A DNA stretch of 64,000 bases, taken from Moorella sp. E308F (GTDB lineage Bacteria; Bacillota; DSM-521; Neomoorellales; Neomoorellaceae). Where the stretch lies: assembly GCF_006538365.1 (NCBI RefSeq), contig NZ_BJKN01000003.1:62432-126431 (forward strand), read 5' to 3'. Positions 1 to 64,000 of this stretch are shown here, one piece after another (positions within the stretch are counted from its first letter, which is position 1; each line of letters opens with the position of its first letter). The notes under the pieces are model-generated. The model had not been told where the DNA came from, did no database searches, and worked only from the letters and a program-made list of their open reading frames with translations. The position numbers and the translations under genes are program-made.

Positions 1-1
1 C

Positions 2-277
2 CAGCTTAGGGCGGCCCTGTACCTGCGGCCTGATTTTGTAAAAATAGATCGTTCCCTGGTGCGGGGCTGCGACTGCCATGTTTCTAGCCGCCTGCTGCTG
101 GCCCAGGCCCTGGAGGTATGCCGTTACCTGGGGGCGGAGGTAATTGCCGAGGGTATCGAAAAGCCGGGCGAGATGGAGGTTTTGTTGGATCTGGGCGTGG
201 AGTACGGACAGGGCTATCTATTGGGTAAACCACAACCTGGCTGGGGAAAGGTTTGCGTTATGGCCGCCTGGGTTTGA
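2..277 (+). CDS. EAL-domain protein, C-terminal part (5' end outside window)
   Basis: The reading frame is open from the first bases and ends in a normal stop. The visible 91 residues match the last third of an EAL cyclic-di-GMP phosphodiesterase domain: a VKIDRSLV segment (metal/substrate Lys-Asp), VIAEGIE (conserved Glu) and the closing GQGYLLGKP motif. EAL proteins hydrolyse c-di-GMP. Whether the upstream part is intact, and whether it has GGDEF or sensor domains, cannot be seen. It lies just left of the first copy of the element's hairpin repeat, so it may be cargo of the integrated element or flanking chromosome. Confidence 0.85.
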   Translation, partial: QLRAALYLRPDFVKIDRSLVRGCDCHVSSRLLLAQALEVCRYLGAEVIAEGIEKPGEMEVLLDLGVEYGQGYLLGKPQPGWGKVCVMAAWV

Positions 278-291
278 CGGTGGAACCATGG

Positions 292-612
292 GGGCTGCCG
301 CAACGTTTACGCCCTTACGGGCTAGCGTAGCGGCAGCCCTATTATAAAGCAACAGCGGTAGGCAGCAGGAGCGGCTTTAAGCGCACCTGCTGCCTTGATT
401 TTAAGCCTTGCTAGCCTTCCGGCCGGCCCTGGATTATACCGCCGCCCTGGCCGGTCCGGCAAGGGTACGGCCTGCGGCATAAACGGCCTCCGCCCCACCC
501 TCCGGGCGGGTCCCCTCCATTTATTCCTCGGCCCGGCCCTGCGGGCCGCCCTTGCCTCCCGGCCGGGCGGCAAGCTTTTCTGTTAAGGCCGGAAGGCCAG
601 GGGCCGGAGGCC
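292..612 (+). repeat. Hairpin-rich repeat, copy A (candidate structured RNA)
   Basis: First of three related copies. Helices seen: P1 292-301/330-339 with an inner GCCC/GGGC hairpin; P2 361-369/386-394; a long-range helix 414-424/587-597; P4 441-447/565-571 and 449-454/559-564; P5 458-465/549-556; a hairpin 535-539/543-547; and a last GGCC hairpin 602-612. The inner part (about 466-534) differs from the other copies but keeps the closing helix with different bases. It ends 26 nt before a start codon, with GGGAGG between. No convincing gene lies within it. Confidence 0.8.
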
Positions 613-638
613 GGATAACAAACAGGGAGGCGATCAAA

Positions 639-1205
639 ATGTTCGCAAGTAAATGGATGGGAAGGCCGGGCAGTATGAGGATAGGGGTTGATATCTGCAA
701 CACCATAGCCAATGTCAACGCGGAAATTTTAAAGTGCTATCATGTATCCCTGGATGTATATCCTTTCCCTGAGCTACCGGCAGGCTTTTTCTCTACCACA
801 GAGGGGCTAACGCTGCTGGCCCGGGCGAAACCCCTTGCTGGCGCAGCGGAAGTTCTAAAGAATTACGCACTTCATGGACACGAGATTATATACATTACCA
901 GCAGGCCGGTCATAGCAGCAAATATAACCCGAGAATGGCTTGCTGCCCATGGCTTCCCGCGCGGTTCTATTGTTTTCCTGCCCAGGGGATATAAAAAAGT
1001 GTTTGCGGCTCATTATGGGATAGGACTGTTCTTTGAAGACGACCCTATAGAGGCGGCGGGGCTCCAGGAAGCAGTATGTCAGGTCTATATGCCGGTCTGG
1101 CCCTACAACAGGAACGTAAAGGGCCGTTACATTCAAATGTTTACATCGTGGAAAGAAGTTGTAAACCATGCCGATTGCTTTTCCTCTGGTTATATGGTAC
1201 TATAA
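639..1205 (+). CDS. NT5C-like HAD-superfamily protein (5'(3')-deoxyribonucleotidase type)
   Basis: 188 residues. N-terminal motif GVDICNT resembles HAD motif I, with YITSRP (residues 85-90) as motif II and FFEDDP (131-136) as motif IV. This layout fits the NT5C/5'-nucleotidase branch of HAD phosphatases, often found on phage and mobile elements, where they act on nucleotide monophosphates. In motif I the usual second Asp (general acid/base) is Cys20, so catalysis may be altered or lost. The start is chosen for GGGAGG at 625-630; Met13 is an alternative. It follows repeat copy A directly. Confidence 0.65.
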   Translation: MFASKWMGRPGSMRIGVDICNTIANVNAEILKCYHVSLDVYPFPELPAGFFSTTEGLTLLARAKPLAGAAEVLKNYALHGHEIIYITSRPVIAANITREWLAAHGFPRGSIVFLPRGYKKVFAAHYGIGLFFEDDPIEAAGLQEAVCQVYMPVWPYNRNVKGRYIQMFTSWKEVVNHADCFSSGYMVL

Positions 1206-1268
1206 TCATTGGAAGTGGTAAATTTTGTATAGATATACATGATATTATTCTCCAGGGGCGAATATCTT

Positions 1269-1598
1269 ATGTCTCCAAACAAGAGAGCTATTAATATTGT
1301 TAAACTATATGCAGAAACTTTGAGAAGGAAGAACCTCCCCGTTAAGTCGGTAATCCTTTTCGGCTCCCAGGCAAGGGGTGACTACGAGCCGGACTCTGAT
1401 ATTGATGTTCTTGTGGTTACTGAAAAGCTTGATAAAAAAATCCGTGAAACCATAATAGACGAAGCATACGAAATTAGCCTTAAAGAAGATATCCCGGTAA
1501 TACCCCTTGTATACGAACTCAAAGAGTTTCAATCTCCCCTGTTCCGGGCCGGGCCCTTTTATCAAAATATAAGCCGGGAAGGGATTAATATTTTATGA
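1269..1598 (+). CDS. MNT-type minimal nucleotidyltransferase (antitoxin candidate)
   Basis: 109 residues with the signature G32-S33-X10-D44-X-D46 of the polymerase-beta-like minimal nucleotidyltransferases. In the characterised MntA/HepT systems such a protein neutralises its HEPN partner by AMP transfer. The next gene overlaps by 4 bases and encodes a HEPN protein, which supports a toxin-antitoxin pair. The chosen ATG has AGGGG upstream; an in-frame ATG ten codons earlier is less likely. Confidence 0.8.
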   Translation: MSPNKRAINIVKLYAETLRRKNLPVKSVILFGSQARGDYEPDSDIDVLVVTEKLDKKIRETIIDEAYEISLKEDIPVIPLVYELKEFQSPLFRAGPFYQNISREGINIL

Positions 1599-2014
1599 CC
1601 GATATCGACCTGAAAAAATTATTTGCCCGGGCTAAAATGGAAAAGGCATGGGAAGCCTGGGATGAAGCGGAATGGGCTTTCAAGGGTGGAAAATACCCTG
1701 GCGCGGTCAACAGGATTTACTATGCATTTTACAGGGCATGTTTGGCTCTGCTTGCTTTCCAGCAAAAGATCCCGACCAAACACTCGGCAGTAATAGGCGA
1801 GGTTAACCGTATTTATGTGAAAGAGGGGCTGCTGCCCCGGGAAATTGGAAGGTTTCTCCATGGCTTGCAAACGGCCCGCACGGAAGCGGATTACAGGGAT
1901 AAAGATTTTTCCCGTGAAGAGGTCCAAGAATATTTAGAGCAAGGAAAGAGGTACCTGCAACAGCTTGGGGAATTAGTCGCCAGGCTAGCAGATGATCCAT
2001 TACGCAAAAACTAA
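1595..2014 (+). CDS. HEPN-domain protein (toxin candidate, partner of MNT)
   Basis: 139 residues, all-helical, with the HEPN pattern of an RIYYAFYRACLAL helix followed by a KHSAV turn and a TARTEADYRD segment near residue 97. HEPN proteins of this group are often RNases inhibited by a neighbouring MNT enzyme. The ATGA overlap with the upstream MNT gene implies translational coupling. An intrinsic terminator follows directly, so the two genes form a closed two-gene unit. Toxic activity is inferred from family and context only. Confidence 0.8.
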   Translation: MTDIDLKKLFARAKMEKAWEAWDEAEWAFKGGKYPGAVNRIYYAFYRACLALLAFQQKIPTKHSAVIGEVNRIYVKEGLLPREIGRFLHGLQTARTEADYRDKDFSREEVQEYLEQGKRYLQQLGELVARLADDPLRKN

Positions 2015-2031
2015 ATTAATCGCCCCTTTTG

Positions 2032-2065
2032 CCGGTGGCCCGGAAAGCCACCGGTTAAATTTTTT
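2032..2065 (+). terminator. Intrinsic terminator after the MNT/HEPN pair
   Basis: Stem CCGGTGGC / GCCACCGG with a 7-base loop, followed by TTAAATTTTTT. Confidence 0.8.
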
Positions 2066-2201
2066 AAAGTCCAAGAAGCAAAAGTAACAACCTGAAAGCA
2101 GCCTCTCCCAGGCCGGTGGCGTATTTCAGCCTCCGGCTATTTTTTTTGGGGTACACCTTATGGATTGGGCAACAACTGCCGGCTAAAGGGGAGAGGGTAA
2201 C

Positions 2202-3152
2202 TTGAGCGAAATTGTGCGCGGCCGTACCAAGGGGCATCTGGTAGTTGATAATCGTATCATCGACGGCTTGCTGGAGATCGGCGGCATTGACCTGGCGGGC
2301 TTTTATACCGCCCTGAAGAGATTCGTTGACCGGCGGGATTCCCTGGATAGCAAGGCTGCCATGCCCTGGACGGTGGATTACTTCTGCCAGAAGTTTAAGA
2401 TGGGCAAGCAGAGGTTTTACCGCCTGGCGGAAATGCTCTGGCGGGTGGGTTTGCTGGATGTAACTAAGGATTACGGTAAAATGGCCGGCCGGGAAGGAGC
2501 GGCCGGGTGGAGAAACCGCTACGCCGTCCACGATGACCCGGGTTATGAAGGCCCGTTGCGGGAAATTCGCGGGGGTACATTCAAACACACCGGGAAAGAG
2601 GGGAGGTATTCCGATACAGAACTTCCTGGGACTAAAGTCCCGGGTATTCCGATACAGGTATTCCTGGAGCGGAATGTAAGAAAAGAAAAGTATAGAAAAG
2701 ATGATGTTGTTGTTGTAACGCACCACTCGGAAACAAAACCTGGCCAGGAAAATAAAACCCAACAGACGGGCAAATCTGCAGAGGAGGGTGCCTCCTTTGA
2801 AGCACCGGTAACCTGTAACGGCTTAACAAGTGAAGATGGGGGTCAAGCGTATCAGGATTTCGCCAGCCGAGTCCAGGAGGCGTTCATAGAAGCAGTAGGA
2901 CATCCCTTGCCCAGGGAGATAATGGGTGAATTGTCGGGTTATCCTCTGGATTACGTTCTCGGTAAGATTGCCATGATGAAGCAAGGAAAAGAGAAGTCTA
3001 ACGCCGTGGGCTGGCTGCTGGAGGCCTGCCGGGAGGACTACCGGCACCTGCCGGGGCCGAAGCCGGCCAGGAAAGGAAGAGGGAAGTTGCCTAGAGCACC
3101 GGGAACCGGCAAAGAGCATGACAAGTACCGGGAATTATACAGATTAGTCTAA
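2202..3152 (+). CDS. Winged-helix replication-initiator-like protein
   Basis: 316 residues from a TTG start with GGGGAGAGGG upstream. Residues 1-110 look like a winged-helix DNA-binding domain (a helix rich in aromatic and basic residues, MGKQRFYRLAEMLWRVGLL). A polar linker follows at about 130-215. The C-terminal 80 residues (pattern YPLDYVLGKI ... AVGWLLEACREDYR) resemble the DnaD/RepA-type tail of mobile-element initiators. It could start replication of the excised element or load helicase. It sits just before a methyltransferase gene. The family is inferred from pattern, not from a database match. Confidence 0.5.
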   Translation: MSEIVRGRTKGHLVVDNRIIDGLLEIGGIDLAGFYTALKRFVDRRDSLDSKAAMPWTVDYFCQKFKMGKQRFYRLAEMLWRVGLLDVTKDYGKMAGREGAAGWRNRYAVHDDPGYEGPLREIRGGTFKHTGKEGRYSDTELPGTKVPGIPIQVFLERNVRKEKYRKDDVVVVTHHSETKPGQENKTQQTGKSAEEGASFEAPVTCNGLTSEDGGQAYQDFASRVQEAFIEAVGHPLPREIMGELSGYPLDYVLGKIAMMKQGKEKSNAVGWLLEACREDYRHLPGPKPARKGRGKLPRAPGTGKEHDKYRELYRLV

Positions 3153-3176
3153 TTTATGGCGGGAGGTGTAAGGAGG

Positions 3177-4193
3177 ATGAATACCCATCACAAGTTCTAC
3201 CTTGGTGATGCCCTGGAGGTCCTTAAAAGGCTGCCGGCAGAAAGCGTCAACTGTTGCGTTACTTCCCCGCCCTACTGGGGCCTGCGCGATTATGGGATGG
3301 AGGGCCAGGTGGGAGGAGAAGATACCCCGGAAAAATACGTTGCCAGGTTAGTAGATATTTTTTTCGAGGTCAGGCGGGTGCTCCGGCCAGACGGGACTCT
3401 CTGGTTAAACCTGGGCGACTGCTACGCCAGCCCGGGTAAAGAGGGAAAGTGGGATGAAAAGAGGCACCAGCAGAACACCGGACGCCGTCTTTATCATATG
3501 CAGGCGAACAGGGGTAGAGTGCCGGGGCTGAAAAACAAAGACCTGGCGGGTATTCCCTGGGCGGTGGCTTTCGCCCTCCGCAACAACGGGTGGTACCTCC
3601 GCAGCGATATTATCTGGTACAAGCCCAACGCCATGCCTGAAAGCGCGGTTGACAGGCCTACCAGGGCCCACGAATACCTCTTCCTCCTGAGCAAATCCGA
3701 GAGGTATTACTACGATTACCAGGCGATCCAGGAAGATGCCATCAGCGGGGATCCCTACAGGCCCCGGGGTTCGGTGGCGGTGCTGAACAACCTGAATAGC
3801 GGTCGCAGGAAGCAAGACGAAACTGGCAACCGGCGTTATACCGGCTTCAATGCCCGGTATCACCCCAGGGAAAGACGCAATAAACGTTCAGTGTGGATTG
3901 TACCGACCAGACCTTTCCCTGAGGCCCATTTTGCCGTATACCCCCTCGACCTGATCAAACCGTGTATCTTGGCAGGCTGTCCCCCTGGGGGCACGGTCCT
4001 GGACCCCTTCGGCGGGTCCGGGACCACATCCCTGGCGGCAAAGCAGCTGGGGAGAAACAGCATTTATATTGACCTGAACCCCGCCTACCTGGAAATGGCG
4101 GTCAAGAGGATGCAGTTTGAAGTGCAGGAGTTGTTTTCCACCCACACTTACGAGGTGATAGGGGAAAAAAGGCTAGAAACAGTTGCTACTTGA
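3177..4193 (+). CDS. DNA methyltransferase (beta class, N4-cytosine or N6-adenine)
   Basis: 338 residues. Catalytic motif IV is TSPPYWGLRDYG (S30-P-P-Y33), and the AdoMet-binding motif DPFGGSGTT is near residues 276-284. Catalytic motif first and AdoMet motif last is the beta-class order. SPPY favours N4-cytosine methylation, but N6-adenine cannot be excluded. No restriction endonuclease gene is adjacent, so it is probably a solitary enzyme that protects the element or marks its DNA during transfer. ATG 3177 is chosen with GGGAGG upstream; an in-frame ATG lies seven codons earlier. Confidence 0.88.
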   Translation: MNTHHKFYLGDALEVLKRLPAESVNCCVTSPPYWGLRDYGMEGQVGGEDTPEKYVARLVDIFFEVRRVLRPDGTLWLNLGDCYASPGKEGKWDEKRHQQNTGRRLYHMQANRGRVPGLKNKDLAGIPWAVAFALRNNGWYLRSDIIWYKPNAMPESAVDRPTRAHEYLFLLSKSERYYYDYQAIQEDAISGDPYRPRGSVAVLNNLNSGRRKQDETGNRRYTGFNARYHPRERRNKRSVWIVPTRPFPEAHFAVYPLDLIKPCILAGCPPGGTVLDPFGGSGTTSLAAKQLGRNSIYIDLNPAYLEMAVKRMQFEVQELFSTHTYEVIGEKRLETVAT

Positions 4194-4218
4194 TCAAAGC
4201 ACATGGAGGTGGCGGGAC

Positions 4219-4404
4219 ATGGACACAAAAACTGGACCCGGGGGTACTGCAAAGGCTTTACAAGCACCGGGGGCCAAAGTATGCGCTGCCTGCCGGCATT
4301 ACTGGGGCAAAAAACGAGGGCATTGCGATATAGCAGGCAGGGGGGTCAACCCTTATGGGACCGCTTGCCGGTATTTTAAAGCGCTAGGGGAAAAAGGAAG
4401 TTAA
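4219..4404 (+). CDS. Small cysteine-cluster protein
   Basis: 61 residues, with four Cys spaced as C-x2-C-x10-C-x13-C (CAACRHY ... HCDIAG ... ACRYF), suggesting a small zinc-binding or zinc-ribbon protein. GGAGG precedes the ATG. Its stop codon lies three bases before the first paired base of repeat copy B. I do not recognise the family. Confidence 0.55.
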   Translation: MDTKTGPGGTAKALQAPGAKVCAACRHYWGKKRGHCDIAGRGVNPYGTACRYFKALGEKGS

Positions 4405-4407
4405 GGG

Positions 4408-4685
4408 GGCCGCCGCAACGTTTAAGCCCTTACGGGCTAACGTAGCGGCGGCCTTATTATAAAGGCAACAGCGGTGGGCAGCAGGAGCGCTTTTAAGCGC
4501 ACCTGCTGCCTTGAATTAAAGCCTCCAGGCCTTCCGGCCGTCCTTAGATTATACCGCCGCCCCCGGCCTATTGCCGTCAAGGCTGGCCCTGCGGGCCACC
4601 GCTAAAGCGGCGCTGGCGCGGCCTTGACGGCGGCCGGGGCGGCAAATTTTACAGTTAAGGCCGGAAGGCCAAGGGCCGAAAGGCC
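4408..4685 (+). repeat. Hairpin-rich repeat, copy B (candidate structured RNA)
   Basis: Best-folded copy. P1 4408-4416/4445-4453 with an inner AGCCC/GGGCT hairpin; P2 4477-4485/4502-4510; long-range helix 4528-4539/4659-4670 (12 perfect pairs); P4 4556-4568/4632-4643; P5 4573-4583/4621-4631 (11 perfect pairs) enclosing hairpins 4585-4589/4593-4597 and 4599-4603/4606-4610. A final GGCC-GAAA-GGCC hairpin (4674-4685) ends 23 nt before an ATG that has AAGGAGG. Relative to copy A, one P1 pair changes U-A to C-G. Confidence 0.85.
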
Positions 4686-4708
4686 AAAAAGATAAGGAGG
4701 CGGTACGG

Positions 4709-5548
4709 ATGGCTGTAAAACTGGAGGAAAGCAAGGTCAAGCAGGCAGTGGATAGTTTACTGGTTATGTTTCAGAGTGGTGACCTGCCGGAGAAGGCGGC
4801 GCGGACCTTTATCAACGCCAGGGCGGGATACGGAAAACCGAGCGATAAGTGGAGCCTGGGCAACCGGCTGCTGATGCTCATTGCCGGGACGGAAGACGCC
4901 AGGGGCTACCAGCAGTGGCGGGAGGCCGGCCGGCAGGTGAAGAAGGGAGCCAGGGCCTTTTACATCCTGGCGCCGATGACCAGGAAGGTTACTCAGAAAG
5001 TGATTGACCCGGAAACCGGGGAAGAAAAACAGGAGGAAAAAATTATCGTAACCGGGTTCCGGGGAGTGCCGGTCTTCCGGTACGAGGATACGGAAGGGGA
5101 ACCGTTGCCGGAAGTAGATTATTCCCCGCCGGAGCTCCCGCCGCTTTATGAAGTGGCCAGGCGGTTTGGGGTGGAAGTGAAATACCAGCCCTTTGCCGGC
5201 CAGGCCGCCGGTGCTTTCCGGCCCGGGCAGAAGCAGGTAATCCTTTACTCCCATGACGTGGACGTGTTCTTCCACGAGCTGGCCCATGCGGCCCACAATA
5301 CCATCCGGCCCTTAAAGGGCGGCCAGCACCGGGACCAGGAGATCGTAGCGGAAACGGTGGCCTGTGTTTTATGCGAGCTATACGGGGCGAAAGGATACCT
5401 CTGGCACGGGTGGGAGTACATCAAGCATTACGCCGGCCGGGACCCAAGGGCGGCCCTGAAGGCGATCATGGCGGTCCTGAATGAAGTGGAGGAAGTGTTA
5501 AGGCGCATCTTTGAGGCGGAGGGCATGGCGGCGGACAAGGTGGCATAA
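4709..5548 (+). CDS. ArdC-like anti-restriction / zincin protein
   Basis: 279 residues. The N-terminal 110 residues match the ArdC-type ssDNA-binding domain (LGNRLLMLIAG ... GYQQWREAGRQVKKGARA). The C-terminal half has a gluzincin motif HELAH at 189-193 and a downstream Glu in EIVAET. Such proteins travel with conjugative DNA and protect it from restriction. A strong AAGGAGG precedes the start, immediately after repeat copy B. A 13-bp hairpin follows the gene. Confidence 0.85.
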   Translation: MAVKLEESKVKQAVDSLLVMFQSGDLPEKAARTFINARAGYGKPSDKWSLGNRLLMLIAGTEDARGYQQWREAGRQVKKGARAFYILAPMTRKVTQKVIDPETGEEKQEEKIIVTGFRGVPVFRYEDTEGEPLPEVDYSPPELPPLYEVARRFGVEVKYQPFAGQAAGAFRPGQKQVILYSHDVDVFFHELAHAAHNTIRPLKGGQHRDQEIVAETVACVLCELYGAKGYLWHGWEYIKHYAGRDPRAALKAIMAVLNEVEEVLRRIFEAEGMAADKVA

Positions 5549-5570
5549 GAAATAGCGAGCAGGAACCCAG

Positions 5571-5612
5571 CCCTGCCTCCCGGGTAAAAAGCCCGGCAAC
5601 CGGGAGGCAGGG
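5571..5612. other. 13-bp inverted repeat between ardC-like gene and next small gene
   Basis: CCCTGCCTCCCGG pairs with CCGGGAGGCAGGG around a 16-base loop. The + strand continues with an A-run rather than a T-run, so it is not a classic rightward terminator. It may be an mRNA-stabilising or processing hairpin. Confidence 0.6.
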
Positions 5613-5638
5613 CACTAAAAAAAAGGGGGCGGCAACTA

Positions 5639-5800
5639 ATGCCACAGTACGAAGTCAAGGCGCCAAGCGGGAGAAAACTGGTTGTGGAAGCCAAGGATTC
5701 CAGCCAGGCGAAACGCCTGGCCTGCAAGAAGTGGGGCATCAAGCCTTCAGACTACTGGTGCGGCGTTACCTCCCTTAAAGCCAGAAGGGTTGACAGATAA
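5639..5800 (+). CDS. Small basic hypothetical protein
   Basis: 53 residues, basic, with an opening like a small beta-sheet domain (MPQYEVKAPSGRKLVVEAKD) and the pattern SSQAKRLACKKWGI. GGGGGCGGC lies upstream of the ATG. It sits 27 nt before the Toprim protein gene, presumably in the same operon. It resembles short proteins often seen on clostridial mobile elements, but I cannot name its function. Confidence 0.6.
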   Translation: MPQYEVKAPSGRKLVVEAKDSSQAKRLACKKWGIKPSDYWCGVTSLKARRVDR

Positions 5801-5827
5801 AGCCGTAAGCAAAGGAGGAGAAGAGAA

Positions 5828-6838
5828 ATGGGAGCGGCCAGGCCGCTAGAATATGAAGTCTTTAGAAAAGCTTCGCGGCGCGAGCCCTGCCCTGTATGCG
5901 GCAAAACGGACTGGTGCGGGTTTAACAGCTACCTTTGCAGCTGCATGAGGGTAAGTGAGGGAGCTTTTAAACATATCATCCTCAGCAACGGCCAGGTGGC
6001 CCACCTGCACCGGCTGCAACCGGGCAGGGTAATCCCTGACAAGGAACGTGAAAACGTTTTTTCACGTGAAGCGCCTTTAGCGTCGATTGATACCCGGGAC
6101 CGGGTATACCGCCATTTTTTAAGGCTCTTGGAACTGTATCCCCGGCACAAAGAGGAGTTAATGCGCCGCGGTTTAAGCGTGGAGGATATCAAGAGGAATG
6201 GTTATAAATCCATACCGGAGCATGTAAATCCCTGGATAATATGCAAGAAGTTAATCCACAGCGGTTTGGACTTAGCTGGCATCCCCGGGTTTTACCGGGC
6301 CGGAAGCAAATACGGCGGCAGTTACTGGACGTTCAATTCTTACCCCGGCTACTTTATTCCCATCCGGGATACAAAAGGCCGGATCCAGGCCCTCCAGCGG
6401 CGGATGGACGACATTAGAAACGGGAAATATATGCTGTTCAGCGGCCACAGTGACCGGGGCGGCTGTTCCTGCGGCACTCCCGCCCATGTGGCCAGGCCAA
6501 CGGAGATAAAGGACCAGCGGGTATGGATCACTGAAGGACAGTTAAAGGCGGATATTGCCGCGGCATACCTCGACGCTGTGGTCATCGGCGCCCAGGGCGC
6601 CACCTCCTGGAAACCGGTGGTCCCGGTGGTGATGGAACTGGGGGCAAAAGAAGTAGTTATCGCCTACGACAGGGACCAGGAAACAAATAAAGAAGTGGCC
6701 AGGGGTAAAAGAATGCTGGTGGCAGAATTAAAGAAATTGGGCATAACAGTCCGGGAAGCAATATGGAGAGCCAGGTCGAAAGAGGAAAAAGGGATAGATG
6801 ATGCACTGGTAGCCGGCTTAGATATAAGGGTTATTTGA
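5828..6838 (+). CDS. Zinc-ribbon/Toprim primase-like protein (DUF3854 type)
   Basis: 336 residues. The N-terminus has a cysteine cluster (C21, C24, C30, C37, C39) typical of primase-type zinc ribbons. The C-terminal half is a Toprim fold: ITEGQLKAD with Glu236 and YDRDQE with Asp281/Asp283. Such proteins on mobile elements are thought to take part in DNA replication or establishment, probably priming the complementary strand after transfer. No helicase domain is present. AGGAGG upstream supports the start. Confidence 0.75.
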   Translation: MGAARPLEYEVFRKASRREPCPVCGKTDWCGFNSYLCSCMRVSEGAFKHIILSNGQVAHLHRLQPGRVIPDKERENVFSREAPLASIDTRDRVYRHFLRLLELYPRHKEELMRRGLSVEDIKRNGYKSIPEHVNPWIICKKLIHSGLDLAGIPGFYRAGSKYGGSYWTFNSYPGYFIPIRDTKGRIQALQRRMDDIRNGKYMLFSGHSDRGGCSCGTPAHVARPTEIKDQRVWITEGQLKADIAAAYLDAVVIGAQGATSWKPVVPVVMELGAKEVVIAYDRDQETNKEVARGKRMLVAELKKLGITVREAIWRARSKEEKGIDDALVAGLDIRVI

Positions 6839-6892
6839 TTGATTTTCCTGACACTAAATGGTATTATGTATTTGAAAGGTGGAAAAAGCTGT

Positions 6893-7286
6893 ATGCGCCC
6901 GGAGGCAGGAGAATGGCTAAAACAGGCCGAATACGACCTGGAAACTGCCGAAGCTATGTGGAAAGCCGGCAGGTATGTCTATACTGTATTCATGTGCCAC
7001 CTGGCAATAGAAAAAGGACTTAAAGCAGTTATAGCGGAGCGTACAGGAACCATCCCACCTAAAATTCACAACCTTGTCAGGCTAACCAAATTAGCCCACG
7101 TTAACTTTGGCGTTGATAAAAAAAGAATTCATTTCAATCTTGAACACGGCCGCGATTGGAACCCGGTATCCAGAATTCCTGGACCAGGCTATAAAAAGAT
7201 ATTCCAAGAAAGTTGCTTTAGAATACCTGAATAACACCAGGGAAGTGATGCAATGTCTCAAGATAGAACTGCAGTCGAGAAGATAA
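6893..7286 (+). pseudogene. HEPN-domain protein gene with frameshift in an A7 run
   Basis: The first 75 codons encode a HEPN protein (EWLKQAEYDLETAEAMW ... FMCHLAIEKGLKAVI). At the seven-A run 7118-7124 the frame departs from the family pattern and reaches an unrelated tail stopping at 7234. Reading with one A fewer restores a normal C-terminus (AAIGTRYPEFLDQAIKRYS, then YLNNTREVMQCLK), ending at 7286 and overlapping the next MNT gene as these pairs usually do. It is either a true frameshift mutation or a site where polymerase slippage makes some full-length product. Confidence 0.75.
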
Positions 7287-7594
7287 TAAAGGACTTCCTC
7301 CGGGCGGTAACCTCGCAAGGCATTAAAGTAGACAAGGCTTTCCTTTATGGATCTCATGCCAGGGGCGAGGCCAACGAGAACAGCGACATAGACCTTATAG
7401 TAATCTCACGTGATTTTTCTAAAATGCCAGCCTGGCGCAGGTGGGAGGTCCTTGGTAAAGCTGTTGCCCGCATTATGGAGCCGGTAGAACCATTAGCCTA
7501 TACTCCCGAGGAAATTGAAGCCTTAATGAAACGGGAAGGAAACTTTATCCGCCATATCTTGACCCAACAGGAAACAATAGAGTATCGGTTGTAA
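7253..7594 (+). CDS. MNT-type nucleotidyltransferase (antitoxin candidate)
   Basis: 113 residues with LYGSHARGEANENSDIDLIV, the GSX10DXD signature. It is the partner of the preceding frameshifted HEPN gene; here the order is HEPN then MNT, opposite to the pair at 1269-2014, and the sequences differ, so this is not a local duplication. If the HEPN toxin is dead, this is an orphan antitoxin. AGGGAAG lies before the ATG. Confidence 0.8.
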   Translation: MSQDRTAVEKIIKDFLRAVTSQGIKVDKAFLYGSHARGEANENSDIDLIVISRDFSKMPAWRRWEVLGKAVARIMEPVEPLAYTPEEIEALMKREGNFIRHILTQQETIEYRL

Positions 7595-7662
7595 CCGGGG
7601 GAAATTATTTATAAGTTATCGTGAGTATAGATTTATCCCGGTCGAAAGAAAGGTGACAAACG

Positions 7663-7905
7663 GTGAGCGTAGCCAAGGATGAATTATACCGGCTAATAGA
7701 AGCGTTGCCAGAGAAAGAGACTCCTGTAGTGAAAAGGTTTTTGGAGTTTTTATTAATCCAGTCGAAAAAAGAGGACCAGGCATGGTTGGAAGCTGAATTG
7801 GGCGAATTGCCTCCGTATGATTGGGGTCCAGAGGGACCGCCTAAAGGGAAACCGGTACGGTATGAGGCAGGTATCGGATTGATTGTCGAAGGAGGCAAAC
7901 AGTAA
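7663..7905 (+). CDS. Small antitoxin-like protein preceding MazF-like gene
   Basis: 80 residues from a GTG start with AAAGGTGA upstream. The N-terminal half (KDELYRLIEALPEKETPVVKRFLEFLL) resembles the DUF2281/antitoxin helix pair, and the C-terminus is acidic and proline-rich. It overlaps the MazF-like gene by one base, the usual antitoxin position. Confidence 0.65.
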   Translation: MSVAKDELYRLIEALPEKETPVVKRFLEFLLIQSKKEDQAWLEAELGELPPYDWGPEGPPKGKPVRYEAGIGLIVEGGKQ

Positions 7906-8291
7906 TGGCCGTTGAGGCTGTAGCAGCAGGGGATATTCTTTTGATTGCCCTTCCTGTCCATGACCCTAAAGGTCATGAACAGGAAGGAGTAAGGCCTGCT
8001 GTCGTTGTCGGTGTGCCTCAAGGCCCTGTGCGTTATCCCGTAGTTATTGTGGTACCTTTGACAACTAGAAGCGGCCCCTGGGCCAAGCAAAACCCTAATC
8101 TATACCAGCCTTTACCTCCAGGAGCAGGGGGAATTCCTCAGGCCTCTATAGTTTTAATTGACCAGGTGCGAGCCGTTGACGTTAGACGGGTAAAGGCATA
8201 TCTTGGAACCTTAGAGGAAAAGACATTTGAGCCCATTCGATCTAGCTTATGTGAACTCTTTCAGAAAAAACCTTCTTATGACCAGGGTTAA
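7905..8291 (+). CDS. MazF/PemK-family toxin
   Basis: 128 residues with the MazF-type SH3-like barrel pattern: AAGDILLIALP at the start, EGVRPAVVVG, VVIVVPLTTR and IVLIDQVRAVDVRRV. MazF enzymes are sequence-specific mRNA endonucleases. It is coupled to the upstream antitoxin-like gene by a one-base overlap. A terminator follows at about 50 nt. Confidence 0.85.
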   Translation: MAVEAVAAGDILLIALPVHDPKGHEQEGVRPAVVVGVPQGPVRYPVVIVVPLTTRSGPWAKQNPNLYQPLPPGAGGIPQASIVLIDQVRAVDVRRVKAYLGTLEEKTFEPIRSSLCELFQKKPSYDQG

Positions 8292-8342
8292 GTATTCTTC
8301 GGGCAACACTGGACTGTTTAACCTCCAAGTCAAGCTTGATCA

Positions 8343-8374
8343 ACCCGGCTATAACCTGCCGGGTGTTTTTATTT
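8343..8374 (+). terminator. Intrinsic terminator after MazF-like operon
   Basis: Stem ACCCGGC / GCCGGGT followed by GTTTTTATTTT. Confidence 0.8.
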
Positions 8375-8390
8375 TGCTAGGTGTAAGGTT

Positions 8391-8626
8391 GGCCTGCCAC
8401 AGCAGGCCTTCCTGATTCTAGGATCTAGGAGCCAGGCAAACCTTGACGGAAGGAGCGCCGCATTACGGCCACCGCCGGCGCGCTCCTTTTTGAAGGCAGG
8501 GGGCGCCTTCGGCGCCCCCCAGGACGGCCGGACCTTGCCGGCCGTCCTGAAGGCAGGTTAAGCGGGCAGTCGCCCGCGATTACACATGCCAGGCAGAGCC
8601 TGGCAGTTATTTATAATTCGTGTAAT
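8391..8626. other. Array of inverted repeats; candidate oriT region
   Basis: Six hairpins in 236 bp: 8391-8397/8402-8408; 8450-8458/8480-8488 followed by T's; 8499-8507/8511-8519; 8521-8531/8538-8548; 8562-8567/8572-8577; and 8587-8594/8598-8605 enclosed by ATTACAC/GTGTAAT (8579-8585/8620-8626). A direct repeat GAAGGCAGG occurs at 8492 and 8549. It lies in a 438-bp gene-free stretch right before the ribbon-helix-helix and relaxase genes, where origins of transfer usually sit. The nick site cannot be assigned from sequence alone. Confidence 0.5.
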
Positions 8627-8729
8627 GCTTTTTGTATTTCTTTTTGTGGTTTCTGTCTTTTCTTTGTACTACATTTCGCCTGTCAAATTTTTGTGTTCCA
8701 CAGATTTTTTGTAATGGAGGTGCGAATAC

Positions 8730-9113
8730 ATGAGCAGGTTTTCTAAAATTATCCAAATTAGGGTTACAGACGACCTGGATAAGCGATTGCGTGCTGAAGC
8801 TACCAGGAGGGAATTGTCGGTTGCAGTTTTAGTCAGGGATATTTTAGAAAAAGCCCTTAACGAAGAAGCCGCCATCGACGGCCGCGAGGCCCTTGACCGG
8901 GCGATACGCCGGGCCATCAAAAAGGATGTAGACCGGCTGGCCGGACTGTTGGTCAAATCCACCATGGCCGGGGCCACGGCCATGTTCCTTAATGTCCAGG
9001 TACTTAATGACCTGGGCAAACGCGACGCTGCCGATATTTACCATATTGCCAGGAAGAAAGCGGTTGAATATCTACGTCTACCTGAAAATGATAGTGAGGT
9101 TGACCAACCATGA
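8730..9113 (+). CDS. Ribbon-helix-helix protein, probable relaxosome accessory factor
   Basis: 127 residues. The N-terminus (FSKIIQIRVTDDLDKRLRAE) is an RHH DNA-binding pattern (strand, then two helices). A longer helical C-terminus follows. Position between the hairpin array and the relaxase suggests a role like MobC or TraY: binding oriT, bending DNA and repressing the operon. GGAGGTG lies upstream. Its stop overlaps the relic relaxase start. Confidence 0.65.
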   Translation: MSRFSKIIQIRVTDDLDKRLRAEATRRELSVAVLVRDILEKALNEEAAIDGREALDRAIRRAIKKDVDRLAGLLVKSTMAGATAMFLNVQVLNDLGKRDAADIYHIARKKAVEYLRLPENDSEVDQP

Positions 9114-9211
9114 GCAAGAACGTGGTTGTTGTCACCGTGGCCTATTACGAGTTCGGGATTAAAAAGGTGGGCGACAACTATAACTATATCCGGTGGAGAG
9201 CCGGTTCCTAA
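9110..9211 (+). pseudogene. Relic of a relaxase 5' end (internal deletion)
   Basis: A 33-codon frame reads MSKNVVVVTVAYYEFGIKK and on to NYNYIRW, matching the first 28 residues of the intact relaxase that starts at 9752. The match then jumps to the bases GGAGAGCCGGTTCC, found about 180 bp further on in the relaxase gene (near 9987), but out of frame, and stops. This is a duplicate relaxase start with an internal deletion at a short CCGG-like homology. A foreign gene lies between the relic and the intact copy. Confidence 0.7.
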
Positions 9212-9245
9212 CTAAAAAGAGAAGGGTTAGATTGGTGGTGCTAAC

Positions 9246-9755
9246 ATGAACCGACAACCAAAACTCATAATAGTACCCTGCACACTTGATGAGGCTAACG
9301 CTTTTATCAAGCAATACCATCGTCATCATGGACCAGTTAAAGGACATAAATTTTCTATCGCAGTAGCTGATGAGAAAAACAATATCCGGGGTGTGGCCAT
9401 AATAGGGAGGCCAGTATCACGGGTACTTGATGATGGATGGACTTTGGGAGTTAGACGGCTGGCTACAGATGGATGTAAAAACGCTTGTTCCGCCCTTTAT
9501 GCAGCGGCATGGCGGGCAACACGGGCGATGGGATATCGGCGATTAGTAACATATATTCTTACTACTGAGCCGGGTACAAGTCTTCGCGCAGCTGGCTGGC
9601 GATGCGTGGGACAGGCTGGAGGCGGGAGCTGGAATCGCCCGAGCAGGCCCCGCGTAGACAAGCATCCGTTACAACAGAAGTTACGGTGGGAAGTATCTGA
9701 TGGTCCAATAGGACATTTACTTTTACCCGAGGAAGGCGGCGGGGTTAACGGATGA
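9246..9755 (+). CDS. XF1762-family protein (GNAT-like)
   Basis: 169 residues with the family's features: LIIVPCTLDEANAFIKQYHRHH near the N-terminus, GWTLGVRRLATDGCKNACSALY in the middle and MGYRRLVTYILTTEPGTSLR later. These proteins are common on phages and plasmids and are related to GNAT acyltransferases; their substrate is unknown. Its stop overlaps the relaxase start (ATGA). It appears to have been inserted between a duplicated relaxase start and the intact gene. Confidence 0.75.
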   Translation: MNRQPKLIIVPCTLDEANAFIKQYHRHHGPVKGHKFSIAVADEKNNIRGVAIIGRPVSRVLDDGWTLGVRRLATDGCKNACSALYAAAWRATRAMGYRRLVTYILTTEPGTSLRAAGWRCVGQAGGGSWNRPSRPRVDKHPLQQKLRWEVSDGPIGHLLLPEEGGGVNG

Positions 9756-12223
9756 GCAAAAGCGTGGTCATTGTCAACGTGGCCTATTACCAGCCCGGGA
9801 CGAAAAAGATGGGCAACAACTACAACCATATCCGGTATATCGCCACCAAACCTGAAGCTGACCGGGGCGACCCCGAAGCCTACCGTATCGGGGATGAAGA
9901 TTATCCCGTAGAAAGAGGTACCGCCGCCAGGCATGTCAAGTACGCGGCGGAGAGGCCCGGGAGTTCCGGCCTTTTCGGGCCGGAAGGAGAGCCGGTTCCC
10001 GGCTGGCAGGAAGTAGGGAGCAAGCTGGCACAGCACAACCTGCCGGTCTGGCGGGTGATCGTTTCTTTGCGGCAGGACGACGCAGAACGCCTGGGCCTGG
10101 TGGAGCGGGAAAAGTGGCAGGTCGCCATTGAGAACGGGGTCAACAGCGCCATCAAGGCCATGCACCTGGACCCGGACCATGCCCGTTGGGTGGCTGCCTT
10201 TCACAGGAAAGAAGGCCATCCCCACTGTCATATGGTCATCTGGGAGGAAGAACACAGCACTGCCAGGAGGCAGGGTTACCTGGAGCCCGGGGAAAGGAAA
10301 GGGGTTTTCCGGTCCTTCGCCCGGGAGGTTTTCCGCGAGGAAAGGGACCGCCTTACGGCCGAAAAGACGGCCATCAGGGACGCGATCAGAGAGCTAGCCG
10401 GCAACGACATAACGAAAGTCATGGAGTTTATGAGCGAGGTGAAGCAGGCCCGGCTGGAAGCCAGGGCGTTGATGGGAGCAAATCCGAAGATGCTGCCCGT
10501 CCTTACCGCTGGCAGGGAAGACGAGCTAGGTGGGAGGCTTTTGGACCTGGCGCGGCTAATGCCAGGGAAAGGGCGCATTGCCCTGGCTTACATGCCCGGA
10601 GAAGTTAAGGTGCGGGCCAGGGAAATAGCGGATTGGATCCTGAAACAGCCTGGGTTTAGCCAATCAGCGGGACGTTACCAGGAGCTGGCCCGGCAGTTAG
10701 CAAGCCATTATACCATGCAGCCAGGAGACCTGGACGACGCCGCCAGGAAGGCATACGACGATATACGTGACCGGGTGGCCCAGGTGGTGTTGAGAGGGGC
10801 GGCGCAGGTACAACAATTGGAGCAACAGGTTGAGCCTGCGAGCGAAGTTACCGGGGAATTGCCTTCAGAAGAAGGATTATCCAGAGGCAAGTACATACGG
10901 GTTATGCCGGAAAAAAGCGCTAAAAGGTTATGGCGAACTGCCTGCCGGGCCGTAGACAGGGCCTACTTGCAGGTGAAACCAGGCACGGGGATATTAAAAA
11001 CTAGTTTAGAGAAAGAGATAGAGCAAGAAATAGTTGCCAGGCTGCAAGAATTGGCTAATGCCATGCCGGAACCGCAAGGGAAGCCGGCGATTGCTTACCT
11101 GCCGGAAGAATTAAAGGAACAGGCAAGGGCTATCGCCGCCGGGCTTCTTAACCGGGAAGAATTGCAGGAAAGGTTGGCGGTAATTGCGGTCAGGAGCCCG
11201 GAAAAGGTTGGCCGCCTGCTGGAACACATAACTGAACAGGTAGTAGCCAGGGCCTATGACCTGATACCCCGGGAAATACCAGAAATAGATATGGTGCTCC
11301 ATCCCGGCAGGGGGTTAAAGGCTGCCTATTGTTTAATAAACGCCAGGGCAGATTGGGTAAAGGATGACAAGAGCGAGGCCTATTGGACGGTAGGCACCAT
11401 CTACCGGGCTATGGTCCGCCTGGGGGAGAAGGATATGGCCCGCGAGGCGGCAGCAAGGTTTGGCAAGGAAGCGGGATTGAGTGAAGGCGATATAGACCGG
11501 GTGATTAACAATGAAATCAAGCGCATGGAAGAGTTTGCCCGCAAGTGCGAGGAGCAGGGCGTGCCTATACCGGGGCATATAAGTAAAAGCGCCTGGCAGC
11601 GGCTAACAGAAAACCTGGGGCTGGAAGAACACGAACTCCTCTACCCCTGGTTTGGCATAAAGAGGCCCGGGCCGGAGGATAAACAAAAACAGGAGTTAAG
11701 GGAGCAATTAAACGTCCGCCTGGTAGAAGAGCGCATTACCCCGGCTTTAACTGCTATCAGGGAAGCCGGCGACAGGCCGGATGATTCCATGGAACTGCGC
11801 TGGACCCTGGTCACCATGACCTCAACCCTGAAAGCCCTGGGGGTGGATGAAGCCAGCCGGGAAGAAATACTACGCGGCTGGTGCCGGCGGGCCGGGGTGG
11901 AGATAACGGAAGCCAGGCTGCTGGATATCCTGGACCGGGCAACTATAGGCCAGGATGACCTCTGGCTGGGCAGGTGGAGCTGGGACAGGTTGATGGCCAA
12001 CCTGGGTATAGATGAGGCACCGCCGGTGCCCTGGGAAATAAATATCCCGCGGCCAATGGTGAGGAATACGGGCATAGCCCATGACGTCTGGAAGGCCGCC
12101 TGGCGGGCGCTGGAGCGGGAGCGCACCCGGGCCGAGGCCCAGGCGCAGCTTTTGGCGGAAAGGGACCTGGAGCGCCGCCGGCGAAAGGCCAGAGAAGAAG
12201 GAAAGGAGATGGAGAGGTTGTGA
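9752..12223 (+). CDS. MobL-like conjugative relaxase
   Basis: 823 residues. The N-terminal ~220 residues carry the relaxase domain: an opening VVIVNVAYYQPGTKK, then YNHIRYIATKPEA, and the metal-binding histidine cluster HPHCH (H156, H158, H160) within a pattern typical of Firmicute MobL/MobP-type relaxases. Relaxases nick oriT and stay linked to the transferred strand. The remaining ~600 residues are helical and charged, with no recognised helicase or primase motif. It overlaps the VirD4-type gene by four bases, forming a transfer operon. Confidence 0.85.
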   Translation: MSKSVVIVNVAYYQPGTKKMGNNYNHIRYIATKPEADRGDPEAYRIGDEDYPVERGTAARHVKYAAERPGSSGLFGPEGEPVPGWQEVGSKLAQHNLPVWRVIVSLRQDDAERLGLVEREKWQVAIENGVNSAIKAMHLDPDHARWVAAFHRKEGHPHCHMVIWEEEHSTARRQGYLEPGERKGVFRSFAREVFREERDRLTAEKTAIRDAIRELAGNDITKVMEFMSEVKQARLEARALMGANPKMLPVLTAGREDELGGRLLDLARLMPGKGRIALAYMPGEVKVRAREIADWILKQPGFSQSAGRYQELARQLASHYTMQPGDLDDAARKAYDDIRDRVAQVVLRGAAQVQQLEQQVEPASEVTGELPSEEGLSRGKYIRVMPEKSAKRLWRTACRAVDRAYLQVKPGTGILKTSLEKEIEQEIVARLQELANAMPEPQGKPAIAYLPEELKEQARAIAAGLLNREELQERLAVIAVRSPEKVGRLLEHITEQVVARAYDLIPREIPEIDMVLHPGRGLKAAYCLINARADWVKDDKSEAYWTVGTIYRAMVRLGEKDMAREAAARFGKEAGLSEGDIDRVINNEIKRMEEFARKCEEQGVPIPGHISKSAWQRLTENLGLEEHELLYPWFGIKRPGPEDKQKQELREQLNVRLVEERITPALTAIREAGDRPDDSMELRWTLVTMTSTLKALGVDEASREEILRGWCRRAGVEITEARLLDILDRATIGQDDLWLGRWSWDRLMANLGIDEAPPVPWEINIPRPMVRNTGIAHDVWKAAWRALERERTRAEAQAQLLAERDLERRRRKAREEGKEMERL

Positions 12224-14052
12224 AAATCAAATTCCGCCATTTCATTTTGTTGCTCCTAGTTTTATCGGATCTGCTACTTGCCCCGCTGGTGTTAAGGTTG
12301 CCTTTATTTCTCAAAGCCCAGGGCTTTAAGACCGGCCTGGAGGCCTGGAAGAAAGAAACCCTGGCCCACCCCCTGACCGGGCCGGCATTACTGGTGCAGG
12401 ATACAAAGATGCGTAACACCTGGATCTGGCTGCAGCCCGCTTTCGGCGCTACAGCCCTTTCCATTTTGTGGCCGGCCACCAGGCGGAAAAGTAAGGCAAA
12501 AGACGATATAGGCGGCCCGGAAGCGGCCGGCCAGGGCCAGCACGGCACGGCCCGGTGGCGGACGAGGAAAGAGATCGCCACCACTTTGACCCCCTGGGAT
12601 CTAACCGGCAAATCTCCGGGCGGCTTCGTGGTAGGGGCGGAAGAGGGGAACAGGTTTACTGCCTGGCTGGACGCCGGTGATACCCACTGTCTGGTCATCG
12701 GGGCCACCCGGAGCGGCAAGTCCCGGCGTATCATCATGCCCACCATCTGGACCCTGGCCAATGCCGGGCAATCCATGCTGGTCACCGACCCCAAGGGCGA
12801 GCTTTACGCCATGGCGGCGGGATACCTTAAGCGGCAGGGTTACCGGGTGGTGTTGATCGATTTAAGAGACCCCGGGCGGGGCAGCAGGTGGAACCCCCTG
12901 GACCCGGTTATCAAGGCCTTTCAGGAGGGGAATATCCCGGCCGCCAGCCAGGCGGCCTGGGATATAGGCAACATCATCACCCACCAGCAGCCCCACTACG
13001 GGGATAGCATCTGGCCCCAGGCCCAGGAGAGCCTGTCGGCGGCTTTAGCCCTGGCGGTGGCGGACCAGGCCCCCGAAGGAACCAAGCACCTGGCCAGTGC
13101 CTACGCCCTGCTGACGGAACTGGGCAGCGGCGGCGGAGAAAAGCTGGACGAATACTTCCGGCGTTTCCCCCAGGGCCACCCGGCCCGGGCGGCCTACGGC
13201 GTGGCGGCCCTGTCCGAGGACCGGCTGCGTTCCAGTATCTTTACCGGCACGGCAGCGCAGCTAAGGCTCTGGGCCGACCCGGAGGTGGCCTGGCTGACGG
13301 CAGTACAGGACCACGACATAACAATCCTCGGGCTGGAAAAAGCAGCGGTGTTCCTGGTGGTGCCCGACGAGAGGAGCACCAGGAACGTCCTGGCCACCCT
13401 GTACATTAGCCAGGTGTACCAGGCCCTGGTTGATACCGCCTATAGATGCGGCGGCAGGCTCCCGGTCCGGGTTAATTTCCTCCTGGACGAGATAGGAAAC
13501 CTACCTCCTGTACCTAATTTTGACCACCGGCTCACGGTTGCGGCCGGGCGGGGGATGCGTTTCCTCCTGGCTATCCAGGATTTAGCCCAATTGAAGGCCA
13601 AGTACAAAGAGGCGGCCGGGACCATTACCGGCAATTGCGCCACCTGGGTTTATTTATCTACGACCGATGAAAAGACTGCCGAGACAATCAGCAATATGAC
13701 GGGCAAATACACGGTGCGGACGGAAAGCTACTCCAGCCAGGTGCGGGCCGCCGATTATTCTTCCGGGACGACGGAAGCCTTAACCGGCAGGCCTTTGCTC
13801 TTGCCCGACGAGGTGCGGCGCTGGCCGAAGGGATGGGCTTTAATCCTCCAGGCCCGGGAAAACCCTGCCCGGCTGCCCCTGCCGGATCTTTCGGAGTGGC
13901 CCATAGCCGGCGAGTTAAAGCCGGTTGCTATAGATAAGCCTGATCAGGAGGTGATTGCAGCCCCGCCGGTGTGGCTGCCCGGGAAGCCGGCGGGGGGCGG
14001 GGAGGCCGTAGTAAAAGAAGACACCGGGCCAGATGTAATATCCAATCTTTGA
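12220..14052 (+). CDS. VirD4/TraG-type coupling ATPase
   Basis: 610 residues from a GTG start. Two N-terminal membrane segments (about 6-27 and 68-84) precede the ATPase. Walker A is GATRSGKS (161-168), followed by the typical SMLVTDPKGELY. Walker B is FLLDEIGNLPPVPNF with D423-E424. Coupling proteins bring the relaxase-DNA complex to the secretion channel. The C-terminal tail is proline-rich. It is translationally coupled to the relaxase gene. Confidence 0.93.
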   Translation: MKIKFRHFILLLLVLSDLLLAPLVLRLPLFLKAQGFKTGLEAWKKETLAHPLTGPALLVQDTKMRNTWIWLQPAFGATALSILWPATRRKSKAKDDIGGPEAAGQGQHGTARWRTRKEIATTLTPWDLTGKSPGGFVVGAEEGNRFTAWLDAGDTHCLVIGATRSGKSRRIIMPTIWTLANAGQSMLVTDPKGELYAMAAGYLKRQGYRVVLIDLRDPGRGSRWNPLDPVIKAFQEGNIPAASQAAWDIGNIITHQQPHYGDSIWPQAQESLSAALALAVADQAPEGTKHLASAYALLTELGSGGGEKLDEYFRRFPQGHPARAAYGVAALSEDRLRSSIFTGTAAQLRLWADPEVAWLTAVQDHDITILGLEKAAVFLVVPDERSTRNVLATLYISQVYQALVDTAYRCGGRLPVRVNFLLDEIGNLPPVPNFDHRLTVAAGRGMRFLLAIQDLAQLKAKYKEAAGTITGNCATWVYLSTTDEKTAETISNMTGKYTVRTESYSSQVRAADYSSGTTEALTGRPLLLPDEVRRWPKGWALILQARENPARLPLPDLSEWPIAGELKPVAIDKPDQEVIAAPPVWLPGKPAGGGEAVVKEDTGPDVISNL

Positions 14053-14068
14053 AAGGAGAGGAGAAAAA

Positions 14069-14410
14069 ATGTTTAAAAAGATTGCTGCGGCCATGAAGAA
14101 AGCCGGCCCGTATGTACCTATCATCCTGCTGGCATTCGTTAAAACGGCCTTTGCCGCCGACAGCCAGCCCCAGATCGTCACCGGGGCAGTAAACCTTTTA
14201 AACGACGCCACTTCCTGGCTCTTAGGCCTCATTCCGGCCGGGTCCGGGGCGGCAATCGGCTACCACGCCCTGATGAAACAGATGAGCCTCGACGGCGACC
14301 CTTCCACGGCCGCCGTCCACAACCGCGCCATGCGGAACGTGCTCATCGGCGGCGCTATCGGCGAATCGGCGGTAGGCATCACCAAAGTTTTCTTAAGCTA
14401 CTTCAGTTAA
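14069..14410 (+). CDS. VirB2/TrbC-like pilin subunit candidate
   Basis: 113 residues with an N-terminal signal segment (basic start, hydrophobic core, AFA-ADS cleavage site at about 27/28) and two hydrophobic helices (WLLGLIPAGSGAAIG and the C-terminal VLIGGAIGESAVGI). Size and layout match small pilin or channel subunits of type IV secretion systems. AAAGGAGAGGAG precedes the start. A 10-bp hairpin lies between it and the next gene. Confidence 0.65.
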   Translation: MFKKIAAAMKKAGPYVPIILLAFVKTAFAADSQPQIVTGAVNLLNDATSWLLGLIPAGSGAAIGYHALMKQMSLDGDPSTAAVHNRAMRNVLIGGAIGESAVGITKVFLSYFS

Positions 14411-14417
14411 ACCTTGA

Positions 14418-14443
14418 AGCAGGCCCGTTTCCCCGGGCCTGCT
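14418..14443 (+). other. Hairpin between pilin-like and VirB6-like genes
   Basis: AGCAGGCCCG / CGGGCCTGCT with a 6-base loop, followed by CCCTTTA but no T-run. It may slow transcription or protect the 3' end of the pilin message, giving more pilin than channel protein. Confidence 0.55.
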
Positions 14444-14467
14444 CCCTTTATGGGGGAGGGGAAGAAT

Positions 14468-15328
14468 TTGGACGTAATCGCTAATTTGATCATCAGCGCC
14501 ATCAACAAATTCCTGGCAAGCATCATGGAGAACGCCCTGACTTCTTTCGTCTCCTTCACGGGCGAAGAGATGGCCCTGGCGCTGCAGATCCTAAACTCGG
14601 CATATGTCGAGAACGCCGTCCACCTGGCCCAGGCGGTGGCGGGGAGTTTGCTGGCCGTCAAAGTCGGGGCGGAAGCGCTGCAGGTTTACATCCTGCACGC
14701 CCACGGTGACCCGGGCGCGGACCCCGGGGGCCTTTTGAAGCGCGCCGCCTTTGCCGCGGCCGCCATAGGCTGCGGCCCCTGGGCTGTCAAGACCGTCTAC
14801 ACCTGGGGCAACGAGCTGGCCGTGAGCGTGGCCAACCTCTCGGCGGTGAACCCAAACCCGGTAAACTTTATCGACACCATGGTGTCGCTGGCCACGACGC
14901 CTATCCTTATCTTGATCGCCGACCTCGCCGCCCTGATAATCTGGGCGCTGATTTTAATCCAGACCGGCATCCGGGCGGTGGAGGTGGCGGCCCTGGCGGC
15001 GGCAGGCCCTTTCATGGCGGTAGGATTGACCCGGGCCGACGAGGGGGTGGCGGCGGTGTGGTGGCGGGAGCTGGTGGTACTTTCCGCGTCGCAGGCCCTG
15101 CAGACGTTCCTGCTGAAAGGTTTCCTGGCGACCATCGTGACCTTCACTTTTAATTCCGACATATTGAAGTTGTTTCTCCTTATAGGCTGGCTGTGGGTGG
15201 CCTTTAAAACCCCTTCGGTCTTGAGACAGTTCGCCTACCATACCGGCCTGGGAGGGGCTATGGGCCAGGCCGGCCAGACGGCAGGGACATGGTATATCAT
15301 GCGGCGCGTTTTTACCAGGGGGGTATGA
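14468..15328 (+). CDS. VirB6/TrbL-like polytopic membrane protein
   Basis: About 286 residues from a TTG start preceded by GGGGGAGGGG; ATG at 14450 is an alternative with no ribosome site. At least five hydrophobic segments are visible, including LLKRAAFAAAAIGCGPW, ILILIADLAALIIWALILIQ and FLLIGWLWVAF. Such proteins form the inner-membrane channel of conjugative type IV secretion systems. Its place between the pilin-like and PrgI-like genes agrees with this role. Confidence 0.75.
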   Translation: MDVIANLIISAINKFLASIMENALTSFVSFTGEEMALALQILNSAYVENAVHLAQAVAGSLLAVKVGAEALQVYILHAHGDPGADPGGLLKRAAFAAAAIGCGPWAVKTVYTWGNELAVSVANLSAVNPNPVNFIDTMVSLATTPILILIADLAALIIWALILIQTGIRAVEVAALAAAGPFMAVGLTRADEGVAAVWWRELVVLSASQALQTFLLKGFLATIVTFTFNSDILKLFLLIGWLWVAFKTPSVLRQFAYHTGLGGAMGQAGQTAGTWYIMRRVFTRGV

Positions 15329-15331
15329 GCT

Positions 15332-15625
15332 TTGTACCTGATACCGCGGAATGTCACGGCCAAATTCGAGTTCTTCCCCGGCTTCGGCTGGTTTGAGCTG
15401 GCGTCCGTAGTGGCCGGGGCTTTGGTCGGACTGGGGCTCTTTTTCTTTTCCGGCCTGATTACCAAATCGATAATCCGCTTCGTCCTCTTCGTCCTGCCGC
15501 CGGGATTGGCCTTCTTCGTCACCAAACAGGGGCCTAACGGCCAGAGCCTCCTGGACCTCATACAGCAGTGGCGGCGCTGGTCTATGGCCCAGCGGCGGTA
15601 TCTTTACGTGGGAAAGAGTAAGTAA
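15332..15625 (+). CDS. PrgI/VirB3-like membrane protein
   Basis: 97 residues from a TTG start with a GGGGGG-type ribosome site. It opens with YLIPRNVTAKFEFFPGFGW, the usual PrgI-family start, followed by two adjacent membrane segments and a short cytoplasmic tail (QQWRRWSMAQRRYLY). These proteins anchor the VirB4 ATPase to the membrane complex. Confidence 0.8.
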   Translation: MYLIPRNVTAKFEFFPGFGWFELASVVAGALVGLGLFFFSGLITKSIIRFVLFVLPPGLAFFVTKQGPNGQSLLDLIQQWRRWSMAQRRYLYVGKSK

Positions 15626-15641
15626 AGGTAAGACCAAGATT

Positions 15642-15851
15642 ATGGGGGATTATGTCCGTAAAGGGGAGAGGATTTTGTCTGATGTTAAAAGACGCTTGTT
15701 TTTACTAAGGTGGATAGTATATTCCCTATTATTAGCATTGAGTGCTCCTGTTTTATTGTGGGTTGGTCTAAGAATTTTAGCTGTTATGGTTTCGCTTATG
15801 GCAATGATATCGGTTTTAACAGTATCCATTTTACTAGTATTGAGACTATGA
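15642..15851 (+). CDS. Small two-helix membrane protein
   Basis: 69 residues. A charged N-terminal 20 residues are followed by two hydrophobic segments (WIVYSLLLALSAPVLLWVGL and VMVSLMAMISVLTVSILLVL). The DNA is more A+T-rich than its neighbours. It lies inside the secretion operon, so it could be an accessory subunit, but I do not recognise it. Confidence 0.5.
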   Translation: MGDYVRKGERILSDVKRRLFLLRWIVYSLLLALSAPVLLWVGLRILAVMVSLMAMISVLTVSILLVLRL

Positions 15852-16002
15852 TAAATGCAATGGTTAACCTAAGGATGATAGCCATTTCCATGAGTATATA
15901 CCACCAAATAGAAAATCGCTACAAAGTAAAACTCAGAGGATAACTGATTGCTATTTCTATTCTTTATGGGTTTTTCCTGCAAATTGAAGGGAGAGTAAGT
16001 AT

Positions 16003-16632
16003 ATGGTTTTTAAATTATCGGGAAAAAAGAAACCTGCCAAACAGCAGCAGGTTGACCAGATTCAGGCGGCCCGGAAGGCGGTCCAGGACTGGCTGCCCTG
16101 GAAAGATATCGCCGGCGGGGTAATAACCAGGAAAGACGGGCAGGTGGTGGCCGTATTGAAGGTTGAGCCCTTTAACCTGGCCCTTAAATCGGAGAATGAG
16201 AAGATGCGCGTCATTACCGCTGTCCACGAAGCCCTGAACGGCCAGCGGGAGGCCTTCCAAATCCTTTCTCTGGGCCGACCGGTGGACCTGGACGCCTACC
16301 TGCGGGGCCTGCAGGACCTGGCCCGGGAAGCATCTAACCCGGTTCGGAAGAAGCTGCTGCAGGAGTATACCCGCTACGTGTCCACCTTGGTGGCCAGCGG
16401 GGAGGCGCTGGAGAGGCGGTATTATATCCTGCTCCCGGGGAAGGAACAAATAGAAGTCCTGCAAAGGGCGCACGAGCTGGCCGGCAACCTGGAACGGTCC
16501 GGCCTGAAGGTGAGGGTCTGCGGCGACCAGGAGATCATCGACCTGGTCTTTGTTTTTACCCATCCCGCCCAGGCGGCCTTCGAGCGGCCGCCAGCGCCGG
16601 GGCCGTATTTGCCGCCAATAGTTAATGGGTGA
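16003..16632 (+). CDS. TraC/TrsD-like N-terminal VirB4-associated protein
   Basis: 209 residues. The pattern VQDWLPWKDIAGGVITRKDGQVVAVLKVEPFNLALKS matches small proteins encoded just before VirB4 in Gram-positive conjugation modules, equivalent to a detached VirB4 N-terminal domain. It probably binds the VirB4 ATPase or the membrane platform. A VapBC cassette on the opposite strand separates it from virB4, and its 3' end overlaps the vapC 3' end by 11 bases. Confidence 0.65.
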   Translation: MVFKLSGKKKPAKQQQVDQIQAARKAVQDWLPWKDIAGGVITRKDGQVVAVLKVEPFNLALKSENEKMRVITAVHEALNGQREAFQILSLGRPVDLDAYLRGLQDLAREASNPVRKKLLQEYTRYVSTLVASGEALERRYYILLPGKEQIEVLQRAHELAGNLERSGLKVRVCGDQEIIDLVFVFTHPAQAAFERPPAPGPYLPPIVNG

Positions 16633-17020
16633 TTATAATTAAATCCTCCATGGGGTAATGCTTTTCATTTGCCGTTACCAGGGCCAGGTTGTTGCGGAGG
16701 GCTACGGCTGCTATGAGGGTATCAGGCAGGCTAAAGGTAATACCCATTCTGGTATAGGTGTAGCGCCAGCGGCCGGCCAGGCGGGAGGATTCGTAGTCTA
16801 TGGGGTAAAACTTCAGGCTGGACAGAAACTGTTCTACTACGGGCAGCTCATTTTCCCTGGCCCCCGAAAAAACCTCAGCCACAGTTACCGGGCAGGCGGC
16901 CAGGTGCGCCTTTTCGGCAAGGACTTCCAGGAGGGCCAGGGTGTGTTTGTTGCCCCGCAGGAAATCAATCAAGGCCGTGGTGTCCAGTAGAAAGCCTTTG
17001 ACCCGGGTTTTATTTTTCAT
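16622..17020 (-). CDS. vapC: PIN-domain toxin (VapC family)
   Basis: 132 residues. PIN features: LLDTTALIDFLRG (Asp13) at the N-terminus, a middle acidic site in VTVAEVFSGA (Glu48) and DTLIAAVALRNNLALVTANEKHY near the C-terminus. VapC proteins are RNases held in check by VapB. The antitoxin gene lies directly upstream and overlaps by 11 bases. The pair runs against the transfer operon. Confidence 0.88.
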   Translation of the reverse strand: MKNKTRVKGFLLDTTALIDFLRGNKHTLALLEVLAEKAHLAACPVTVAEVFSGARENELPVVEQFLSSLKFYPIDYESSRLAGRWRYTYTRMGITFSLPDTLIAAVALRNNLALVTANEKHYPMEDLIIITH

Positions 17021-17294
17021 CCGGCGACCACCCGGCCAGCCTTTTTTCTGCTTCCCGGCGCAGGTTTCTCACCCACGCTTCAATGCTTTCCCGATCCCGA
17101 AATTCCGGGTATTTTTCAGGATTAAATACACCCTGGCATTCCTTAATGGCTTCGGTTTGCTTCAACCGCAGGAGAGCTTCTTCGGTGGCCCTGATAATGA
17201 AGTCGCTTTGCCTACCTCGCCGCACATACTTGCTTAAGTCCCGGGCGAGAGATTCGGGAAATCTGATAGCTTTGAGACGCGTTTTTTCAGCCAT
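17010..17294 (-). CDS. vapB: Ribbon-helix-helix antitoxin (VapB-like)
   Basis: 94 residues. The N-terminus TRLKAIRFPESLARDLSKYV and RRGRQSDFIIRATEEALLRL form a typical RHH DNA-binding domain; the C-terminal half would bind and block the PIN toxin. GGGAGGT precedes this ATG on the minus strand, so this start is preferred over longer in-frame options. Such antitoxins also repress their own operon. Confidence 0.82.
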   Translation of the reverse strand: MAEKTRLKAIRFPESLARDLSKYVRRGRQSDFIIRATEEALLRLKQTEAIKECQGVFNPEKYPEFRDRESIEAWVRNLRREAEKRLAGWSPDEK

Positions 17295-17355
17295 ATTAAG
17301 ACCTCCCGGGGATTTGCTATACATTGAGTATAACATAAAAGGGGTGATTAGGTAA

Positions 17356-19158
17356 ATGAGTAGATCGAAAACGCAAACCCAACAAACATCTGTCTTATCT
17401 GGTCTTCTTGACGTTCTCTCCCCCCAGGCACTGGACTTCGGGGCCAGGCAGATAACTTTCGGCGAGCAACTGGCCAGGGCGATGGTCATAACCGACTATC
17501 CCCCGCGGGTAGGCCCGGCATGGCTGGCCCGGGTGGCCGGGATGCCGGGAGTGGCGGCTTCCATCCACGTGAATCCTACCGACCCTGCGAACCTGGTGCT
17601 TTCCATCAACAGGGCCATAGGCGAGTACACCGGGCGTTTGGAGCTGGGCGGCAACGCCCTGGTGATGCAGCGGACGGAACATGCCCTGAAGGACGCCCAG
17701 GAACTGCTTAAGAAAATCGACCAGGAACAGCAGCAGGTATTTTACGTGACCGTGGTCCTCCTGATCCTGGCCCATGATCAGGAAACCCTGGACCGGAGGA
17801 CCAGGCAGGTTGAAGCGGCCCTGGCCGCAGCCGGTATGCGTGGGAGGGCGGCGGTCTTCAGGCAGGAAGAGGGCCTGAAGGCGGCGGGGCCGTGGGCGGT
17901 ATTGCCTTCCGGCATTAAGGACGCAGGGGCCAGGAACATGCCGGCGGAGACGGTGGCCGCCAGTTTTCCTTTTACAGCAAGCGGCATTAACGACGGCAGC
18001 GGCGTGGTCCTGGGCCGCGACCGGGACGGGGGACTTGTGCTGGTGGACATCTGGCAGCGGGGCGGGGACAGGACGAACTCCAACTGGACCGTCCTGGCCA
18101 AGCCCGGGGCCGGCAAGTCCTTTGCGGTGAAGATGCTGATCTTGCGGGAACTGGCCCGGGGGGCCAGGGTGATCATCATCGACCCGGAACGGGAGTACCG
18201 GGAGATGTGCCGCCTCCTTAATGGCGCCTGGATCAACTGCGCCGGGGGCAAAGGGCGCATCAACCCCTTACAGGTGCGTCCTGTCCCTGTTGACGATGAA
18301 GAAGGGGAAGAAGATAAGGTAACCGCCAGGGGACCCCTGGCCCTGCACCTGCAGACCCTGCGGACCTTCTTTTCCCTATATCTCAGGGATTTAAGCGACC
18401 TGGAGAGGGCGGCATTAGAAGAAGCCCTGGTGGAAGTCTACCGCCAGGCCGGTGTCGGCTGGCAGACCGACCCGGCGGAAATAACTGCGGAGAATTGGCC
18501 CACGCCAAAAGAGCTTTACGCCTATGTCGCCGCCAAAGCGGGGGAAAAACCAGAAACCTACGGCCGCCTGGCGGTCCTGTTGCGCCGGGCGGCGGAAGGG
18601 GCCGACGCCTCTTTGTGGGCCGGGCCGACTACGGCGTCCGCCGATAACGATTTAATCGTCCTGGATGTCCACGACCTGCAGAACGCCGATGACGCCGTAA
18701 GGAGGGCGCAGTATTTCAACGTTTTAAGTTTTGCCTGGCACCAGATCGAGAAGGACCGCCAGGAGAGGACCCTGCTGGTGGTGGACGAGGCCTGGTTGCT
18801 GGTGGATCCTCAGACGCCCCAGGCCCTGGCCTTCTTAAGGGATACCTCGAAACGCATTAGAAAATACATGGGCGGCCTGGTGGTCATTTCCCAGAACGTA
18901 ATCGACTTCCTGGCCCCGGAGGTGGCCCGCCACGGCCAGGCGCTCCTGGACAACCCAACATACAAGCTCTTACTTGCCCAGGGAGAGAAAGACCTGGAGG
19001 CCATCACCACCCTGATGAACCTCTCGGAAGCGGAGCATGACCTTCTAGCCAGCGCCAAACGCGGGGAAGGCCTGCTGGTGGCAGGAACCCAGCGGGTGCA
19101 GGTAAGGATCGAGGCCGCGCCTTACGAGATGCCGTACCTTACGGGAGGCGGCCAGTGA
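17356..19158 (+). CDS. VirB4-type conjugation ATPase
   Basis: 600 residues. Walker A PGAGKS (K254) is followed by ARVIIIDPEREYREMC; Walker B LLVVDEAWLLVD has D477-E478; a late segment YMGGLVVISQNVIDFL is typical of VirB4/TraE/TrsE proteins. These power assembly and substrate passage in type IV secretion. It is shorter than full VirB4 because the N-terminal part seems to be encoded separately at 16003-16632. Its stop overlaps the ATG of the M23 peptidase gene. Confidence 0.92.
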   Translation: MSRSKTQTQQTSVLSGLLDVLSPQALDFGARQITFGEQLARAMVITDYPPRVGPAWLARVAGMPGVAASIHVNPTDPANLVLSINRAIGEYTGRLELGGNALVMQRTEHALKDAQELLKKIDQEQQQVFYVTVVLLILAHDQETLDRRTRQVEAALAAAGMRGRAAVFRQEEGLKAAGPWAVLPSGIKDAGARNMPAETVAASFPFTASGINDGSGVVLGRDRDGGLVLVDIWQRGGDRTNSNWTVLAKPGAGKSFAVKMLILRELARGARVIIIDPEREYREMCRLLNGAWINCAGGKGRINPLQVRPVPVDDEEGEEDKVTARGPLALHLQTLRTFFSLYLRDLSDLERAALEEALVEVYRQAGVGWQTDPAEITAENWPTPKELYAYVAAKAGEKPETYGRLAVLLRRAAEGADASLWAGPTTASADNDLIVLDVHDLQNADDAVRRAQYFNVLSFAWHQIEKDRQERTLLVVDEAWLLVDPQTPQALAFLRDTSKRIRKYMGGLVVISQNVIDFLAPEVARHGQALLDNPTYKLLLAQGEKDLEAITTLMNLSEAEHDLLASAKRGEGLLVAGTQRVQVRIEAAPYEMPYLTGGGQ

Positions 19159-20108
19159 TGGCCGCCCCGGCAGGACTTATTGCCCGTGTCGTCCTGGCCC
19201 TCCTGCCGGAGCCAGAGAAGGCCGTCAAGTGGGTGCTGGTGATACTCCTTGTCCCGGCCGCCCTGCTGGTCCTGTTTTTCGCCGGGCCGGTCGTCGTCTG
19301 GGAACGGGTGCCCATCGCGTCCCCGGAGCAGGTGATGATCTACGTCCGGGCCGCCAGGGAGGTGTCGGCCATGACGGTTACCCCGTGCGACAGCGGCGTA
19401 ACCGTAGACTGGCAGCCCTTGCTGGCGATAGACGCGGTGAGGCTGGAACAGGACTTCAGCAAGGCCAATCCGGACAAAGCGGAGGAACTGGCCAGGATGT
19501 TCATAGAAAAGGCGGGGTACTGCGAGGTGTGCGACTATAGCGTAGACCCGCCAGAGTGCAGCAAGTTTCCTGTCTACCGGCTGAGGCCACTGGAGGATGT
19601 GCTTGAAGACCTGGAATTTTCCCGTGAACAAAGAGAAAAAGTGGAGAACATCCTGCAGGTTGACCTGTCTTTCCTCCTGGGGCAGGAGAACGCCGTGCCG
19701 CCGGGGTGGACGCCGGCGGAGAAAGAGCTTAAATGGCCCGTGCCCGGCGTCTTTACCGTGACATCCGGCTACGGATACAGGCTGGACCCGGTGGAAGGAG
19801 GCATGAGCTTCCACACCGGCGTAGACATCGCCGCGCCGGTGGGCACGCCGGTCCAGGCCGCCGTTGATGGCGTGGTGGCCAAAGCAGGATGGTCCGGGAA
19901 CTTCGGCTATGCCGTCTATATCCGGCACGGCAGCATAATGACCATTTACGCCCACCTGTCGCATATAACCGTGCAGGAAGGGCAGCAGGTGGACGCGGGA
20001 GAAGTCATCGCCTATTCGGGCAACACGGGCAAGAGCACCGGGCCGCACTTGCACTTTGAGGTGAGGGTGATGGGCCTGCCTGTTGACCCGCTAAATTTCT
20101 ACAAATAA
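19158..20108 (+). CDS. M23-family cell-wall peptidase with membrane anchor
   Basis: 316 residues. A membrane anchor lies at about 24-45. The extracytoplasmic middle part has three cysteines in CEVCDY and PPEC. The C-terminus is a LytM/M23 metallopeptidase: the metal site includes H219-x3-D223 (HTGVD) and H297-x-H299 (HLH). Enzymes of this kind open peptidoglycan so the conjugation channel can pass, the VirB1-like role in Gram-positive systems. It is coupled to virB4 by a four-base overlap. Confidence 0.9.
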   Translation: MAAPAGLIARVVLALLPEPEKAVKWVLVILLVPAALLVLFFAGPVVVWERVPIASPEQVMIYVRAAREVSAMTVTPCDSGVTVDWQPLLAIDAVRLEQDFSKANPDKAEELARMFIEKAGYCEVCDYSVDPPECSKFPVYRLRPLEDVLEDLEFSREQREKVENILQVDLSFLLGQENAVPPGWTPAEKELKWPVPGVFTVTSGYGYRLDPVEGGMSFHTGVDIAAPVGTPVQAAVDGVVAKAGWSGNFGYAVYIRHGSIMTIYAHLSHITVQEGQQVDAGEVIAYSGNTGKSTGPHLHFEVRVMGLPVDPLNFYK

Positions 20109-20125
20109 AGAATGGAGGGAAGAAG

Positions 20126-20476
20126 ATGGACGAAGCCGGCAAATACGAACATGCTGCCAGGATCTATGCCGCCCACCTGGAGGCGGCAGACCTGGCCAGG
20201 AAAAACGCCGGAGCGGCCAGGCAAGCCCTGGCCCTGGCGGACCCCGGGAACCCGGCGCTAAAGGTGCCGCTGAAGGAATATGCCTTGCTGAAGGCCCAGC
20301 CCCTTTTGCTGCTGGCGGAAATTCTTTTTGGAGGGAACCGGGAGGTACCACGGCAGGCCATCACCCCAGAATTGGTCCTCCTGGCCGGAACGGTTGCCGT
20401 AGGGCAGGGGTATAGCACGGAAAGGGTAATTACGGTGGTGAAAAGGCTTATAGAAAGGGAAAGAAGGGGGTTGTAG
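20126..20476 (+). CDS. Hypothetical protein in the transfer operon
   Basis: 116 residues, mostly alpha-helical and alanine-rich (HAARIYAAHLEAADLARKNA), soluble, with no cysteine and no membrane segment. GGAGGGAAGAAG precedes the ATG. It follows the peptidase gene by 17 bases, so it is probably a cytoplasmic accessory of transfer. I do not recognise the family. Confidence 0.6.
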   Translation: MDEAGKYEHAARIYAAHLEAADLARKNAGAARQALALADPGNPALKVPLKEYALLKAQPLLLLAEILFGGNREVPRQAITPELVLLAGTVAVGQGYSTERVITVVKRLIERERRGL

Positions 20477-20513
20477 GGGTTAAAATATTTAATTCCTCCC
20501 TGGAGGTGACAAA

Positions 20514-21071
20514 ATGAAGTTTGGTGAGATTTTTATTGGGGATGTTCGCGTTGGCTGGAACAGGGTTACTCACCGCGTGTTTTGCTGTATTGAAAACGCC
20601 TTACTTGATAAAGTGATGCCAACTCTAAAGCAGACAATAACCCAATACGCTTGCGAAAACCAGGTTCCGTTAATTGCTTCCACAGCAAAAAAAATTACTT
20701 TTGCCAACCATGAGTTTACTTTAGAAAACTTTTTAAGGTATATCGACGACACCCACCCAATTAACGCTTTTATTTTCTTAATTGAACCGGAAAGCGTAAT
20801 GGATGAAAATAAGGCAAGGGTTTTGTTGGCATTATGGAAGCGTTCGCGAATATTGGCTTTTCCGGCGTTCGCTATATGTCCAATACCCGTAGATAACTTT
20901 TTCTTTAAACGCTTTAAGGACGGCGCCTTTACAAAGTGCTGGTTTTTTAGTTCTAAGACGCCTCTACCGCCGGGGTTATGGGCGGACAATGGATATTCCC
21001 AAGTAATAACAGGATCTTTTTGCGGGGGTGTTAATATGGCCTGTATAATGCATTTTCCTGGAAAATGGTAA
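20514..21071 (+). CDS. Hypothetical protein, A+T-rich gene
   Basis: 185 residues, hydrophobic C-terminal half, cysteine-rich for a cytoplasmic protein. No domain recognised. The codon use is clearly more A+T-rich than the transfer genes before it, suggesting separate acquisition. GGAGGTG lies before the ATG. A fragment resembling the start of the gene at 26926 follows within a few bases of its stop. Confidence 0.55.
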   Translation: MKFGEIFIGDVRVGWNRVTHRVFCCIENALLDKVMPTLKQTITQYACENQVPLIASTAKKITFANHEFTLENFLRYIDDTHPINAFIFLIEPESVMDENKARVLLALWKRSRILAFPAFAICPIPVDNFFFKRFKDGAFTKCWFFSSKTPLPPGLWADNGYSQVITGSFCGGVNMACIMHFPGKW

Positions 21072-21115
21072 AAGCGCCGGAGCAACCCTATATGGCTATA
21101 GTACCTATCCGGAGA
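21072..21115 (+). pseudogene. Fragment duplicated from the 5' end of the gene at 26926
   Basis: About 45 bp (AAAAGCGCCGGAGC onward) match the start of the gene at 26926 with few differences. The reading APEQPYMAIVP parallels PEQPYIAVVCP. No start codon or longer frame remains. Confidence 0.6.
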
Positions 21116-21181
21116 TACAGGTTTTTACCGGGATTTATTATTTTTTGATGTTAATTTGGGTGAATGAAAGGAGTAGTTATT

Positions 21182-22324
21182 ATGATACTTGCTTTAATCC
21201 TTGCCCCGGCCAGGGCGGAGCAGGTGAGAAAAGCCGTAAAAGAACACGGTGAAGTGGTATTTGACCAGGCCGGGACGATGGATTCCCAGGGTATTCGCAA
21301 TGCCCTCCAATCTGCCGCCAGGGTGGCGGCTGACGCCCTGATCCTTGATATAGATGCCGGCCCGGGCCCGGACCTGGTGGCTGCCGTCCAGGGCTACCGC
21401 ATAGCCAGGCCCTATACGACGATATTTCTGCTGGTACCCGGCAGGCAACCGGGAGATGCTATGGTGGCAAGTCTTGTGGGGCTGGGGGTGTATGACATAA
21501 TAGACGGCCCGGTTGAAGCCGACTGGGGTGATTTAGTCTCCCAGGCCCTTAACCGCGTCCCTGCAACCTACGCCCAGGCCGCCCGGTGGCATATCATGAC
21601 TGGTTTAACCGGTGAAGAACAGGTGAAGGAAAAAATAGTCATCGAGCAGCGCCCGGTGGGGGTGGTGACTATTGCCGTGGCGGGGGCCGCGCCGGGTTTG
21701 GGCTGCACCCATACCGCCCTGGCCATAAGTGCTTTTTTAGCCAGGCATGGCCATAATGTAGCCCTGGTAGAAGACAGCCAGGATCCGGTAATGCAGGATT
21801 ACCTTAATGTCATCGCCGCCGGGGGCGGCCGCGTGGAAGGAGTCAGGAGGGTCAAGGGATTTGATGTATTCCCCGTCGCCATAACTAACATTCGTGGAGA
21901 AAAGAGAGCAAGCTTTACGTTTGATGAGGTTTTACCTGCTTTGAAAGATGGGGATTATCAATATGTTGTCCGGGATCTGGGTTTTGTTGATGGCGCTCGG
22001 ATTAGAGAAGCGCTAAGATCCAACCTGCCCGTCCTGGTGGCCAGCGCCGCCAGGTGGCGCTGGGGCGATTTATTAAAGATTGAGCCGTTATCTTCATTCC
22101 GCCTTGCTTTGGTTGCCCCGGCGGAACGGGATGTGGAGGAAATACAAAAAATGCCAGGGATAAAAGTGTATACGATTCCGCACCATCCTGATCCTTTTAA
22201 TATGCCCGATGAGGTACTTACAGAACTTTTGCGGCCAGTATTGCCCCAGGCCAGGGAGAAAAAGAAACCGTTTTGGGTAAAGTTTAGGGTGGCCGCTGCA
22301 ACGCCAAAACGGCCTTCGGCCTGA
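21182..22324 (+). CDS. CpaE/TadZ-like protein with degenerate P-loop
   Basis: 380 residues. The first 130 residues resemble a receiver-like domain (LILAPARAEQV, DALILDIDAGPGPDLV, TIFLLVPGR). The rest resembles a MinD/ParA-type ATPase, but the expected Walker A is AGAAPGLGCTHTALAIS, with no lysine, as in many TadZ/CpaE proteins. It could localise a membrane complex such as the transfer machine. AAAGGAG precedes ATG 21182. Its last dozen codons lie inside repeat copy C. Confidence 0.6.
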   Translation: MILALILAPARAEQVRKAVKEHGEVVFDQAGTMDSQGIRNALQSAARVAADALILDIDAGPGPDLVAAVQGYRIARPYTTIFLLVPGRQPGDAMVASLVGLGVYDIIDGPVEADWGDLVSQALNRVPATYAQAARWHIMTGLTGEEQVKEKIVIEQRPVGVVTIAVAGAAPGLGCTHTALAISAFLARHGHNVALVEDSQDPVMQDYLNVIAAGGGRVEGVRRVKGFDVFPVAITNIRGEKRASFTFDEVLPALKDGDYQYVVRDLGFVDGARIREALRSNLPVLVASAARWRWGDLLKIEPLSSFRLALVAPAERDVEEIQKMPGIKVYTIPHHPDPFNMPDEVLTELLRPVLPQAREKKKPFWVKFRVAAATPKRPSA

Positions 22325-22569
22325 CGTAGCGGGGGCCCTTTTGTAAGGCAACAGCGGTTGGCAGCAGGAGCGGCTTTAAGCGCACCTGCTGCTTTGATTT
22401 TAAGCCTGTTGGCCTTCCGGCCGGTCTTAGATTATACCGCCGCCCTGGGCCTATTGCTGTCAAGGCTGGCCCTTCGGGCCACCGCCTGCGGCGGCGCTTA
22501 CGCGGCCTTGACGGCGGCCGGGTCGGCAAATTATACAGTTAAGGCCGGAAGGCCAGGGGCCGAAGGCCC
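22291..22569 (+). repeat. Hairpin-rich repeat, copy C (candidate structured RNA)
   Basis: Third copy. P1 22291-22299/22329-22337 (weaker, one G-G mismatch); P2 22360-22368/22385-22393; long-range 12-bp helix 22411-22422/22543-22554; P5 22456-22466/22505-22515; hairpins 22468-22472/22476-22480 and 22482-22486/22490-22494; last hairpin 22557-22561/22565-22569. The hairpin CCGCC/GGCGG replaces CCGCT/AGCGG of copy B, a U-A to C-G compensatory change. The 5' side overlaps the upstream gene's 3' end. After it, GGAGG is followed only by a five-codon frame. Confidence 0.82.
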
Positions 22570-22762
22570 GGAGGAATGGGGGATAGCAAATAGCAAGGGG
22601 ATAGAAGATCAGGCTGAGTAGCAGGCAATATTGATAAATTGGCAGGACTGGGGTAAAATGGGGCTGGGGAAGGTAGTATTAAACGGTTAAGGTCTTTCCT
22701 GGGAAGAGGTTAAAAAGAACTATTATGCGATAGTCAGAGATGAAGAGGCCGGGAGATAAAAT
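22570..22762 (+). other. Gene-free stretch after repeat copy C, possible gene remnant
   Basis: No gene with a start is visible. At 22691-22759 a frame without start reads LSWEEVKKNYYAIVRDEEAGR and stops, which looks like the tail of a lost protein. Confidence 0.35.
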
Positions 22763-23029
22763 ATGGATACTATACAGGTAAGAAGAAGGCAAAACGAAAA
22801 GAAGTTTGGTAATTGGGATGAGTTGCCAAATAGGGGAAGAAGATATTGGTATGACGTTCCTGGCCGCAGGGGTTGGAGTGCCAGGTATGTAAAGGAAGTA
22901 GATAGTAACGAAAATACTATTTACTTCTACCAGGAGATTTATGATAATCGGAGGCAGTTGGTTGAAGTGCATCGAAAATACCCTGTAGACCACGGTCATG
23001 AGAAGGTTAGCGAGGTGCAAGAAAAATGA
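22763..23029 (+). CDS. Small charged hypothetical protein
   Basis: 88 residues, rich in Arg, Tyr and Trp (RRRYWYDVPGRRGWSARYVKE), likely a small beta-rich protein. Its stop overlaps the next ATG by four bases, so the two are co-translated. Two-gene units of this size on mobile elements are often toxin-antitoxin or immunity pairs, but nothing here proves that. Confidence 0.6.
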   Translation: MDTIQVRRRQNEKKFGNWDELPNRGRRYWYDVPGRRGWSARYVKEVDSNENTIYFYQEIYDNRRQLVEVHRKYPVDHGHEKVSEVQEK

Positions 23030-23295
23030 TAACCAAACAGGATGTAGCCAATAAGCTGATTAGCTACCTTGGTCACCGCCTCACCCTTGCTGAATTGGTA
23101 GACTGGGCTGAAAAAGTGATGATGGAAGAGGAATTTGAGGAAGGCGATTTGCCATTACTAAGAGATATAGTAGCACGCTTGGGTTTAAGCGATACTATTG
23201 CTTTCGGCTTGAGCTGGGAGGATTGCAGGAACTTTTTACGGTCTCTCGGGTATGATGTAGAAGTTAGGGTTACACGGCTTGCCAGCAACCAATAA
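23026..23295 (+). CDS. Small acidic helical hypothetical protein
   Basis: 89 residues, acidic and helical (LAELVDWAEKVMMEEEFEEGDL, then LSWEDCRNFLRSLGYDVEV). It is translated in coupling with the preceding gene and closed by a terminator hairpin directly after the stop. The composition suggests a partner-binding protein; function unknown. Confidence 0.6.
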   Translation: MITKQDVANKLISYLGHRLTLAELVDWAEKVMMEEEFEEGDLPLLRDIVARLGLSDTIAFGLSWEDCRNFLRSLGYDVEVRVTRLASNQ

Positions 23296-23297
23296 AG

Positions 23298-23322
23298 AAA
23301 GCGCCGGTACGCCGGTGCTTTA
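23298..23322. terminator. Hairpin between convergent genes (bidirectional terminator)
   Basis: AAGCGCCGG-TAC-GCCGGTGCTT forms a compact stem between the two convergent units. T's on the right side are few, so strength is uncertain. Confidence 0.6.
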
Positions 23323-23328
23323 TGATTC

Positions 23329-23685
23329 CTAATGCATTTTACCACTGCCCGCCGGCCAGCAGAAAAGGCGCACATCTGGATCTATCTGAGGCGGGATTTC
23401 CTGGACAGTAGGCGGGGCATCGAATAATTTCAGAATCGCTGTTGCCATCATATCTGAGACCCTACCATAAGGTGCGGATACGCTTAACAGGTAGTATAGG
23501 CAGCCGTCCGGTTCTAGGGTTTTTGTAAAACAAACCTTCGTTTTTCCCGGGAACTCGCCCCAGTGCCTGGGAGCCGGGATTTCCATTTTGCTCGCGTCCA
23601 ATATGTATTCTTCAGCCAACTTTTTCATACGTTCCGCTGTTTCTATGGCAGCGACCGTTATAGGGCTATAACAACCCCTGCTCAT
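23329..23685 (-). CDS. Hypothetical protein downstream of element recA
   Basis: 118 residues. Helical N-terminus (ETAERMKKLAEEYILDASKM), then a segment with basic residues and four cysteines in total. No domain recognised. GGCGGTGAG precedes this ATG. It lies 16 bases downstream of recA and is likely in the same LexA-controlled transcript, so a role in DNA repair or transfer is possible. Confidence 0.55.
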   Translation of the reverse strand: MSRGCYSPITVAAIETAERMKKLAEEYILDASKMEIPAPRHWGEFPGKTKVCFTKTLEPDGCLYYLLSVSAPYGRVSDMMATAILKLFDAPPTVQEIPPQIDPDVRLFCWPAGSGKMH

Positions 23686-23701
23686 AACAATCTCACCGCC
23701 C

Positions 23702-24721
23702 TTAAATAATCTTCCCCGGGGGTAATACCCCATTCAGGCTCTCTTTCAGCCTAGTTTCTATCTCCCGGGCAATGTCCGGGTGCTGCCGTAAAAATTCGCA
23801 GGTATTTTCAAGGCCTTGACCCAGGTGATCGCCCTGCCAGGAATACCAGGCACCGCTTTTAGCCACGATTCCTTTCTCAACTGCCATTTCCAATATGGCT
23901 CCTTCTTTGGATACCCCCTGGCCACAGAGCAAATCTAACTCGCATCCCCGGAACGGTGGCGCAACCTTGTTTTTTACAACCCGCGTTTTCATTTTGTGTC
24001 CTACAACTTCCGTCCCGTTTTTAATCTTATCCCCCCGCTGGACCTCAATCCTTACCGATGAATAAAACTTAAGCGCCCTGCCGCCGGGTGTAACGTAATC
24101 CGGTTTGCCGAAAGAGCTGCCGGTGTTTATCTTTTCCCTGATTTGATTGATAAAAATGACTATCGTTTTGGACTTGGAGACTATCCCGGAAAGCTTCCGC
24201 ATGGCCTGGGACATGAGCCTGGCCTGGAGCCCGACAATGGCATCCCCGAATTCCCCTTCTAATTCTTTTTTCGGCACCAGGGCGGCAACGGAATCTATCA
24301 CAATTATATCTACGGCAGAAGATTGGATAAGGGCTGAGGCTATTTCTAAAGCCTGCTCGCCGTATTCAGGCTGGCTGACCAGCAAATTCTCAATATCCAC
24401 CCCGAGGGTTTTGGCGTAATTGGGGTCAAAGGCGTGCTCGGCGTCGATCAGGACGGCGTTGCCGCCGCCTTTTTGGGCCTCGGTAACAGCGTGCAGGGCA
24501 ATGGTTGTCTTCCCTGATCCTTCTTCGCCGAAGATTTCGATTATGCGGCCCCTGGGCAAGCCGCCTACGCCCAGGGCCAGGTCCAGGGGGAGTATTCCTG
24601 TGGGCATGGCTTCGATGTTGAGGCGTTCCTGCTGGCCCAGGCGCATGATGGCGCCCTTACCATGCTTTTTTTCAATCTCTGCCAGGACCTTAGCGAGGGC
24701 TTGTTCACGGCCGGTTACCAT
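23702..24721 (-). CDS. recA: RecA recombinase, element-encoded
   Basis: 339 residues, near full length for RecA. Walker A is GEEGSGKTT (65-73), unlike the usual GPESSGKTT of host RecA, followed by [16 protein letters not shown] and the loop region [23 protein letters not shown]. RecA promotes strand exchange and LexA and repressor self-cleavage. The shortened C-terminus lacks the long acidic tail. AAGGAG precedes the start, and a promoter with a LexA box lies upstream. A second recA carried by the element is likely, since the host should have its own. Confidence 0.92.
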
Positions 24722-24776
24722 GCTTTTTGCACTCCTTCCCGGGGAATGTTTTGGTTTAATGGTAGTCTTTAACACT

Positions 24777-24806
24777 TTTATATCACCAAGAACAATTGTT
24801 CGTCAA
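24777..24806 (-). promoter_or_regulatory. recA promoter with LexA (SOS) box
   Basis: On the minus strand: -35 TTGACG, 18-base spacer, -10 TATAAA. The palindrome GAACAATTGTTC (24790-24801) fits the Gram-positive LexA/DinR consensus GAAC-N4-GTTC and fills the spacer, so LexA binding would block RNA polymerase. Confidence 0.8.
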
Positions 24807-24852
24807 TAGGTACTGCATTTTATCTCCGGGCAGATAGTAATTTGGTTCCTAA

Positions 24853-25281
24853 TCACTTTATAAACTTTATCTTTACCAGCTCCGGCGGCACCCCTAATTC
24901 AGCCGCAAATTCTTCTATGGTTTGTCCATACCTGGGCCGTTCTTCTGCCAACAATAATTCAGCGGTAAAAGCATTGGCGCGGTATTCTTCCGACCCGGTG
25001 ATTATGCAGGTGTTTTCCACCATAAAAAAGTAACCAAGGCCGGCGGGCGATAACTGGTCATGGCCGATTTCGTGGCCGACTATAACCCTTTGCTCTTCTC
25101 TGGGGAGGGAAGAGTTGATCCCGATGAGTTTGCGGCCCATAAACTCCAAGACCATGCCTTTTATTTTGCGGAATGGAAATGGGATGATTTTGATGCCCAG
25201 GCATTCAGCCAGCTTTAAGGGGTCCCTGGTGTTATATTTTTTCACCAGGTCATTTACAGCTTTGATGATGTATTCCTGCAT
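24853..25281 (-). CDS. ImmA/IrrE-type metallopeptidase
   Basis: 142 residues with the zinc motif HEIGH (70-74) and a later EEYRANAFTAELLLA segment typical of the family. In ICEBs1 and related elements ImmA cleaves the ImmR repressor after DNA damage, inducing excision and transfer. Here it lies four genes from a CI-like repressor and next to recA. HicAB lies between it and the repressor. Confidence 0.85.
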   Translation of the reverse strand: MQEYIIKAVNDLVKKYNTRDPLKLAECLGIKIIPFPFRKIKGMVLEFMGRKLIGINSSLPREEQRVIVGHEIGHDQLSPAGLGYFFMVENTCIITGSEEYRANAFTAELLLAEERPRYGQTIEEFAAELGVPPELVKIKFIK

Positions 25282-25338
25282 AAGCCGTCGCTCCCGGAAG
25301 CCCGGAATCGATATTTGTCGAAATATGGCTATATTAAT

Positions 25339-25369
25339 AAAGCTACTTCCATTCTCAGGAAGTAGCTTT
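25339..25369. terminator. Hairpin between hicA and the ImmA-like gene
   Basis: AAAGCTACTTCC / GGAAGTAGCTTT, 12 bp, 7-base loop. It likely ends the hicBA transcript on the minus strand. Confidence 0.65.
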
Positions 25370-25601
25370 AAAGCAAGTTTAGAAATTCTTCTATCGTTAA
25401 TCCCGCTTTATCCAATATGCTCTTTAAGGTTTTCGGTTTCAAGGTTTTGCCGGCATGAACAGGTATAATAACCTGGCGTGCCGGAATGGACCGATGAACC
25501 ATGTGATAGTGGCTACCTTTGATGTATTCAACAGTAAAACCTCCCCGCCTCAAGGCAGCCACGGCATCAACCCCGGTTATTCTTGGCAGGCGGGGACTCA
25601 T
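25368..25601 (-). CDS. hicA: HicA-family mRNA interferase toxin
   Basis: 77 residues with the HicA dsRBD-like pattern: LPRITGVDAVAALRRGGFTVEYIKGSHYHM, the conserved His in GSHYHM, and IPVHAGKTLKPKTLKSILDKAGL. HicA cleaves mRNA independently of the ribosome. It overlaps hicB by four bases, with hicB first in this operon. Confidence 0.9.
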   Translation of the reverse strand: MSPRLPRITGVDAVAALRRGGFTVEYIKGSHYHMVHRSIPARQVIIPVHAGKTLKPKTLKSILDKAGLTIEEFLNLL

Positions 25602-25939
25602 ACAGTAACCTCCACCATATCTTCGCCTTCATTATCGCTTTCAGGTACGGGTTGGCCGGTAATGATGAGATATTCAAGGTAGCAGGCAATTGCCTCACGG
25701 GCGTTTTCCAGGGCTTCTTCCCGGGTATCTCCTTCGGTGACCACGGGGGGTAGGGAAGGAACGGTTACTGTATACCCGGCAATATCACCTTCGCCGGCAG
25801 GTTCGTTCCAGTCTATTTTTATGTTATACCTGCGGGTTATTTTTTGATTGATTAAATTGGCCCTGGCAAAATTAAGCACCATGCGTAGCCGTTCCGGCGG
25901 CAGCTTCGAGAGTGTTTCTAAGTCTTTTTGAGGCAGCAT
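25598..25939 (-). CDS. hicB: HicB-family antitoxin
   Basis: 113 residues. The central part (GDIAGYTVTVPSLPPVVTEGDTREEALENAREAI) is the HicB partial RNase H-like fold that binds HicA. An unusual N-terminal extension of about 40 residues (QKDLETLSKLPPERLRMVLNF) precedes it. No C-terminal HTH is obvious, so DNA binding, if any, may reside elsewhere. Confidence 0.88.
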   Translation of the reverse strand: MLPQKDLETLSKLPPERLRMVLNFARANLINQKITRRYNIKIDWNEPAGEGDIAGYTVTVPSLPPVVTEGDTREEALENAREAIACYLEYLIITGQPVPESDNEGEDMVEVTV

Positions 25940-25965
25940 CTGCCCTCGCCCCTTTTTGTTTGGAT

Positions 25966-26421
25966 TTATTTACCTTTCTCTTTCTCTTTTTCTTTCTTCA
26001 GGGTTTTCCAGGCGAACTTTAGGAATTCTATTATATCCTCTTTATCCTCTTCGTCCAAGGGCGCCCCGTTGAACTGGACGTTGCTTTGTCTAAGGAATTC
26101 TTCCAATTCTATATTGCTGGGCGGTTCGTCTCGGTTATACCATTCTCTTGTGTCTATAGGTTTGGTCCGCTTTTCCTTTCCCTCTGGGGGGTATTTTTGA
26201 TCGTGAGTTTTTTCCTGAAGAGAACGGGGCTCATCTTCCAGACCAAGGAGATAGTCCACGGATACGTCTAATATTTCAGCCAAACGGCGAAATAGATCGG
26301 GGTTACCGCGCCTCTTCCCTTTTTCTATATCGTAATAATAAGGAGCCGAGATTCCTAGTTGTTCGGCTATTTTATGTCCTGACAAGCCCTTCTTTTCTCG
26401 GACCTCTCTAATCCTATTCAT
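25966..26421 (-). CDS. XRE-family repressor (CI/ImmR-like)
   Basis: 151 residues. An N-terminal HTH (REKKGLSGHKIAEQLGISAP, DIEKGKRRGNPDLFRRLAEIL) is followed by an acidic, lysine-ending tail that would be the protease target in ImmR-type systems. The start codon is preceded by AAAGGA at good distance. It is divergent from a Cro-sized HTH gene across an operator-rich region, so it is the likely master repressor of the element. Confidence 0.8.
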   Translation of the reverse strand: MNRIREVREKKGLSGHKIAEQLGISAPYYYDIEKGKRRGNPDLFRRLAEILDVSVDYLLGLEDEPRSLQEKTHDQKYPPEGKEKRTKPIDTREWYNRDEPPSNIELEEFLRQSNVQFNGAPLDEEDKEDIIEFLKFAWKTLKKEKEKEKGK

Positions 26422-26438
26422 AGTCATTATCCTTTCAG

Positions 26439-26585
26439 CTATTAGCTTATTTTAGTTTAAACCATAAAAAATAACAAAGCAATAAGCTAATAGAAGAATA
26501 AATGAGCTGTATGCTAGCTATTAGCTATTATGGTATGCTATAAGCTTATATTGCTGTTGAAAAAAGATAGCAAATAGCTTACACT
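26439..26585. promoter_or_regulatory. Operator region between divergent HTH genes, with rightward promoter
   Basis: Inverted copies CTATTAGCTTATT (26439-26451) and AATAAGCTAATAG (26481-26493), a related GCTAGCTATTAGCTATTA at 26513-26530, and the palindrome TATAAGCTTATA (26539-26550). The rightward promoter is TTGAAA (26557-26562), 17-base spacer, TACACT (26580-26585), overlapped by another partial copy, AGCAAATAGCTTA. This is the layout of a CI/Cro-type switch. Confidence 0.7.
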
Positions 26586-26611
26586 GGGTTTAAGATAGGA
26601 GGCAACCACAA

Positions 26612-26812
26612 ATGGAACATTTAAGAGATATGATTTCGGCCCGACTCAAGGAAAAACAAATATCGCTTAAACAACTTGCAAAGATGACAGGGTATACCCC
26701 TGCTTATATTTCCGATCTTCTCCGAAGTAAAAGAAGATTAAATGAGGACACGCTTTACCGTATTTGCTCTGCCTTAGACCTCGAAATAGCAGTGATACCT
26801 GGTAGAGATTAA
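26612..26812 (+). CDS. Small XRE/Cro-like DNA-binding protein
   Basis: 66 residues, one HTH domain only (ISLKQLAKMTGYTPAYISDLLRSKRRL, then DTLYRICSALDLEIAVI). AGGAGG precedes the ATG. It faces away from the 26421 repressor, so it resembles a Cro-type counter-regulator. Confidence 0.75.
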   Translation: MEHLRDMISARLKEKQISLKQLAKMTGYTPAYISDLLRSKRRLNEDTLYRICSALDLEIAVIPGRD

Positions 26813-26925
26813 ATCGATTGTTACTAATAGGGTTAATATCAATTTGATGTTTAATTTTTATATTCGTCTTTTTCTATACCATATCCTTCCATTGAAACAG
26901 TGAAAAATCCAGGGAGAGGATAAAA

Positions 26926-27651
26926 GTGCCGGAGCAACCTTATATAGCCGTAGTATGCCCATCAGAAGATAAAATCCAGAGAAAAAACCGGACACCAGAC
27001 GCGGAACGGAAGTGGCGCAAACGACATGGGTTACCTCCACTGCGGGAACAAGGTAAACGCGGACCTGGCAAAGCTCCTAGGGCGGATCGCCAGGAGGTAG
27101 CTAGGGCCGTAGCCAGGGCGATAGTGAATAATCCCGTAGCTACCGCTAAAGTCCTGGCCGAACTTGCAGGCCTGATCAGGGAAGAAGCAGGCGAAAAGGA
27201 CCGAAAGGCTGCCGCTGAACGGGTGCGCCAGGCATTGAAGGACCTGCAGAAAATGCCAGGGCTGGCCGGAGATGAAGCCCTGGCTGAAGCTGTCCGCCAG
27301 GCATTTATGAAGCGCGAAGAAGAAAAAGAGAGGCGGCGCCAGGAACGGAAAAGAGAAGCAGCTGAAGTGAGTACCTCTCAATATGATGAAGATATCCAAT
27401 GGCTGATGGAACAGCAAGCCATACATGCCATCGAAATGAGTAAAGGGACAAAAATTGGAGGGATGGATTTACTTAAGTGGGCCGGGAGCGCCTATGAACT
27501 CGATGATAGCCGCAATAAGTACATATGCACCCTTGAGCCGACGAGTCGGCCGGCGGACCTGCCGTTAATGATATCCACACTGGGTAATATAACCGTTGCC
27601 AGCGGGTTCAAAAAAGGTAAGGGCGGCGGCAAAAAACCTATCCTTCCATAA
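26926..27651 (+). CDS. Hypothetical charged protein
   Basis: 241 residues from a GTG start with AGGGAGAGGA upstream. The middle is a long, highly charged helical stretch (about 85-150), likely coiled coil (KREEEKERRRQERKREAAE). The C-terminus is glycine- and lysine-rich. A terminator follows directly. A decayed copy of its first bases lies at 21072. I cannot name the family. Confidence 0.6.
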   Translation: MPEQPYIAVVCPSEDKIQRKNRTPDAERKWRKRHGLPPLREQGKRGPGKAPRADRQEVARAVARAIVNNPVATAKVLAELAGLIREEAGEKDRKAAAERVRQALKDLQKMPGLAGDEALAEAVRQAFMKREEEKERRRQERKREAAEVSTSQYDEDIQWLMEQQAIHAIEMSKGTKIGGMDLLKWAGSAYELDDSRNKYICTLEPTSRPADLPLMISTLGNITVASGFKKGKGGGKKPILP

Positions 27652-27654
27652 AAT

Positions 27655-27683
27655 ACCGGGCCTAACCCGGCTTTTTTATTTTT
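27655..27683 (+). terminator. Intrinsic terminator
   Basis: CCGGG-CCTAA-CCCGG followed by CTTTTTTATTTTT. Confidence 0.85.
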
Positions 27684-27739
27684 AAGGACAGGCCGGTTTG
27701 GCAAGTTTGGCCACATATGTATATCTTGAGGTGGTCCGC

Positions 27740-27919
27740 ATGGAAATAAAAAACCGTTTCGGCACCATAACGGTTCACATGCCATCGAGGCCTCCTACGC
27801 CCGAGGAGGAAAGAAGGTTATATGCAGTACTTGTAGAATGTTTAATTGAAAAGAAGCCAGTAGTACGGGAGGGCCAGAAAAGCAAGGAAAACCTTACAGA
27901 AAAGGCATTGGCGGTTTAG
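27740..27919 (+). CDS. Small protein at the right end of the element
   Basis: 59 residues opening with MEIKNRFGTITVHMPSRPPT and then a charged helix. TTGAGGTGG precedes the ATG. The stop codon lies at the junction with the prkA remnant. Proteins of this kind are, from memory and with low certainty, found near site-specific recombinase genes of clostridial elements; a role in excision is possible. Confidence 0.5.
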   Translation: MEIKNRFGTITVHMPSRPPTPEEERRLYAVLVECLIEKKPVVREGQKSKENLTEKALAV

Positions 27920-28972
27920 TGCTATGAGGTAACAGCCGACGAGGTAATAATTGCCCACACCAATGAAGCAGAATACCGGGCCTTTATCAGCAACCCCAAG
28001 AATGAAGCCCTGCAGTCAAGGATTATGGTTATTGCTATTCCCTATAACCTGAAGGTGCGGGATGAGGTAAAGATTTATCAAAAACTGATCCGCCAGAGCG
28101 ATATTACCGTCCACATTGCCCCCTTTGCCCTTCATGCGGCAGCCATTTTCTCCATCCTGTCACGCTTAAAGGAATCGAAAAAACAGGGTATGGACCTCTT
28201 GAAGAAGATGAAGCTTTATGACGGCGAGGATGTTGAGGGCTTTAAGCAAAAGGACGTCCTGGAACTCATGAATGAAGTCGAGGGGGAGGGGATGAGCGGT
28301 GTCGACCCCCGCTATGTCATCAACCGCATTTCCAGCGCCCTGATAACTGCCGACACCCGCTGCATCAATGCCCTGGATATCCTGAGGGCTTTGAAGGACG
28401 GCCTGGATCAGCATCCTTCCATAACTAAAGAAGATAAGGAACGCTTCATCAATTTCATTGCCATGGCGCGCCAGGAATACGACGAATACGCCAAAAAGGA
28501 AGTCCAGCGGGCCTTTGTTTACTCCTATGAAGAATCGGCCCGGGCCCTGTTTAACAACTACCTGGATAATGTGGAGGCCTATGTCAACAAGACCAAAGTC
28601 CGCGATCCCATTACCGATGAAGAGATGGATCCTGATGAAAAGCTCATGCGCTCTATTGAAGAACAAATCGGCGTTACTGAGAACGCCAAGAAGGCCTTCC
28701 GGGAAGAGATCCTCATCCGCCTTTCTTCCTATGCGCGTAAGGGCAAGACCTTTGACTATAACTCTCACGAGCGCCTGCGGGAGGCCATTGAGAAAAAGCT
28801 TTTTGCCGATATGAAGGATATTATCAAGATTACCACTTCCACCCGGACGCCGGACCCGGAGCAGTTGAAGCGCATTAACGCCGTTGTCGACCGCCTCATT
28901 TCCCAGCACGGCTATTGCCCGGTCTGCGCCAACGAGCTGTTGAAATACACCGGCAGCCTCTTAAACCGCTAG
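27920..28972 (+). pseudogene. prkA: prkA, 5'-truncated by element insertion
   Basis: The frame after the TAG at 27917 reads YEVTADEVIIAHTNEAEY and onward, matching PrkA from about residue 340 to its end (GSLLNR). The AAA+ ATPase half with the P-loop is absent. PrkA is a sporulation-associated serine kinase/AAA+ protein, normally about 630 residues, in an operon with yhbH and spoVR, which follow here. Homology extends about 30 codons upstream of the first in-frame ATG (28025), so this is a break and not a short gene. The missing half should lie beyond the left end of the window. Confidence 0.85.
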
Positions 28973-28988
28973 ACCCGGGGTGATGACC

Positions 28989-30152
28989 ATGGATACCCAG
29001 TACATCCTTTCGCGGGAAGACTGGTCCCTGCACCGGAAAGGCTATCTGGACCAGCAGCGGCACCAGGAAAAGGTGCGCGAAGCCATCAGGAAAAATCTAC
29101 CCCAGATTATTACCGAAGAAAGTATTATCATGGGCAAGGGCAAAAAGGTGGTCAGGATACCCATCAGGAGCCTGGAGGAGTATCACTTTCGTTTCAATTA
29201 TAACCAGGGCCGGAACGTTGGCCAGGGCAGCGGCGGTACCCGGAAGGGAACGGTCATCGGCCGCGAGGCCCCTGAGGGTGCCGGTAAAGGATCGGGAGCG
29301 GGCGATCAGCCGGGGGTTGACTATTACGAAGCCGAGGTTACCCTGGAGGAAGTCCAGGAAATGCTTTTCCGGGACCTGGAGCTTCCCAATCTTCAGGAAA
29401 AGAAAAAACCCATCCTGGCTTCGCCCACCTATGAATTTCGCGACGTCCGCCGCAAAGGTCTCATGGGTAACCTGGACAAAAAACGCACCCTCCTGGAGAA
29501 TCTCAAACGCAATGCCATGAAGGGGAAGCTCTGCATTGGCGGCATCACCCCGGAAGACCTGCGGTTTAAAACCTGGGAGGAAAAAATGCGTTATGAGACC
29601 AGTGCCGTGGTTTTTGCCATGATGGATACCTCCGGCAGCATGGGGACCTATGAGAAGTATATCGCCCGGACTTTCTTTTTCTGGATGGTGCGTTTTCTGC
29701 GCACCAGGTACCAGCAAGTGGAAATTGTCTTTATCGCCCACCACACCCAGGCCAGGGAAGTCTCTGAAGAAGAATTCTTTGCCAGGGGCGAAAGCGGCGG
29801 CACCCGCTGTTCCTCGGCCTACCAGCTGGCCCTGGAGATTATTGATAAGCGCTATCCCCCGGCGGATTATAATATCTACCCCTTTCATTTTACCGACGGC
29901 GATAATCTTCCCAGCGACAATGAGGCCTGCCTGGAGGCCGTGCAGCAGCTCTTGCCCAAAGTAAATCTCCTGGGCTACGGGGAAATTGTCAACCCTTATT
30001 ACCGCACCAGCACCCTGATGAATGTCCTGAAACGCATCAAGGATGAACGCCTGGTGACAGTGGCCATCAAAGATAAAAGTGAGGTTTACCAGGCCCTGCG
30101 CCAATTTTTTGCTGGCTCAAAAGGGAGGGAGCTCGGTGAAACAAGAATATAA
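28989..30152 (+). CDS. yhbH: YhbH/YeaH family protein (DUF444, vWA-like)
   Basis: 387 residues. A vWA-like metal-ion site DTSGSMG begins at residue 213. The first third is basic and glycine-rich (about 85-110). In Bacillus, YhbH is made in early sporulation and is encoded with PrkA and SpoVR; the E. coli equivalents YeaG/YeaH/YcgB act in stationary-phase stress. GGGG lies upstream of the ATG. With prkA truncated, expression must come from a new promoter or from the element. Confidence 0.92.
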
Positions 30153-31533
30153 GGCCCTTGCCAGAGCCATCGAAGTCATTCACGACCAAGCCAGGCAATT
30201 TGGCCTGGACTTTTTTCCCATGCGTTTTGAACTCTGCCCGGCCGATGTAATCTATGCCTTTGGCGCCTATGGCATGCCCACCAGGTTTACCCACTGGACC
30301 TTTGGCAAGCATTTCTATAAAATGAAGCTCCAGTATGACTTCAACCTGAGCCGGATTTACGAATTGGTCATCAATTCCGACCCCTGCTATGCCTTTTTAC
30401 TGGAGGGCAATGACCTGATCCAGAATAAACTGGTCATTGCCCACGTCTTCGCTCATAGCGATTTTTTTAAGAATAATATTCACTTTGCTCCTACTTCCCG
30501 CCACATGGTGGAAACCATGGCCGCCCATGCAGCAAAAATAAGAGAGTACGAGTTTAAATACGGCCGCCGGGAGGTAGAGATTTTCCTCGACGCCGCCCTG
30601 TCCATCCAGGAGCATATCGAGCCCCCGGCCATTTTTCCGGTAGCGGAAGAGGAGGGGGAAAAGGACACGGGGCATCACCACCCTCCGGAGACACCCTATG
30701 ATGACCTGTGGGCCCTGGACGGCAAACCGAAGGAACAGCCCAGGGAACGTACCCGCAAAATACCCCCGCGGCCAACAAAGGATATGCTGGCCTTTATCAT
30801 GAAACACAGCCCCGAGCTGGAGGACTGGCAGCGGGACATCCTGGCTATAGTCCGGGAAGAAATGCGGTATTTCTGGCCCCAGATGGAGACGAAAATCATA
30901 AATGAAGGCTGGGCCACCTACTGGCACGCCCGCATTATGCGGGAACTTGATTTAACAGAAGAAGAAACCATTGAATTTGCCCACCTCCATGCCAGCGTCA
31001 CCCAGCCGGGTAAAATGCAGATCAACCCCTATTATGTGGGCAGCAAGATCTTTGAGGATATTGAAAAGCGCTGGGATAAACCCTCCCAGGAAGAAAGGGA
31101 ACGCTACGGCCGCCAGGGTGGGGAGGGCCGGGCCAAGATTTTTGAAGTCCGCAGCTGTGAAAACGACATCTCTTTCCTGCGCAACTACCTGACCCGGGAA
31201 CTGGTGGAAGAGCTGGATCTCTTTCTTTACCAGAAGGTAGGGTCGGAATGGGTAGTTGTGGAGAAGGACTGGGAAAAAGTGCGGGACGGCCTAGTCAGCC
31301 GCCTCACCAACTGCGGTTTTCCCTATATCGTTGTTGAGGATGGCGACTACCAGCGCCGGGGCGAGCTCTATCTCAAGCATTGCTATGAAGACCTGGAACT
31401 GGATGTCCCTTACCTGGAAAAGACCCTGCCCTACGTTTACCTGTTGTGGGGCCGGCCGGTCCACCTGGAAACCGTCATTGACGGCAAGAAGGCTGTTTTT
31501 AGTTATGACGGCAAGAAAAATAGCCGTCGCTGA
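30136..31533 (+). CDS. spoVR: SpoVR family stage V sporulation protein
   Basis: 465 residues from a GTG start preceded by GGGAGGGAG, overlapping yhbH by 17 bases. Family features: [19 protein letters not shown], the conserved [28 protein letters not shown] block, and [11 protein letters not shown]. SpoVR takes part in spore cortex formation in Bacillus. It ends the prkA-yhbH-spoVR set. Confidence 0.95.
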
Positions 31534-31652
31534 TTTCCAGGCAGGATTTCCTTTTTTAATGTGGAAATATCTTTAATTATGTACGGCTGGAGAAATAAAT
31601 ATTTTGCTCTCAGATTTCTTGTCACTGACTTCTAAGTATGGGGGGAGTATGG

Positions 31653-32951
31653 TTGTACTGGAACGAAAGATACGAGTGTATGCCGGAGGAAGAGTTAAGG
31701 GAACTCCAGCTGGAACGCCTCCAGGCAACGGTCAAAAGGGCCTTTTTCAACGTCCCCTTTTACCGCAAAGCTTTCCAGGCCATCGGCCTGGAACCGGGCG
31801 ATATTAAAAGCCTGGATGATCTCCAGAAATTGCCCTTTACCACCAAACAGGATTTACGGGACAATTATCCCTTTGGCATGTTTGCCGTACCTATGAGCGA
31901 AGTGGTACGCATCCACTCTTCATCGGGTACGACCGGCAAGCCGACGGTGGTCGGTTATACCCGCCATGATATTGACGTCTGGGCCGAGCTCATGGCCCGG
32001 GCCCTGGTCTGCGGCGGGACAACCCGTCACGATATTATCCAGAACGCCTATGGTTACGGCCTCTTTACCGGCGGCTTGGGGATTCATTACGGCGCGGAGC
32101 GCCTGGGCGCGTCTGTTATCCCCATCTCCGGCGGCAATACCAAGCGCCAGGTAATGATCATGAAGGATTACGGCAGTACGGTTCTTACCTGTACTCCCTC
32201 CTATGCCCTGCACATTGCCGAGGTAATGGCTGAGATGGGCATCAGCCCGGAGGAATTAAAACTCCGGTGCGGTATTTTTGGTGCCGAACCTTGGTCGGAA
32301 AACATGCGCCAGGAGATCGAGAAGCGGCTGGGGATCAGCGCTGTTGATATCTACGGCCTGAGCGAAGTTATCGGTCCCGGCGTAGGTATTGAGTGCCAGG
32401 AGAAGAACGGCCTGCATGTTTTTGGCGATCACTTCCTGGTAGAAGTCATTGACCCGGTAACGGAGAAGCCGGTACCGCCGGGACAGCTGGGCGAGCTGGT
32501 CATTACGTCCCTCACGAAAGAGGCCCTGCCGGTCATTCGCTACCGGACGAGGGACATCACCACTCTAATCCCCGGGACGTGCTCCTGCGGCCGTACTTAC
32601 GCCCGGGTGGCCCGCTTCACCGGCCGGACGGACGACATGCTCATTATCCGCGGGGTTAATATCTTCCCCTCCCAGGTGGAGAGCGTCCTCCTGGAAATGG
32701 GCGGTACCGAGCCCCATTACCTCCTCATTGTCGACCGCCAGGGAGCCCTGGACACCCTGGAGGTCAAGGTAGAGGTTTCGGATTCCCTTTTCTCCGATAA
32801 AGTCCGGGGCCTGGAAGAACTGGAAAAACGCCTGGTCAGTGAGCTGGAAAGCACCCTGGGAATCAGCGTGAAAGTTACCCTGGTGGAGCCTAAAACCATC
32901 GATCGCAGCGAAGGCAAGGCCGTCAGGGTAATTGACAAGCGGAAGATATGA
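31653..32951 (+). CDS. paaK: Phenylacetate-CoA ligase family protein
   Basis: 432 residues. Adenylate-forming motifs: [38 protein letters not shown] and [16 protein letters not shown]. PaaK activates aryl acids to CoA thioesters. TTG 31653 ([10 protein letters not shown]) has GGGGGAG upstream and fits the family start better than the in-frame ATG at 31638. It is followed by a tandem ACT-domain protein, a pairing common in anaerobes and often linked to indolepyruvate/arylpyruvate oxidation; no iorAB genes are in the window. Confidence 0.92.
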
Positions 32952-32964
32952 GAGGGGCGAGACT

Positions 32965-33396
32965 ATGAAAATCAAGCAGCTCTCGGTTTTCCTGGAGAAC
33001 AAGTCGGGCCGGCTGGCAGCAGTAACGCGCCTGCTGGCCGGGCAGGGGATCAACATCCGCGCCCTGTCCATTGCCGACACTTCTGACTTTGGCATTTTAC
33101 GCCTCATCGTCAACGATCCTGAACAGGCCTACCGCGCCCTGAAGGAAGCGGGTTTCACCGTCAGCCTCACCGAGGTCCTGGGGGTGGAAATGCCGGACCG
33201 GCCCGGGGGTTTGAGTAACATCCTTTCTATCCTTGAAGAAGCCGGCATCAACATCGAATACCTCTATGCCTTTATCGGTAAGGGCGATAACGGTGCCCTG
33301 GTGATTTTCCGCGTCGAAGAGCTGGATAAAGCTATTACGATTCTCCAGGATAAGGGAATTACTATTGTGGAGGGTGAAAGGATCTACCGCCTCTGA
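32965..33396 (+). CDS. Tandem ACT-domain protein
   Basis: 143 residues made of two ACT domains (residues 1-66 and 70-143), with GRLAAVTRLLAGQGINIRAL and RPGGLSNILSILEEAGINIEY as the ligand-facing turns. No catalytic domain, so probably an amino-acid sensor linked to the neighbouring PaaK-type ligase. Short spacing (13 nt) supports co-transcription. Confidence 0.92.
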   Translation: MKIKQLSVFLENKSGRLAAVTRLLAGQGINIRALSIADTSDFGILRLIVNDPEQAYRALKEAGFTVSLTEVLGVEMPDRPGGLSNILSILEEAGINIEYLYAFIGKGDNGALVIFRVEELDKAITILQDKGITIVEGERIYRL

Positions 33397-33441
33397 AGAT
33401 CCCACCTCTCCCTCCCAGTATTATGAAGGAGATGAAACCAA

Positions 33442-34545
33442 GTGGCCACTGCACCTCAATGCCGGGAAGCCATCCTGACCATTAAGCCCTACGTACCTGG
33501 TAAACCCATTGAAGAAGTCCAGCGGGAACTGGGGGTTAAGGATGTAATTAAACTGGCATCTAATGAGAATCCCCTGGGCCCATCGCCGGATGCCGTCCAG
33601 GCTTTACAAGAGGCCAGCGAGAGGGTTTACCTGTACCCCGACGGAAACTGCTATTACTTGAAAAATGCCCTGGCGGAAAAACTGGGTGTTTCCCCGGAGA
33701 ATCTCATTGTGGGTAATGGAACTGATGAGATAATAAAAATGCTGGCCGAGACTTACCTCAACCCCGGAGATGAAATAGTTGTCGCTGATCCTACTTTTTC
33801 CGAGTATGAGTTTGCCGCCCAGGTCATGGCCGGTCGGGCCATCAAGGTACCCTGCCGTAGTTTCCGTCACGACTTGAAGGCCATGGCCGCCAGGATAACG
33901 CCCCGGACACGGATGGTCTTCATCTGTAATCCCAACAACCCCACGGGGACCATTGTCGGCCAGATGGTCCTGGACAGCTTTTTAAAGGAAGTACCTCCTT
34001 CCGTCCTGGTGGTGCTGGATGAAGCCTATGCCGATTACGTAACGGCCGAGCACTATCCTGACAGCCTGGCCTATATCCGCCACGGACGGGCCAACGTCAT
34101 TGTCCTGCGTACTTTTTCCAAAATTTACGGCTTGGCGGGCCTGCGCGTGGGATACGGCGTGGCTGTGCCGGAAATTATCAGGAACTTGAACCGGGTGCGG
34201 GAGCCCTTTAACGTCAATCTCTTAGCTCAGGCGGCGGCCATTGCTGCCCTCAAGGATGAGGCCCATTACAAGAAGAGCCGGGAAGTAAATATAGAAGGCA
34301 AACAGTACCTCTACGAACAGTTTGCAGCCCTGGGTCTGCAGTATGTTCCTACAGAGGCCAATTTCATCTTTGTCGACATCCAGCGGGACAGCCGCACCGT
34401 TTTCCAGGAGCTTTTAAAAAGAGGTGTGATTGTCCGTACCGGCGATATCTTTGGCTATGATACTTACCTGCGGGTGACCATAGGTACACCGCGGCAGAAT
34501 GAACGCTTTATCCAGGCCCTGCGGGAAGTTTTGGGTCGGGCGTAA
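33442..34545 (+). CDS. hisC: Histidinol-phosphate aminotransferase
   Basis: 367 residues, class I/II PLP aminotransferase. Motifs: SNENPLGPSP, GNGTDEII, NPNNPTGT, DEAYADY and the PLP lysine in RTFSKIYGLAGLRVGYG (K227). HisC makes histidinol phosphate; related enzymes also act on aromatic amino acids, which would fit the PaaK/ACT neighbours. GTG start with AAGGAG. Confidence 0.93.
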   Translation: MATAPQCREAILTIKPYVPGKPIEEVQRELGVKDVIKLASNENPLGPSPDAVQALQEASERVYLYPDGNCYYLKNALAEKLGVSPENLIVGNGTDEIIKMLAETYLNPGDEIVVADPTFSEYEFAAQVMAGRAIKVPCRSFRHDLKAMAARITPRTRMVFICNPNNPTGTIVGQMVLDSFLKEVPPSVLVVLDEAYADYVTAEHYPDSLAYIRHGRANVIVLRTFSKIYGLAGLRVGYGVAVPEIIRNLNRVREPFNVNLLAQAAAIAALKDEAHYKKSREVNIEGKQYLYEQFAALGLQYVPTEANFIFVDIQRDSRTVFQELLKRGVIVRTGDIFGYDTYLRVTIGTPRQNERFIQALREVLGRA

Positions 34546-34560
34546 AAATCAGGAATATAT

Positions 34561-34613
34561 CCCTCCTTTCCTTGATATTTATGTTATAGCAGGATTGAAA
34601 GGAGGGATTTTTT
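34561..34613 (+). promoter_or_regulatory. Hairpin sequestering the gerM-like ribosome site; terminator-like
   Basis: CCCTCCTTTC (34561-34570) pairs with GAAAGGAGGG (34597-34606), followed by ATTTTTTTG. The 3' arm contains the ribosome binding site of the next gene, whose TTG start is at the end of the T-run. It could terminate hisC transcripts and also hide the ribosome site. Confidence 0.65.
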
Positions 34614-35221
34614 TGCGGGCAAGAAAATACTTGGCAGTTGCAGTGAGTTTGTTGCTTGTAGTTGCTTTGGCGAGCGGGTGCGGTTTAATAGATAGGTTGA
34701 CGGGTAAGTCCCGGTCCCAGGTCCAGATCCAGTTGCCGCCGCCGGAAACCAGCACGCCGGCAACCGGGGCCGAAGAAAAGAAAGAAAGCACCAAAACTAC
34801 CCAGGTTGTCCTCTATTTCAGCGACCCCACCGGGAATTACCTGGTGGCCGAGCAACGTACCATCCCGCTGGTAGAGGGTATTGCCCGGGCAGCCATTGAG
34901 GAACTCATTAAAGGACCGGGGCCGGGTTCGCAGCTCCTGCCGACTATTCCCAAGGGGACGGTCCTGAAAGATATAAACATCCGCCCCGATGGCCTGTGCA
35001 GGGTAGATTTCAGTAAAGAACTGGTGGCCAACCACAGCGGTGGTTCCCTGGGGGAAAGTTTAACCGTCTATTCCATCGTCAATACCCTGACCCAGTTTCC
35101 CTCGGTCAAACAGGTCCAGTTCCTGGTGGACGGCCAATTTGTTAAAACTATTGCCGGACATGTCGATGTTTCGGCGGCTATAAGCCGCAATGAAAGCCTC
35201 ATCAAAAAGGAAGCGCAGTAA
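34613..35221 (+). CDS. GerM/GerMN-domain lipoprotein
   Basis: 202 residues from a TTG start. Signal peptide with lipobox LASGC (Cys23). After a charged linker, a GerMN (Spore germination GerM-type) domain fills about 62-190: TTQVVLYFSDPTGNYLVAEQ, IPKGTVLKDINI, YSIVNTLTQFPSVKQVQFLVDG. Such proteins work at the spore envelope in sporulation and germination. The ribosome site lies in a hairpin arm. Confidence 0.88.
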   Translation: MRARKYLAVAVSLLLVVALASGCGLIDRLTGKSRSQVQIQLPPPETSTPATGAEEKKESTKTTQVVLYFSDPTGNYLVAEQRTIPLVEGIARAAIEELIKGPGPGSQLLPTIPKGTVLKDINIRPDGLCRVDFSKELVANHSGGSLGESLTVYSIVNTLTQFPSVKQVQFLVDGQFVKTIAGHVDVSAAISRNESLIKKEAQ

Positions 35222-35248
35222 TTATTTGTCTAAAAATGACAAATATGA

Positions 35249-35280
35249 GGTGCCTTATCGGGGCACCATTTTTGTTTTTG
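35249..35280 (+). terminator. Intrinsic terminator after gerM-like gene
   Basis: GGTGCC / GGCACC stem followed by ATTTTTGTTTTT. Confidence 0.85.
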
Positions 35281-35369
35281 CAACAAAAAATGGCGATGAA
35301 GGAAGGAAAGAATTGCGGCACAGCGAATAGTTATGGTAGCTGCAAAAATGAAAGGAGAAAGGAAGGGTG

Positions 35370-37280
35370 ATGGACAAGCGCATACGTACGGGCCGGTGGG
35401 GTCTTTTATTGTTACTACTGGTGTTAATGTACATATTAACGCTGGGCTTAAAGGCCCTACCGGCCACAGCTGGCCCCGGTGTTACCCTCATCCTTAACGG
35501 TAACCGGGTTGACCCGGCGGTACCGCCTTATATTGACGACAACGGCCGCACCATGGTACCCTTGCGCTTCGTTATGGAGTATATGGGTGCGAGGGTGGAT
35601 TGGGTAGAAAAAGAACAGGGTATTGTCGTTAACCGGGGGGCAACAATTTTAAAAATGTGGATTGGCAGCCGCCAGGCCTATGTAAATGGACAGGGCATCC
35701 TGCTTGATACCACGCCGGTATTAAAGGGTAATACGACCATGGTGCCGATCCGTTTCATCTCCCAGGCCTTTGGCGGCCAGGTGGACTGGAATGCTGCCTC
35801 TCAGACAGTCAGGATCACCCTGGGAACAGTCAAGGGCGCCAACCAGGTGCGCCTGACGGGCAGTTATGTTAATATCCGCTCCGGCCCAGGTCTGGATTAC
35901 AGTATCATCGATGTCCTCCCCCGGGGGACGGTGCTAAGAAAGCTAGGGGAGATGCCCGACTGGTACAAAGTCCAATTAAATGATGGCCGGCAGGGGTGGG
36001 TTGCAGCAGCCTATGCCCAACCGGTTTATGATAATAATCTGCCGGGGAACGGCGGGACGCCCGGTGAAAACCCGCCTACGGGCGGAACTCAGCCCTCGGA
36101 CGAGACCACCTTGCCCGGCGACGACCAGCCGCCGACCGGACAACCCCTGGGCCTGGCGGTTATCGGCAGCCGGCCGGTAGCAATTTTGGCCGGTCCCAGC
36201 CCGGTGGAAAAGCAGGTGGGTACGGCCGCTGCCGGCAGTAAACTGCCCATCTGGCAGCAAAAGGGTGACTGGTGGCAGGTGGAAATGACTAACGGCCGGC
36301 GCGGCTGGCTGGCTAGAGCCCTGGCCTCCTTTGCGCCCTACGAACCGTCGGGAAGTGAGCCTGATGGCCGGACGCCCGGCCTCCAGATTACCGGGGTAAC
36401 AGTAGCGCCCGCAGGTGATGCCATCCAGGTTACCGTTAAAGCCACTGAGGTTTTTAATTATAAAACTTCCCGCTGGGACAATCGCCTGATTGTTGATGTT
36501 CCTGGCGCCCTCCTGGCCGTATCGGAAGGGCAGAAAACAGTGGAAGTAAACCGGCCTCCCGTGGCCAGGGTGCGCCTGGGGCAGTTTACGGCGGATACCG
36601 TTCGCATCGTCTTTGACCTTAACGGAGCCGCACGGATGAACGCCCGGCCGGCTGCTGACAAAAGCGGGATGATCTTTCTTTTAGAAAAGTCTTCCCTTAA
36701 GGGCAGTAAGATTGTCATCGATCCCGGCCATGGCACCGATCCGGAAGGGCCCGACCCCGGGGCCATTGGCCCTACCGGGGTTAAAGAAAAGGACGTCAAT
36801 CTGGCTATAGCCCAGAAACTTGCCAGCCTGCTCCGGAAGGCGGGGGCCAGCGTTTACCTTACCCGCAATGGCGAGAACTGTCCCTATACCCTGGCGGGCC
36901 GGGCCTATTTTGCCAATGATGTGGGTGCCGACCTTTTTATCAGCATCCATTCTAATGCTTCCTATAGCTCCGACGCTTCCGGCACATCCACCTATTTCTA
37001 TGCCCCGCCGGGTACGCCTCTCGGGGAGCAGAGGGAAGAGCGCCGGCGTCTGGCTACCGCCATCCAGGCCGCCCTGGTGGCAGCCATCGAAAGGAAAGAC
37101 CTCGGTGTCCTGGAAGCCAATTTCTCTGTCTTACGCAATACCAACATGCCCTCGGTGCTGGTAGAGACGGCTTTTATCTCCAACCCCACCGAGGAACAGC
37201 TCTTGAACAGCCCGGCTTTCCAAGCCAGAGTAGCGGAGGGCATTTTTAACGGGATCAGCACCTACTTTGCCGATAATTAA
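35370..37280 (+). CDS. N-acetylmuramoyl-L-alanine amidase, multidomain, secreted
   Basis: 636 residues. Signal segment (12-32); copper-amine-oxidase-N-like stalk domain, about 35-155; bacterial SH3 at 165-215; proline/glycine-rich linker; second SH3 at 270-320; AMIN domain at 335-430; catalytic Amidase_3 at 448-635 with the zinc His in VIDPGHGTDPEG, SIHSNAS, and the catalytic Glu in VLVETAFISN. It cleaves the amide between MurNAc and the stem peptide. GAAAGGAAGG upstream. Confidence 0.95.
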   Translation: MDKRIRTGRWGLLLLLLVLMYILTLGLKALPATAGPGVTLILNGNRVDPAVPPYIDDNGRTMVPLRFVMEYMGARVDWVEKEQGIVVNRGATILKMWIGSRQAYVNGQGILLDTTPVLKGNTTMVPIRFISQAFGGQVDWNAASQTVRITLGTVKGANQVRLTGSYVNIRSGPGLDYSIIDVLPRGTVLRKLGEMPDWYKVQLNDGRQGWVAAAYAQPVYDNNLPGNGGTPGENPPTGGTQPSDETTLPGDDQPPTGQPLGLAVIGSRPVAILAGPSPVEKQVGTAAAGSKLPIWQQKGDWWQVEMTNGRRGWLARALASFAPYEPSGSEPDGRTPGLQITGVTVAPAGDAIQVTVKATEVFNYKTSRWDNRLIVDVPGALLAVSEGQKTVEVNRPPVARVRLGQFTADTVRIVFDLNGAARMNARPAADKSGMIFLLEKSSLKGSKIVIDPGHGTDPEGPDPGAIGPTGVKEKDVNLAIAQKLASLLRKAGASVYLTRNGENCPYTLAGRAYFANDVGADLFISIHSNASYSSDASGTSTYFYAPPGTPLGEQREERRRLATAIQAALVAAIERKDLGVLEANFSVLRNTNMPSVLVETAFISNPTEEQLLNSPAFQARVAEGIFNGISTYFADN

Positions 37281-37320
37281 TTTTACCGCCAGTTGGCCAC
37301 GTAGAGGAGCCTGCAGTGAC

Positions 37321-37349
37321 TTGCGGGCTCCCTGCTTCTTTGTTACAAT
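37321..37349 (+). promoter_or_regulatory. Promoter for DUF2179-type gene
   Basis: TTGCGG, 17-base spacer, TACAAT. Expected transcript start near 37356, 25 bases before the GTG start. Confidence 0.6.
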
Positions 37350-37380
37350 GGGGGAGCAGCAACCTGGGGGAGGGATACCG

Positions 37381-37908
37381 GTGCTGGCCCTGGTAGGAGG
37401 ATACTTTTTAATTTTTTTGGCCCGGGTAACCGACGTCAGCATGGCTACTTTGAGAATGCTCCTTTTAGTCAGGGGCAAACGCTTTTATGCTGCCGGTATC
37501 GGGTTCTTTGAAGTTTCCATCTTTGTGGTGACTTTAAAATATGTAGTTGACCGCTTAAACGATCCGGCGAGCCTTGTTTTTTACGCCATGGGCTTTGCCA
37601 CAGGCAATATAGTCGGTAGTCTCATTGAAGAAAAGGTGGCCCTGGGGCAGGTGACGGCTCAAGTAATCACCCTCCACAACCCCCTGGAGCTGGCCGGCAC
37701 TTTACGAGCTGCCGGCTTTGGCGTTACTGTAACCGAGGGGCAGGGCCGGGACGGTTGCCATCCCATTTTAAACCTTAGTTTTCCCCGCAGGCAGCTAAAT
37801 GTCATCCAGCAAATGGTAAACAAGTGGGATCCGGAAGCTTTTGTGGTTGTCCATGAAGTAAGAACAACTTATGGTGGTTTTTGCCATTACCGGCGCAAAG
37901 GGAAATAG
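37381..37908 (+). CDS. DUF2179/UPF0316 family membrane protein
   Basis: 175 residues. Three hydrophobic segments in the first 90 residues (GGYFLIFLARVTDVSMATLRML, FFEVSIFVVTLKYVVDRL, AMGFATGNIVGSLIEEKVALG), then a small cytoplasmic C-terminal domain. Function of the family is not known. GTG is chosen because a -10 element overlaps upstream ATG options, and GGGGGAGGG sits seven bases before it. Confidence 0.85.
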   Translation: MLALVGGYFLIFLARVTDVSMATLRMLLLVRGKRFYAAGIGFFEVSIFVVTLKYVVDRLNDPASLVFYAMGFATGNIVGSLIEEKVALGQVTAQVITLHNPLELAGTLRAAGFGVTVTEGQGRDGCHPILNLSFPRRQLNVIQQMVNKWDPEAFVVVHEVRTTYGGFCHYRRKGK

Positions 37909-37993
37909 ACATTAACGGTATACCTTTAAGCATATAATATGAGGTACTGCTCTTTAATATTAAGATAACGACCTCGATAAGGAGTTGAGGACG

Positions 37994-38800
37994 GTGCAGC
38001 CCGTCCAGCCAGTGGGGGTTTTTGATTCCGGAGTTGGGGGGTTGACGGTAGCCCGGGAGATTACCCGGCAGCTGCCGGCAGAAACCATTATTTACTATGG
38101 TGATACGGCCCACGTACCCTACGGTTCCCGGACTGTAGACGAGCTGATAGGTTTTGCCGATGCCATAGCCGGCTTTTTAATTGCAAAAGGAGCCAAGGCC
38201 ATTGTTGATGCCTGCAACACTACTTCCGCTGTGGCCCTGCCTTACCTGCAAAAAAAATATCATGTCCCGATTATTGGGGTAATTGAGCCCGGAGTAATAG
38301 AGGCACTGCGGGCCACGCAAAATGGCCGCATTGGCGTCATCGCCACTGAAGCTACAGTGGCCAGCAATGCCCATCGGAAAGCCATCCTCGCCCGTTCCGG
38401 AAAAGTCCAGGTTTTTGTCCGGGCGTGTCCCAAACTGGTACCCCTGGTAGAGGCCGGGCTGGTTTCCGGTCCCGAGGTAGAGGTGGCAGTGGCGGAGTAC
38501 GTGGAACCCCTGGTTGAGGCGGGAATTGATACCCTGATTCTGGGGTGTACCCATTATCCCTTTCTGGCTCCAGTTATCCAGGAGGTGGCCGGCCCGGGGG
38601 TAACTCTAATCGATCCGGCGGCAGCTACGGTACGGGAGTTAAAGGAGGTGCTGGCTGCGGGCGGCGGCCTAAGGGGCGCCCACTGCTCCCAGGCCCACAG
38701 TTTTTTTGTCAGCGGTGATGCCCAATTATTTAGTAATGTGGGGATGCAATTGGTCGGCTGGCCGGAGCTTAAAGGCACCAGAAAACTGAAACTGGATTAA
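37994..38800 (+). CDS. murI: Glutamate racemase
   Basis: 268 residues. Motifs: VGVFDSGVGGLTV, catalytic cysteine in DACNTTSA, second cysteine in LILGCTHYPFL, and YYGDTAHVPYG. MurI makes D-glutamate for peptidoglycan. GTG 37994 is ten bases after AAGGAG; the TTG at 37985 is too close to it. Confidence 0.96.
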   Translation: MQPVQPVGVFDSGVGGLTVAREITRQLPAETIIYYGDTAHVPYGSRTVDELIGFADAIAGFLIAKGAKAIVDACNTTSAVALPYLQKKYHVPIIGVIEPGVIEALRATQNGRIGVIATEATVASNAHRKAILARSGKVQVFVRACPKLVPLVEAGLVSGPEVEVAVAEYVEPLVEAGIDTLILGCTHYPFLAPVIQEVAGPGVTLIDPAAATVRELKEVLAAGGGLRGAHCSQAHSFFVSGDAQLFSNVGMQLVGWPELKGTRKLKLD

Positions 38801-38812
38801 GGAGTAGCGACC

Positions 38813-39568
38813 ATGGCCTTGACCAGAGTAAAGGGGCGTAGTCCGCGGGAGTTACGCCCGGTGACGATAGAACGGCATTATCTTAAGTACGCCGAGGGTT
38901 CGGTGCTGATCAGCATAGGTGATACGCGGGTCATCTGTAGTGCCACCGTGGAGGAAAAAGTACCACCCTTTTTACGCAACAGCGGCAGGGGCTGGATTAC
39001 GGCCGAATATGCCTTGCTGCCCCGGTCGACCCGGGAGCGGACTGTGCGGGAAGCGACCCGGGGCCGCCCCAGCGGCCGCACCCAGGAAATCCAGCGCCTG
39101 ATCGGCCGGGCTTTACGCAGTGTCGTCGATACGGCGGTTTTAGGTGAAAGAACCATCTGGCTTGATTGCGATGTTCTCCAGGCCGACGGCGGTACCCGGA
39201 CGGCAGCCATTACCGGCAGTTTCGTAGCCCTGGCCGACGCCCTGGCCGGGCTGGTGGCGGCCGGGACCATACCCCGGTTACCCCTTCAGGATTTCCTGGC
39301 GGCTATCAGTGTGGGGCTGGTCGATGGCGAACTGCTGCTGGACCTGGACTTTGAGGAAGATTCCCATGCCAGTATTGATATGAATGTAGTTATGACCGGT
39401 TCCGGGCAGCTGGTAGAGGTCCAGGGAACAGCGGAAAAACAACCCTTCAGCCGGGAAGAAATGGCTGCCATGCTCGACCTGGCCGGGGAAGGGATAGCGC
39501 GGTTGATTGCTATCCAGCGCCAGGTCCTGGGGCCCCTGGCGGACCAGGTGGGGACAGGCTATGAGTAG
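38813..39568 (+). CDS. rph: Ribonuclease PH
   Basis: 251 residues. Family motifs: [77 protein letters not shown] and [17 protein letters not shown]. It trims tRNA 3' ends using phosphate. It lies in an operon with murI and the RdgB-type gene, close to a tRNA cluster. Confidence 0.97.
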
Positions 39569-40175
39569 GATAGTTGTAGCTACGGGTAACGAAGGGAAAG
39601 CCAGGGAATTTCGGGAGCTCCTGCGGGGACTGAATGTTGCTGTGGCAACTTTAAGGGATTTTCCCGGGTTGGCCCTTCCCGAGGAAACGGGCAATACCTT
39701 TGCCGAAAATGCCATTCTAAAGGCGCGGATAGTGGCAGAAAGCACCGGGCTGCCGTCCCTGGGGGACGATTCCGGCCTGGAAGTAGATTTCCTTAAAGGG
39801 GCGCCGGGGGTTTATTCCGCCCGCTTTGCCGGCGAACCATCTGATGACCGGCGAAATAACACTAAGCTGTTACAGCTTTTAGCCGGTGTACCTTGGGAAA
39901 AGCGTACGGCCCGTTTTCGCTGTGCCCTGGCCCTTGTTATTCCGGAAGGGGACATTTACCTGGCTGAAGGTACAGTGGAGGGCTTCATTGCTTATGAACC
40001 AAAAGGTGATTATGGTTTCGGGTATGACCCCCTGTTTTATTTGGCTGAATATGGTAAAACCCTCTCCGAACTTGGGGAGGAAATAAAAAACAACTTCAGC
40101 CACCGTGCCCGGGCCGTCCAGAACCTCTGGCTGGTTTTAAGCCGGCTGTGGCCGGGCGATAAAGCAGGGGGATAA
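39561..40175 (+). CDS. rdgB: Non-canonical purine NTP pyrophosphatase (RdgB/HAM1 family)
   Basis: 204 residues. Motifs: [13 protein letters not shown], the acidic site in [13 protein letters not shown], and [10 protein letters not shown]. It removes ITP, dITP and XTP from nucleotide pools. It overlaps rph by eight bases, a frequent arrangement. Confidence 0.95.
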
Positions 40176-40298
40176 AAGCTTTGACCGCAAGAGCCGGCTC
40201 AAGCACGCCCTGCAGGGCGCTAAGGGCCGATTATAATAAATATTGCCCCGCAGGGGAAAAATATTAATGAATTTGCCCGTTAGTGGCAAAAACTGTTT

Positions 40299-40327
40299 TT
40301 GACTTCAAGCATTTTTTACGGTATAAT
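40299..40327 (+). promoter_or_regulatory. Strong promoter for the tRNA cluster
   Basis: TTGACT, 17-base spacer, consensus TATAAT, 11 bases before the first tRNA. Confidence 0.9.
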
Positions 40328-40338
40328 ATGCTTTGCAT

Positions 40339-40412
40339 GCGGGTGTAGCTCAATGGTAGAGCCCCAGCCTTCCAAGCTGGTTGCGTGGGTTCGATTCCCA
40401 TCACCCGCTCCA
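40339..40412 (+). tRNA. tRNA-Gly (TCC)
   Basis: Acceptor GCGGGTG/CACCCGC, anticodon loop CTTCCAA, T-loop GGTTCGATTCC, encoded CCA. Confidence 0.97.
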
Positions 40413-40419
40413 GCAACAA

Positions 40420-40496
40420 GCGCCTGTAGCTCAGCTGGATAGAGCAGCGGCCTTCTAAGCCGCGGGCCGCAGGTTCGAACCCTGCCAGGCGCGCCA
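40420..40496 (+). tRNA. tRNA-Arg (TCT)
   Basis: Acceptor GCGCCTG/CAGGCGC, anticodon loop CTTCTAA, T-arm with GGTTCGAACC, encoded CCA. Confidence 0.97.
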
Positions 40497-40515
40497 AAAA
40501 AGATAGGAAGATATG

Positions 40516-40592
40516 GTGGGTGTAGCTCAGTTGGTTAGAGCACCAGGTTGTGGCCCTGGGGGTCGTGGGTTCGAGTCCCATCTCCCACCCCA
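40516..40592 (+). tRNA. tRNA-His (GTG)
   Basis: Acceptor GTGGGTG with CTCCCAC (one T-T mismatch), anticodon loop TTGTGGC, encoded CCA. Confidence 0.95.
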
Positions 40593-40607
40593 TTTTTTTA
40601 TCCATGC

Positions 40608-40683
40608 TGGGGCGTAGCCAAGCGGTAAGGCAACGGACTTTGGATCCGTCATTTCGTTGGTTCGAATCCAGCCGCCCCAGCCA
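40608..40683 (+). tRNA. tRNA-Gln (TTG)
   Basis: Acceptor TGGGGCG/CGCCCCA, anticodon loop CTTTGGA, T-arm GGTTCGAATCC, encoded CCA. Confidence 0.97.
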
Positions 40684-40691
40684 GTATCTAT

Positions 40692-40767
40692 GAGCCATTA
40701 GCTCAGTAGGTAGAGCACCTGACTTTTAATCAGGGTGTCCGGGGTTCGACTCCCCGATGGCTCACCA
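40692..40767 (+). tRNA. tRNA-Lys (TTT)
   Basis: Acceptor GAGCCAT/ATGGCTC, anticodon loop CTTTTAA, encoded CCA. Confidence 0.97.
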
Positions 40768-40775
40768 TTTTTTTT

Positions 40776-40860
40776 GCGGGCGTGGCGGAACGGCAGACGC
40801 GCCAGACTTAGGATCTGGTGGGGTTCACCCGTGGAGGTTCAAGTCCTCTCGCCCGCACCA
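40776..40860 (+). tRNA. tRNA-Leu (TAG)
   Basis: Acceptor GCGGGCG/CGCCCGC, anticodon loop CTTAGGA, long variable arm GTGGGGTTCACCCGT, encoded CCA. Confidence 0.97.
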
Positions 40861-40886
40861 AACCTAATAAAATAAATTCAAGGCTT

Positions 40887-40915
40887 TCCGGGTTTAAAGC
40901 CCGGATTTTTTCTTT
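40887..40915 (+). terminator. Terminator of the tRNA operon
   Basis: TCCGGG-TTTAAAG-CCCGGA followed by TTTTTTCTTT. The next 170 bases hold no clear gene; a minus-strand frame there reads like a transposase tail but is too weak to call. Confidence 0.85.
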
Positions 40916-41085
40916 ACCTATGCGCGATAGACTTGCGCGGCTTTCGTTTTAGAGCCTTCAGGTAATGGCGGGGGTCCAGGTTCTTCCCCTTTGCCGCCAG
41001 GATTTGGGGTGAGTGGCATGGGCCGCCTAACTCATGGCAAACTCCAGGGGGATGTTGCCGGCAATAGTTAAGAACCTAGAAAAGA

Positions 41086-42048
41086 TCAATGTTCCAGTTG
41101 TCTTTTTAGGGTGTTTATCTCTTCCAGATTCAGCCCCGTGGCCCTGATAATGGTGTTGACGTCGACGTTAAGCAGGAGTAAGTTTTTGGCTACTTCTAAC
41201 TTTCCTTCTAACTTTCCTTGCAATAGAGTTTCTTGCTTCATTTCATCCAGAGCTATTTCCAGGTTGCTAATCATCTGTTCCACCTCCATGGGATTGTTGG
41301 CCTCCAGGATGGAGTCCACTTTTGCCTGTACGCCGGAAGGCATTTTAGGTTTGATAATGTGCTTCAGCCAGGTTGTTATATGACGGAACTCATCGGGAGT
41401 CATGGTCTTTATTGCTTCAGCCAGTTTTTGGAGGCGCATTACCAGCGTTTCCGGCCTGGCTTTTTGGTCCAGTAAAAATATGCTAGCGATTACATTGGCA
41501 GCTTTGACAAGGTCTTCTTCGCTGTAGCGATTGACATCAAACAGTATGTAACTAAAGTCCAGAATATACCCGGCAAACTCCTGGTAACTGCTTATCATTT
41601 CTTTGAAGGTGCTGGCTGCTGTCCAGTTGTTAGCCCCGTTGTAGAGCACCCCCGAGATGATGGGCGGCAGGCGGAAATTCTTGCTTTCCCGCTCGTTCTG
41701 CGGGGTGTTGTTGTAGATTTCTCGCCAGATCTCGACCATATAGAGCAAAAGGCGGAAAGGTATCAGGTAGTCTACCGTTGACTGCAGCTCCAGCAGGATA
41801 TAAAAGATGACGTTTTTATCCCTGGTCTTAAGCTTGTAAACAATATCGGCTTCTTTCTCGCTGAAATCCTGGAGGACGTAGGACTTATTCACCAGGATAA
41901 GGTCGTCTGCGTCAATGGCCGCCACCCAGTCTTCCCGGACGAAGGTCTTCAGCAGTTCTAGGAATACCCTTTTGTCGGTCAGGAGCTGCCTGTAACCCTT
42001 GTCGTGGGGGTGGTGGGAAGACCGGGGCTTCCATTCATTTTCCGGCAC
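41086..42048 (-). CDS. Rpn/YhgA-like PD-(D/E)XK nuclease family protein
   Basis: 320 residues. N-terminal HDKGYRQLLTDKRVFLELLKTFV is the typical start of this family (PF04754), with nuclease-fold residues in FSEKEADIVYKLK and FYILLELQSTVD. The C-terminal helical tail varies widely in the family. Rpn proteins promote RecA-independent recombination and often behave like mobile or defence genes. It stands alone, opposite to its neighbours, between the tRNA cluster and transposase debris. Confidence 0.9.
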   Translation of the reverse strand: MPENEWKPRSSHHPHDKGYRQLLTDKRVFLELLKTFVREDWVAAIDADDLILVNKSYVLQDFSEKEADIVYKLKTRDKNVIFYILLELQSTVDYLIPFRLLLYMVEIWREIYNNTPQNERESKNFRLPPIISGVLYNGANNWTAASTFKEMISSYQEFAGYILDFSYILFDVNRYSEEDLVKAANVIASIFLLDQKARPETLVMRLQKLAEAIKTMTPDEFRHITTWLKHIIKPKMPSGVQAKVDSILEANNPMEVEQMISNLEIALDEMKQETLLQGKLEGKLEVAKNLLLLNVDVNTIIRATGLNLEEINTLKRQLEH

Positions 42049-42384
42049 AGGAACACCTTCTTCCAGATGTAATTATATCATATTTTTGGGACAGTGAGGG
42101 ATGTCGCCTGGAAAATGGCTTTTTTCCTGAAACGATTTTTCAATTGGGCGTAAGGCCGGTCCAACCAGGCGTGTTTTTCGTGCCCAGCTTGAGCGTTAAC
42201 TTAGTGGTGAAAGGCCACTGCAGGTGGGGCAGCACTCGTCTGCTAGCCAAGAGATCCCTGGCCGTTACCGACCTAGGGGAAAAGCTGGCCTGGCGGAGAG
42301 CCGGCGATCCGGTGAGTTTATTCTTGTACCATTTTTGCACCACAGGTAGTACCTTCCAGCCCGTAATCGCGAGTGTTTGTCCCT

Positions 42385-42640
42385 GATAAGGTTTCTCTAT
42401 CCACCTTTTACCGCTATCTGGCCCAGCAGGACCTGGCGGTATCTTCCGCGGCCGATGCCGGGGAAAAGGAAATCAAGTGCTTTGCCTACCAGTGAGCGAA
42501 TGAGCTCTGGTAGGGGGATATCATGTACGGCCCTTACCTTATCGTCTTTATCGACGACGTCTCGCGCCTGATTACCGCGCCCAGTTCTTCTGGGAACAGA
42601 ACTATACCGCTGTGCAGATAACCTTAGCTCTCTTCGTGCT
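42385..42640 (+). pseudogene. Decayed DDE transposase remnant (IS481-like)
   Basis: One frame reads VSLSTFYRYLAQQDLAV, then after in-frame stops ANELW-stop-GDIMYGPYL and VFIDDVSRLI; after a frame change AQFFWEQNY. This order is that of integrase-type transposases (HTH end, then DDE core). Two stops and one frameshift mark it as dead. The rest of the gap 42049-42648 holds nothing I can assign. Confidence 0.65.
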
Positions 42641-42648
42641 TTGCCATA

Positions 42649-42728
42649 TTGTATACCTCCCAGATTGCGATATAATATTTGCGTAAGGTTCAAATGAGAG
42701 CGTAAAACCCGAGAGGTTATTAGCGTAA
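42649..42728 (+). promoter_or_regulatory. Promoter and GCGTAA direct repeats before triple-HTH gene
   Basis: TTGTAT, 16-base spacer, TATAAT (42671-42676). Three direct GCGTAA repeats follow at 42681, 42700 and 42723, covering the likely start site and leader. They may be binding sites for the regulator that follows. Confidence 0.5.
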
Positions 42729-42819
42729 AATGGAATAACTTCTTTTGAGGCTTAAACGTATCTCTTATATGGGGTTTGGTAAAAAATCTAAGGCGGTTAC
42801 CACCAAAGGAGCAATTACC

Positions 42820-43578
42820 ATGGAAATAGGTTCTACCATCAGGCATTTCCGTGAAGAAAGGGGCTATACCCTGGACGACCTGGCGGGCAGGGCGGGGATT
42901 TCCCCCTCATATTTAAGTGAAATCGAAAGAGGTCATAAGCGCCCCTCCCTCAAAACCCTGGATAAAATTTGCACTGCCCTCAATATTCCCCGGGAAAACC
43001 TTATACCCGCCGAAAACAGTGTCGGTCTGGGAGATAAAATCCGGATAGTGCGCCAGGAAAAAGGTCTTTCCCTCAAGGACCTGAGCGCAAAAACAGGTAT
43101 TTCTTTCACTTATTTAAGCGAAATTGAAAGGGGTGTCCTGCATCCCGCCGCCGATACCTTGAGTAAGATTGCGTCCGCCCTGGAAGTCCCCCTCTCCCTG
43201 CTGGTAAGCCATACAGAAAACTGGATCGGGAAAAAACTTAAAGATGTCCGCGAATCCCTAGGGCTTACCCAGAGCGCCCTGGCAGCCCAGGCCGGCCTCT
43301 CGCCGGCAATGATCGGGCAGATTGAAGCAGGAAAAGTGCAGCCCTCCCTTAATACTATAGAAAAAATAGCCAGAGCCCTGGGAATTTCCCCTTGCTATCT
43401 GCTTATAGCCCGTGACCAGCTGGAAGAAATGCTGGCTTCCATGGGCCCGGATTTAAGGGAACTGCTGCTGAACGAGAATGTGCAGGCAGTACTCAGGCAG
43501 ATCTGTTATTTAAATGAAAAACAACTGCGCTTTCTCTTGAAATTTATAGAGGTATTTAAACAGGCCCAGCTGGAGTAA
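42820..43578 (+). CDS. Regulator with three tandem XRE/HTH domains
   Basis: 252 residues. Three complete HTH_3 domains in a row at about 4-60, 68-125 and 138-195, each with the pattern LxxxAGISPSYLSEIERG or close (SYLSEIERGHKRPSL, TYLSEIERGVLHPAA, AMIGQIEAGKVQPSL). A helical C-terminus of about 50 residues follows, with no ligand domain. AAAGGAG precedes the ATG. Position before the sulfur operon makes it the likely local regulator. Confidence 0.85.
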   Translation: MEIGSTIRHFREERGYTLDDLAGRAGISPSYLSEIERGHKRPSLKTLDKICTALNIPRENLIPAENSVGLGDKIRIVRQEKGLSLKDLSAKTGISFTYLSEIERGVLHPAADTLSKIASALEVPLSLLVSHTENWIGKKLKDVRESLGLTQSALAAQAGLSPAMIGQIEAGKVQPSLNTIEKIARALGISPCYLLIARDQLEEMLASMGPDLRELLLNENVQAVLRQICYLNEKQLRFLLKFIEVFKQAQLE

Positions 43579-43591
43579 TTTTTTTGCCTCT

Positions 43592-43621
43592 TTCTTCGCC
43601 GAAAATATTTTTTGCGAAGAA
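43592..43621. promoter_or_regulatory. Inverted repeat, possible operator of the sulfur operon
   Basis: TTCTTCGC and GCGAAGAA separated by 14 A+T-rich bases, between the triple-HTH gene and the dsrE-like gene. No T-run follows, so an operator is more likely than a terminator. Confidence 0.4.
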
Positions 43622-43765
43622 ATCATAAAGCATGGGAGGAAATTTTTCTTTCCTGGCGAATATTATTTACTGGAGGTGGTTGTGATGGGATGGTAAAAGG
43701 TTAGTTTGCAAAAATAACAACTAGTTCAAGACCGGGTATAAACAAAATAGAAAGGAGAATTATCC

Positions 43766-44164
43766 ATGGAACAACCCAAATTGTCCGTTATCCTTCTTTC
43801 AGGAGAACTGGAAAAGTTACAAGCAGGGTGCCTGGTAAGCTCAGTAGCTTCCATGTCGGGGATGGAAGTCAACGTTTTCGTAACTATGGAGGCATTAAAA
43901 GCTTTTCGTAAAGATGTAATCAATGCCAGGGAGTTTAAAACCGCCGGTGAGATAGGCCGGGAAATGCTCAATAAGAATGTCGACCTGTTCTACCAGCTAC
44001 TAGAAAACGCGAAAGACATGGGTAACCTGAAGGTATACGGCTGCGCCATGGCCATGGATTTGATGGAGTGGAAGAAGGAAGACCTCATAGATATTTTTGA
44101 TGACGTAATCGGCGTTACGGCATTCCTGGGTAAAGCAGCCGGCAGCCAGGTCATTGTAATGTAA
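43766..44164 (+). CDS. DsrE-family sulfur-relay protein
   Basis: 132 residues with the DsrE/DsrE2 pattern: LSVILLSGELEKLQAGCLVSS at the start, VNVFVTMEALKAF, and the conserved cysteine in LKVYGCAMAMDLM. These proteins carry sulfane sulfur between partners. AAAGGAG precedes the ATG. It is first in an operon with tusA and a sulfide:quinone oxidoreductase-like gene. Confidence 0.88.
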   Translation: MEQPKLSVILLSGELEKLQAGCLVSSVASMSGMEVNVFVTMEALKAFRKDVINAREFKTAGEIGREMLNKNVDLFYQLLENAKDMGNLKVYGCAMAMDLMEWKKEDLIDIFDDVIGVTAFLGKAAGSQVIVM

Positions 44165-44186
44165 GTTAGATTCTTGGAGGGATAAC

Positions 44187-44426
44187 ATGTCCGAAGTAAA
44201 TATCACGAAAACTATTGACGCCCGGGGCTCTTATTGTCCAGGACCGTTGATGGAACTGGTAAAAGCGATTAAGCGCGGTCAAATAGGGGACGTATATGAA
44301 TTGTTGTCCAGTGATAACGGTTCGGCCAAAGATGTGCCGGAATGGGTCAACAAAATGGGACACGAGCTTGTATACTGCCGGGAAGATGGAGATTTCTGGC
44401 GTATTGCTGTCAAGAAAACAAAATAG
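44187..44426 (+). CDS. TusA-family sulfurtransferase
   Basis: 79 residues with the persulfide-carrying motif CPGPLMELVKAI (Cys17). TusA proteins accept and pass on sulfur, for example from DsrE partners. A basic/aromatic C-terminus replaces the usual short tail. GGAGGG is upstream. Confidence 0.93.
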   Translation: MSEVNITKTIDARGSYCPGPLMELVKAIKRGQIGDVYELLSSDNGSAKDVPEWVNKMGHELVYCREDGDFWRIAVKKTK

Positions 44427-44539
44427 CTGCTGGCCGGATGTTAACGGCCGGAGGGGGCGCAGGTAAACTCAAAGTTTAATTCCCTGCGCCCGCCCTGCCG
44501 GGTCTTCACTAAAGCTTACTGCTTAAGGGAGTGTCGTAC

Positions 44540-45679
44540 GTGACCAGGCGCATCATCATTGTCGGCGGTGGCGTGGCCGGTACCATGGTGGCCAACCGGC
44601 TGGCAAAATCTATGGAAACCGAAGTTTATAACGGCGAGCTGGAAATAGTATTGATTGGTGATACAGGCAAGCATATTTACCAGCCGGGCTTCCTGTTCAT
44701 GGCCTTCAATGAAGGCTTCCTGGAGCAGTTTGCCAGGGAAGAGAAATACCTGCTGCATCCCAAAGTAAATTTCGTTATGGACGCAGCGCGCCATATCGAT
44801 GTTGACAGGAAAAGGGTTATTACCGGCAAGCAGTCCTTTGACTACGACTTCCTGGTTATAGCCACGGGGTCGTACCCCGATATGGATTCAGTACCCGGCC
44901 TGGCGGCAGGTGGCCACACTTTCTATACCCCAGAAGGCGCGGAGAAACTACGGTATGAAATGCTGAATTTCCAAGGCGGCACCCTGCTGGTAACCATCGA
45001 CGTGCCCCATAAGTGCCCGGTGGCACCCCTGGAGTTCATTTTTATGGCCGATGATTACTACCGGGAAGCCGGTATCCGTAACAAAGTGCAGTTAAAGTAC
45101 ACCTACCCCATCGGCCGCGTTCATTCCCTGGAGCCTGTTGCTAAATGGGCCGTAAAGGAATTCGAAAAGCGTGGTATTGAATATGAAACCTTTTTTAATC
45201 TGGAAAAGGTTGATCCCGAAAAGAGAATTGCTTACAACATGGACGGTTCCGAGCACCCCTATGATTTGCTGATTGCTATCCCGGCTCACCGGGGAGCTAG
45301 AGTAATTCAAGATTCCGGGCTGGGCGATGAAGACGGCTTTATCCCCACCGACCGTTATAGTTTAAAGATGGAAGGGCAGGATTGTGTCTATGTGATCGGC
45401 GATGCCACCGACCTGCCTGTCAGCAAAGCAGGATCAACCGCCCATTATGAAGCCGACGTAGTCGTGAAAAATTTAATCAGTGAATTAAAGGGATTGCCGG
45501 CCACCCATCGTTATAATGGCAAGGCGTTTTGTTTTATTGAAACCGGGTTAAATGAGGCCACGTATATCACCTTTAACTACAAGCAACCGCCGCAGCCGGT
45601 GCCGCCTTCAGAGATGCTGCACTGGTTCAAGCTCTCTTACAATGAAATGTACTGGCTGTCTGCCCGGGGGATTTTATAA
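44540..45679 (+). CDS. Sulfide:quinone oxidoreductase-like flavoprotein
   Basis: 379 residues. FAD-binding GGGVAGTMVANRLA at the N-terminus, VIATGSYPD, and VYVIGDATDLP near the C-terminus. The two cysteines expected for SQR chemistry are present: Cys159 in HKCPVAPLE and Cys331 in AFCFIETG. SQR oxidises sulfide to polysulfide and reduces quinone. GTG 44540 is preferred because AAGGGAG lies at the right distance; GTG 44531 is too close. Confidence 0.88.
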   Translation: MTRRIIIVGGGVAGTMVANRLAKSMETEVYNGELEIVLIGDTGKHIYQPGFLFMAFNEGFLEQFAREEKYLLHPKVNFVMDAARHIDVDRKRVITGKQSFDYDFLVIATGSYPDMDSVPGLAAGGHTFYTPEGAEKLRYEMLNFQGGTLLVTIDVPHKCPVAPLEFIFMADDYYREAGIRNKVQLKYTYPIGRVHSLEPVAKWAVKEFEKRGIEYETFFNLEKVDPEKRIAYNMDGSEHPYDLLIAIPAHRGARVIQDSGLGDEDGFIPTDRYSLKMEGQDCVYVIGDATDLPVSKAGSTAHYEADVVVKNLISELKGLPATHRYNGKAFCFIETGLNEATYITFNYKQPPQPVPPSEMLHWFKLSYNEMYWLSARGIL

Positions 45680-45696
45680 GGGGGGAGTGAGGAAGG

Positions 45697-46290
45697 ATGG
45701 CCCAACCTGCCAGGAAAATAATGGGAACTACCAGTACGGAGCCGGAACTATCCGGACGCTCGCGGGAAGTTTTGGATCTTATCAGTGCCGGTATGGATTC
45801 CCTGGAACCGCCTGTTATCCAGAATATGGTTGGCAATTTGGTCCGGCTTGGTGAAATGGCCGATGAATTCAACCGCCCGGAAATGCTGGATCTTTTCCGG
45901 GAGGTCGCCAGGGCCGGCAGCAACCTTCGCAGCTTAATTGCAGAAATAAGAGATCTGCAGGAGACGGGGACGATGACTACCTTGCTGGAGCTTGGGAGAG
46001 TGGTCCAGGCAATGAAAGATTCGTTAACAGCGGGAGTAGTCACAGGAGCTTTACAACAGATAGTTAATACCGTATTCATGATGGACCAGATTCAAACACT
46101 TAAGGGTGACAGGCTCATGACAGGTATGATCGCCGCTATGCAAGAAGCCGTTCAGGAGAATAAGGATAAATCCCCGCAAGGCGTATTGAGTCTGCTGCGG
46201 CAATTAAACAATCCGGAGGCCCGGAAAGGCCTTAGTATCTTCGCTTCTTTCCTGCAAAAGCTACCAGCGCATCTGGGTTCTACCAATTAG
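45697..46290 (+). CDS. DUF1641 family protein
   Basis: 197 residues, helical (LDLISAGMDSLEPPVIQNMVGNLVRLGEMADEF), with a terminal segment RKGLSIFASFLQKL. DUF1641 proteins often sit next to SQR-like flavoproteins and formate dehydrogenase genes; the function is unknown. Last gene of the sulfur operon, followed by a terminator. Confidence 0.85.
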   Translation: MAQPARKIMGTTSTEPELSGRSREVLDLISAGMDSLEPPVIQNMVGNLVRLGEMADEFNRPEMLDLFREVARAGSNLRSLIAEIRDLQETGTMTTLLELGRVVQAMKDSLTAGVVTGALQQIVNTVFMMDQIQTLKGDRLMTGMIAAMQEAVQENKDKSPQGVLSLLRQLNNPEARKGLSIFASFLQKLPAHLGSTN

Positions 46291-46302
46291 CATTTATGAC
46301 AG

Positions 46303-46328
46303 GCTGCCGGCCGGGCAGCTTTTTTTGT
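46303..46328 (+). terminator. Intrinsic terminator of the sulfur operon
   Basis: GCTGCC / GGCAGC around CGGCC, followed by seven T's. The 145 bases beyond it to the IS end hold no gene. Confidence 0.88.
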
Positions 46329-46475
46329 TTTGCCTGCCAAAGTTGTTTGGGTTAATTTATGTTGATAACTACTTTACCATTTATTAACTAAGGTCTTGTC
46401 ATGGCTGAGGGGATATAGCTGTACCAGTTCGGTCGGGTGAAAGTTAGCAGGGAGTTTATGTAGTGCTCCCCGTTG

Positions 46476-47786
46476 TCAAGACATTTTTTTGAAAAAATTA
46501 AGCTATACTATCCTCCCTTCTTCTTTATTGCAAGTTGCCATATTTGTTGATAATTGCCATTTATCTATGGCTTTTACCTGTTATTAGTTGTTACATGGTG
46601 ACTAATGTAGTCTCTGCAAGCTTGAGCTGACCGAAATATAAGTCTGCCGGTTTTTGGTGGTTAATGGCCTGGTGTGGCCTCTCAAAGTTGTATTCGTCAA
46701 TATAGGTCCGTACCGCCCGGTATACTTCCCGGGGCTTCCGGTACTCTTCGTAATAGATTTTTTCCCACTTCAGATTCCTGAAAAACCGTTCTGTAATGGC
46801 ATTGTCGGTTGCCCGGCCTTTGCCGTCCATGCTGATCTGTATCCCGTTTCTTTTTAAAAGCTCAATGTACTCGCTGCAGGTAAAGTGGCTGCCCTGGTCG
46901 CTGTTAATGATTTCCGGCTTCCTCACTGCCAGCGCTTTCTTAAGCGCTCGCATTACAAATGACCGCTCCAGTGTTTGGGATAATTCCCAGCTCACTATAT
47001 AGCGTGAATACCAGTCGATTATGGCTACCAGGTACATAAAACTGCCTTTCATCCGGATATAGGTGATGTCGATACCCCAGATGTGGTCGGGCCTTTCGGC
47101 CTTCACGCCCCTCAGCAGATAGGGATATGTATGGTTTTGATGATTTCGCTTGCTCAGGTTGGGACCTGGGCATAACCCGGCTATCCCCATCCGGCGCATT
47201 AGCCGCAGCACGCGCTTTTTATTGACTACATAGCCCATATCCCTTAACACTGCCCGGATCCGCCTGTAGCCGTAATGCGGCCAACGGGTGTAGATCTCGT
47301 CTATCTGGTGCATTAGCTCGATGCCTTTGTCTGCTTCCTCCGATGGCTTGTAGTATATGCTGGTGCGGTTGACGTCTAAAAGTTCCGCCTGCCTCTTTAC
47401 TGAGATTTCGGGGTGATGACGCTCCACCATTTCACGTCTTTCGACGGCGCTCGTTGAGTTCAGCAGATTTTTTTTCAACCAATTGACCTCTATGGTCAAC
47501 TGGCCGATCTGCTTGATCAGTTCCTCCTTCTCGGCTTCATACTGCTTTCTCATCTTTTCCAGTTCGCTGGCGCCGCGGGTGAAAAGGGAAGGGAGGTTCT
47601 CTATGGCCTCAGCCTTCCATCGGTGTAGCTGGGTGGGGTGGACTTCGTATTGAGCAGCGATCTCGGCTACTGTCTTCTCCCCACGGAGCATTTCCAACAC
47701 GATGTTTGCTTTTTGTTCAGCTGTAAATTTTTTTCTCTTTTCCATGTCACCATTATAGCTTAATTTTTTTGTTTTTGTGTCTTAAC
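46476..47786 (-). mobile_element. IS3-family insertion sequence
   Basis: About 1.31 kb. The ends form imperfect inverted repeats: 46476 onward reads GTCAAGACA ... ATTAAGCTATA, and the complement of the right end reads GTTAAGACA ... ATTAAGCTATA, about 34 bases each. One transposase gene fills the interior. Exact ends and target duplication cannot be fixed by eye. Confidence 0.75.
46591..47745 (-). CDS. IS3-family transposase, single fused reading frame
   Basis: 384 residues. N-terminal HTH (AEQKANIVLEMLRGEKTVAEIAAQY) and leucine-rich coiled region (60-100), then an HTH_21 part and the integrase core with DDE residues in WGIDITYIRM, INSDQGSHFTC and ITERFFRNLKWE. Most IS3 elements need a -1 frameshift to fuse OrfA and OrfB; here they are in one frame. 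Appears intact. Confidence 0.95.
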   Translation of the reverse strand: MEKRKKFTAEQKANIVLEMLRGEKTVAEIAAQYEVHPTQLHRWKAEAIENLPSLFTRGASELEKMRKQYEAEKEELIKQIGQLTIEVNWLKKNLLNSTSAVERREMVERHHPEISVKRQAELLDVNRTSIYYKPSEEADKGIELMHQIDEIYTRWPHYGYRRIRAVLRDMGYVVNKKRVLRLMRRMGIAGLCPGPNLSKRNHQNHTYPYLLRGVKAERPDHIWGIDITYIRMKGSFMYLVAIIDWYSRYIVSWELSQTLERSFVMRALKKALAVRKPEIINSDQGSHFTCSEYIELLKRNGIQISMDGKGRATDNAITERFFRNLKWEKIYYEEYRKPREVYRAVRTYIDEYNFERPHQAINHQKPADLYFGQLKLAETTLVTM

Positions 47787-47983
47787 CTATGGGTCCATTA
47801 TATTAATTTGCTAAGCGGCGGCATAGCCGACCTTTACAGAACTGTGGCCGTGCAGGTAAAAGCAACGGCCACTTTTCGTTTTATTTTTTATGCCTATTAA
47901 CAGGCCATAAAATAAAAATATTTTTCCGGTCAAGAAGGAATTTTGCCATCAATGGCGAATAAATAAAATAGACAGACACATCA

Positions 47984-48006
47984 GATCACAAAATAACAAA
48001 GTGATC
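47984..48006. promoter_or_regulatory. Palindrome upstream of the catabolic cluster
   Basis: GATCAC and GTGATC separated by 11 bases, 23 bp before the first gene. A second palindrome, GCCAT-CA-ATGGC, lies at 47945-47956. Either could bind the GntR-type regulator encoded at the end of the cluster. Confidence 0.4.
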
Positions 48007-48028
48007 TCATAGTAAGGAGCTGACCTTT

Positions 48029-48814
48029 GTGCGGGAGAACAAAGTAAAAAAAGCCCTGGCCGATGGCGAAGTAGTTATCGGCACCATGATCTCCGAGGTC
48101 AGGGGGCCGGGTATTATCACCATGCTGGCTACGGCCGGCTATGATTTCGTCTATATTGACATGGAACATTCCTCTTACAGCATCGAAACCGTGGCCGACA
48201 TGATAGCCGTCTCCAAAGCCACAGATATCGTGACAATTGTCAGGACGCCGGGTTTGTCGCGGCTGGCCTTATCCCGGCCCCTCGATGCCGGGGCGGAGGG
48301 GCTTTTAATCCCCCAGGTAGAGAGCGAAGAAGAAGTAAAGAAAATTGTTGAGTACACCAAGTATTACCCCCTGGGGGAGCGCGGTATGGCCCTGCGGCGC
48401 GCCCATTCCAACTTTGCCCCGGTGAAAACGGCCGACTATATTAAGCTGGCCAATGAACAAACTTTAATAGTCATCCAGATTGAAAGCGAGACGGCCATCC
48501 GCGACCTGGAAAAGCTCGTAAGTGTACAAGGAGTGGATGCGGCCTTTATCGGGCCTGCTGATCTTACCCAGTCCTACGGCATACCGGGCCAGACAGGAGA
48601 CCCGCGGATTACCGCCGCCCTTGAACGTTTTATCCGCGTTTGCAATGATCACGGCGTAGCGCCGGGCATTCACGTCTATGACATGGATAGCGCTAAAAGG
48701 TGGATCGACGCTGGTATGAGGCTGATAGCCTACTCCAACGATATCAGCATGATCGTGGATACAGGCCGCAGGTATACTGCCGAATTAAAAGAATATGTAG
48801 CCTCAAAGTGCTAG
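48029..48814 (+). CDS. HpcH/HpaI-family aldolase
   Basis: 261 residues. Motifs: VVIGTMISEVRGP, DFVYIDMEHSSYS, EGLLIPQVESEEEVKKIV, ERGMALRRAHSNF, VIQIESETAI and DAAFIGPADLTQSYG. These class II aldolases cleave 2-keto-3-deoxy acids such as 2-keto-3-deoxyglucarate to pyruvate and an aldehyde. GTG start ten bases after AAGGAG. First gene of the cluster. Confidence 0.93.
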   Translation: MRENKVKKALADGEVVIGTMISEVRGPGIITMLATAGYDFVYIDMEHSSYSIETVADMIAVSKATDIVTIVRTPGLSRLALSRPLDAGAEGLLIPQVESEEEVKKIVEYTKYYPLGERGMALRRAHSNFAPVKTADYIKLANEQTLIVIQIESETAIRDLEKLVSVQGVDAAFIGPADLTQSYGIPGQTGDPRITAALERFIRVCNDHGVAPGIHVYDMDSAKRWIDAGMRLIAYSNDISMIVDTGRRYTAELKEYVASKC

Positions 48815-48844
48815 TTACGATGCTAAATTATGGGGGTAAATGCA

Positions 48845-49744
48845 ATGGCAAAATTTGTACCCAGGGGCATTATCCCGGCCATGGCCACACCCACCGACGA
48901 ATGGGGCAATATTAATGAGAGCGCGCTGCGCAAGCTGGTCAATCATTTAATTGAGGGCGGGGTACACGGCCTTTTCCCGGTAGGCAGCCAGGGCGAGTTT
49001 TTTGCCCTGACATTTGAGCAAAAGAAAAAAGTGATTGAGATAGTCATTGACGAAACCCGGGGCCGCGTTCCTGTTTACGCCGGCACGGCGGCTCTGACAA
49101 CGAAGGAAGCCATAGAAACTACTAAAATGGCCCGCGACCTGGGTGTTGATGCCGTATCCATCCTGACGCCCTTTTTCACCAACCTGAGCCAGAAGGAGGT
49201 TATCGGGTTTTACCTGGACATAGCCCGGGCCGTCCCCGACCTGCCGGTATTGCTTTACTCCAATCCGGGCAGGACCAAGGTGCCTATTGCGGTAGAAACC
49301 GTCAAAGAGCTGGCTGCAGTAGACAACATTGTCGGCATCAAGGACTCCAGCGGCGACATGACCCTTACGGCCGAATACATCAGGGTCACGCGGGATATGG
49401 ATTTTTCTGTCCTGGCCGGCCGGGACACCCTGATCTATGCCACCCTCTGCTACGGCGGCACAGGCTCCATTACGGCTACGGCCAACGTGGAACCCCGCAT
49501 AGCAGTAGAAATTTATGAAGCCTTTATGGCCGGCGATCACCGGCGCGCCCTGGAGGCCCAGTACCACCTGGCACCGCTGCGCCTGGCCTTTGAACTGGGC
49601 ACCTTTCCCGTGGTAATCAAGGAAGCCTTGAATATGATCGGCATCGACGCGGGTAAGGCCATCCGGCCCGTTGGTCCCCTGACGGAAGAAAACCGGGCTC
49701 GCCTGCGGCAGGTCTTGCAGGATATGGGCGTAGTTAAAGCATAG
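48845..49744 (+). CDS. DapA-like (N-acetylneuraminate lyase/DHDPS superfamily) lyase
   Basis: 299 residues, TIM barrel of the DHDPS superfamily: GLFPVGSQGEFFAL, YAGTAALTTKEAI, Schiff-base region PVLLYSNPGRT (Tyr) and VGIKDSSGDMT (Lys). The GSQGE in place of GTTGE argues against true DapA; it is more likely a keto-acid aldolase or dehydratase for a sugar acid. Confidence 0.9.
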   Translation: MAKFVPRGIIPAMATPTDEWGNINESALRKLVNHLIEGGVHGLFPVGSQGEFFALTFEQKKKVIEIVIDETRGRVPVYAGTAALTTKEAIETTKMARDLGVDAVSILTPFFTNLSQKEVIGFYLDIARAVPDLPVLLYSNPGRTKVPIAVETVKELAAVDNIVGIKDSSGDMTLTAEYIRVTRDMDFSVLAGRDTLIYATLCYGGTGSITATANVEPRIAVEIYEAFMAGDHRRALEAQYHLAPLRLAFELGTFPVVIKEALNMIGIDAGKAIRPVGPLTEENRARLRQVLQDMGVVKA

Positions 49745-49762
49745 GGTGGTGCGGGAAGTCAA

Positions 49763-50728
49763 ATGAAGAAGAAAGTCTTGATCGTCCAGCCGATCCACGA
49801 AAGCGGCCTGAAGGTGTTTGACGACCGGTTCGAGGTGCGGGTTGCTCCCGACCCGTCGGTAGAAACAGTTAAACGTGAGATCAAAGGTGTGGAAGGCGTT
49901 ATCGTGCGCACGGCACCTTTTACCCGGGAAATAATTGCGGCTGCCGACAGCTTGAAAGTCATTGCCCGCCATGGTGTGGGCGTGGATAACATTGATCTTC
50001 GGGCGGCTACGGAAAGGGGTATCCTGGTACTCAATACGCCGGATGCCAATGCCGTTTCCGTTGCCGAGCATACCCTTACCGCCATAGGTGCCCTGGCCAA
50101 GAGGGTGCTCCCTATGGACCGGGCCACCCGCCGGGGCGACTGGGAAGCCAGGAATGAATACAAGGCCGTGGACCTGGACGGCAAGGTGCTGGGTCTGATA
50201 GGTATGGGCAGGATCGGGAGCATGGTGGCCAGGAAGGCTGCCGCCGCCTTTAACATGGAGGTAATCGCGTACGACCCTTATGTGCGGCCCGAAGTGGCGG
50301 CGAAAAATGGAGTTGTATTATATGAAGATTTGGACCGCATCTTCCGGGAAGCCGATGTTATATCCATTCACACTCCCCTCACGGCTGAGACCAGGGGCCT
50401 GGTAAATGAGGCCAGGCTGGCCCTGATGAAATCTTCGGCTTTCCTGGTGAACTTCTCCCGCGGTGGCGTGGTGGACGAGGAGGCTCTGTATCGCGCTCTT
50501 AAAGATGGAGTTATTGCCGGCGCCGCCCTGGATGTTTTCGAGGAAGAGCCCCCCTCACGAAATCATCAGTTATTTGAGCTCGATAATGTGCTGCTTTCTC
50601 CCCATAGCGCGGCCCTAACGGAGGAATGCGTGGTCAGGATGGCCACCGGCGCGGCCCGGGGGGTAGTAGATGTACTTACTGGTAAAAGGCCACAATTTGT
50701 GGTTAACACGGAAGTTTTAAAGCAATAG
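49763..50728 (+). CDS. D-isomer 2-hydroxyacid dehydrogenase
   Basis: 321 residues. NAD-binding LGLIGMGRIGSMVARKA, catalytic Arg in VNFSRGGVVDEEALY, Glu in DVFEEEPP and His in SPHSAALTEE. Related to SerA but lacking ACT domains, so more likely oxidises or reduces a catabolic hydroxyacid. Confidence 0.93.
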   Translation: MKKKVLIVQPIHESGLKVFDDRFEVRVAPDPSVETVKREIKGVEGVIVRTAPFTREIIAAADSLKVIARHGVGVDNIDLRAATERGILVLNTPDANAVSVAEHTLTAIGALAKRVLPMDRATRRGDWEARNEYKAVDLDGKVLGLIGMGRIGSMVARKAAAAFNMEVIAYDPYVRPEVAAKNGVVLYEDLDRIFREADVISIHTPLTAETRGLVNEARLALMKSSAFLVNFSRGGVVDEEALYRALKDGVIAGAALDVFEEEPPSRNHQLFELDNVLLSPHSAALTEECVVRMATGAARGVVDVLTGKRPQFVVNTEVLKQ

Positions 50729-50802
50729 TAGTAAAACATTTACCTGCTAAGCAAAGGGACAAAATAGGACGTGGCGGGTCGACTGCAAGGGGGAATTTAT
50801 TA

Positions 50803-52089
50803 GTGGCCAGGTATTCCGTCCCCAATGGTAAAAAAATGGTGGAATTTGAGATACCGGATGGAGTAGATGTGACCGTCGTTGAGTCCCGGAAACTTCCCGT
50901 CCTTCCCGATACGGAACGAGCTATCAGGGAGGCTGTCGCCAACCCTATTGGCAGCCGGCGTCTGCGGGCTATGGTGCAACCGGGGCAGAAGGTGGCTATA
51001 ATCGTTACCGATATTACCCGGAAACTACCGGAGGACATTATCCTGTCGGTTTTAATAGAGGAACTGCTGGCCGGCGGTATCTGCGTGAATGATATTACCG
51101 TAGTGGTGGCTACCGGGACCCACAGGCCCAATAGCCGCAAAGAGTTAGTTGATATGTTTGGTGAGGAAAACGTCACCCGCCTGCGCTTCGTCAACCACAA
51201 CGCCTGGGATAAAGAAGGACTGGTTTATTTAGGCAAATCTCAAAGAGGCATACCGCTGGTAGTCAATAAATATGTGGCGGCAGCAGATATTAAAATCTCC
51301 ACCGGGGTTATCGAGACCCACCTCCTGGCCGGCTACAGCGGCGGCGTAAAAAGCGTGGCTGTCGGGGTAGCGGGGGCGGAGACTATAGCAGCGACCCACA
51401 ATTACCAGGTGATGGCAGAAACACGGCTGGGGGTGATTGAGGGTAACACCTTCCGGGATTTCTTGACCGAGGCCGCTATGGCTATAGGCCTGGACTTTAT
51501 CGTCAACGTAGTCCAGACCGGCAATAAAGAATTGGTCCGGGTGGTGGCCGGGCACCCGGTGGCGGCTTTCCTGGAAGGCGTCAAGACGGCGCGGACCATG
51601 TATGAGGTGGAGATTGATCATCATGCGGATATTGTCATTGCCGGCGTAGGTTACCCCAAAAACCGCGACCTTTACCAGGCTACCAGGGCGGCCAACACCT
51701 CTATCTTCGGTCCCCGGCCGGTGGTGAAAAAAGGCGGGGTAATCATTATTCCGGCCAGCTGCGAAGACGGCTTCGGCCACCCCGGCTACGTGGACTGGAT
51801 GGCCGCGTCCGGTGGGCCCGACGACATTATTGAACATGCCGCGAAGGAAGGTTTTGCCCCCGGGGATCAAAAAGCACTAATTTTGGCTTGGATTCTAAAA
51901 CAGGCGCGGGTGGTTGTGACCGATTGTGAAATTCCTGCAGGAGAATTAAAAAAGGTATATTTAGAAGCCATGCCTACTTTGCAGGAGGCAGTGAACAGGG
52001 AAATTGCGGGTAGAACCGGTGTGAGGGTAATTATAATCCCGGATGCCCTTCTTACTTTGCCCATTTTGCGAAAACAGCAACACTTATAA
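50803..52089 (+). CDS. LarA-family nickel-dependent racemase/epimerase
   Basis: 428 residues. Family motifs: VAIIVTDITRKLP, VVATGTHRPN, ETHLLAGYSGGVKS (His and Lys of the cofactor site) and PASCEDGFGHPGY. LarA enzymes use a nickel-pincer nucleotide to change the configuration of 2-hydroxyacids; the cofactor genes larB/C/E are not in the window. GTG start. Confidence 0.9.
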   Translation: MARYSVPNGKKMVEFEIPDGVDVTVVESRKLPVLPDTERAIREAVANPIGSRRLRAMVQPGQKVAIIVTDITRKLPEDIILSVLIEELLAGGICVNDITVVVATGTHRPNSRKELVDMFGEENVTRLRFVNHNAWDKEGLVYLGKSQRGIPLVVNKYVAAADIKISTGVIETHLLAGYSGGVKSVAVGVAGAETIAATHNYQVMAETRLGVIEGNTFRDFLTEAAMAIGLDFIVNVVQTGNKELVRVVAGHPVAAFLEGVKTARTMYEVEIDHHADIVIAGVGYPKNRDLYQATRAANTSIFGPRPVVKKGGVIIIPASCEDGFGHPGYVDWMAASGGPDDIIEHAAKEGFAPGDQKALILAWILKQARVVVTDCEIPAGELKKVYLEAMPTLQEAVNREIAGRTGVRVIIIPDALLTLPILRKQQHL

Positions 52090-52114
52090 TTTTATCTAGC
52101 CGGGGGTGGTGGCG

Positions 52115-52567
52115 GTGAAGAAACATATAAGGACGACGGGCGTCTTTTTAATCATCGTTGGCGTGGCTATAATGGTCGACTCTGTTATGGTGCTTAAACT
52201 TGGAAATTATCATAATCCGGATTCTGGCTTTTTGCCCTTTTGGTACAGTTTACTGATGGTAATATTCAGCCTGGTGCTGGTAATCAGTAATTTGGGTGCT
52301 GATGACCGGCCGCAACCTTTTTGGGAATCCCTGCAATGGGTAAATCCCTTAATAGCTGTCATAATTATAGGATTATACGGTTTTATTATGGAAAAATTAG
52401 GATATTTACTCGCTACTTTTATATTTCTTCTGGTATGGGAAAAGCTTTTGGAGCATGAAAAATGGTTGAAAACATTAGTTATTTCCGTCTTCGGGACCAT
52501 TTCATTATATTTAATTTTTGAGCATATGCTGGGAGTCCCGCTTCCGGCAGGCATTTTCGCTCTATAG
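52115..52567 (+). CDS. tctB: TctB-like small membrane subunit, tripartite tricarboxylate transporter
   Basis: About 150 residues with four hydrophobic segments (GVFLIIVGVAIMVDSVMVL, GFLPFWYSLLMVIFSLVLVI, PLIAVIIIGLYGFIMEKLGY, and the last near the C-terminus). The pattern DSGFLPFW is usual for TctB. GTG 52115 is preferred, with GGGGGTGG upstream. Confidence 0.88.
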   Translation: MKKHIRTTGVFLIIVGVAIMVDSVMVLKLGNYHNPDSGFLPFWYSLLMVIFSLVLVISNLGADDRPQPFWESLQWVNPLIAVIIIGLYGFIMEKLGYLLATFIFLLVWEKLLEHEKWLKTLVISVFGTISLYLIFEHMLGVPLPAGIFAL

Positions 52568-52578
52568 GGGGGCAAGTA

Positions 52579-54102
52579 ATGGGTATTTTTGAAGGTCTTT
52601 TTAACGGATTTTCCATTGCCCTGCAGGGCTACAACCTTTTATTTGCCTTTATAGGCTGCTTGCTCGGCACGGCCATCGGTGTCCTTCCCGGCCTCGGCCC
52701 GGCGGCTACAATATCACTACTCTTACCGGTAGTTTATAAAATGAGTTCACCGGCGACATCAATAATTTTTTTGGCCGGAATTTATTACGGTTCGATGTAC
52801 GGCGGGTCGACGACTTCGATTCTCCTTAACTTGCCGGGTGAGGCGGCATCGGTAGTTACCGCGATAGATGGCTATAAAATGGCTTTGAAAGGTCGGGCAG
52901 GAGCGGCGTTGGGAATTGCCGCCATTGGCTCTTTTATCGCCGGCACTATCGGGGTGATTGGTTTGAGCATAGTCGCCCCTCCCCTGGCCGAATTTGCCCT
53001 GCGCTTTGGGCCCCCGGAGTACTTTGCCCTCACCCTTGTGGGGCTTTTGCTGGCGGTATTTCTTTCGGGATCGTCCATAGTAAAGGGGCTTATTGCCTTA
53101 CTCATCGGCCTTTTGCTGGCGAGCGTCGGTCTTGATCCCATTACCGGTAAGGTCCGTTTTACCGGTGGAATTATAGGCCTTCAAGGCGGTTTTGATTTTG
53201 TAACTCTGGCCATGGGGGTATTCGGCATCGGTGAGATTTTATATAGCCTCGAACAAAACATTAAAGGTGAGATTGTAACTACAAAAATCGGCAAAGTTTT
53301 TCCTACCATAAAAGATTTCATAGAAGCGAAATGGGCGATTATTCGCGGTTCGTTAATCGGCTTTTTCGTTGGCATCCTTCCCGGCGGCGGGGCCGTAATT
53401 GCTTCCTTGGCGTCCTACGCCGTGGAAAAAAGGTGCTCCAAGAAACCGGAAGAATTCGGACATGGGGCCATATGCGGCGTTGCTGGCCCGGAATCGGCGA
53501 ACAATGCCGCCTCCAGTGCCTCTTTTATACCTCTCCTTACGTTGGGTATCCCCGGTAATGCCTCTATCGCCATGATTTTTGCAGCGCTAATGATCCAGGG
53601 GGTAACACCCGGACCTTTCCTTGTAAAAGAGCACGCCGATGTCTTTTGGGGAGTTATCGCTTCGATGTATATAGGCAATCTGATGTTGTTGGCCCTCAAT
53701 CTACCCCTTGTGGGTCTCTGGGTTCAACTTTTGAAGGTTCCTTTTGGGATTCTGGCACCGGCGGTGGTATTGTTCACCTGTGTAGGCGTCTACAGCATCG
53801 CCAACGATACCTTCAATATATATGCCTTACTGTTCTTCGGCCTCCTGGGCTATTTTATGCGCAAACTTGATTTTGAGCCGGGTCCGTTACCTTTAGCCTT
53901 CGTACTTGCCCCCATAATTGAGAATTCTTTAAGGCAGTCTCTTTTGATGTCGGGCGGCAGTATGGCCATCTTTTTTACCCGGCCAATAGCGGCGACTTTG
54001 TTCGCTATCTTTATAGCTCTGGTGATTGCACAAGGTCTGCAAACGTTATGTCAGCGAAAAAGGTCGAAGGTTTCGCCGGGAATGAGCACCGGCGAAGTTT
54101 AA
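52579..54102 (+). CDS. tctA: TctA-like large membrane subunit
   Basis: 507 residues, about 10-12 membrane segments. Family signatures: GVLPGLGPAATISLLLP, YYGSMYGGSTTSILLNLPGE and GFFVGILPGGGAVIASL, and PESANNAASSASFIPLLTLGIPGN. It forms the transport channel for a carboxylate together with TctB and the TctC binding protein. Confidence 0.96.
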   Translation: MGIFEGLFNGFSIALQGYNLLFAFIGCLLGTAIGVLPGLGPAATISLLLPVVYKMSSPATSIIFLAGIYYGSMYGGSTTSILLNLPGEAASVVTAIDGYKMALKGRAGAALGIAAIGSFIAGTIGVIGLSIVAPPLAEFALRFGPPEYFALTLVGLLLAVFLSGSSIVKGLIALLIGLLLASVGLDPITGKVRFTGGIIGLQGGFDFVTLAMGVFGIGEILYSLEQNIKGEIVTTKIGKVFPTIKDFIEAKWAIIRGSLIGFFVGILPGGGAVIASLASYAVEKRCSKKPEEFGHGAICGVAGPESANNAASSASFIPLLTLGIPGNASIAMIFAALMIQGVTPGPFLVKEHADVFWGVIASMYIGNLMLLALNLPLVGLWVQLLKVPFGILAPAVVLFTCVGVYSIANDTFNIYALLFFGLLGYFMRKLDFEPGPLPLAFVLAPIIENSLRQSLLMSGGSMAIFFTRPIAATLFAIFIALVIAQGLQTLCQRKRSKVSPGMSTGEV

Positions 54103-54163
54103 TACAGCCTTCGTAAAGCTATCTACGGGAAATAAACTTAATGGAAAGGGGTAGATAATTAAG

Positions 54164-55213
54164 ATGTATCGTAAGAAAGCCTGGAGAATATTGGGTCTGT
54201 TGATGGTCGCCCTGCTGGTGCTCCTTATTGCCAGCGGCTGCGGCGGTAAATCTGCTACTCAGGACAATACCCCTTCTCAAGAGAAGAACGAAGGGGCTGC
54301 GGCAACAAGCAGTAAATATCCAGAAAAACCCATCACCATTATCGTTCCTTATGCGGCAGGCGGTTCTACCGATGCCTTGGCCAGGGCCATTGAAAAGGTT
54401 TGGACCAAATACTGCCCGCAGCCCGTCATGATTGTTAACAAACCGGGCGCTGGCGCTGTTGTAGGTCGGGAATTTGTCAAAACTTCCAAGCCCGACGGTT
54501 ACACCTTAATGATAGGCTACGGTTCAGGGGAAGACCTAATCGGTCCCCAGTTGCAAAAAGTACCCTACGATCCTCTGAAGGATTTCACGCCTATTGCCAG
54601 GATGTCGATCCACTCAACCATTATTTGTGTTCCTGGCAACTCCCAGTTTAAATCAATGAAGGAGCTTATTGATTGGGCTAAAACTAGTAATCAGCCCGTC
54701 ACCGCCAGCGTATCGACGGCTACGGGCAACGTCAATATCACCATGCGCGGGATCGGCAAAGTTACTGGCATTAACATCGTTCCCATACCCCATCAGGGTG
54801 GCGCCCAAGCCATTACCGACCTGATCGGCGGGCATGCCATCGTGGGCGGCGGTTCCGGCAACGAAGTGGCGCCCCATATTCAGGCCGGCAGGCTGCGTCC
54901 TCTGGCTGTAGATCTACCGGAGCGCGATCCCGCCTTCCCGGATGTACCGACTTTAAAAGAGCAGGGCATTAATTTCTACAGCTGGGGATCGGTTAAAGGT
55001 ATTGCCGCTCCGGCCGGAACTCCTAAAGAAGTGGTTGATTATCTAGCCGACGTACTGAAAAAGGTAAGCGAAGATCCCGAGTTTAAAGAGTCAATGAAGA
55101 ATCTCCATCAGCCCATCCTTTATATGGGTCCCGAAGAATTTCAGAAATTCTTCAAAGAGGCCTATGACTATTTCGGCAAGCTGATTAAAGACCTGAATAT
55201 AACATTGCAATAA
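54164..55213 (+). CDS. tctC: TctC-like substrate-binding lipoprotein
   Basis: 349 residues. Lipobox IASGC (Cys27) after a hydrophobic signal; then YPEKPITIIVPYAAGGSTDALAR, NKPGAGAVVGREFVKTSKPDGYTL, typical of TTT binding proteins. The substrate is unknown; the cluster suggests a hydroxy- or sugar acid. GGAAAGGGG precedes the start. Confidence 0.94.
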   Translation: MYRKKAWRILGLLMVALLVLLIASGCGGKSATQDNTPSQEKNEGAAATSSKYPEKPITIIVPYAAGGSTDALARAIEKVWTKYCPQPVMIVNKPGAGAVVGREFVKTSKPDGYTLMIGYGSGEDLIGPQLQKVPYDPLKDFTPIARMSIHSTIICVPGNSQFKSMKELIDWAKTSNQPVTASVSTATGNVNITMRGIGKVTGINIVPIPHQGGAQAITDLIGGHAIVGGGSGNEVAPHIQAGRLRPLAVDLPERDPAFPDVPTLKEQGINFYSWGSVKGIAAPAGTPKEVVDYLADVLKKVSEDPEFKESMKNLHQPILYMGPEEFQKFFKEAYDYFGKLIKDLNITLQ

Positions 55214-55271
55214 AAGGTTGTAACCCTTCCTTTCCCGTAGATAGCTTTACTTTTTGAAAGGAGATATTTCC

Positions 55272-56285
55272 ATGAAGCCCATGTCCTCCCGAGAAAGATT
55301 CCTTACTGCATTGAAAAAACAGCAGCCCGACCGGGTGCCGTGGTTTGAGAGTTACGTCCACCGAGGTCTCGCCGACAGGATTGTCGGGCGCAAGACCGAT
55401 TTGCCGCCGGGCTGGCGTACCCCACCGGACTTATATAAAATTCTCTGCCTTGATACCATAACGTATAACTTCAGGCCCCCCTTTTATGCCATCATGGAGA
55501 AGAACGGCGACGTAGAACAATTGAAGGAAGGCCTGCTCAAGACCAGGGACGACTTAAAGGCTTTAAAGGAGTTTCTACCCGATCCTGAGAATCCGGATTT
55601 TTACAGGGGCGCCGAAGAACTTTTATCCTTTGCCCGGCAAAACGGCCTGGCGGCCATTGCTGGTATCAGGGTGGGGTTGAGCAACACGTACAACAGCATG
55701 GGGTATGAAAACTTCTCCTACGCCCTTTATGACGACCCCGGTTTTATTGAAGAAAGTATGGAATTGATCGGCGAGTGGTGTATTAAGGTTATTGAGCGGG
55801 TAAATGATTTAGGTTTCGATGCAGCCTATATTTCCGAGGACATAGCTTTTAAATGGGGACCGATGTTTTCTCCGGAACACTTCCGGAAATATATGCTGCC
55901 CCATATGAAAAAGGTAGTTGATCACATAGCTATTCCCAGGATATACCATACTGATGGCAATCCCCTGCCCATGCTTAAAGATCTGGTGGAAGAGCTAAAC
56001 ATCTGCGCCATTGCCAATCTAGAGCATGGTGCCGTTGATATTTTCCAGGTGAAGGAAGAATGGGGAGATAAGCTCTGCCTCATTGGCAACATGGACCTGC
56101 ATTATACCTTAACAATGGGTACTCCCGAAGAGACGGTATTAGAGGCCAAAGAGAAGCTCGAAAAGGTGGGCAAGGGAGGGGGCTATATTATTTCCAGTTC
56201 TAATGGCTTGACAGAATACTGCAAGGCGGAAAATATATTAGCTTTAAACGGAGCAATACTGCGGTACGGTGTTTATTTTGAATAG
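55272..56285 (+). CDS. Uroporphyrinogen decarboxylase-like (UroD superfamily) protein
   Basis: 337 residues. SSRERFLTALKKQQPDRVPWFE opening and IPRIYHTDGNPLPMLKDLVE in the barrel. Closer to the UroD/MtaA-like proteins of catabolic clusters than to heme-pathway HemE, since hem genes are absent and the key heme-substrate residues are not evident. A methyltransferase role is possible in an acetogen. AAAGGAG precedes the ATG. Confidence 0.8.
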   Translation: MKPMSSRERFLTALKKQQPDRVPWFESYVHRGLADRIVGRKTDLPPGWRTPPDLYKILCLDTITYNFRPPFYAIMEKNGDVEQLKEGLLKTRDDLKALKEFLPDPENPDFYRGAEELLSFARQNGLAAIAGIRVGLSNTYNSMGYENFSYALYDDPGFIEESMELIGEWCIKVIERVNDLGFDAAYISEDIAFKWGPMFSPEHFRKYMLPHMKKVVDHIAIPRIYHTDGNPLPMLKDLVEELNICAIANLEHGAVDIFQVKEEWGDKLCLIGNMDLHYTLTMGTPEETVLEAKEKLEKVGKGGGYIISSSNGLTEYCKAENILALNGAILRYGVYFE

Positions 56286-56414
56286 CTAACTTCCCTACCA
56301 GGGTTTTTTATACCCGTTTGGTTCCTGGTTTTCAGTGAAAGGGGGGGTTAAGCAAATGTCGTAAAGAACCATATCAAATGGACGAGATATAATCTAAAAG
56401 GAGGCGTTAAAAAT

Positions 56415-57203
56415 ATGCCAAAATTCGCCGCCAACTTAACCATGCTGTTTACCGAAGTGCCTTTCCTGGAGCGCTTTCAGGCCGCGCGGGAAGCGGGTTT
56501 CAAAGCGGTGGAGTTTCTTTTCCCGTATGAATACAGCATGGACGCGATAAAGGGCGCGGTAGAAGAAAACAATCTCCAGGTGGTGCTTTTTAACCTACCT
56601 GCCGGCGACTGGGCGGCGGGTGAGCGCGGCATTGCCGCCAACCCGCAGCGGAGGGAAGAATTCCGTGAAGGAGTTAAGCAGGCAGTGGCCTGGGCCCGCG
56701 CCCTGGGCGTGCCGCGGTTGAACTGCCTGGCCGGCAAGAGGTTAGACGCCTTCACTTTTGAAGAGCAGTGGCAGGCGCTGGTGGACAACGTCCGCTATGC
56801 GGCTGGAGTTCTGGGAGAACATGGCTTAAACCTCATGGTGGAACCCTTAAACCATTACGACGTACCGGGTTTCTTACTTAACACGACCGGACAGGTTTTG
56901 CAACTGCTTGCCGAGGTTGATATGCCCAACGTTTATTTACAGTACGACATTTATCATGCCCAGAAAGTAGAAGGAAATCTGACGGCTATCCTGCGCGAGC
57001 ATCTGCCAAAGATCGGCCACATCCAGATCGCCGACAACCCCGGCCGGCACCAGCCGGGAACGGGCGAGATTAATTATCCTTTCTTGTTGCGGGAGCTGGA
57101 CAACGTCGGTTATAAGGGTTATGTGTCTCTGGAATACATTCCGGTACCGGACACTCGCCGGTCTTTAGACTGGGTGGCAGCGTACGGGTACAGGCTAGAT
57201 TAA
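56415..57203 (+). CDS. Hydroxypyruvate isomerase-like TIM-barrel protein
   Basis: 262 residues, xylose-isomerase-like barrel. Motifs: NLTMLFTEVPFLERFQAA, LMVEPLNHYDVPGF (metal Glu), LQYDIYHAQ and GHIQIADNPGRHQPGTGEI, all typical of hydroxypyruvate isomerase (Hyi). It interconverts hydroxypyruvate and tartronate semialdehyde, which would link to the next gene. AAAGGAGG precedes the start. Confidence 0.9.
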   Translation: MPKFAANLTMLFTEVPFLERFQAAREAGFKAVEFLFPYEYSMDAIKGAVEENNLQVVLFNLPAGDWAAGERGIAANPQRREEFREGVKQAVAWARALGVPRLNCLAGKRLDAFTFEEQWQALVDNVRYAAGVLGEHGLNLMVEPLNHYDVPGFLLNTTGQVLQLLAEVDMPNVYLQYDIYHAQKVEGNLTAILREHLPKIGHIQIADNPGRHQPGTGEINYPFLLRELDNVGYKGYVSLEYIPVPDTRRSLDWVAAYGYRLD

Positions 57204-57300
57204 TTTGGGGAGTGCGTTAGCCCCGATAAAAGGAGTATGCCGCTTGGGCGGCACATTAAAACCAGGTAAAAATTTTGGCGAAAGGGGTAAAAAGAAAAAG

Positions 57301-58191
57301 ATGAGTAAAATTGGCTTCATAGGACTGGGCATCATGGGCAAGCCCATGAGTAAAAACCTGCTGAAGGCTGGCTATGAGCTGGTCGTATATGATATTATTA
57401 AAGAAGCAGTAGACGATGTAGTGGCCGCCGGCGCGGAACCGGCCGGTTCCTGCCGGGAGGTGGGCGAACGCTGCGATAAGTTTATCACCATGCTGCCCAA
57501 TTCCCCCCACGTGAGGGAGGCTGTCCTGGGGCCGAATGGTTTGCTTGAGGGTGCCCGGCCTGGTTCAATCCTTATTGATATGAGCTCCATTGACCCTATG
57601 GTTAGCAGGGAAATAGCCGGGAAGCTGGCTGAAAAGGGCGTGCGTATGCTGGATGCGCCGGTGAGCGGCGGCGAACCCAAGGCCATCGACGGAACTTTGT
57701 CGATAATGGTCGGAGGCAAACAGGAAGACTTTGATGAATGTTATAATATATTAAAGGCCATGGGATCTTCCGTGGTCCGCGTCGGTGACATCGGCGCCGG
57801 CAATGTGACCAAACTGGCGAACCAAATTATTGTCGCCCTAAATATTGCCGCCATGTCCGAGGCCCTGGTCCTGGCCACCAAAGCCGGCGTTGACCCGGAA
57901 CTGGTCTACCAGGCCATCCGCGGCGGCCTGGCCGGGAGTACGGTCCTGGACGCCAAGGCGCCCCTGGTGCTGGCCGGTCAGTTTAAGCCCGGTTTCCGGA
58001 TTAACTTGCATATTAAAGACCTGGCCAATGCCATGGCTGCCGGGCATGAGGTGGGAGTTCCCCTGCCGCTCACCTCTGTTGTTATGGAAATTCTGCAAGC
58101 CTTAAAGGTTGATGGCTTGGGTGACGCCGACCACGGAGCCATCATTCGCTTTTACGAAAAACTGGCACAAGTTGAGGCAAGAAAGCATTAG
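57301..58191 (+). CDS. Tartronate semialdehyde reductase-like (3-hydroxyisobutyrate dehydrogenase family)
   Basis: 296 residues. NAD(P) motif IGFIGLGIMGKPMSKNL, DAPVSGGEPKAIDG and catalytic Lys in GNVTKLANQI. GarR/GlxR-type enzymes reduce tartronate semialdehyde to D-glycerate. The pairing with the Hyi-like gene supports this over other substrates. ATG 57301 has GAAAGGGG at the right distance. Confidence 0.9.
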   Translation: MSKIGFIGLGIMGKPMSKNLLKAGYELVVYDIIKEAVDDVVAAGAEPAGSCREVGERCDKFITMLPNSPHVREAVLGPNGLLEGARPGSILIDMSSIDPMVSREIAGKLAEKGVRMLDAPVSGGEPKAIDGTLSIMVGGKQEDFDECYNILKAMGSSVVRVGDIGAGNVTKLANQIIVALNIAAMSEALVLATKAGVDPELVYQAIRGGLAGSTVLDAKAPLVLAGQFKPGFRINLHIKDLANAMAAGHEVGVPLPLTSVVMEILQALKVDGLGDADHGAIIRFYEKLAQVEARKH

Positions 58192-58206
58192 TGGTCCCCC
58201 TTTGCG

Positions 58207-58242
58207 AGGTCCAGGCTGCCTGTAAGCCGCCTGGACCTTTAT
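58207..58242 (+). terminator. Terminator after the reductase gene
   Basis: AGGTCCAGG / CCTGGACCT followed by TTTAT; a moderate terminator separating the regulator gene. Confidence 0.7.
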
Positions 58243-58358
58243 GCCAAAAACTTGAAAGGGCATGATGTGGAGAATGATCCGAACTTGAGCGGTGCCAGAG
58301 GGGCAATAGGACAGCGAGGTCTTAGTGGAAACATTTTGGTATAGGTGCGTGAATAACC

Positions 58359-59096
58359 ATGAAAGACGGGCTAATCATCCGCAAGAAGAAAATGTATGAA
58401 GAAGTGGTGGAGCGCATTACCCGGTTGATTAAGAGCGGGGAGTATAAAGTGGGGGACCGCTTGCCGCCCGTTCAAGAATTGAGCGAAATGTTCGGTGTCG
58501 GTACCCCCACTTTAAGGGAAGGCCTCTCTGTCCTGGCCTCCAGCGGCATCCTGGAGATAAGGCACGGTAATGGCATTTATGTCAAGCGCTTTCCCTTGGA
58601 ACCAGAGGACCTGATGGCCAAATTAAACGAGGTAGAATACCAGCAGTTGCTCTCCTGGGTTGAGTTTCGCCGGGCGCTGGAAGCCGAGGCTGCTGCCCTG
58701 GCCGCCGAAAGGAGCGACGAGGCGGATTTAGAGGCCATGGAAGCGGCAGAAATAAGGCTGGAAGAGGAGATAACCAGGGGAGAAATCACCATCGAACCTG
58801 ACTACCAGTTTCACAACAGCATAGCTTTAGCCACCAAGAATCCTATATTTATCCAGACTTCTACCACTATAGAGCATATTATTCGGCAGTATTTTCATTT
58901 GAGTTTACGCTACGGCAGGACCTTGCCCTGGCACCGGGAATTGGTGGTGACTGAACACCGGAAAATATTGGAGAACATCCGCAAGAGACGACCGCGAGAA
59001 GCGCGCAATGCCATGCTGGAGCACCTCAACAACGTCTCCGGACGGGTGAAGCTTTTAGAGAGCCTGGCCGGGGGTAAGCAAATTGATGATCGTTAA
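58359..59096 (+). CDS. GntR-family regulator (FadR subfamily)
   Basis: 245 residues. Winged-helix domain at about 10-75 (YEEVVERITRLIKSGEYKVGDRLPPVQELSEMFGVG, then LREGLSVLASSGILEIRHGNGIYV) and an FCD ligand domain (95-235) with metal-type residues in DYQFHNSIA and HRKILENIRKR. It probably senses a carboxylic acid made in the pathway and represses the cluster. Confidence 0.92.
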   Translation: MKDGLIIRKKKMYEEVVERITRLIKSGEYKVGDRLPPVQELSEMFGVGTPTLREGLSVLASSGILEIRHGNGIYVKRFPLEPEDLMAKLNEVEYQQLLSWVEFRRALEAEAAALAAERSDEADLEAMEAAEIRLEEEITRGEITIEPDYQFHNSIALATKNPIFIQTSTTIEHIIRQYFHLSLRYGRTLPWHRELVVTEHRKILENIRKRRPREARNAMLEHLNNVSGRVKLLESLAGGKQIDDR

Positions 59097-59231
59097 GATG
59101 CGTTACTTAATCAAACCGGAGTATAAATTTAATTCATTTTTAAAGAGGGCTTAATACAATTATAACCCTGGCGTGCTATTATAAAAGCGAGCAAAGCCCT
59201 CTGACCTCCTTTTTAATATATACCCTACCAC

Positions 59232-59258
59232 ACCCGGATTGCCCGGGTTGTTTTTTTA
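59232..59258 (+). terminator. Intrinsic terminator
   Basis: ACCCGG / CCGGGT stem with T-run TTTTTTT. Ends transcripts coming from the regulator gene. Confidence 0.8.
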
Positions 59259-59317
59259 TTGCCCCAAAAAGTGGTATATTTTGCAGGAAAAAAAGCATTA
59301 ATGTCGAATAGCGTAAA

Positions 59318-59412
59318 GGGTTACCGCTAAAGGCAAACCCCACCGAAAGGGGGGGACGCAAAGCCATGGGTCTAAGGCTTTTACGAGCTAAGATCGCCAG
59401 GCTGCCGGTACT
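59318..59412 (+). ncRNA. Cyclic di-GMP-I riboswitch (GEMM-I)
   Basis: The conserved core is present: AAAGGCAAACC, then C-rich arm with GAAA tetraloop and GGGACGCAAAGCC, then the GGGTCTAAGG segment, and the closing AGATCGCCAGGCTGCCG, which matches the tetraloop-receptor arm. It binds c-di-GMP. A terminator stem follows at 59442-59483, so transcription control of the downstream gene is likely. Confidence 0.92.
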
Positions 59413-59441
59413 TTGATGCTGCTGCAATTTTTAAGCATGAA

Positions 59442-59483
59442 GACAGGGGCGGCCTTTGGCGATGAGGCTGTCCTTTATTTTTT
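59442..59483 (+). terminator. Riboswitch expression-platform terminator
   Basis: GACAG / CTGTC outer pairs with an inner GCC-TTT-GGC, followed by CTTTATTTTTTG. Probably one arm of the c-di-GMP switch. Confidence 0.6.
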
Positions 59484-59567
59484 GTCTTCCATGAGGGTTG
59501 CTTCGCGCATGTGATCATTGCCGGGAAGGGGTAAAATTAATGAATAAAACCATAGGGTTATTGTCCG

Positions 59568-59807
59568 ATGGCCTGCCGGGATAAACTCGTTAACCAGGAA
59601 GTACTGGAAGCCCTCCTGGACGATTACCTGCGCCGTAAGACTTTGCCGGCAACCTATAAAAACTATCTTTTGAGGTTAATCGAAGGCCAGGTTAACATAC
59701 TCGTTCACAATCTTTTACAAATGGTTGATGGCGAGGGCGTTAATGAACCTGGCCGCTGCGTTAAATTGTCACAGCCCGGTGGGCAGAAAACGGCTCTATG
59801 TCAATAG
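59568..59807 (+). CDS. Small protein under c-di-GMP riboswitch, 3' end changed by IS insertion
   Basis: 79 residues. Helical, two-helix pattern (QEVLEALLDDYLRRKTLP, LLRLIEGQVNILVHNLLQMV). No known domain. Before the ISL3 element inserted, the frame would have read GGQKT and then stop, so only the end residues changed (now ALCQ after T). A short 14-codon frame with GAAGGGG upstream starts at 59540 and overlaps; the true start is uncertain. It has no clear ribosome site of its own. Confidence 0.55.
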   Translation: MACRDKLVNQEVLEALLDDYLRRKTLPATYKNYLLRLIEGQVNILVHNLLQMVDGEGVNEPGRCVKLSQPGGQKTALCQ

Positions 59808-61188
59808 TTGTGGGATTAAATTTTGAGGGCAACATCCCAGGAAAATTTTCTTGATGAAATGATTACGATTCCTAAAACCAAAACTTAATCGTTTCAGCAT
59901 TTTGCTTAAAGTATTCTTGCCTTCTATATAACCATTGGTGTACCGGCGGCCTTGCTGGGTGTATCTAACCAGGTTTAATATTTCTGACCTCCAGAACTTA
60001 ATAGTACGAGCCCATACCCGTCCCTCTACATTTTCAGCGCATTCTGCATTTATAAGCCAACGGCTTAAGGCAATTTCTGCCTCTTCAACCCGGTCCATCT
60101 TTATGATTTGTCTTAAATCTTCTTTTAGCTGGTATAGTTCATAGAGGGACGGGTATTTATTCTTAATTTCTTCTAGCTGCTGTTGTTGTCTGGAAGTAAG
60201 TTTTTCTTTAGCCTTGAGCAAGGGTAGGCGAGGTATATTCTCCTTGCCTGCTTCTTGCTCTATCTTGCGTGCTTCATTTAAGCGACGGTTGGCATCCTGA
60301 ATTACATGGAAAGGGTCTACTATTATCCTGGCTGAAGGAAAGATTGCTTTTATTAACTTGCGCCAGGAGTCTTTCATGTCAATTACTACTGCTTCTACTT
60401 TAACCCCGGCTTTTTTGAGCCCCTCCAGGTAAGCCTTTATAGTTGCTTTCCTGTCATCACCCAAAATCGTCAAAGGCCTCTTATCCGGTTCCAGGCGCCC
60501 TACTACGCATACATAATCATTCCCGCTAAAGGACAGTTCATCTAAGGTTAAGACTATGGGCTCTTGAGTATCATCTGCTGGAAGACCGGACTGGATATAC
60601 TTGTCTAGTAATCTTATAACCCTATTAGGAGTAAGGTGTAATATTCGGGCTGCATAGGTAAAGCTCATCCTCTGGGCATAATACACTACTGTCTGCACTC
60701 CTAGTTTTGTAAATCTGGCCCAGGGGATGGTATTCGGAGGACGAAGGGTAAAAGTCTTATGACAATGGTAACACTTATACCGTACAGGAACCCAGGATAA
60801 AAAAATCCATCTCCCGTATAAAAAAGCGTGACGAATTTTCCTTTCTTGGGGCTTCCGGTTCTTCTTTAAAATGCCGTGCTTATGTAATTTGCCTTTGTTA
60901 CATGCAGGGCATAATGCTGGCGGCTCTAGCGTCACCCTTAACACAATATCTTTACGTTCCTGCCGTTCTCCTAAAATGGACTGGAGTATTTTATCAAAAT
61001 TCTCTTGTCCCTTGAGGGTGATCGTGCTATTCTTATTCATGGGGGCACTCCTTTCCTAATGGGGTTTTTGTTTGCTAACATTTGATTTGGATGTGCCCCC
61101 CTCTTTTTCCTCCTTTAACTTCTAAAATCTCTTCTCCTCTGTCCTTCTATCTCTTCCTATCCCCTCCCACACTTTTTATTATAGAGCC
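59792..61188 (-). mobile_element. ISL3-family insertion sequence
   Basis: 1,397 bp. Terminal inverted repeats start GGCTCTAT at both ends, with about 17 of 24 bases matching. The flanks carry a perfect direct repeat GCAGAAAAC (59783-59791 and 61189-61197), the target duplication. The intact duplication points to recent insertion. Confidence 0.88.
59796..61040 (-). CDS. ISL3-family transposase
   Basis: 414 residues. N-terminal zinc-finger/HTH (CPACNKGKLHKHGI, CYHCHKTFTLR), then a DDE domain with TLDELSFSGNDYVCVVG, VVIDMKDSWRKLIKAIFPSARIIVDPFHV and, near the C-terminus, the conserved NGYIEGKNTLSKMLKRLSFGFRN. It reaches almost to the left terminal repeat. Appears intact. Confidence 0.95.
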   Translation of the reverse strand: MNKNSTITLKGQENFDKILQSILGERQERKDIVLRVTLEPPALCPACNKGKLHKHGILKKNRKPQERKIRHAFLYGRWIFLSWVPVRYKCYHCHKTFTLRPPNTIPWARFTKLGVQTVVYYAQRMSFTYAARILHLTPNRVIRLLDKYIQSGLPADDTQEPIVLTLDELSFSGNDYVCVVGRLEPDKRPLTILGDDRKATIKAYLEGLKKAGVKVEAVVIDMKDSWRKLIKAIFPSARIIVDPFHVIQDANRRLNEARKIEQEAGKENIPRLPLLKAKEKLTSRQQQQLEEIKNKYPSLYELYQLKEDLRQIIKMDRVEEAEIALSRWLINAECAENVEGRVWARTIKFWRSEILNLVRYTQQGRRYTNGYIEGKNTLSKMLKRLSFGFRNRNHFIKKIFLGCCPQNLIPQLLT

Positions 61189-61197
61189 GCAGAAAAC

Positions 61198-61226
61198 TTG
61201 ACAGAACCGGAGCTATCTGTTAATAT
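61198..61226 (+). promoter_or_regulatory. Promoter for tRNA-Gly
   Basis: Consensus TTGACA, 17-base spacer, TAATAT, 36 bases before the tRNA. The -35 starts right after the IS target duplication. Confidence 0.85.
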
Positions 61227-61262
61227 ATCGCTACGGAAAGCGTGGTAGTGCCTGAATAACGG

Positions 61263-61337
61263 GCGGAAGTAGCTCAGCGGTAGAGCATCGCCTTGCCAAG
61301 GCGAGGGTCGCGGGTTCAAATCCCGTCTTCCGCTCCA
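61263..61337 (+). tRNA. tRNA-Gly (GCC)
   Basis: Acceptor GCGGAAG/CTTCCGC, anticodon loop TTGCCAA, T-arm GGTTCAAATCC, encoded CCA. Confidence 0.97.
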
Positions 61338-61354
61338 TATTTTTGGCTTGGGGG

Positions 61355-61388
61355 GACCTCGGATCGGGTTTTTACCTGTCCGAGGTGT
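61355..61388 (+). terminator. Hairpin after tRNA-Gly
   Basis: ACCTCGGA / TCCGAGGT with a 15-base, T-containing loop and GTTATTCT after it. A weak terminator or processing stem. The remaining leader to tig (61389-61533) holds no further feature I can name. Confidence 0.5.
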
Positions 61389-61533
61389 TATTCTACTAGC
61401 TTGTTTTTTAGTAGGCGCGGCAGGAAAAGGTAGACAAAGCGGCGAAATAAAATTGCTGATAGTATTTTATGCTAAATGGATGGTCATAATGAATGGCGTC
61501 CAGTAGTCGGGAGCAGGGAGGAGCAAGTAGGTA

Positions 61534-62868
61534 ATGAAGGCTACCGTCGAGAAGTTAGATAAGCATCAGGTACTTCTGGAAATTGAAGTTGAAGCACCCA
61601 GGGTACAGAAAGCCCTGGATCAAGCTTACCGCCGCCTGGTAAAGCGGGTAAACATCCCGGGTTTCAGGAAAGGCAAGGCACCGCGTTTTATCCTGGAACG
61701 GTATATCGGCAAAGAGCCTATCTATAATGAGGCGGTAGAAATTGTTATTCCACCGGCCTATAAAGAAGCAGTAGCCGAGCACCAGCTGGAACCCATCGAT
61801 CACCCTGAAGTGGAAATAGTCAAGGTGGAAGAGGGCGAGCCTTTAATCTTCAAGGCCAGAGTAGAAGTCAAGCCGGAAGTCCACCTCGGCACCTACAAAG
61901 GCTTGGAAGTGGAACGGCCGGAAGTAAAAGTTAGCGAGGAGGATATCGACGCCTATCTGAAAAGCTTACAGGAGCGTTATGCTACCATCAAGAACATCGA
62001 AGATGAACCGGCGGCAGCGGGGGATATTGTCGTCATTGATTTTAAAGGGACGGTAGAAGGCCAGCCTTATCCAGGTTTAGAAGGAAATAATTATCATCTG
62101 GAATTGGGGTCGGGTACCTTTGTCCCCGGCTTTGAGGAACAACTGGTAGGTGCCCGTCTAAACGAGGAACGTACCGTTACCGTTACCTTCCCTGCCGACT
62201 ACCACAAAGAAGACCTGGCGGGCAAGGAAGCCGTCTTCCAGGTTGCCATCCGGGGCATTAAACGAAAAGAGCTGGCCCCTCTGGATGATGAATTTGCCAA
62301 AGACGTCAGCGAGTGCGAGACTCTAGCCGAACTGCGCCAGGATATCCGCCGCCGGCTGGAAGAGAGACAGCGGCAAGAGATTGACGCTGCCGTAAGGCAA
62401 GCTGTAGTGGCCAAGGCCGTAGCGGCAGCCACGGTGGATTTACCGGAAATCATGGTTAAACGGCGGATCGAATCCCGGCTCAGGGAACTGGAACGCAACC
62501 TGCATGCCAGGAAAATAACCCTGGGGGAGTTCTTAAATAATACTGGTAAGACTATGGATGATTTAGAGAAAGAATTCCAGCCCGGGGCGGAAAGGGATGT
62601 AAAGACCGAACTGGTGCTGGAAGCCATTGCCAAGGCCGAAAATATTGCGGCCACGGAAGAAGACATTGAGGCGGAAATTGAGAAGATGGCCAGGATCTTC
62701 CGCCAGGATGCAGCCGAAGTACGGAAGAATCTGGGCGACTTGTCCCTCCTGAAATACGATATAATGATTAAAAAGACCATAGATTTTCTGGTCGAGCACA
62801 GTGTGGCCGTACCTCCCCGGGAAGGCGGAGAAGGGGAGACAGGAGAAACTGCTGCGACGGAAGGCTAA
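61534..62868 (+). CDS. tig: Trigger factor
   Basis: 444 residues. N-terminal ribosome-binding domain with the signature GFRKGKAP (residues 46-53), FKBP-type isomerase domain at about 155-240 (GDIVVIDFKGTVEGQP, FVPGFEEQLVGA), and helical C-terminal arms (250-430). It folds nascent chains at the ribosome exit. GGGAGGAG precedes the start. First of tig-clpP-clpX. Confidence 0.97.
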   Translation: MKATVEKLDKHQVLLEIEVEAPRVQKALDQAYRRLVKRVNIPGFRKGKAPRFILERYIGKEPIYNEAVEIVIPPAYKEAVAEHQLEPIDHPEVEIVKVEEGEPLIFKARVEVKPEVHLGTYKGLEVERPEVKVSEEDIDAYLKSLQERYATIKNIEDEPAAAGDIVVIDFKGTVEGQPYPGLEGNNYHLELGSGTFVPGFEEQLVGARLNEERTVTVTFPADYHKEDLAGKEAVFQVAIRGIKRKELAPLDDEFAKDVSECETLAELRQDIRRRLEERQRQEIDAAVRQAVVAKAVAAATVDLPEIMVKRRIESRLRELERNLHARKITLGEFLNNTGKTMDDLEKEFQPGAERDVKTELVLEAIAKAENIAATEEDIEAEIEKMARIFRQDAAEVRKNLGDLSLLKYDIMIKKTIDFLVEHSVAVPPREGGEGETGETAATEG

Positions 62869-62922
62869 AAGGAGTAGAAGCGGTTGTGGAAGGAATTTTT
62901 CACCATGGAGGTGGGGTAAGGA

Positions 62923-63522
62923 GTGTCAATCCTGGTACCGGTAGTAGTTGAGCAGACCAACAGGGGCGAGCGGGCCTACGACATTTATTCCCGCTTGCTG
63001 AAAGACCGGATTATCTTCCTGGGAAGCGCCATTGACGATCATGTAGCCAATCTGGTGATTGCCCAGATGCTATTCCTGGAGGCAGAAGATCCCGATAAAG
63101 ATATCCACCTGTATATCAACAGTCCTGGTGGTTCCATCTCAGCCGGGATGGCTATCTTTGATACCATGCAGTATATCCGGCCCGATGTTTCCACCATCTG
63201 TGTCGGCCTGGCAGCCAGCATGGGCGCTTTTCTCCTGGCTGCCGGTGCTAAAGGCAAGCGTTTTGCCCTGCCCCACAGTGAAATTATGATTCACCAGCCC
63301 ATGGGTGGCACCCAGGGGCAGGCGGTGGATATCGAGATTCATGCCAGGCGTATCCTGGCCATCCGGGATACATTAAACCGTATTTTAAGCGATATTACCG
63401 GTAAACCGGTGGAACAGATTGCCAGGGACACCGACCGCGATCATTTCATGACCGCCCAGGAAGCGAAGGAGTACGGTTTAATTGATGAGGTGATCACCAA
63501 GCGCGAGTTGCCCGGTAAATAG
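62923..63522 (+). CDS. clpP: ATP-dependent Clp protease, proteolytic subunit
   Basis: 199 residues from a GTG start. Catalytic triad: Ser99 in [11 protein letters not shown], His124 in SEIMIHQP, and Asp in [10 protein letters not shown] near residue 173. N-terminus [23 protein letters not shown] is typical of ClpP. It works with ClpX, encoded next. Confidence 0.98.
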
Positions 63523-63545
63523 GGACAGCGAGGTGAACTAAAACC

Positions 63546-64000
63546 ATGTATAAATACACGGACGATAAGGGCCAGCTGAAGTGTTCTTTTTGTGGTAAAC
63601 TTCAGGACCAAGTCAAAAAGCTGGTCGCCGGTCCTGGCGTCTATATCTGCGACGAATGTATTGAGCTGTGCAATGAGATAATCGAAGAAGAACTGAGCGA
63701 GGATCTGAACCTGGAAATGGGCGAACTGCCAAAACCCAAAGAGATCCGGGAAATCCTCGACCAGTATGTCATCGGCCAGGATAAAGCCAAGAAAGCCATG
63801 GCGGTAGCCGTTTACAACCACTACAAGCGCATCAACCTGGGCATGAAGATGGATGACGTCGAGCTCCAGAAGAGTAACATCATCATGCTCGGGCCCACCG
63901 GCAGCGGTAAAACACTCCTGGCTCAGACCCTGGCCAAGATCCTGAATGTACCCTTTGCCATTGCCGACGCCACTTCCCTTACGGAAGCCGGTTATGTAGG
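63546..64000 (+). CDS. clpX: ATP-dependent Clp protease ATP-binding subunit ClpX (3' end outside window)
   Basis: The first 151 residues are visible. N-terminal zinc finger with C13, C16, C35 and C38 (CSFCGK ... CDECIELC), then [17 protein letters not shown] and Walker [14 protein letters not shown]. It unfolds substrates and feeds them to ClpP. The frame is open to the window end. Confidence 0.98.

What the first reader, a model, noticed from the sequence alone, without database searches (positions are those of the whole stretch)
24777..26812. Element carries its own LexA-controlled RecA beside an ImmA/ImmR-like switch
recA with a variant Walker A (GEEGSGKTT) sits behind a LexA box placed between -35 and -10. 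Next come an ImmA-like protease, HicAB, a CI/ImmR-like repressor and a divergent Cro-like gene with clustered operators. In ICEBs1 RecA and ImmA drive induction; here the element brings its own RecA, which may let it control its damage response independently of the host.
Basis: partly seen in the sequence, partly recalled or inferred. Interest (0 to 1): 0.62.

Follow-up and report, generated by a model that had tools for sequence, protein, structure and literature searches.

The report
Mobile element with damage-inducible RecA
A conjugative element of the heat-loving bacterium Moorella, lodged inside a gene linked to spore formation, carries its own altered copy of the DNA-repair protein RecA under the cell's DNA-damage switch and next to the protease that should wake the element, which makes it a natural test of how such elements sense DNA damage.

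Summary
The recA gene (23702-24721, minus) lies just outside the stated interval. It is one of three recA-type genes in the genome, so the main refuter fails. A LexA box fills its promoter and is conserved in all three elements that carry this recA (this genome, Moorella stamsii, M. mulderi). Host recA has no such box in 8 Moorella genomes. The element is a 48.5-kb integrative and conjugative element (ICE) with a serine integrase, MobP3 relaxase, VirD4 and VirB4. It splits prkA, next to a second element 102 nt away. The split prkA rejoins to an intact frame in three species.

The switch is modular. The repressor C-terminal domain, ImmA and RecA stay 90-97% identical across the three elements, while the repressor's DNA-binding domain, operators and Cro gene are replaced. 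HicBA is a variable insert. RecA forms its own clade with P67E, at a residue known to tune co-protease function, and a longer DNA-binding loop.

Most likely LexA-induced RecA feeds ImmA-mediated derepression and excision; this is inferred, not shown. Independence from the host is not supported, because the trigger is host LexA. Verdict: a new variant of a known kind, worth testing.

The parts
23702..24721 (-). element-borne recA (339 aa), Walker [10 protein letters not shown] (P67E, S69G in E. coli numbering), DNA-binding loop L2 three residues longer than host RecA
   Evidence: purifying selection dN/dS about 0.12-0.19
24777..24806 (-). recA promoter: -35 TTGACG (24806-24801), 18-nt spacer, -10 TATAAA (24782-24777)
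   Evidence: sequence; conserved in two other species; not listed by the consensus scan, which requires T at the last base of the -10
24790..24801 (.). LexA box GAACAATTGTTC
   Evidence: conserved in M. stamsii (GAACAAATGTTC) and M. mulderi (GAACAATTGTTC)
24853..25281 (-). ImmA-like metalloprotease (M78/IrrE family, HEIGH)
   Evidence: PF06114 42 bits; about 35% identical over its length to phi105 and other phage ImmA-type proteases
25368..25601 (-). HicA toxin, accessory insert between repressor and immA
   Evidence: PF07927; missing at this place in G001 and G002, present in G009
25598..25939 (-). HicB antitoxin
   Evidence: PF15919
25966..26175 (-). constant C-terminal domain of the ImmR-like repressor
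   Evidence: 95% and 93% DNA identity to G001 and G002, similarity stops at 26175; alignment A2; relatives in 30 of 398 Bacillota
26176..26427 (-). variable N-terminal helix-turn-helix of the repressor, replaced in the other elements
26437..26581 (.). clustered operators (AGCTATTAGCTTA-like) in the divergent promoter region
   Evidence: unrelated repeats in the other elements
26612..26812 (+). Cro-like HTH gene, replaced in the other elements
26926..27651 (+). conserved gene downstream of cro; its C-terminal part is shared by all related elements; candidate recombination directionality factor (inferred)
   Evidence: no family match
27919..27943 (.). attR of the ICE: arm GTGCTATGAGGTAACA plus core GCCGACGAG, then prkA 3' part
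28025..28972 (+). 3' part of interrupted prkA (homology from 27935); the 5' part lies 59 kb upstream at C3:30580-31341
9752..12223 (+). MobP3/MobL relaxase
   Evidence: NF041499 284 bits, cut-off 150
12220..14052 (+). VirD4-type coupling protein
   Evidence: PF02534 201 bits
17356..19158 (+). VirB4-type ATPase, C-terminal part

Best explanation
[quoted passage not shown] A replaceable repressor/Cro immunity cassette sits in front of a constant induction cassette: repressor C-terminal domain, ImmA protease, LexA-controlled RecA paralog. Proposed working: DNA damage makes host RecA filaments; host LexA is inactivated; the element's recA is switched on, while host recA lacks a LexA box; the element RecA on ssDNA raises the signal that activates the neighbouring ImmA; ImmA cleaves the repressor in or near its constant C-terminal domain; the divergent cro-orf241 promoter opens; a directionality factor (orf241 is a candidate) lets the serine integrase excise the element; prkA is rejoined and the circle can transfer. 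Shown: gene identities, the box and its conservation, the modular swap, the attachment sites, an open prkA frame after joining. Inferred: LexA binding, damage induction, RecA acting on ImmA, repressor cleavage, excision.
For: Three recA-bearing elements keep repressor C-terminal domain, ImmA (96-97%) and RecA (90-94%) together although HTH, operators and Cro are replaced. The LexA box is in all three recA promoters, in 0 of 8 Moorella host recA upstream regions with the same scan (a distant relative, G057, scores as a positive control), and absent from the 6.5-kb host recA locus. In M. mulderi the prkA-borne relative carries a different ImmA/repressor module and no recA. RecA is under purifying selection and keeps the Walker A lysine, the DAEH glutamate, Walker B aspartate, FINQ glutamine and the KNK lysines. 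P67 is the residue whose mutation separates co-protease from recombination function (titles of Konola et al. 1995 and 1998, reference list of PMC3164682). ImmA and RecA drive ICEBs1 induction (PMC11841131). The ICE and its ends are defined by two integrase attP palindromes, seven empty sites, MobP3, VirD4 and VirB4.
Against: Only three examples, all Moorella, so co-inheritance could be common descent; recA, immA and integrase show similar low divergence (dS 0.21-0.28). The repressor-domain/ImmA pair is common in Bacillota and no recA turned up beside it elsewhere, so ImmA does not need a linked RecA. In pneumococcal prophages RecA can repress ImmA-type induction, and ssDNA alone may activate such proteases (PMC12637031). 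GEEGSGKTT recurs in phage UvsX-type recombinases, which fits a recombination role just as well.
Confidence: 0.45

Rival explanations
1. The element RecA is a recombination protein, in the style of phage UvsX-type recombinases, made on damage or after transfer to repair, circularise or recombine element DNA. Its position beside ImmA reflects shared control, not signalling.
For: Walker [10 protein letters not shown] is shared by several UvsX-like phage recombinases found by pattern and by chromosomal second RecAs of G014 and G017 that have no ImmA within the fetched flanks. ICE transfer genes are strongly mosaic between species (dS 0.5-1.2), as expected with much recombination.
Against: It does not explain why this recA stays with one ImmA type through immunity swaps.
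Confidence: 0.3
2. The element RecA dampens or redirects the host SOS response: mixed filaments with altered P67 and L2 lower LexA cleavage while the element replicates, as ICEBs1 RamA/RamT or PsiB do by other means.
For: P67 and L2 are sites where E. coli mutations change co-protease activity (reference titles in PMC3164682). ICEs are known to modulate host SOS (PMC11841131). Position R243 of E. coli is Lys here.
Against: Being LexA-repressed, it would act late and as feedback; no direct evidence.
Confidence: 0.13
3. recA is ordinary repair cargo that benefits the host (inducible RecA in a host whose own recA is not LexA-controlled) and hitchhikes beside immA by chance.
For: Bacterial-type recA genes are common on plasmids (1,295 plasmid records match); Deinococcus deserti carries damage-induced plasmid recA genes (PMC2669436).
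Against: Conserved adjacency in three elements at two or more insertion sites; a sequence lineage separate from the host recA genes.
Confidence: 0.12

Closest known systems
ICEBs1 ImmR/ImmA switch (Bacillus subtilis); also TnSmu1 immRA
   Same: HTH repressor followed by an M78 metalloprotease, divergent controlled promoter, ICE context
   Different: Element brings its own LexA-box RecA; serine rather than tyrosine integrase; sits in prkA rather than a tRNA gene; swappable HTH on a constant repressor tail
Host RecA (TIGR02012 equivalog)
   Same: Same family, full length, core catalytic motifs kept
   Different: 61-63% identical to host RecA, separate clade (100/99), P67E/S69G, L2 loop +3 residues, own LexA box
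Phage UvsX-like recombinases
   Same: GEEGSGKTT Walker A occurs there too
   Different: Element RecA is a bacterial-type RecA with RecA_C domain, far over the RecA model cut-off
Plasmid-borne recA genes (e.g. Deinococcus deserti; many PLSDB plasmids)
   Same: Extra recA on a mobile replicon, damage-inducible in D. deserti (PMC2669436)
   Different: There a radiation-response motif lies upstream; here a LexA box plus a linked ImmA switch on an ICE
Sporulation gene-intervening elements (skin in sigK, SPbeta in spsM, gin in gerE, vrin in spoVR)
   Same: Serine-recombinase element splits a sporulation-linked gene and leaves an intact frame after joining; vrin also uses spoVR
   Different: Target prkA not found in the papers searched; two elements 102 nt apart in one gene; one is a full ICE; sporulation-timed excision untested

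Membership tests
RecA (bacterial recombinase A) | Match to RecA equivalog model over cut-off | tested here: met
   TIGR02012 485 bits, cut-off 325; PF00154 and PF21096
RecA (bacterial recombinase A) | Catalytic and DNA-binding motifs (Walker A Lys, DAEH, VIDS, FINQ, KNK) | tested here: met
   Alignments
RecA (bacterial recombinase A) | Strand exchange and LexA co-protease activity | not testable with these tools
   P67E, longer L2 and R243K make altered co-protease activity plausible
LexA regulon member | LexA box overlapping the promoter, conserved | tested here: met
LexA regulon member | LexA binding and damage induction | not testable with these tools
   Host has two lexA genes with similar boxes
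ImmR/ImmA (ICEBs1-type) switch | HTH repressor gene upstream of an M78 HEXXH protease, divergent operators | tested here: met
ImmR/ImmA (ICEBs1-type) switch | ImmA cleaves the repressor; RecA needed for induction | not testable with these tools
   Repressor tail is co-conserved with ImmA
ICEBs1 family of elements | Tyrosine integrase in a tRNA gene, ICEBs1-type transfer genes | tested here: not met
   Serine integrase, site in prkA, MobP3 relaxase
Integrative and conjugative element | Integrase with att sites, relaxase, coupling protein, VirB4 | tested here: met
   VirB4 is in two reading frames (16003-16632 and 17356-19158), also in a relative
Integrative and conjugative element | Excision and transfer | not testable with these tools
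   none
Sporulation gene-intervening element | Splits a sporulation gene; frame intact after joining; empty sites in relatives | tested here: met
Sporulation gene-intervening element | Integrase or directionality factor under mother-cell sigma factors | tested here: inconclusive
   simple sigma-E/K pattern scan found no consensus match
Sporulation gene-intervening element | Excision during sporulation | not testable with these tools
   none

The most novel reading that the evidence does not exclude
The element carries a dedicated RecA that is the cognate activator of its ImmA: a RecA altered at P67 and L2, supplied through the host LexA switch, forms with ImmA and the constant repressor tail a transferable damage-sensing unit onto which different immunity specificities are swapped. 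Its firing both mobilises the ICE and rejoins prkA.
Probability: 0.25. Interest if true: 0.82.

Novelty: new variant of a known kind. Interest (0 to 1): 0.6.

Why it matters
How RecA activates ImmA-type proteases is unresolved; published results range from RecA-dependent activation to RecA repression and ssDNA-only activation (PMC12637031, PMC10233336). A RecA paralog that stays next to one ImmA type through repeated immunity swaps offers a natural cognate pair, with a natural change at the very residue known to separate RecA's co-protease from its recombination activity. It also shows an element supplying the LexA-inducible RecA that its host lacks, and it sits in a split sporulation-linked gene not found as a target in the papers searched.

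Tried and rejected
Only-recA-in-genome: rejected. recA as a recent copy of host recA: rejected by tree. HicAB as core part: rejected. The gene behind recA (orf134, 23329-23685) as a conserved RecA partner: rejected, it is broken in M. stamsii and has homologs elsewhere in Moorella chromosomes. recA as a general partner of this repressor/ImmA type: not found in 28 relatives' flanks. Vertical inheritance of the split prkA: not provable, element genes are mosaic and some are slightly less diverged than host genes. The exact LexA pattern is not enriched genome-wide over the reversed control (22 against 24 sites), so the case rests on position and conservation. Weak promoter-consensus hits were ignored. 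No solved structure matched ImmA by sequence. The IMG/VR recA hits I aligned keep Pro at position 67; the plasmid hits were at most about 62% identical, no closer than host RecAs. Structure prediction was not run: the folds of the key proteins were clear from sequence.

Full report
WHAT IS THERE. The window is G000:C3:62432-126431 of a 3.06-Mb genome. The genome has three RecA-type proteins: host RecA at C2:271348 (GPESSGKTT, followed by recX and rny), the element RecA in the window, and a phage-type RecA on contig C4 among phage-like replication genes. The element recA is at 23702-24721 minus. Its promoter TTGACG-18-TATAAA contains the perfect LexA box GAACAATTGTTC. Upstream, in the same orientation, lie an M78 ImmA-like protease, hicA, hicB and an HTH repressor; a Cro-like HTH gene diverges across a region with clustered repeats.

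IS THE BOX REAL. About one exact 12-mer is expected by chance in a window this size (0.65 expected), and the pattern is not enriched over the genome. But it lies inside the recA promoter (11 of 20,000 shuffles) and is kept in the same place in M. stamsii and M. mulderi, where the promoter reads TTGACGAACAAATGTTCCTGGTGGTATAAA and TTGATGAACAATTGTTCTTGGTGATATAAA. The two host lexA genes have similar upstream sites (CGAACGGTTGTTTA, CAAACACTTGTTCT). Host recA shows no such site in 8 of 8 Moorella genomes, while the same scan finds one at recA of the distant relative G057. In these strains the LexA-inducible recA is therefore, by sequence, the element's.

THE ELEMENT. prkA is cut: nucleotides 1-762 of the frame lie at C3:30580-31341, 760-864 at C3:41738-41842, and 856-1890 from window 27935. 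Between the first two lies a 10.4-kb element (A) with a serine integrase; between the last two lies the ICE (B, about 48.5 kb) with its serine integrase at C3:41887-43449 next to the left junction and recA near the right junction. Circularised ends give attP-like palindromes for both elements. Seven other Moorella genomes have uncut prkA and none of them has a second bacterial recA. B carries a MobP3 relaxase, VirD4, TrbL-like protein, VirB4 in two frames, an M23 hydrolase and a Tad-type pilus set.

THE SWITCH IS MODULAR. M. stamsii has a related B element with recA in prkA. M. mulderi has a recA-bearing one on another contig and, in prkA, a relative with a different repressor and a longer ImmA and no recA. 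Among the three recA-bearing elements the repressor C-terminal domain (DNA 93-95%), ImmA (96-97%) and RecA (90-94%) are constant, whereas from window 26176 to about 26854 (HTH, operators, cro) no DNA similarity is left. Operator-like repeats differ accordingly: AGCTATTAGCTTA here, TTACGN4CGTAA in M. mulderi. HicBA is missing from that place in M. stamsii and M. mulderi but present in G009, whose element carries a fourth HTH, a truncated ImmA and no recA. The repressor tail occurs in 30 of 398 sampled Bacillota; at least 12 of 28 such loci outside the three elements have an M78 gene close by and none showed a recA in the short flanks.

THE RecA. The five RecAs with GEEGSGKTT (G000, G001, G002, and second RecAs of G014 and G017) form one clade (100/99) apart from all host RecAs. 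The Walker A pattern was found in 4 of 398 Bacillota genomes sampled and 5 of 22 genomes of the class. Pro67 is kept in all 55 other RecAs examined. In these five it is Glu, and loop L2 is longer, by three residues in the element RecA. Mutations at Pro67 in E. coli separate co-protease from recombination function and change LexA/UmuD preference (titles cited in PMC3164682; the papers themselves were not read). The same Walker A recurs in phage UvsX-like proteins. Selection is purifying (dN/dS 0.12-0.19), so the protein works at something.

HOW IT MOST LIKELY WORKS. Host LexA holds element recA down. Damage makes host RecA filaments, LexA falls, element RecA accumulates, ImmA is activated, the repressor is cut near its constant tail, the cro-orf241 promoter opens and the integrase excises the element with a directionality factor. 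Every step after 'LexA box' is inferred from ICEBs1 and related systems. Since published work shows RecA activating or repressing ImmA-type induction and suggests ssDNA alone can activate related proteases, the RecA-ImmA step is the uncertain one.

SPORULATION GENE. In all three species the prkA pieces join to a 630-codon frame without stops (1890 nt), and dN/dS between interrupted copies (0.01-0.04) lies in the range seen between intact ones (0.02-0.04). PrkA matters for sporulation in Bacillus anthracis (PMC13001217). In G009 the neighbouring spoVR is split (residues 1-77 and 75-484, 70 kb apart) by another serine-recombinase element with the same kind of repressor module; spoVR is a known target (vrin), prkA was not found as one in the library searched. 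This fits gene-intervening elements that must leave for sporulation, but recent or repeated insertion is not excluded because element genes are mosaic.

VERDICT. Real, not ordinary cargo by context, and a new variant of ImmR/ImmA-type ICE control. The mechanistic role of RecA is the open and testable part.

Noticed in passing
C3:30580-31341, C3:41738-41842, window 27935-28972: prkA is interrupted twice, by two serine-integrase elements inserted 102 nt apart; the three pieces rejoin to an intact frame in this genome and in M. mulderi, two pieces in M. stamsii.
   Followed up: yes
L223 4424-4654 and L224 810-2045 (G009:C1:441,924 and 512,310): In another Moorella (G009) spoVR, in the same operon as prkA, is split by a 70-kb element carrying the same kind of repressor, HicBA and a truncated ImmA.
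   Followed up: partly
L009 3342-13738 (C3:31342-41738): Element A in prkA looks partly decayed: truncated ImmA gene, IS3-type transposase, S24-type repressor, intact serine integrase.
   Followed up: partly
C3:52746-52918, window 290-452, 4401-4685, 22570-22674: A dispersed repeat of about 165 bp (78-83% identical to one stretch of M. stamsii) recurs at module boundaries of the ICE and may help modules recombine.
   Followed up: no
L009/L010 (C3:43729-51541): The ICE carries a Tad/Flp-type pilus gene set (CpaB, CpaE, CpaF, TadB, TadC-like) beside the conjugation genes.
   Followed up: no
window 16003-16632 and 17356-19158: VirB4 is encoded in two separate reading frames with about 700 bases between; the same layout is seen in a relative (G010).
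   Followed up: no
G028:C31:13259-17887: In a distant relative recA matches come in several separate pieces over 4.6 kb, as if interrupted by inteins or introns.
   Followed up: no
L011 (C4:68001-88000): A phage-like 103-kb contig with DNA polymerase, primase, anaerobic nucleotide reductase and a divergent RecA (GPPKSGKTT).
   Followed up: partly
C2:308589 and C2:381242: The host has two full-length lexA genes, each with a LexA-box-like site upstream.
   Followed up: partly
window 42745-43578: A host-side protein with three tandem XRE-type HTH domains.
   Followed up: no
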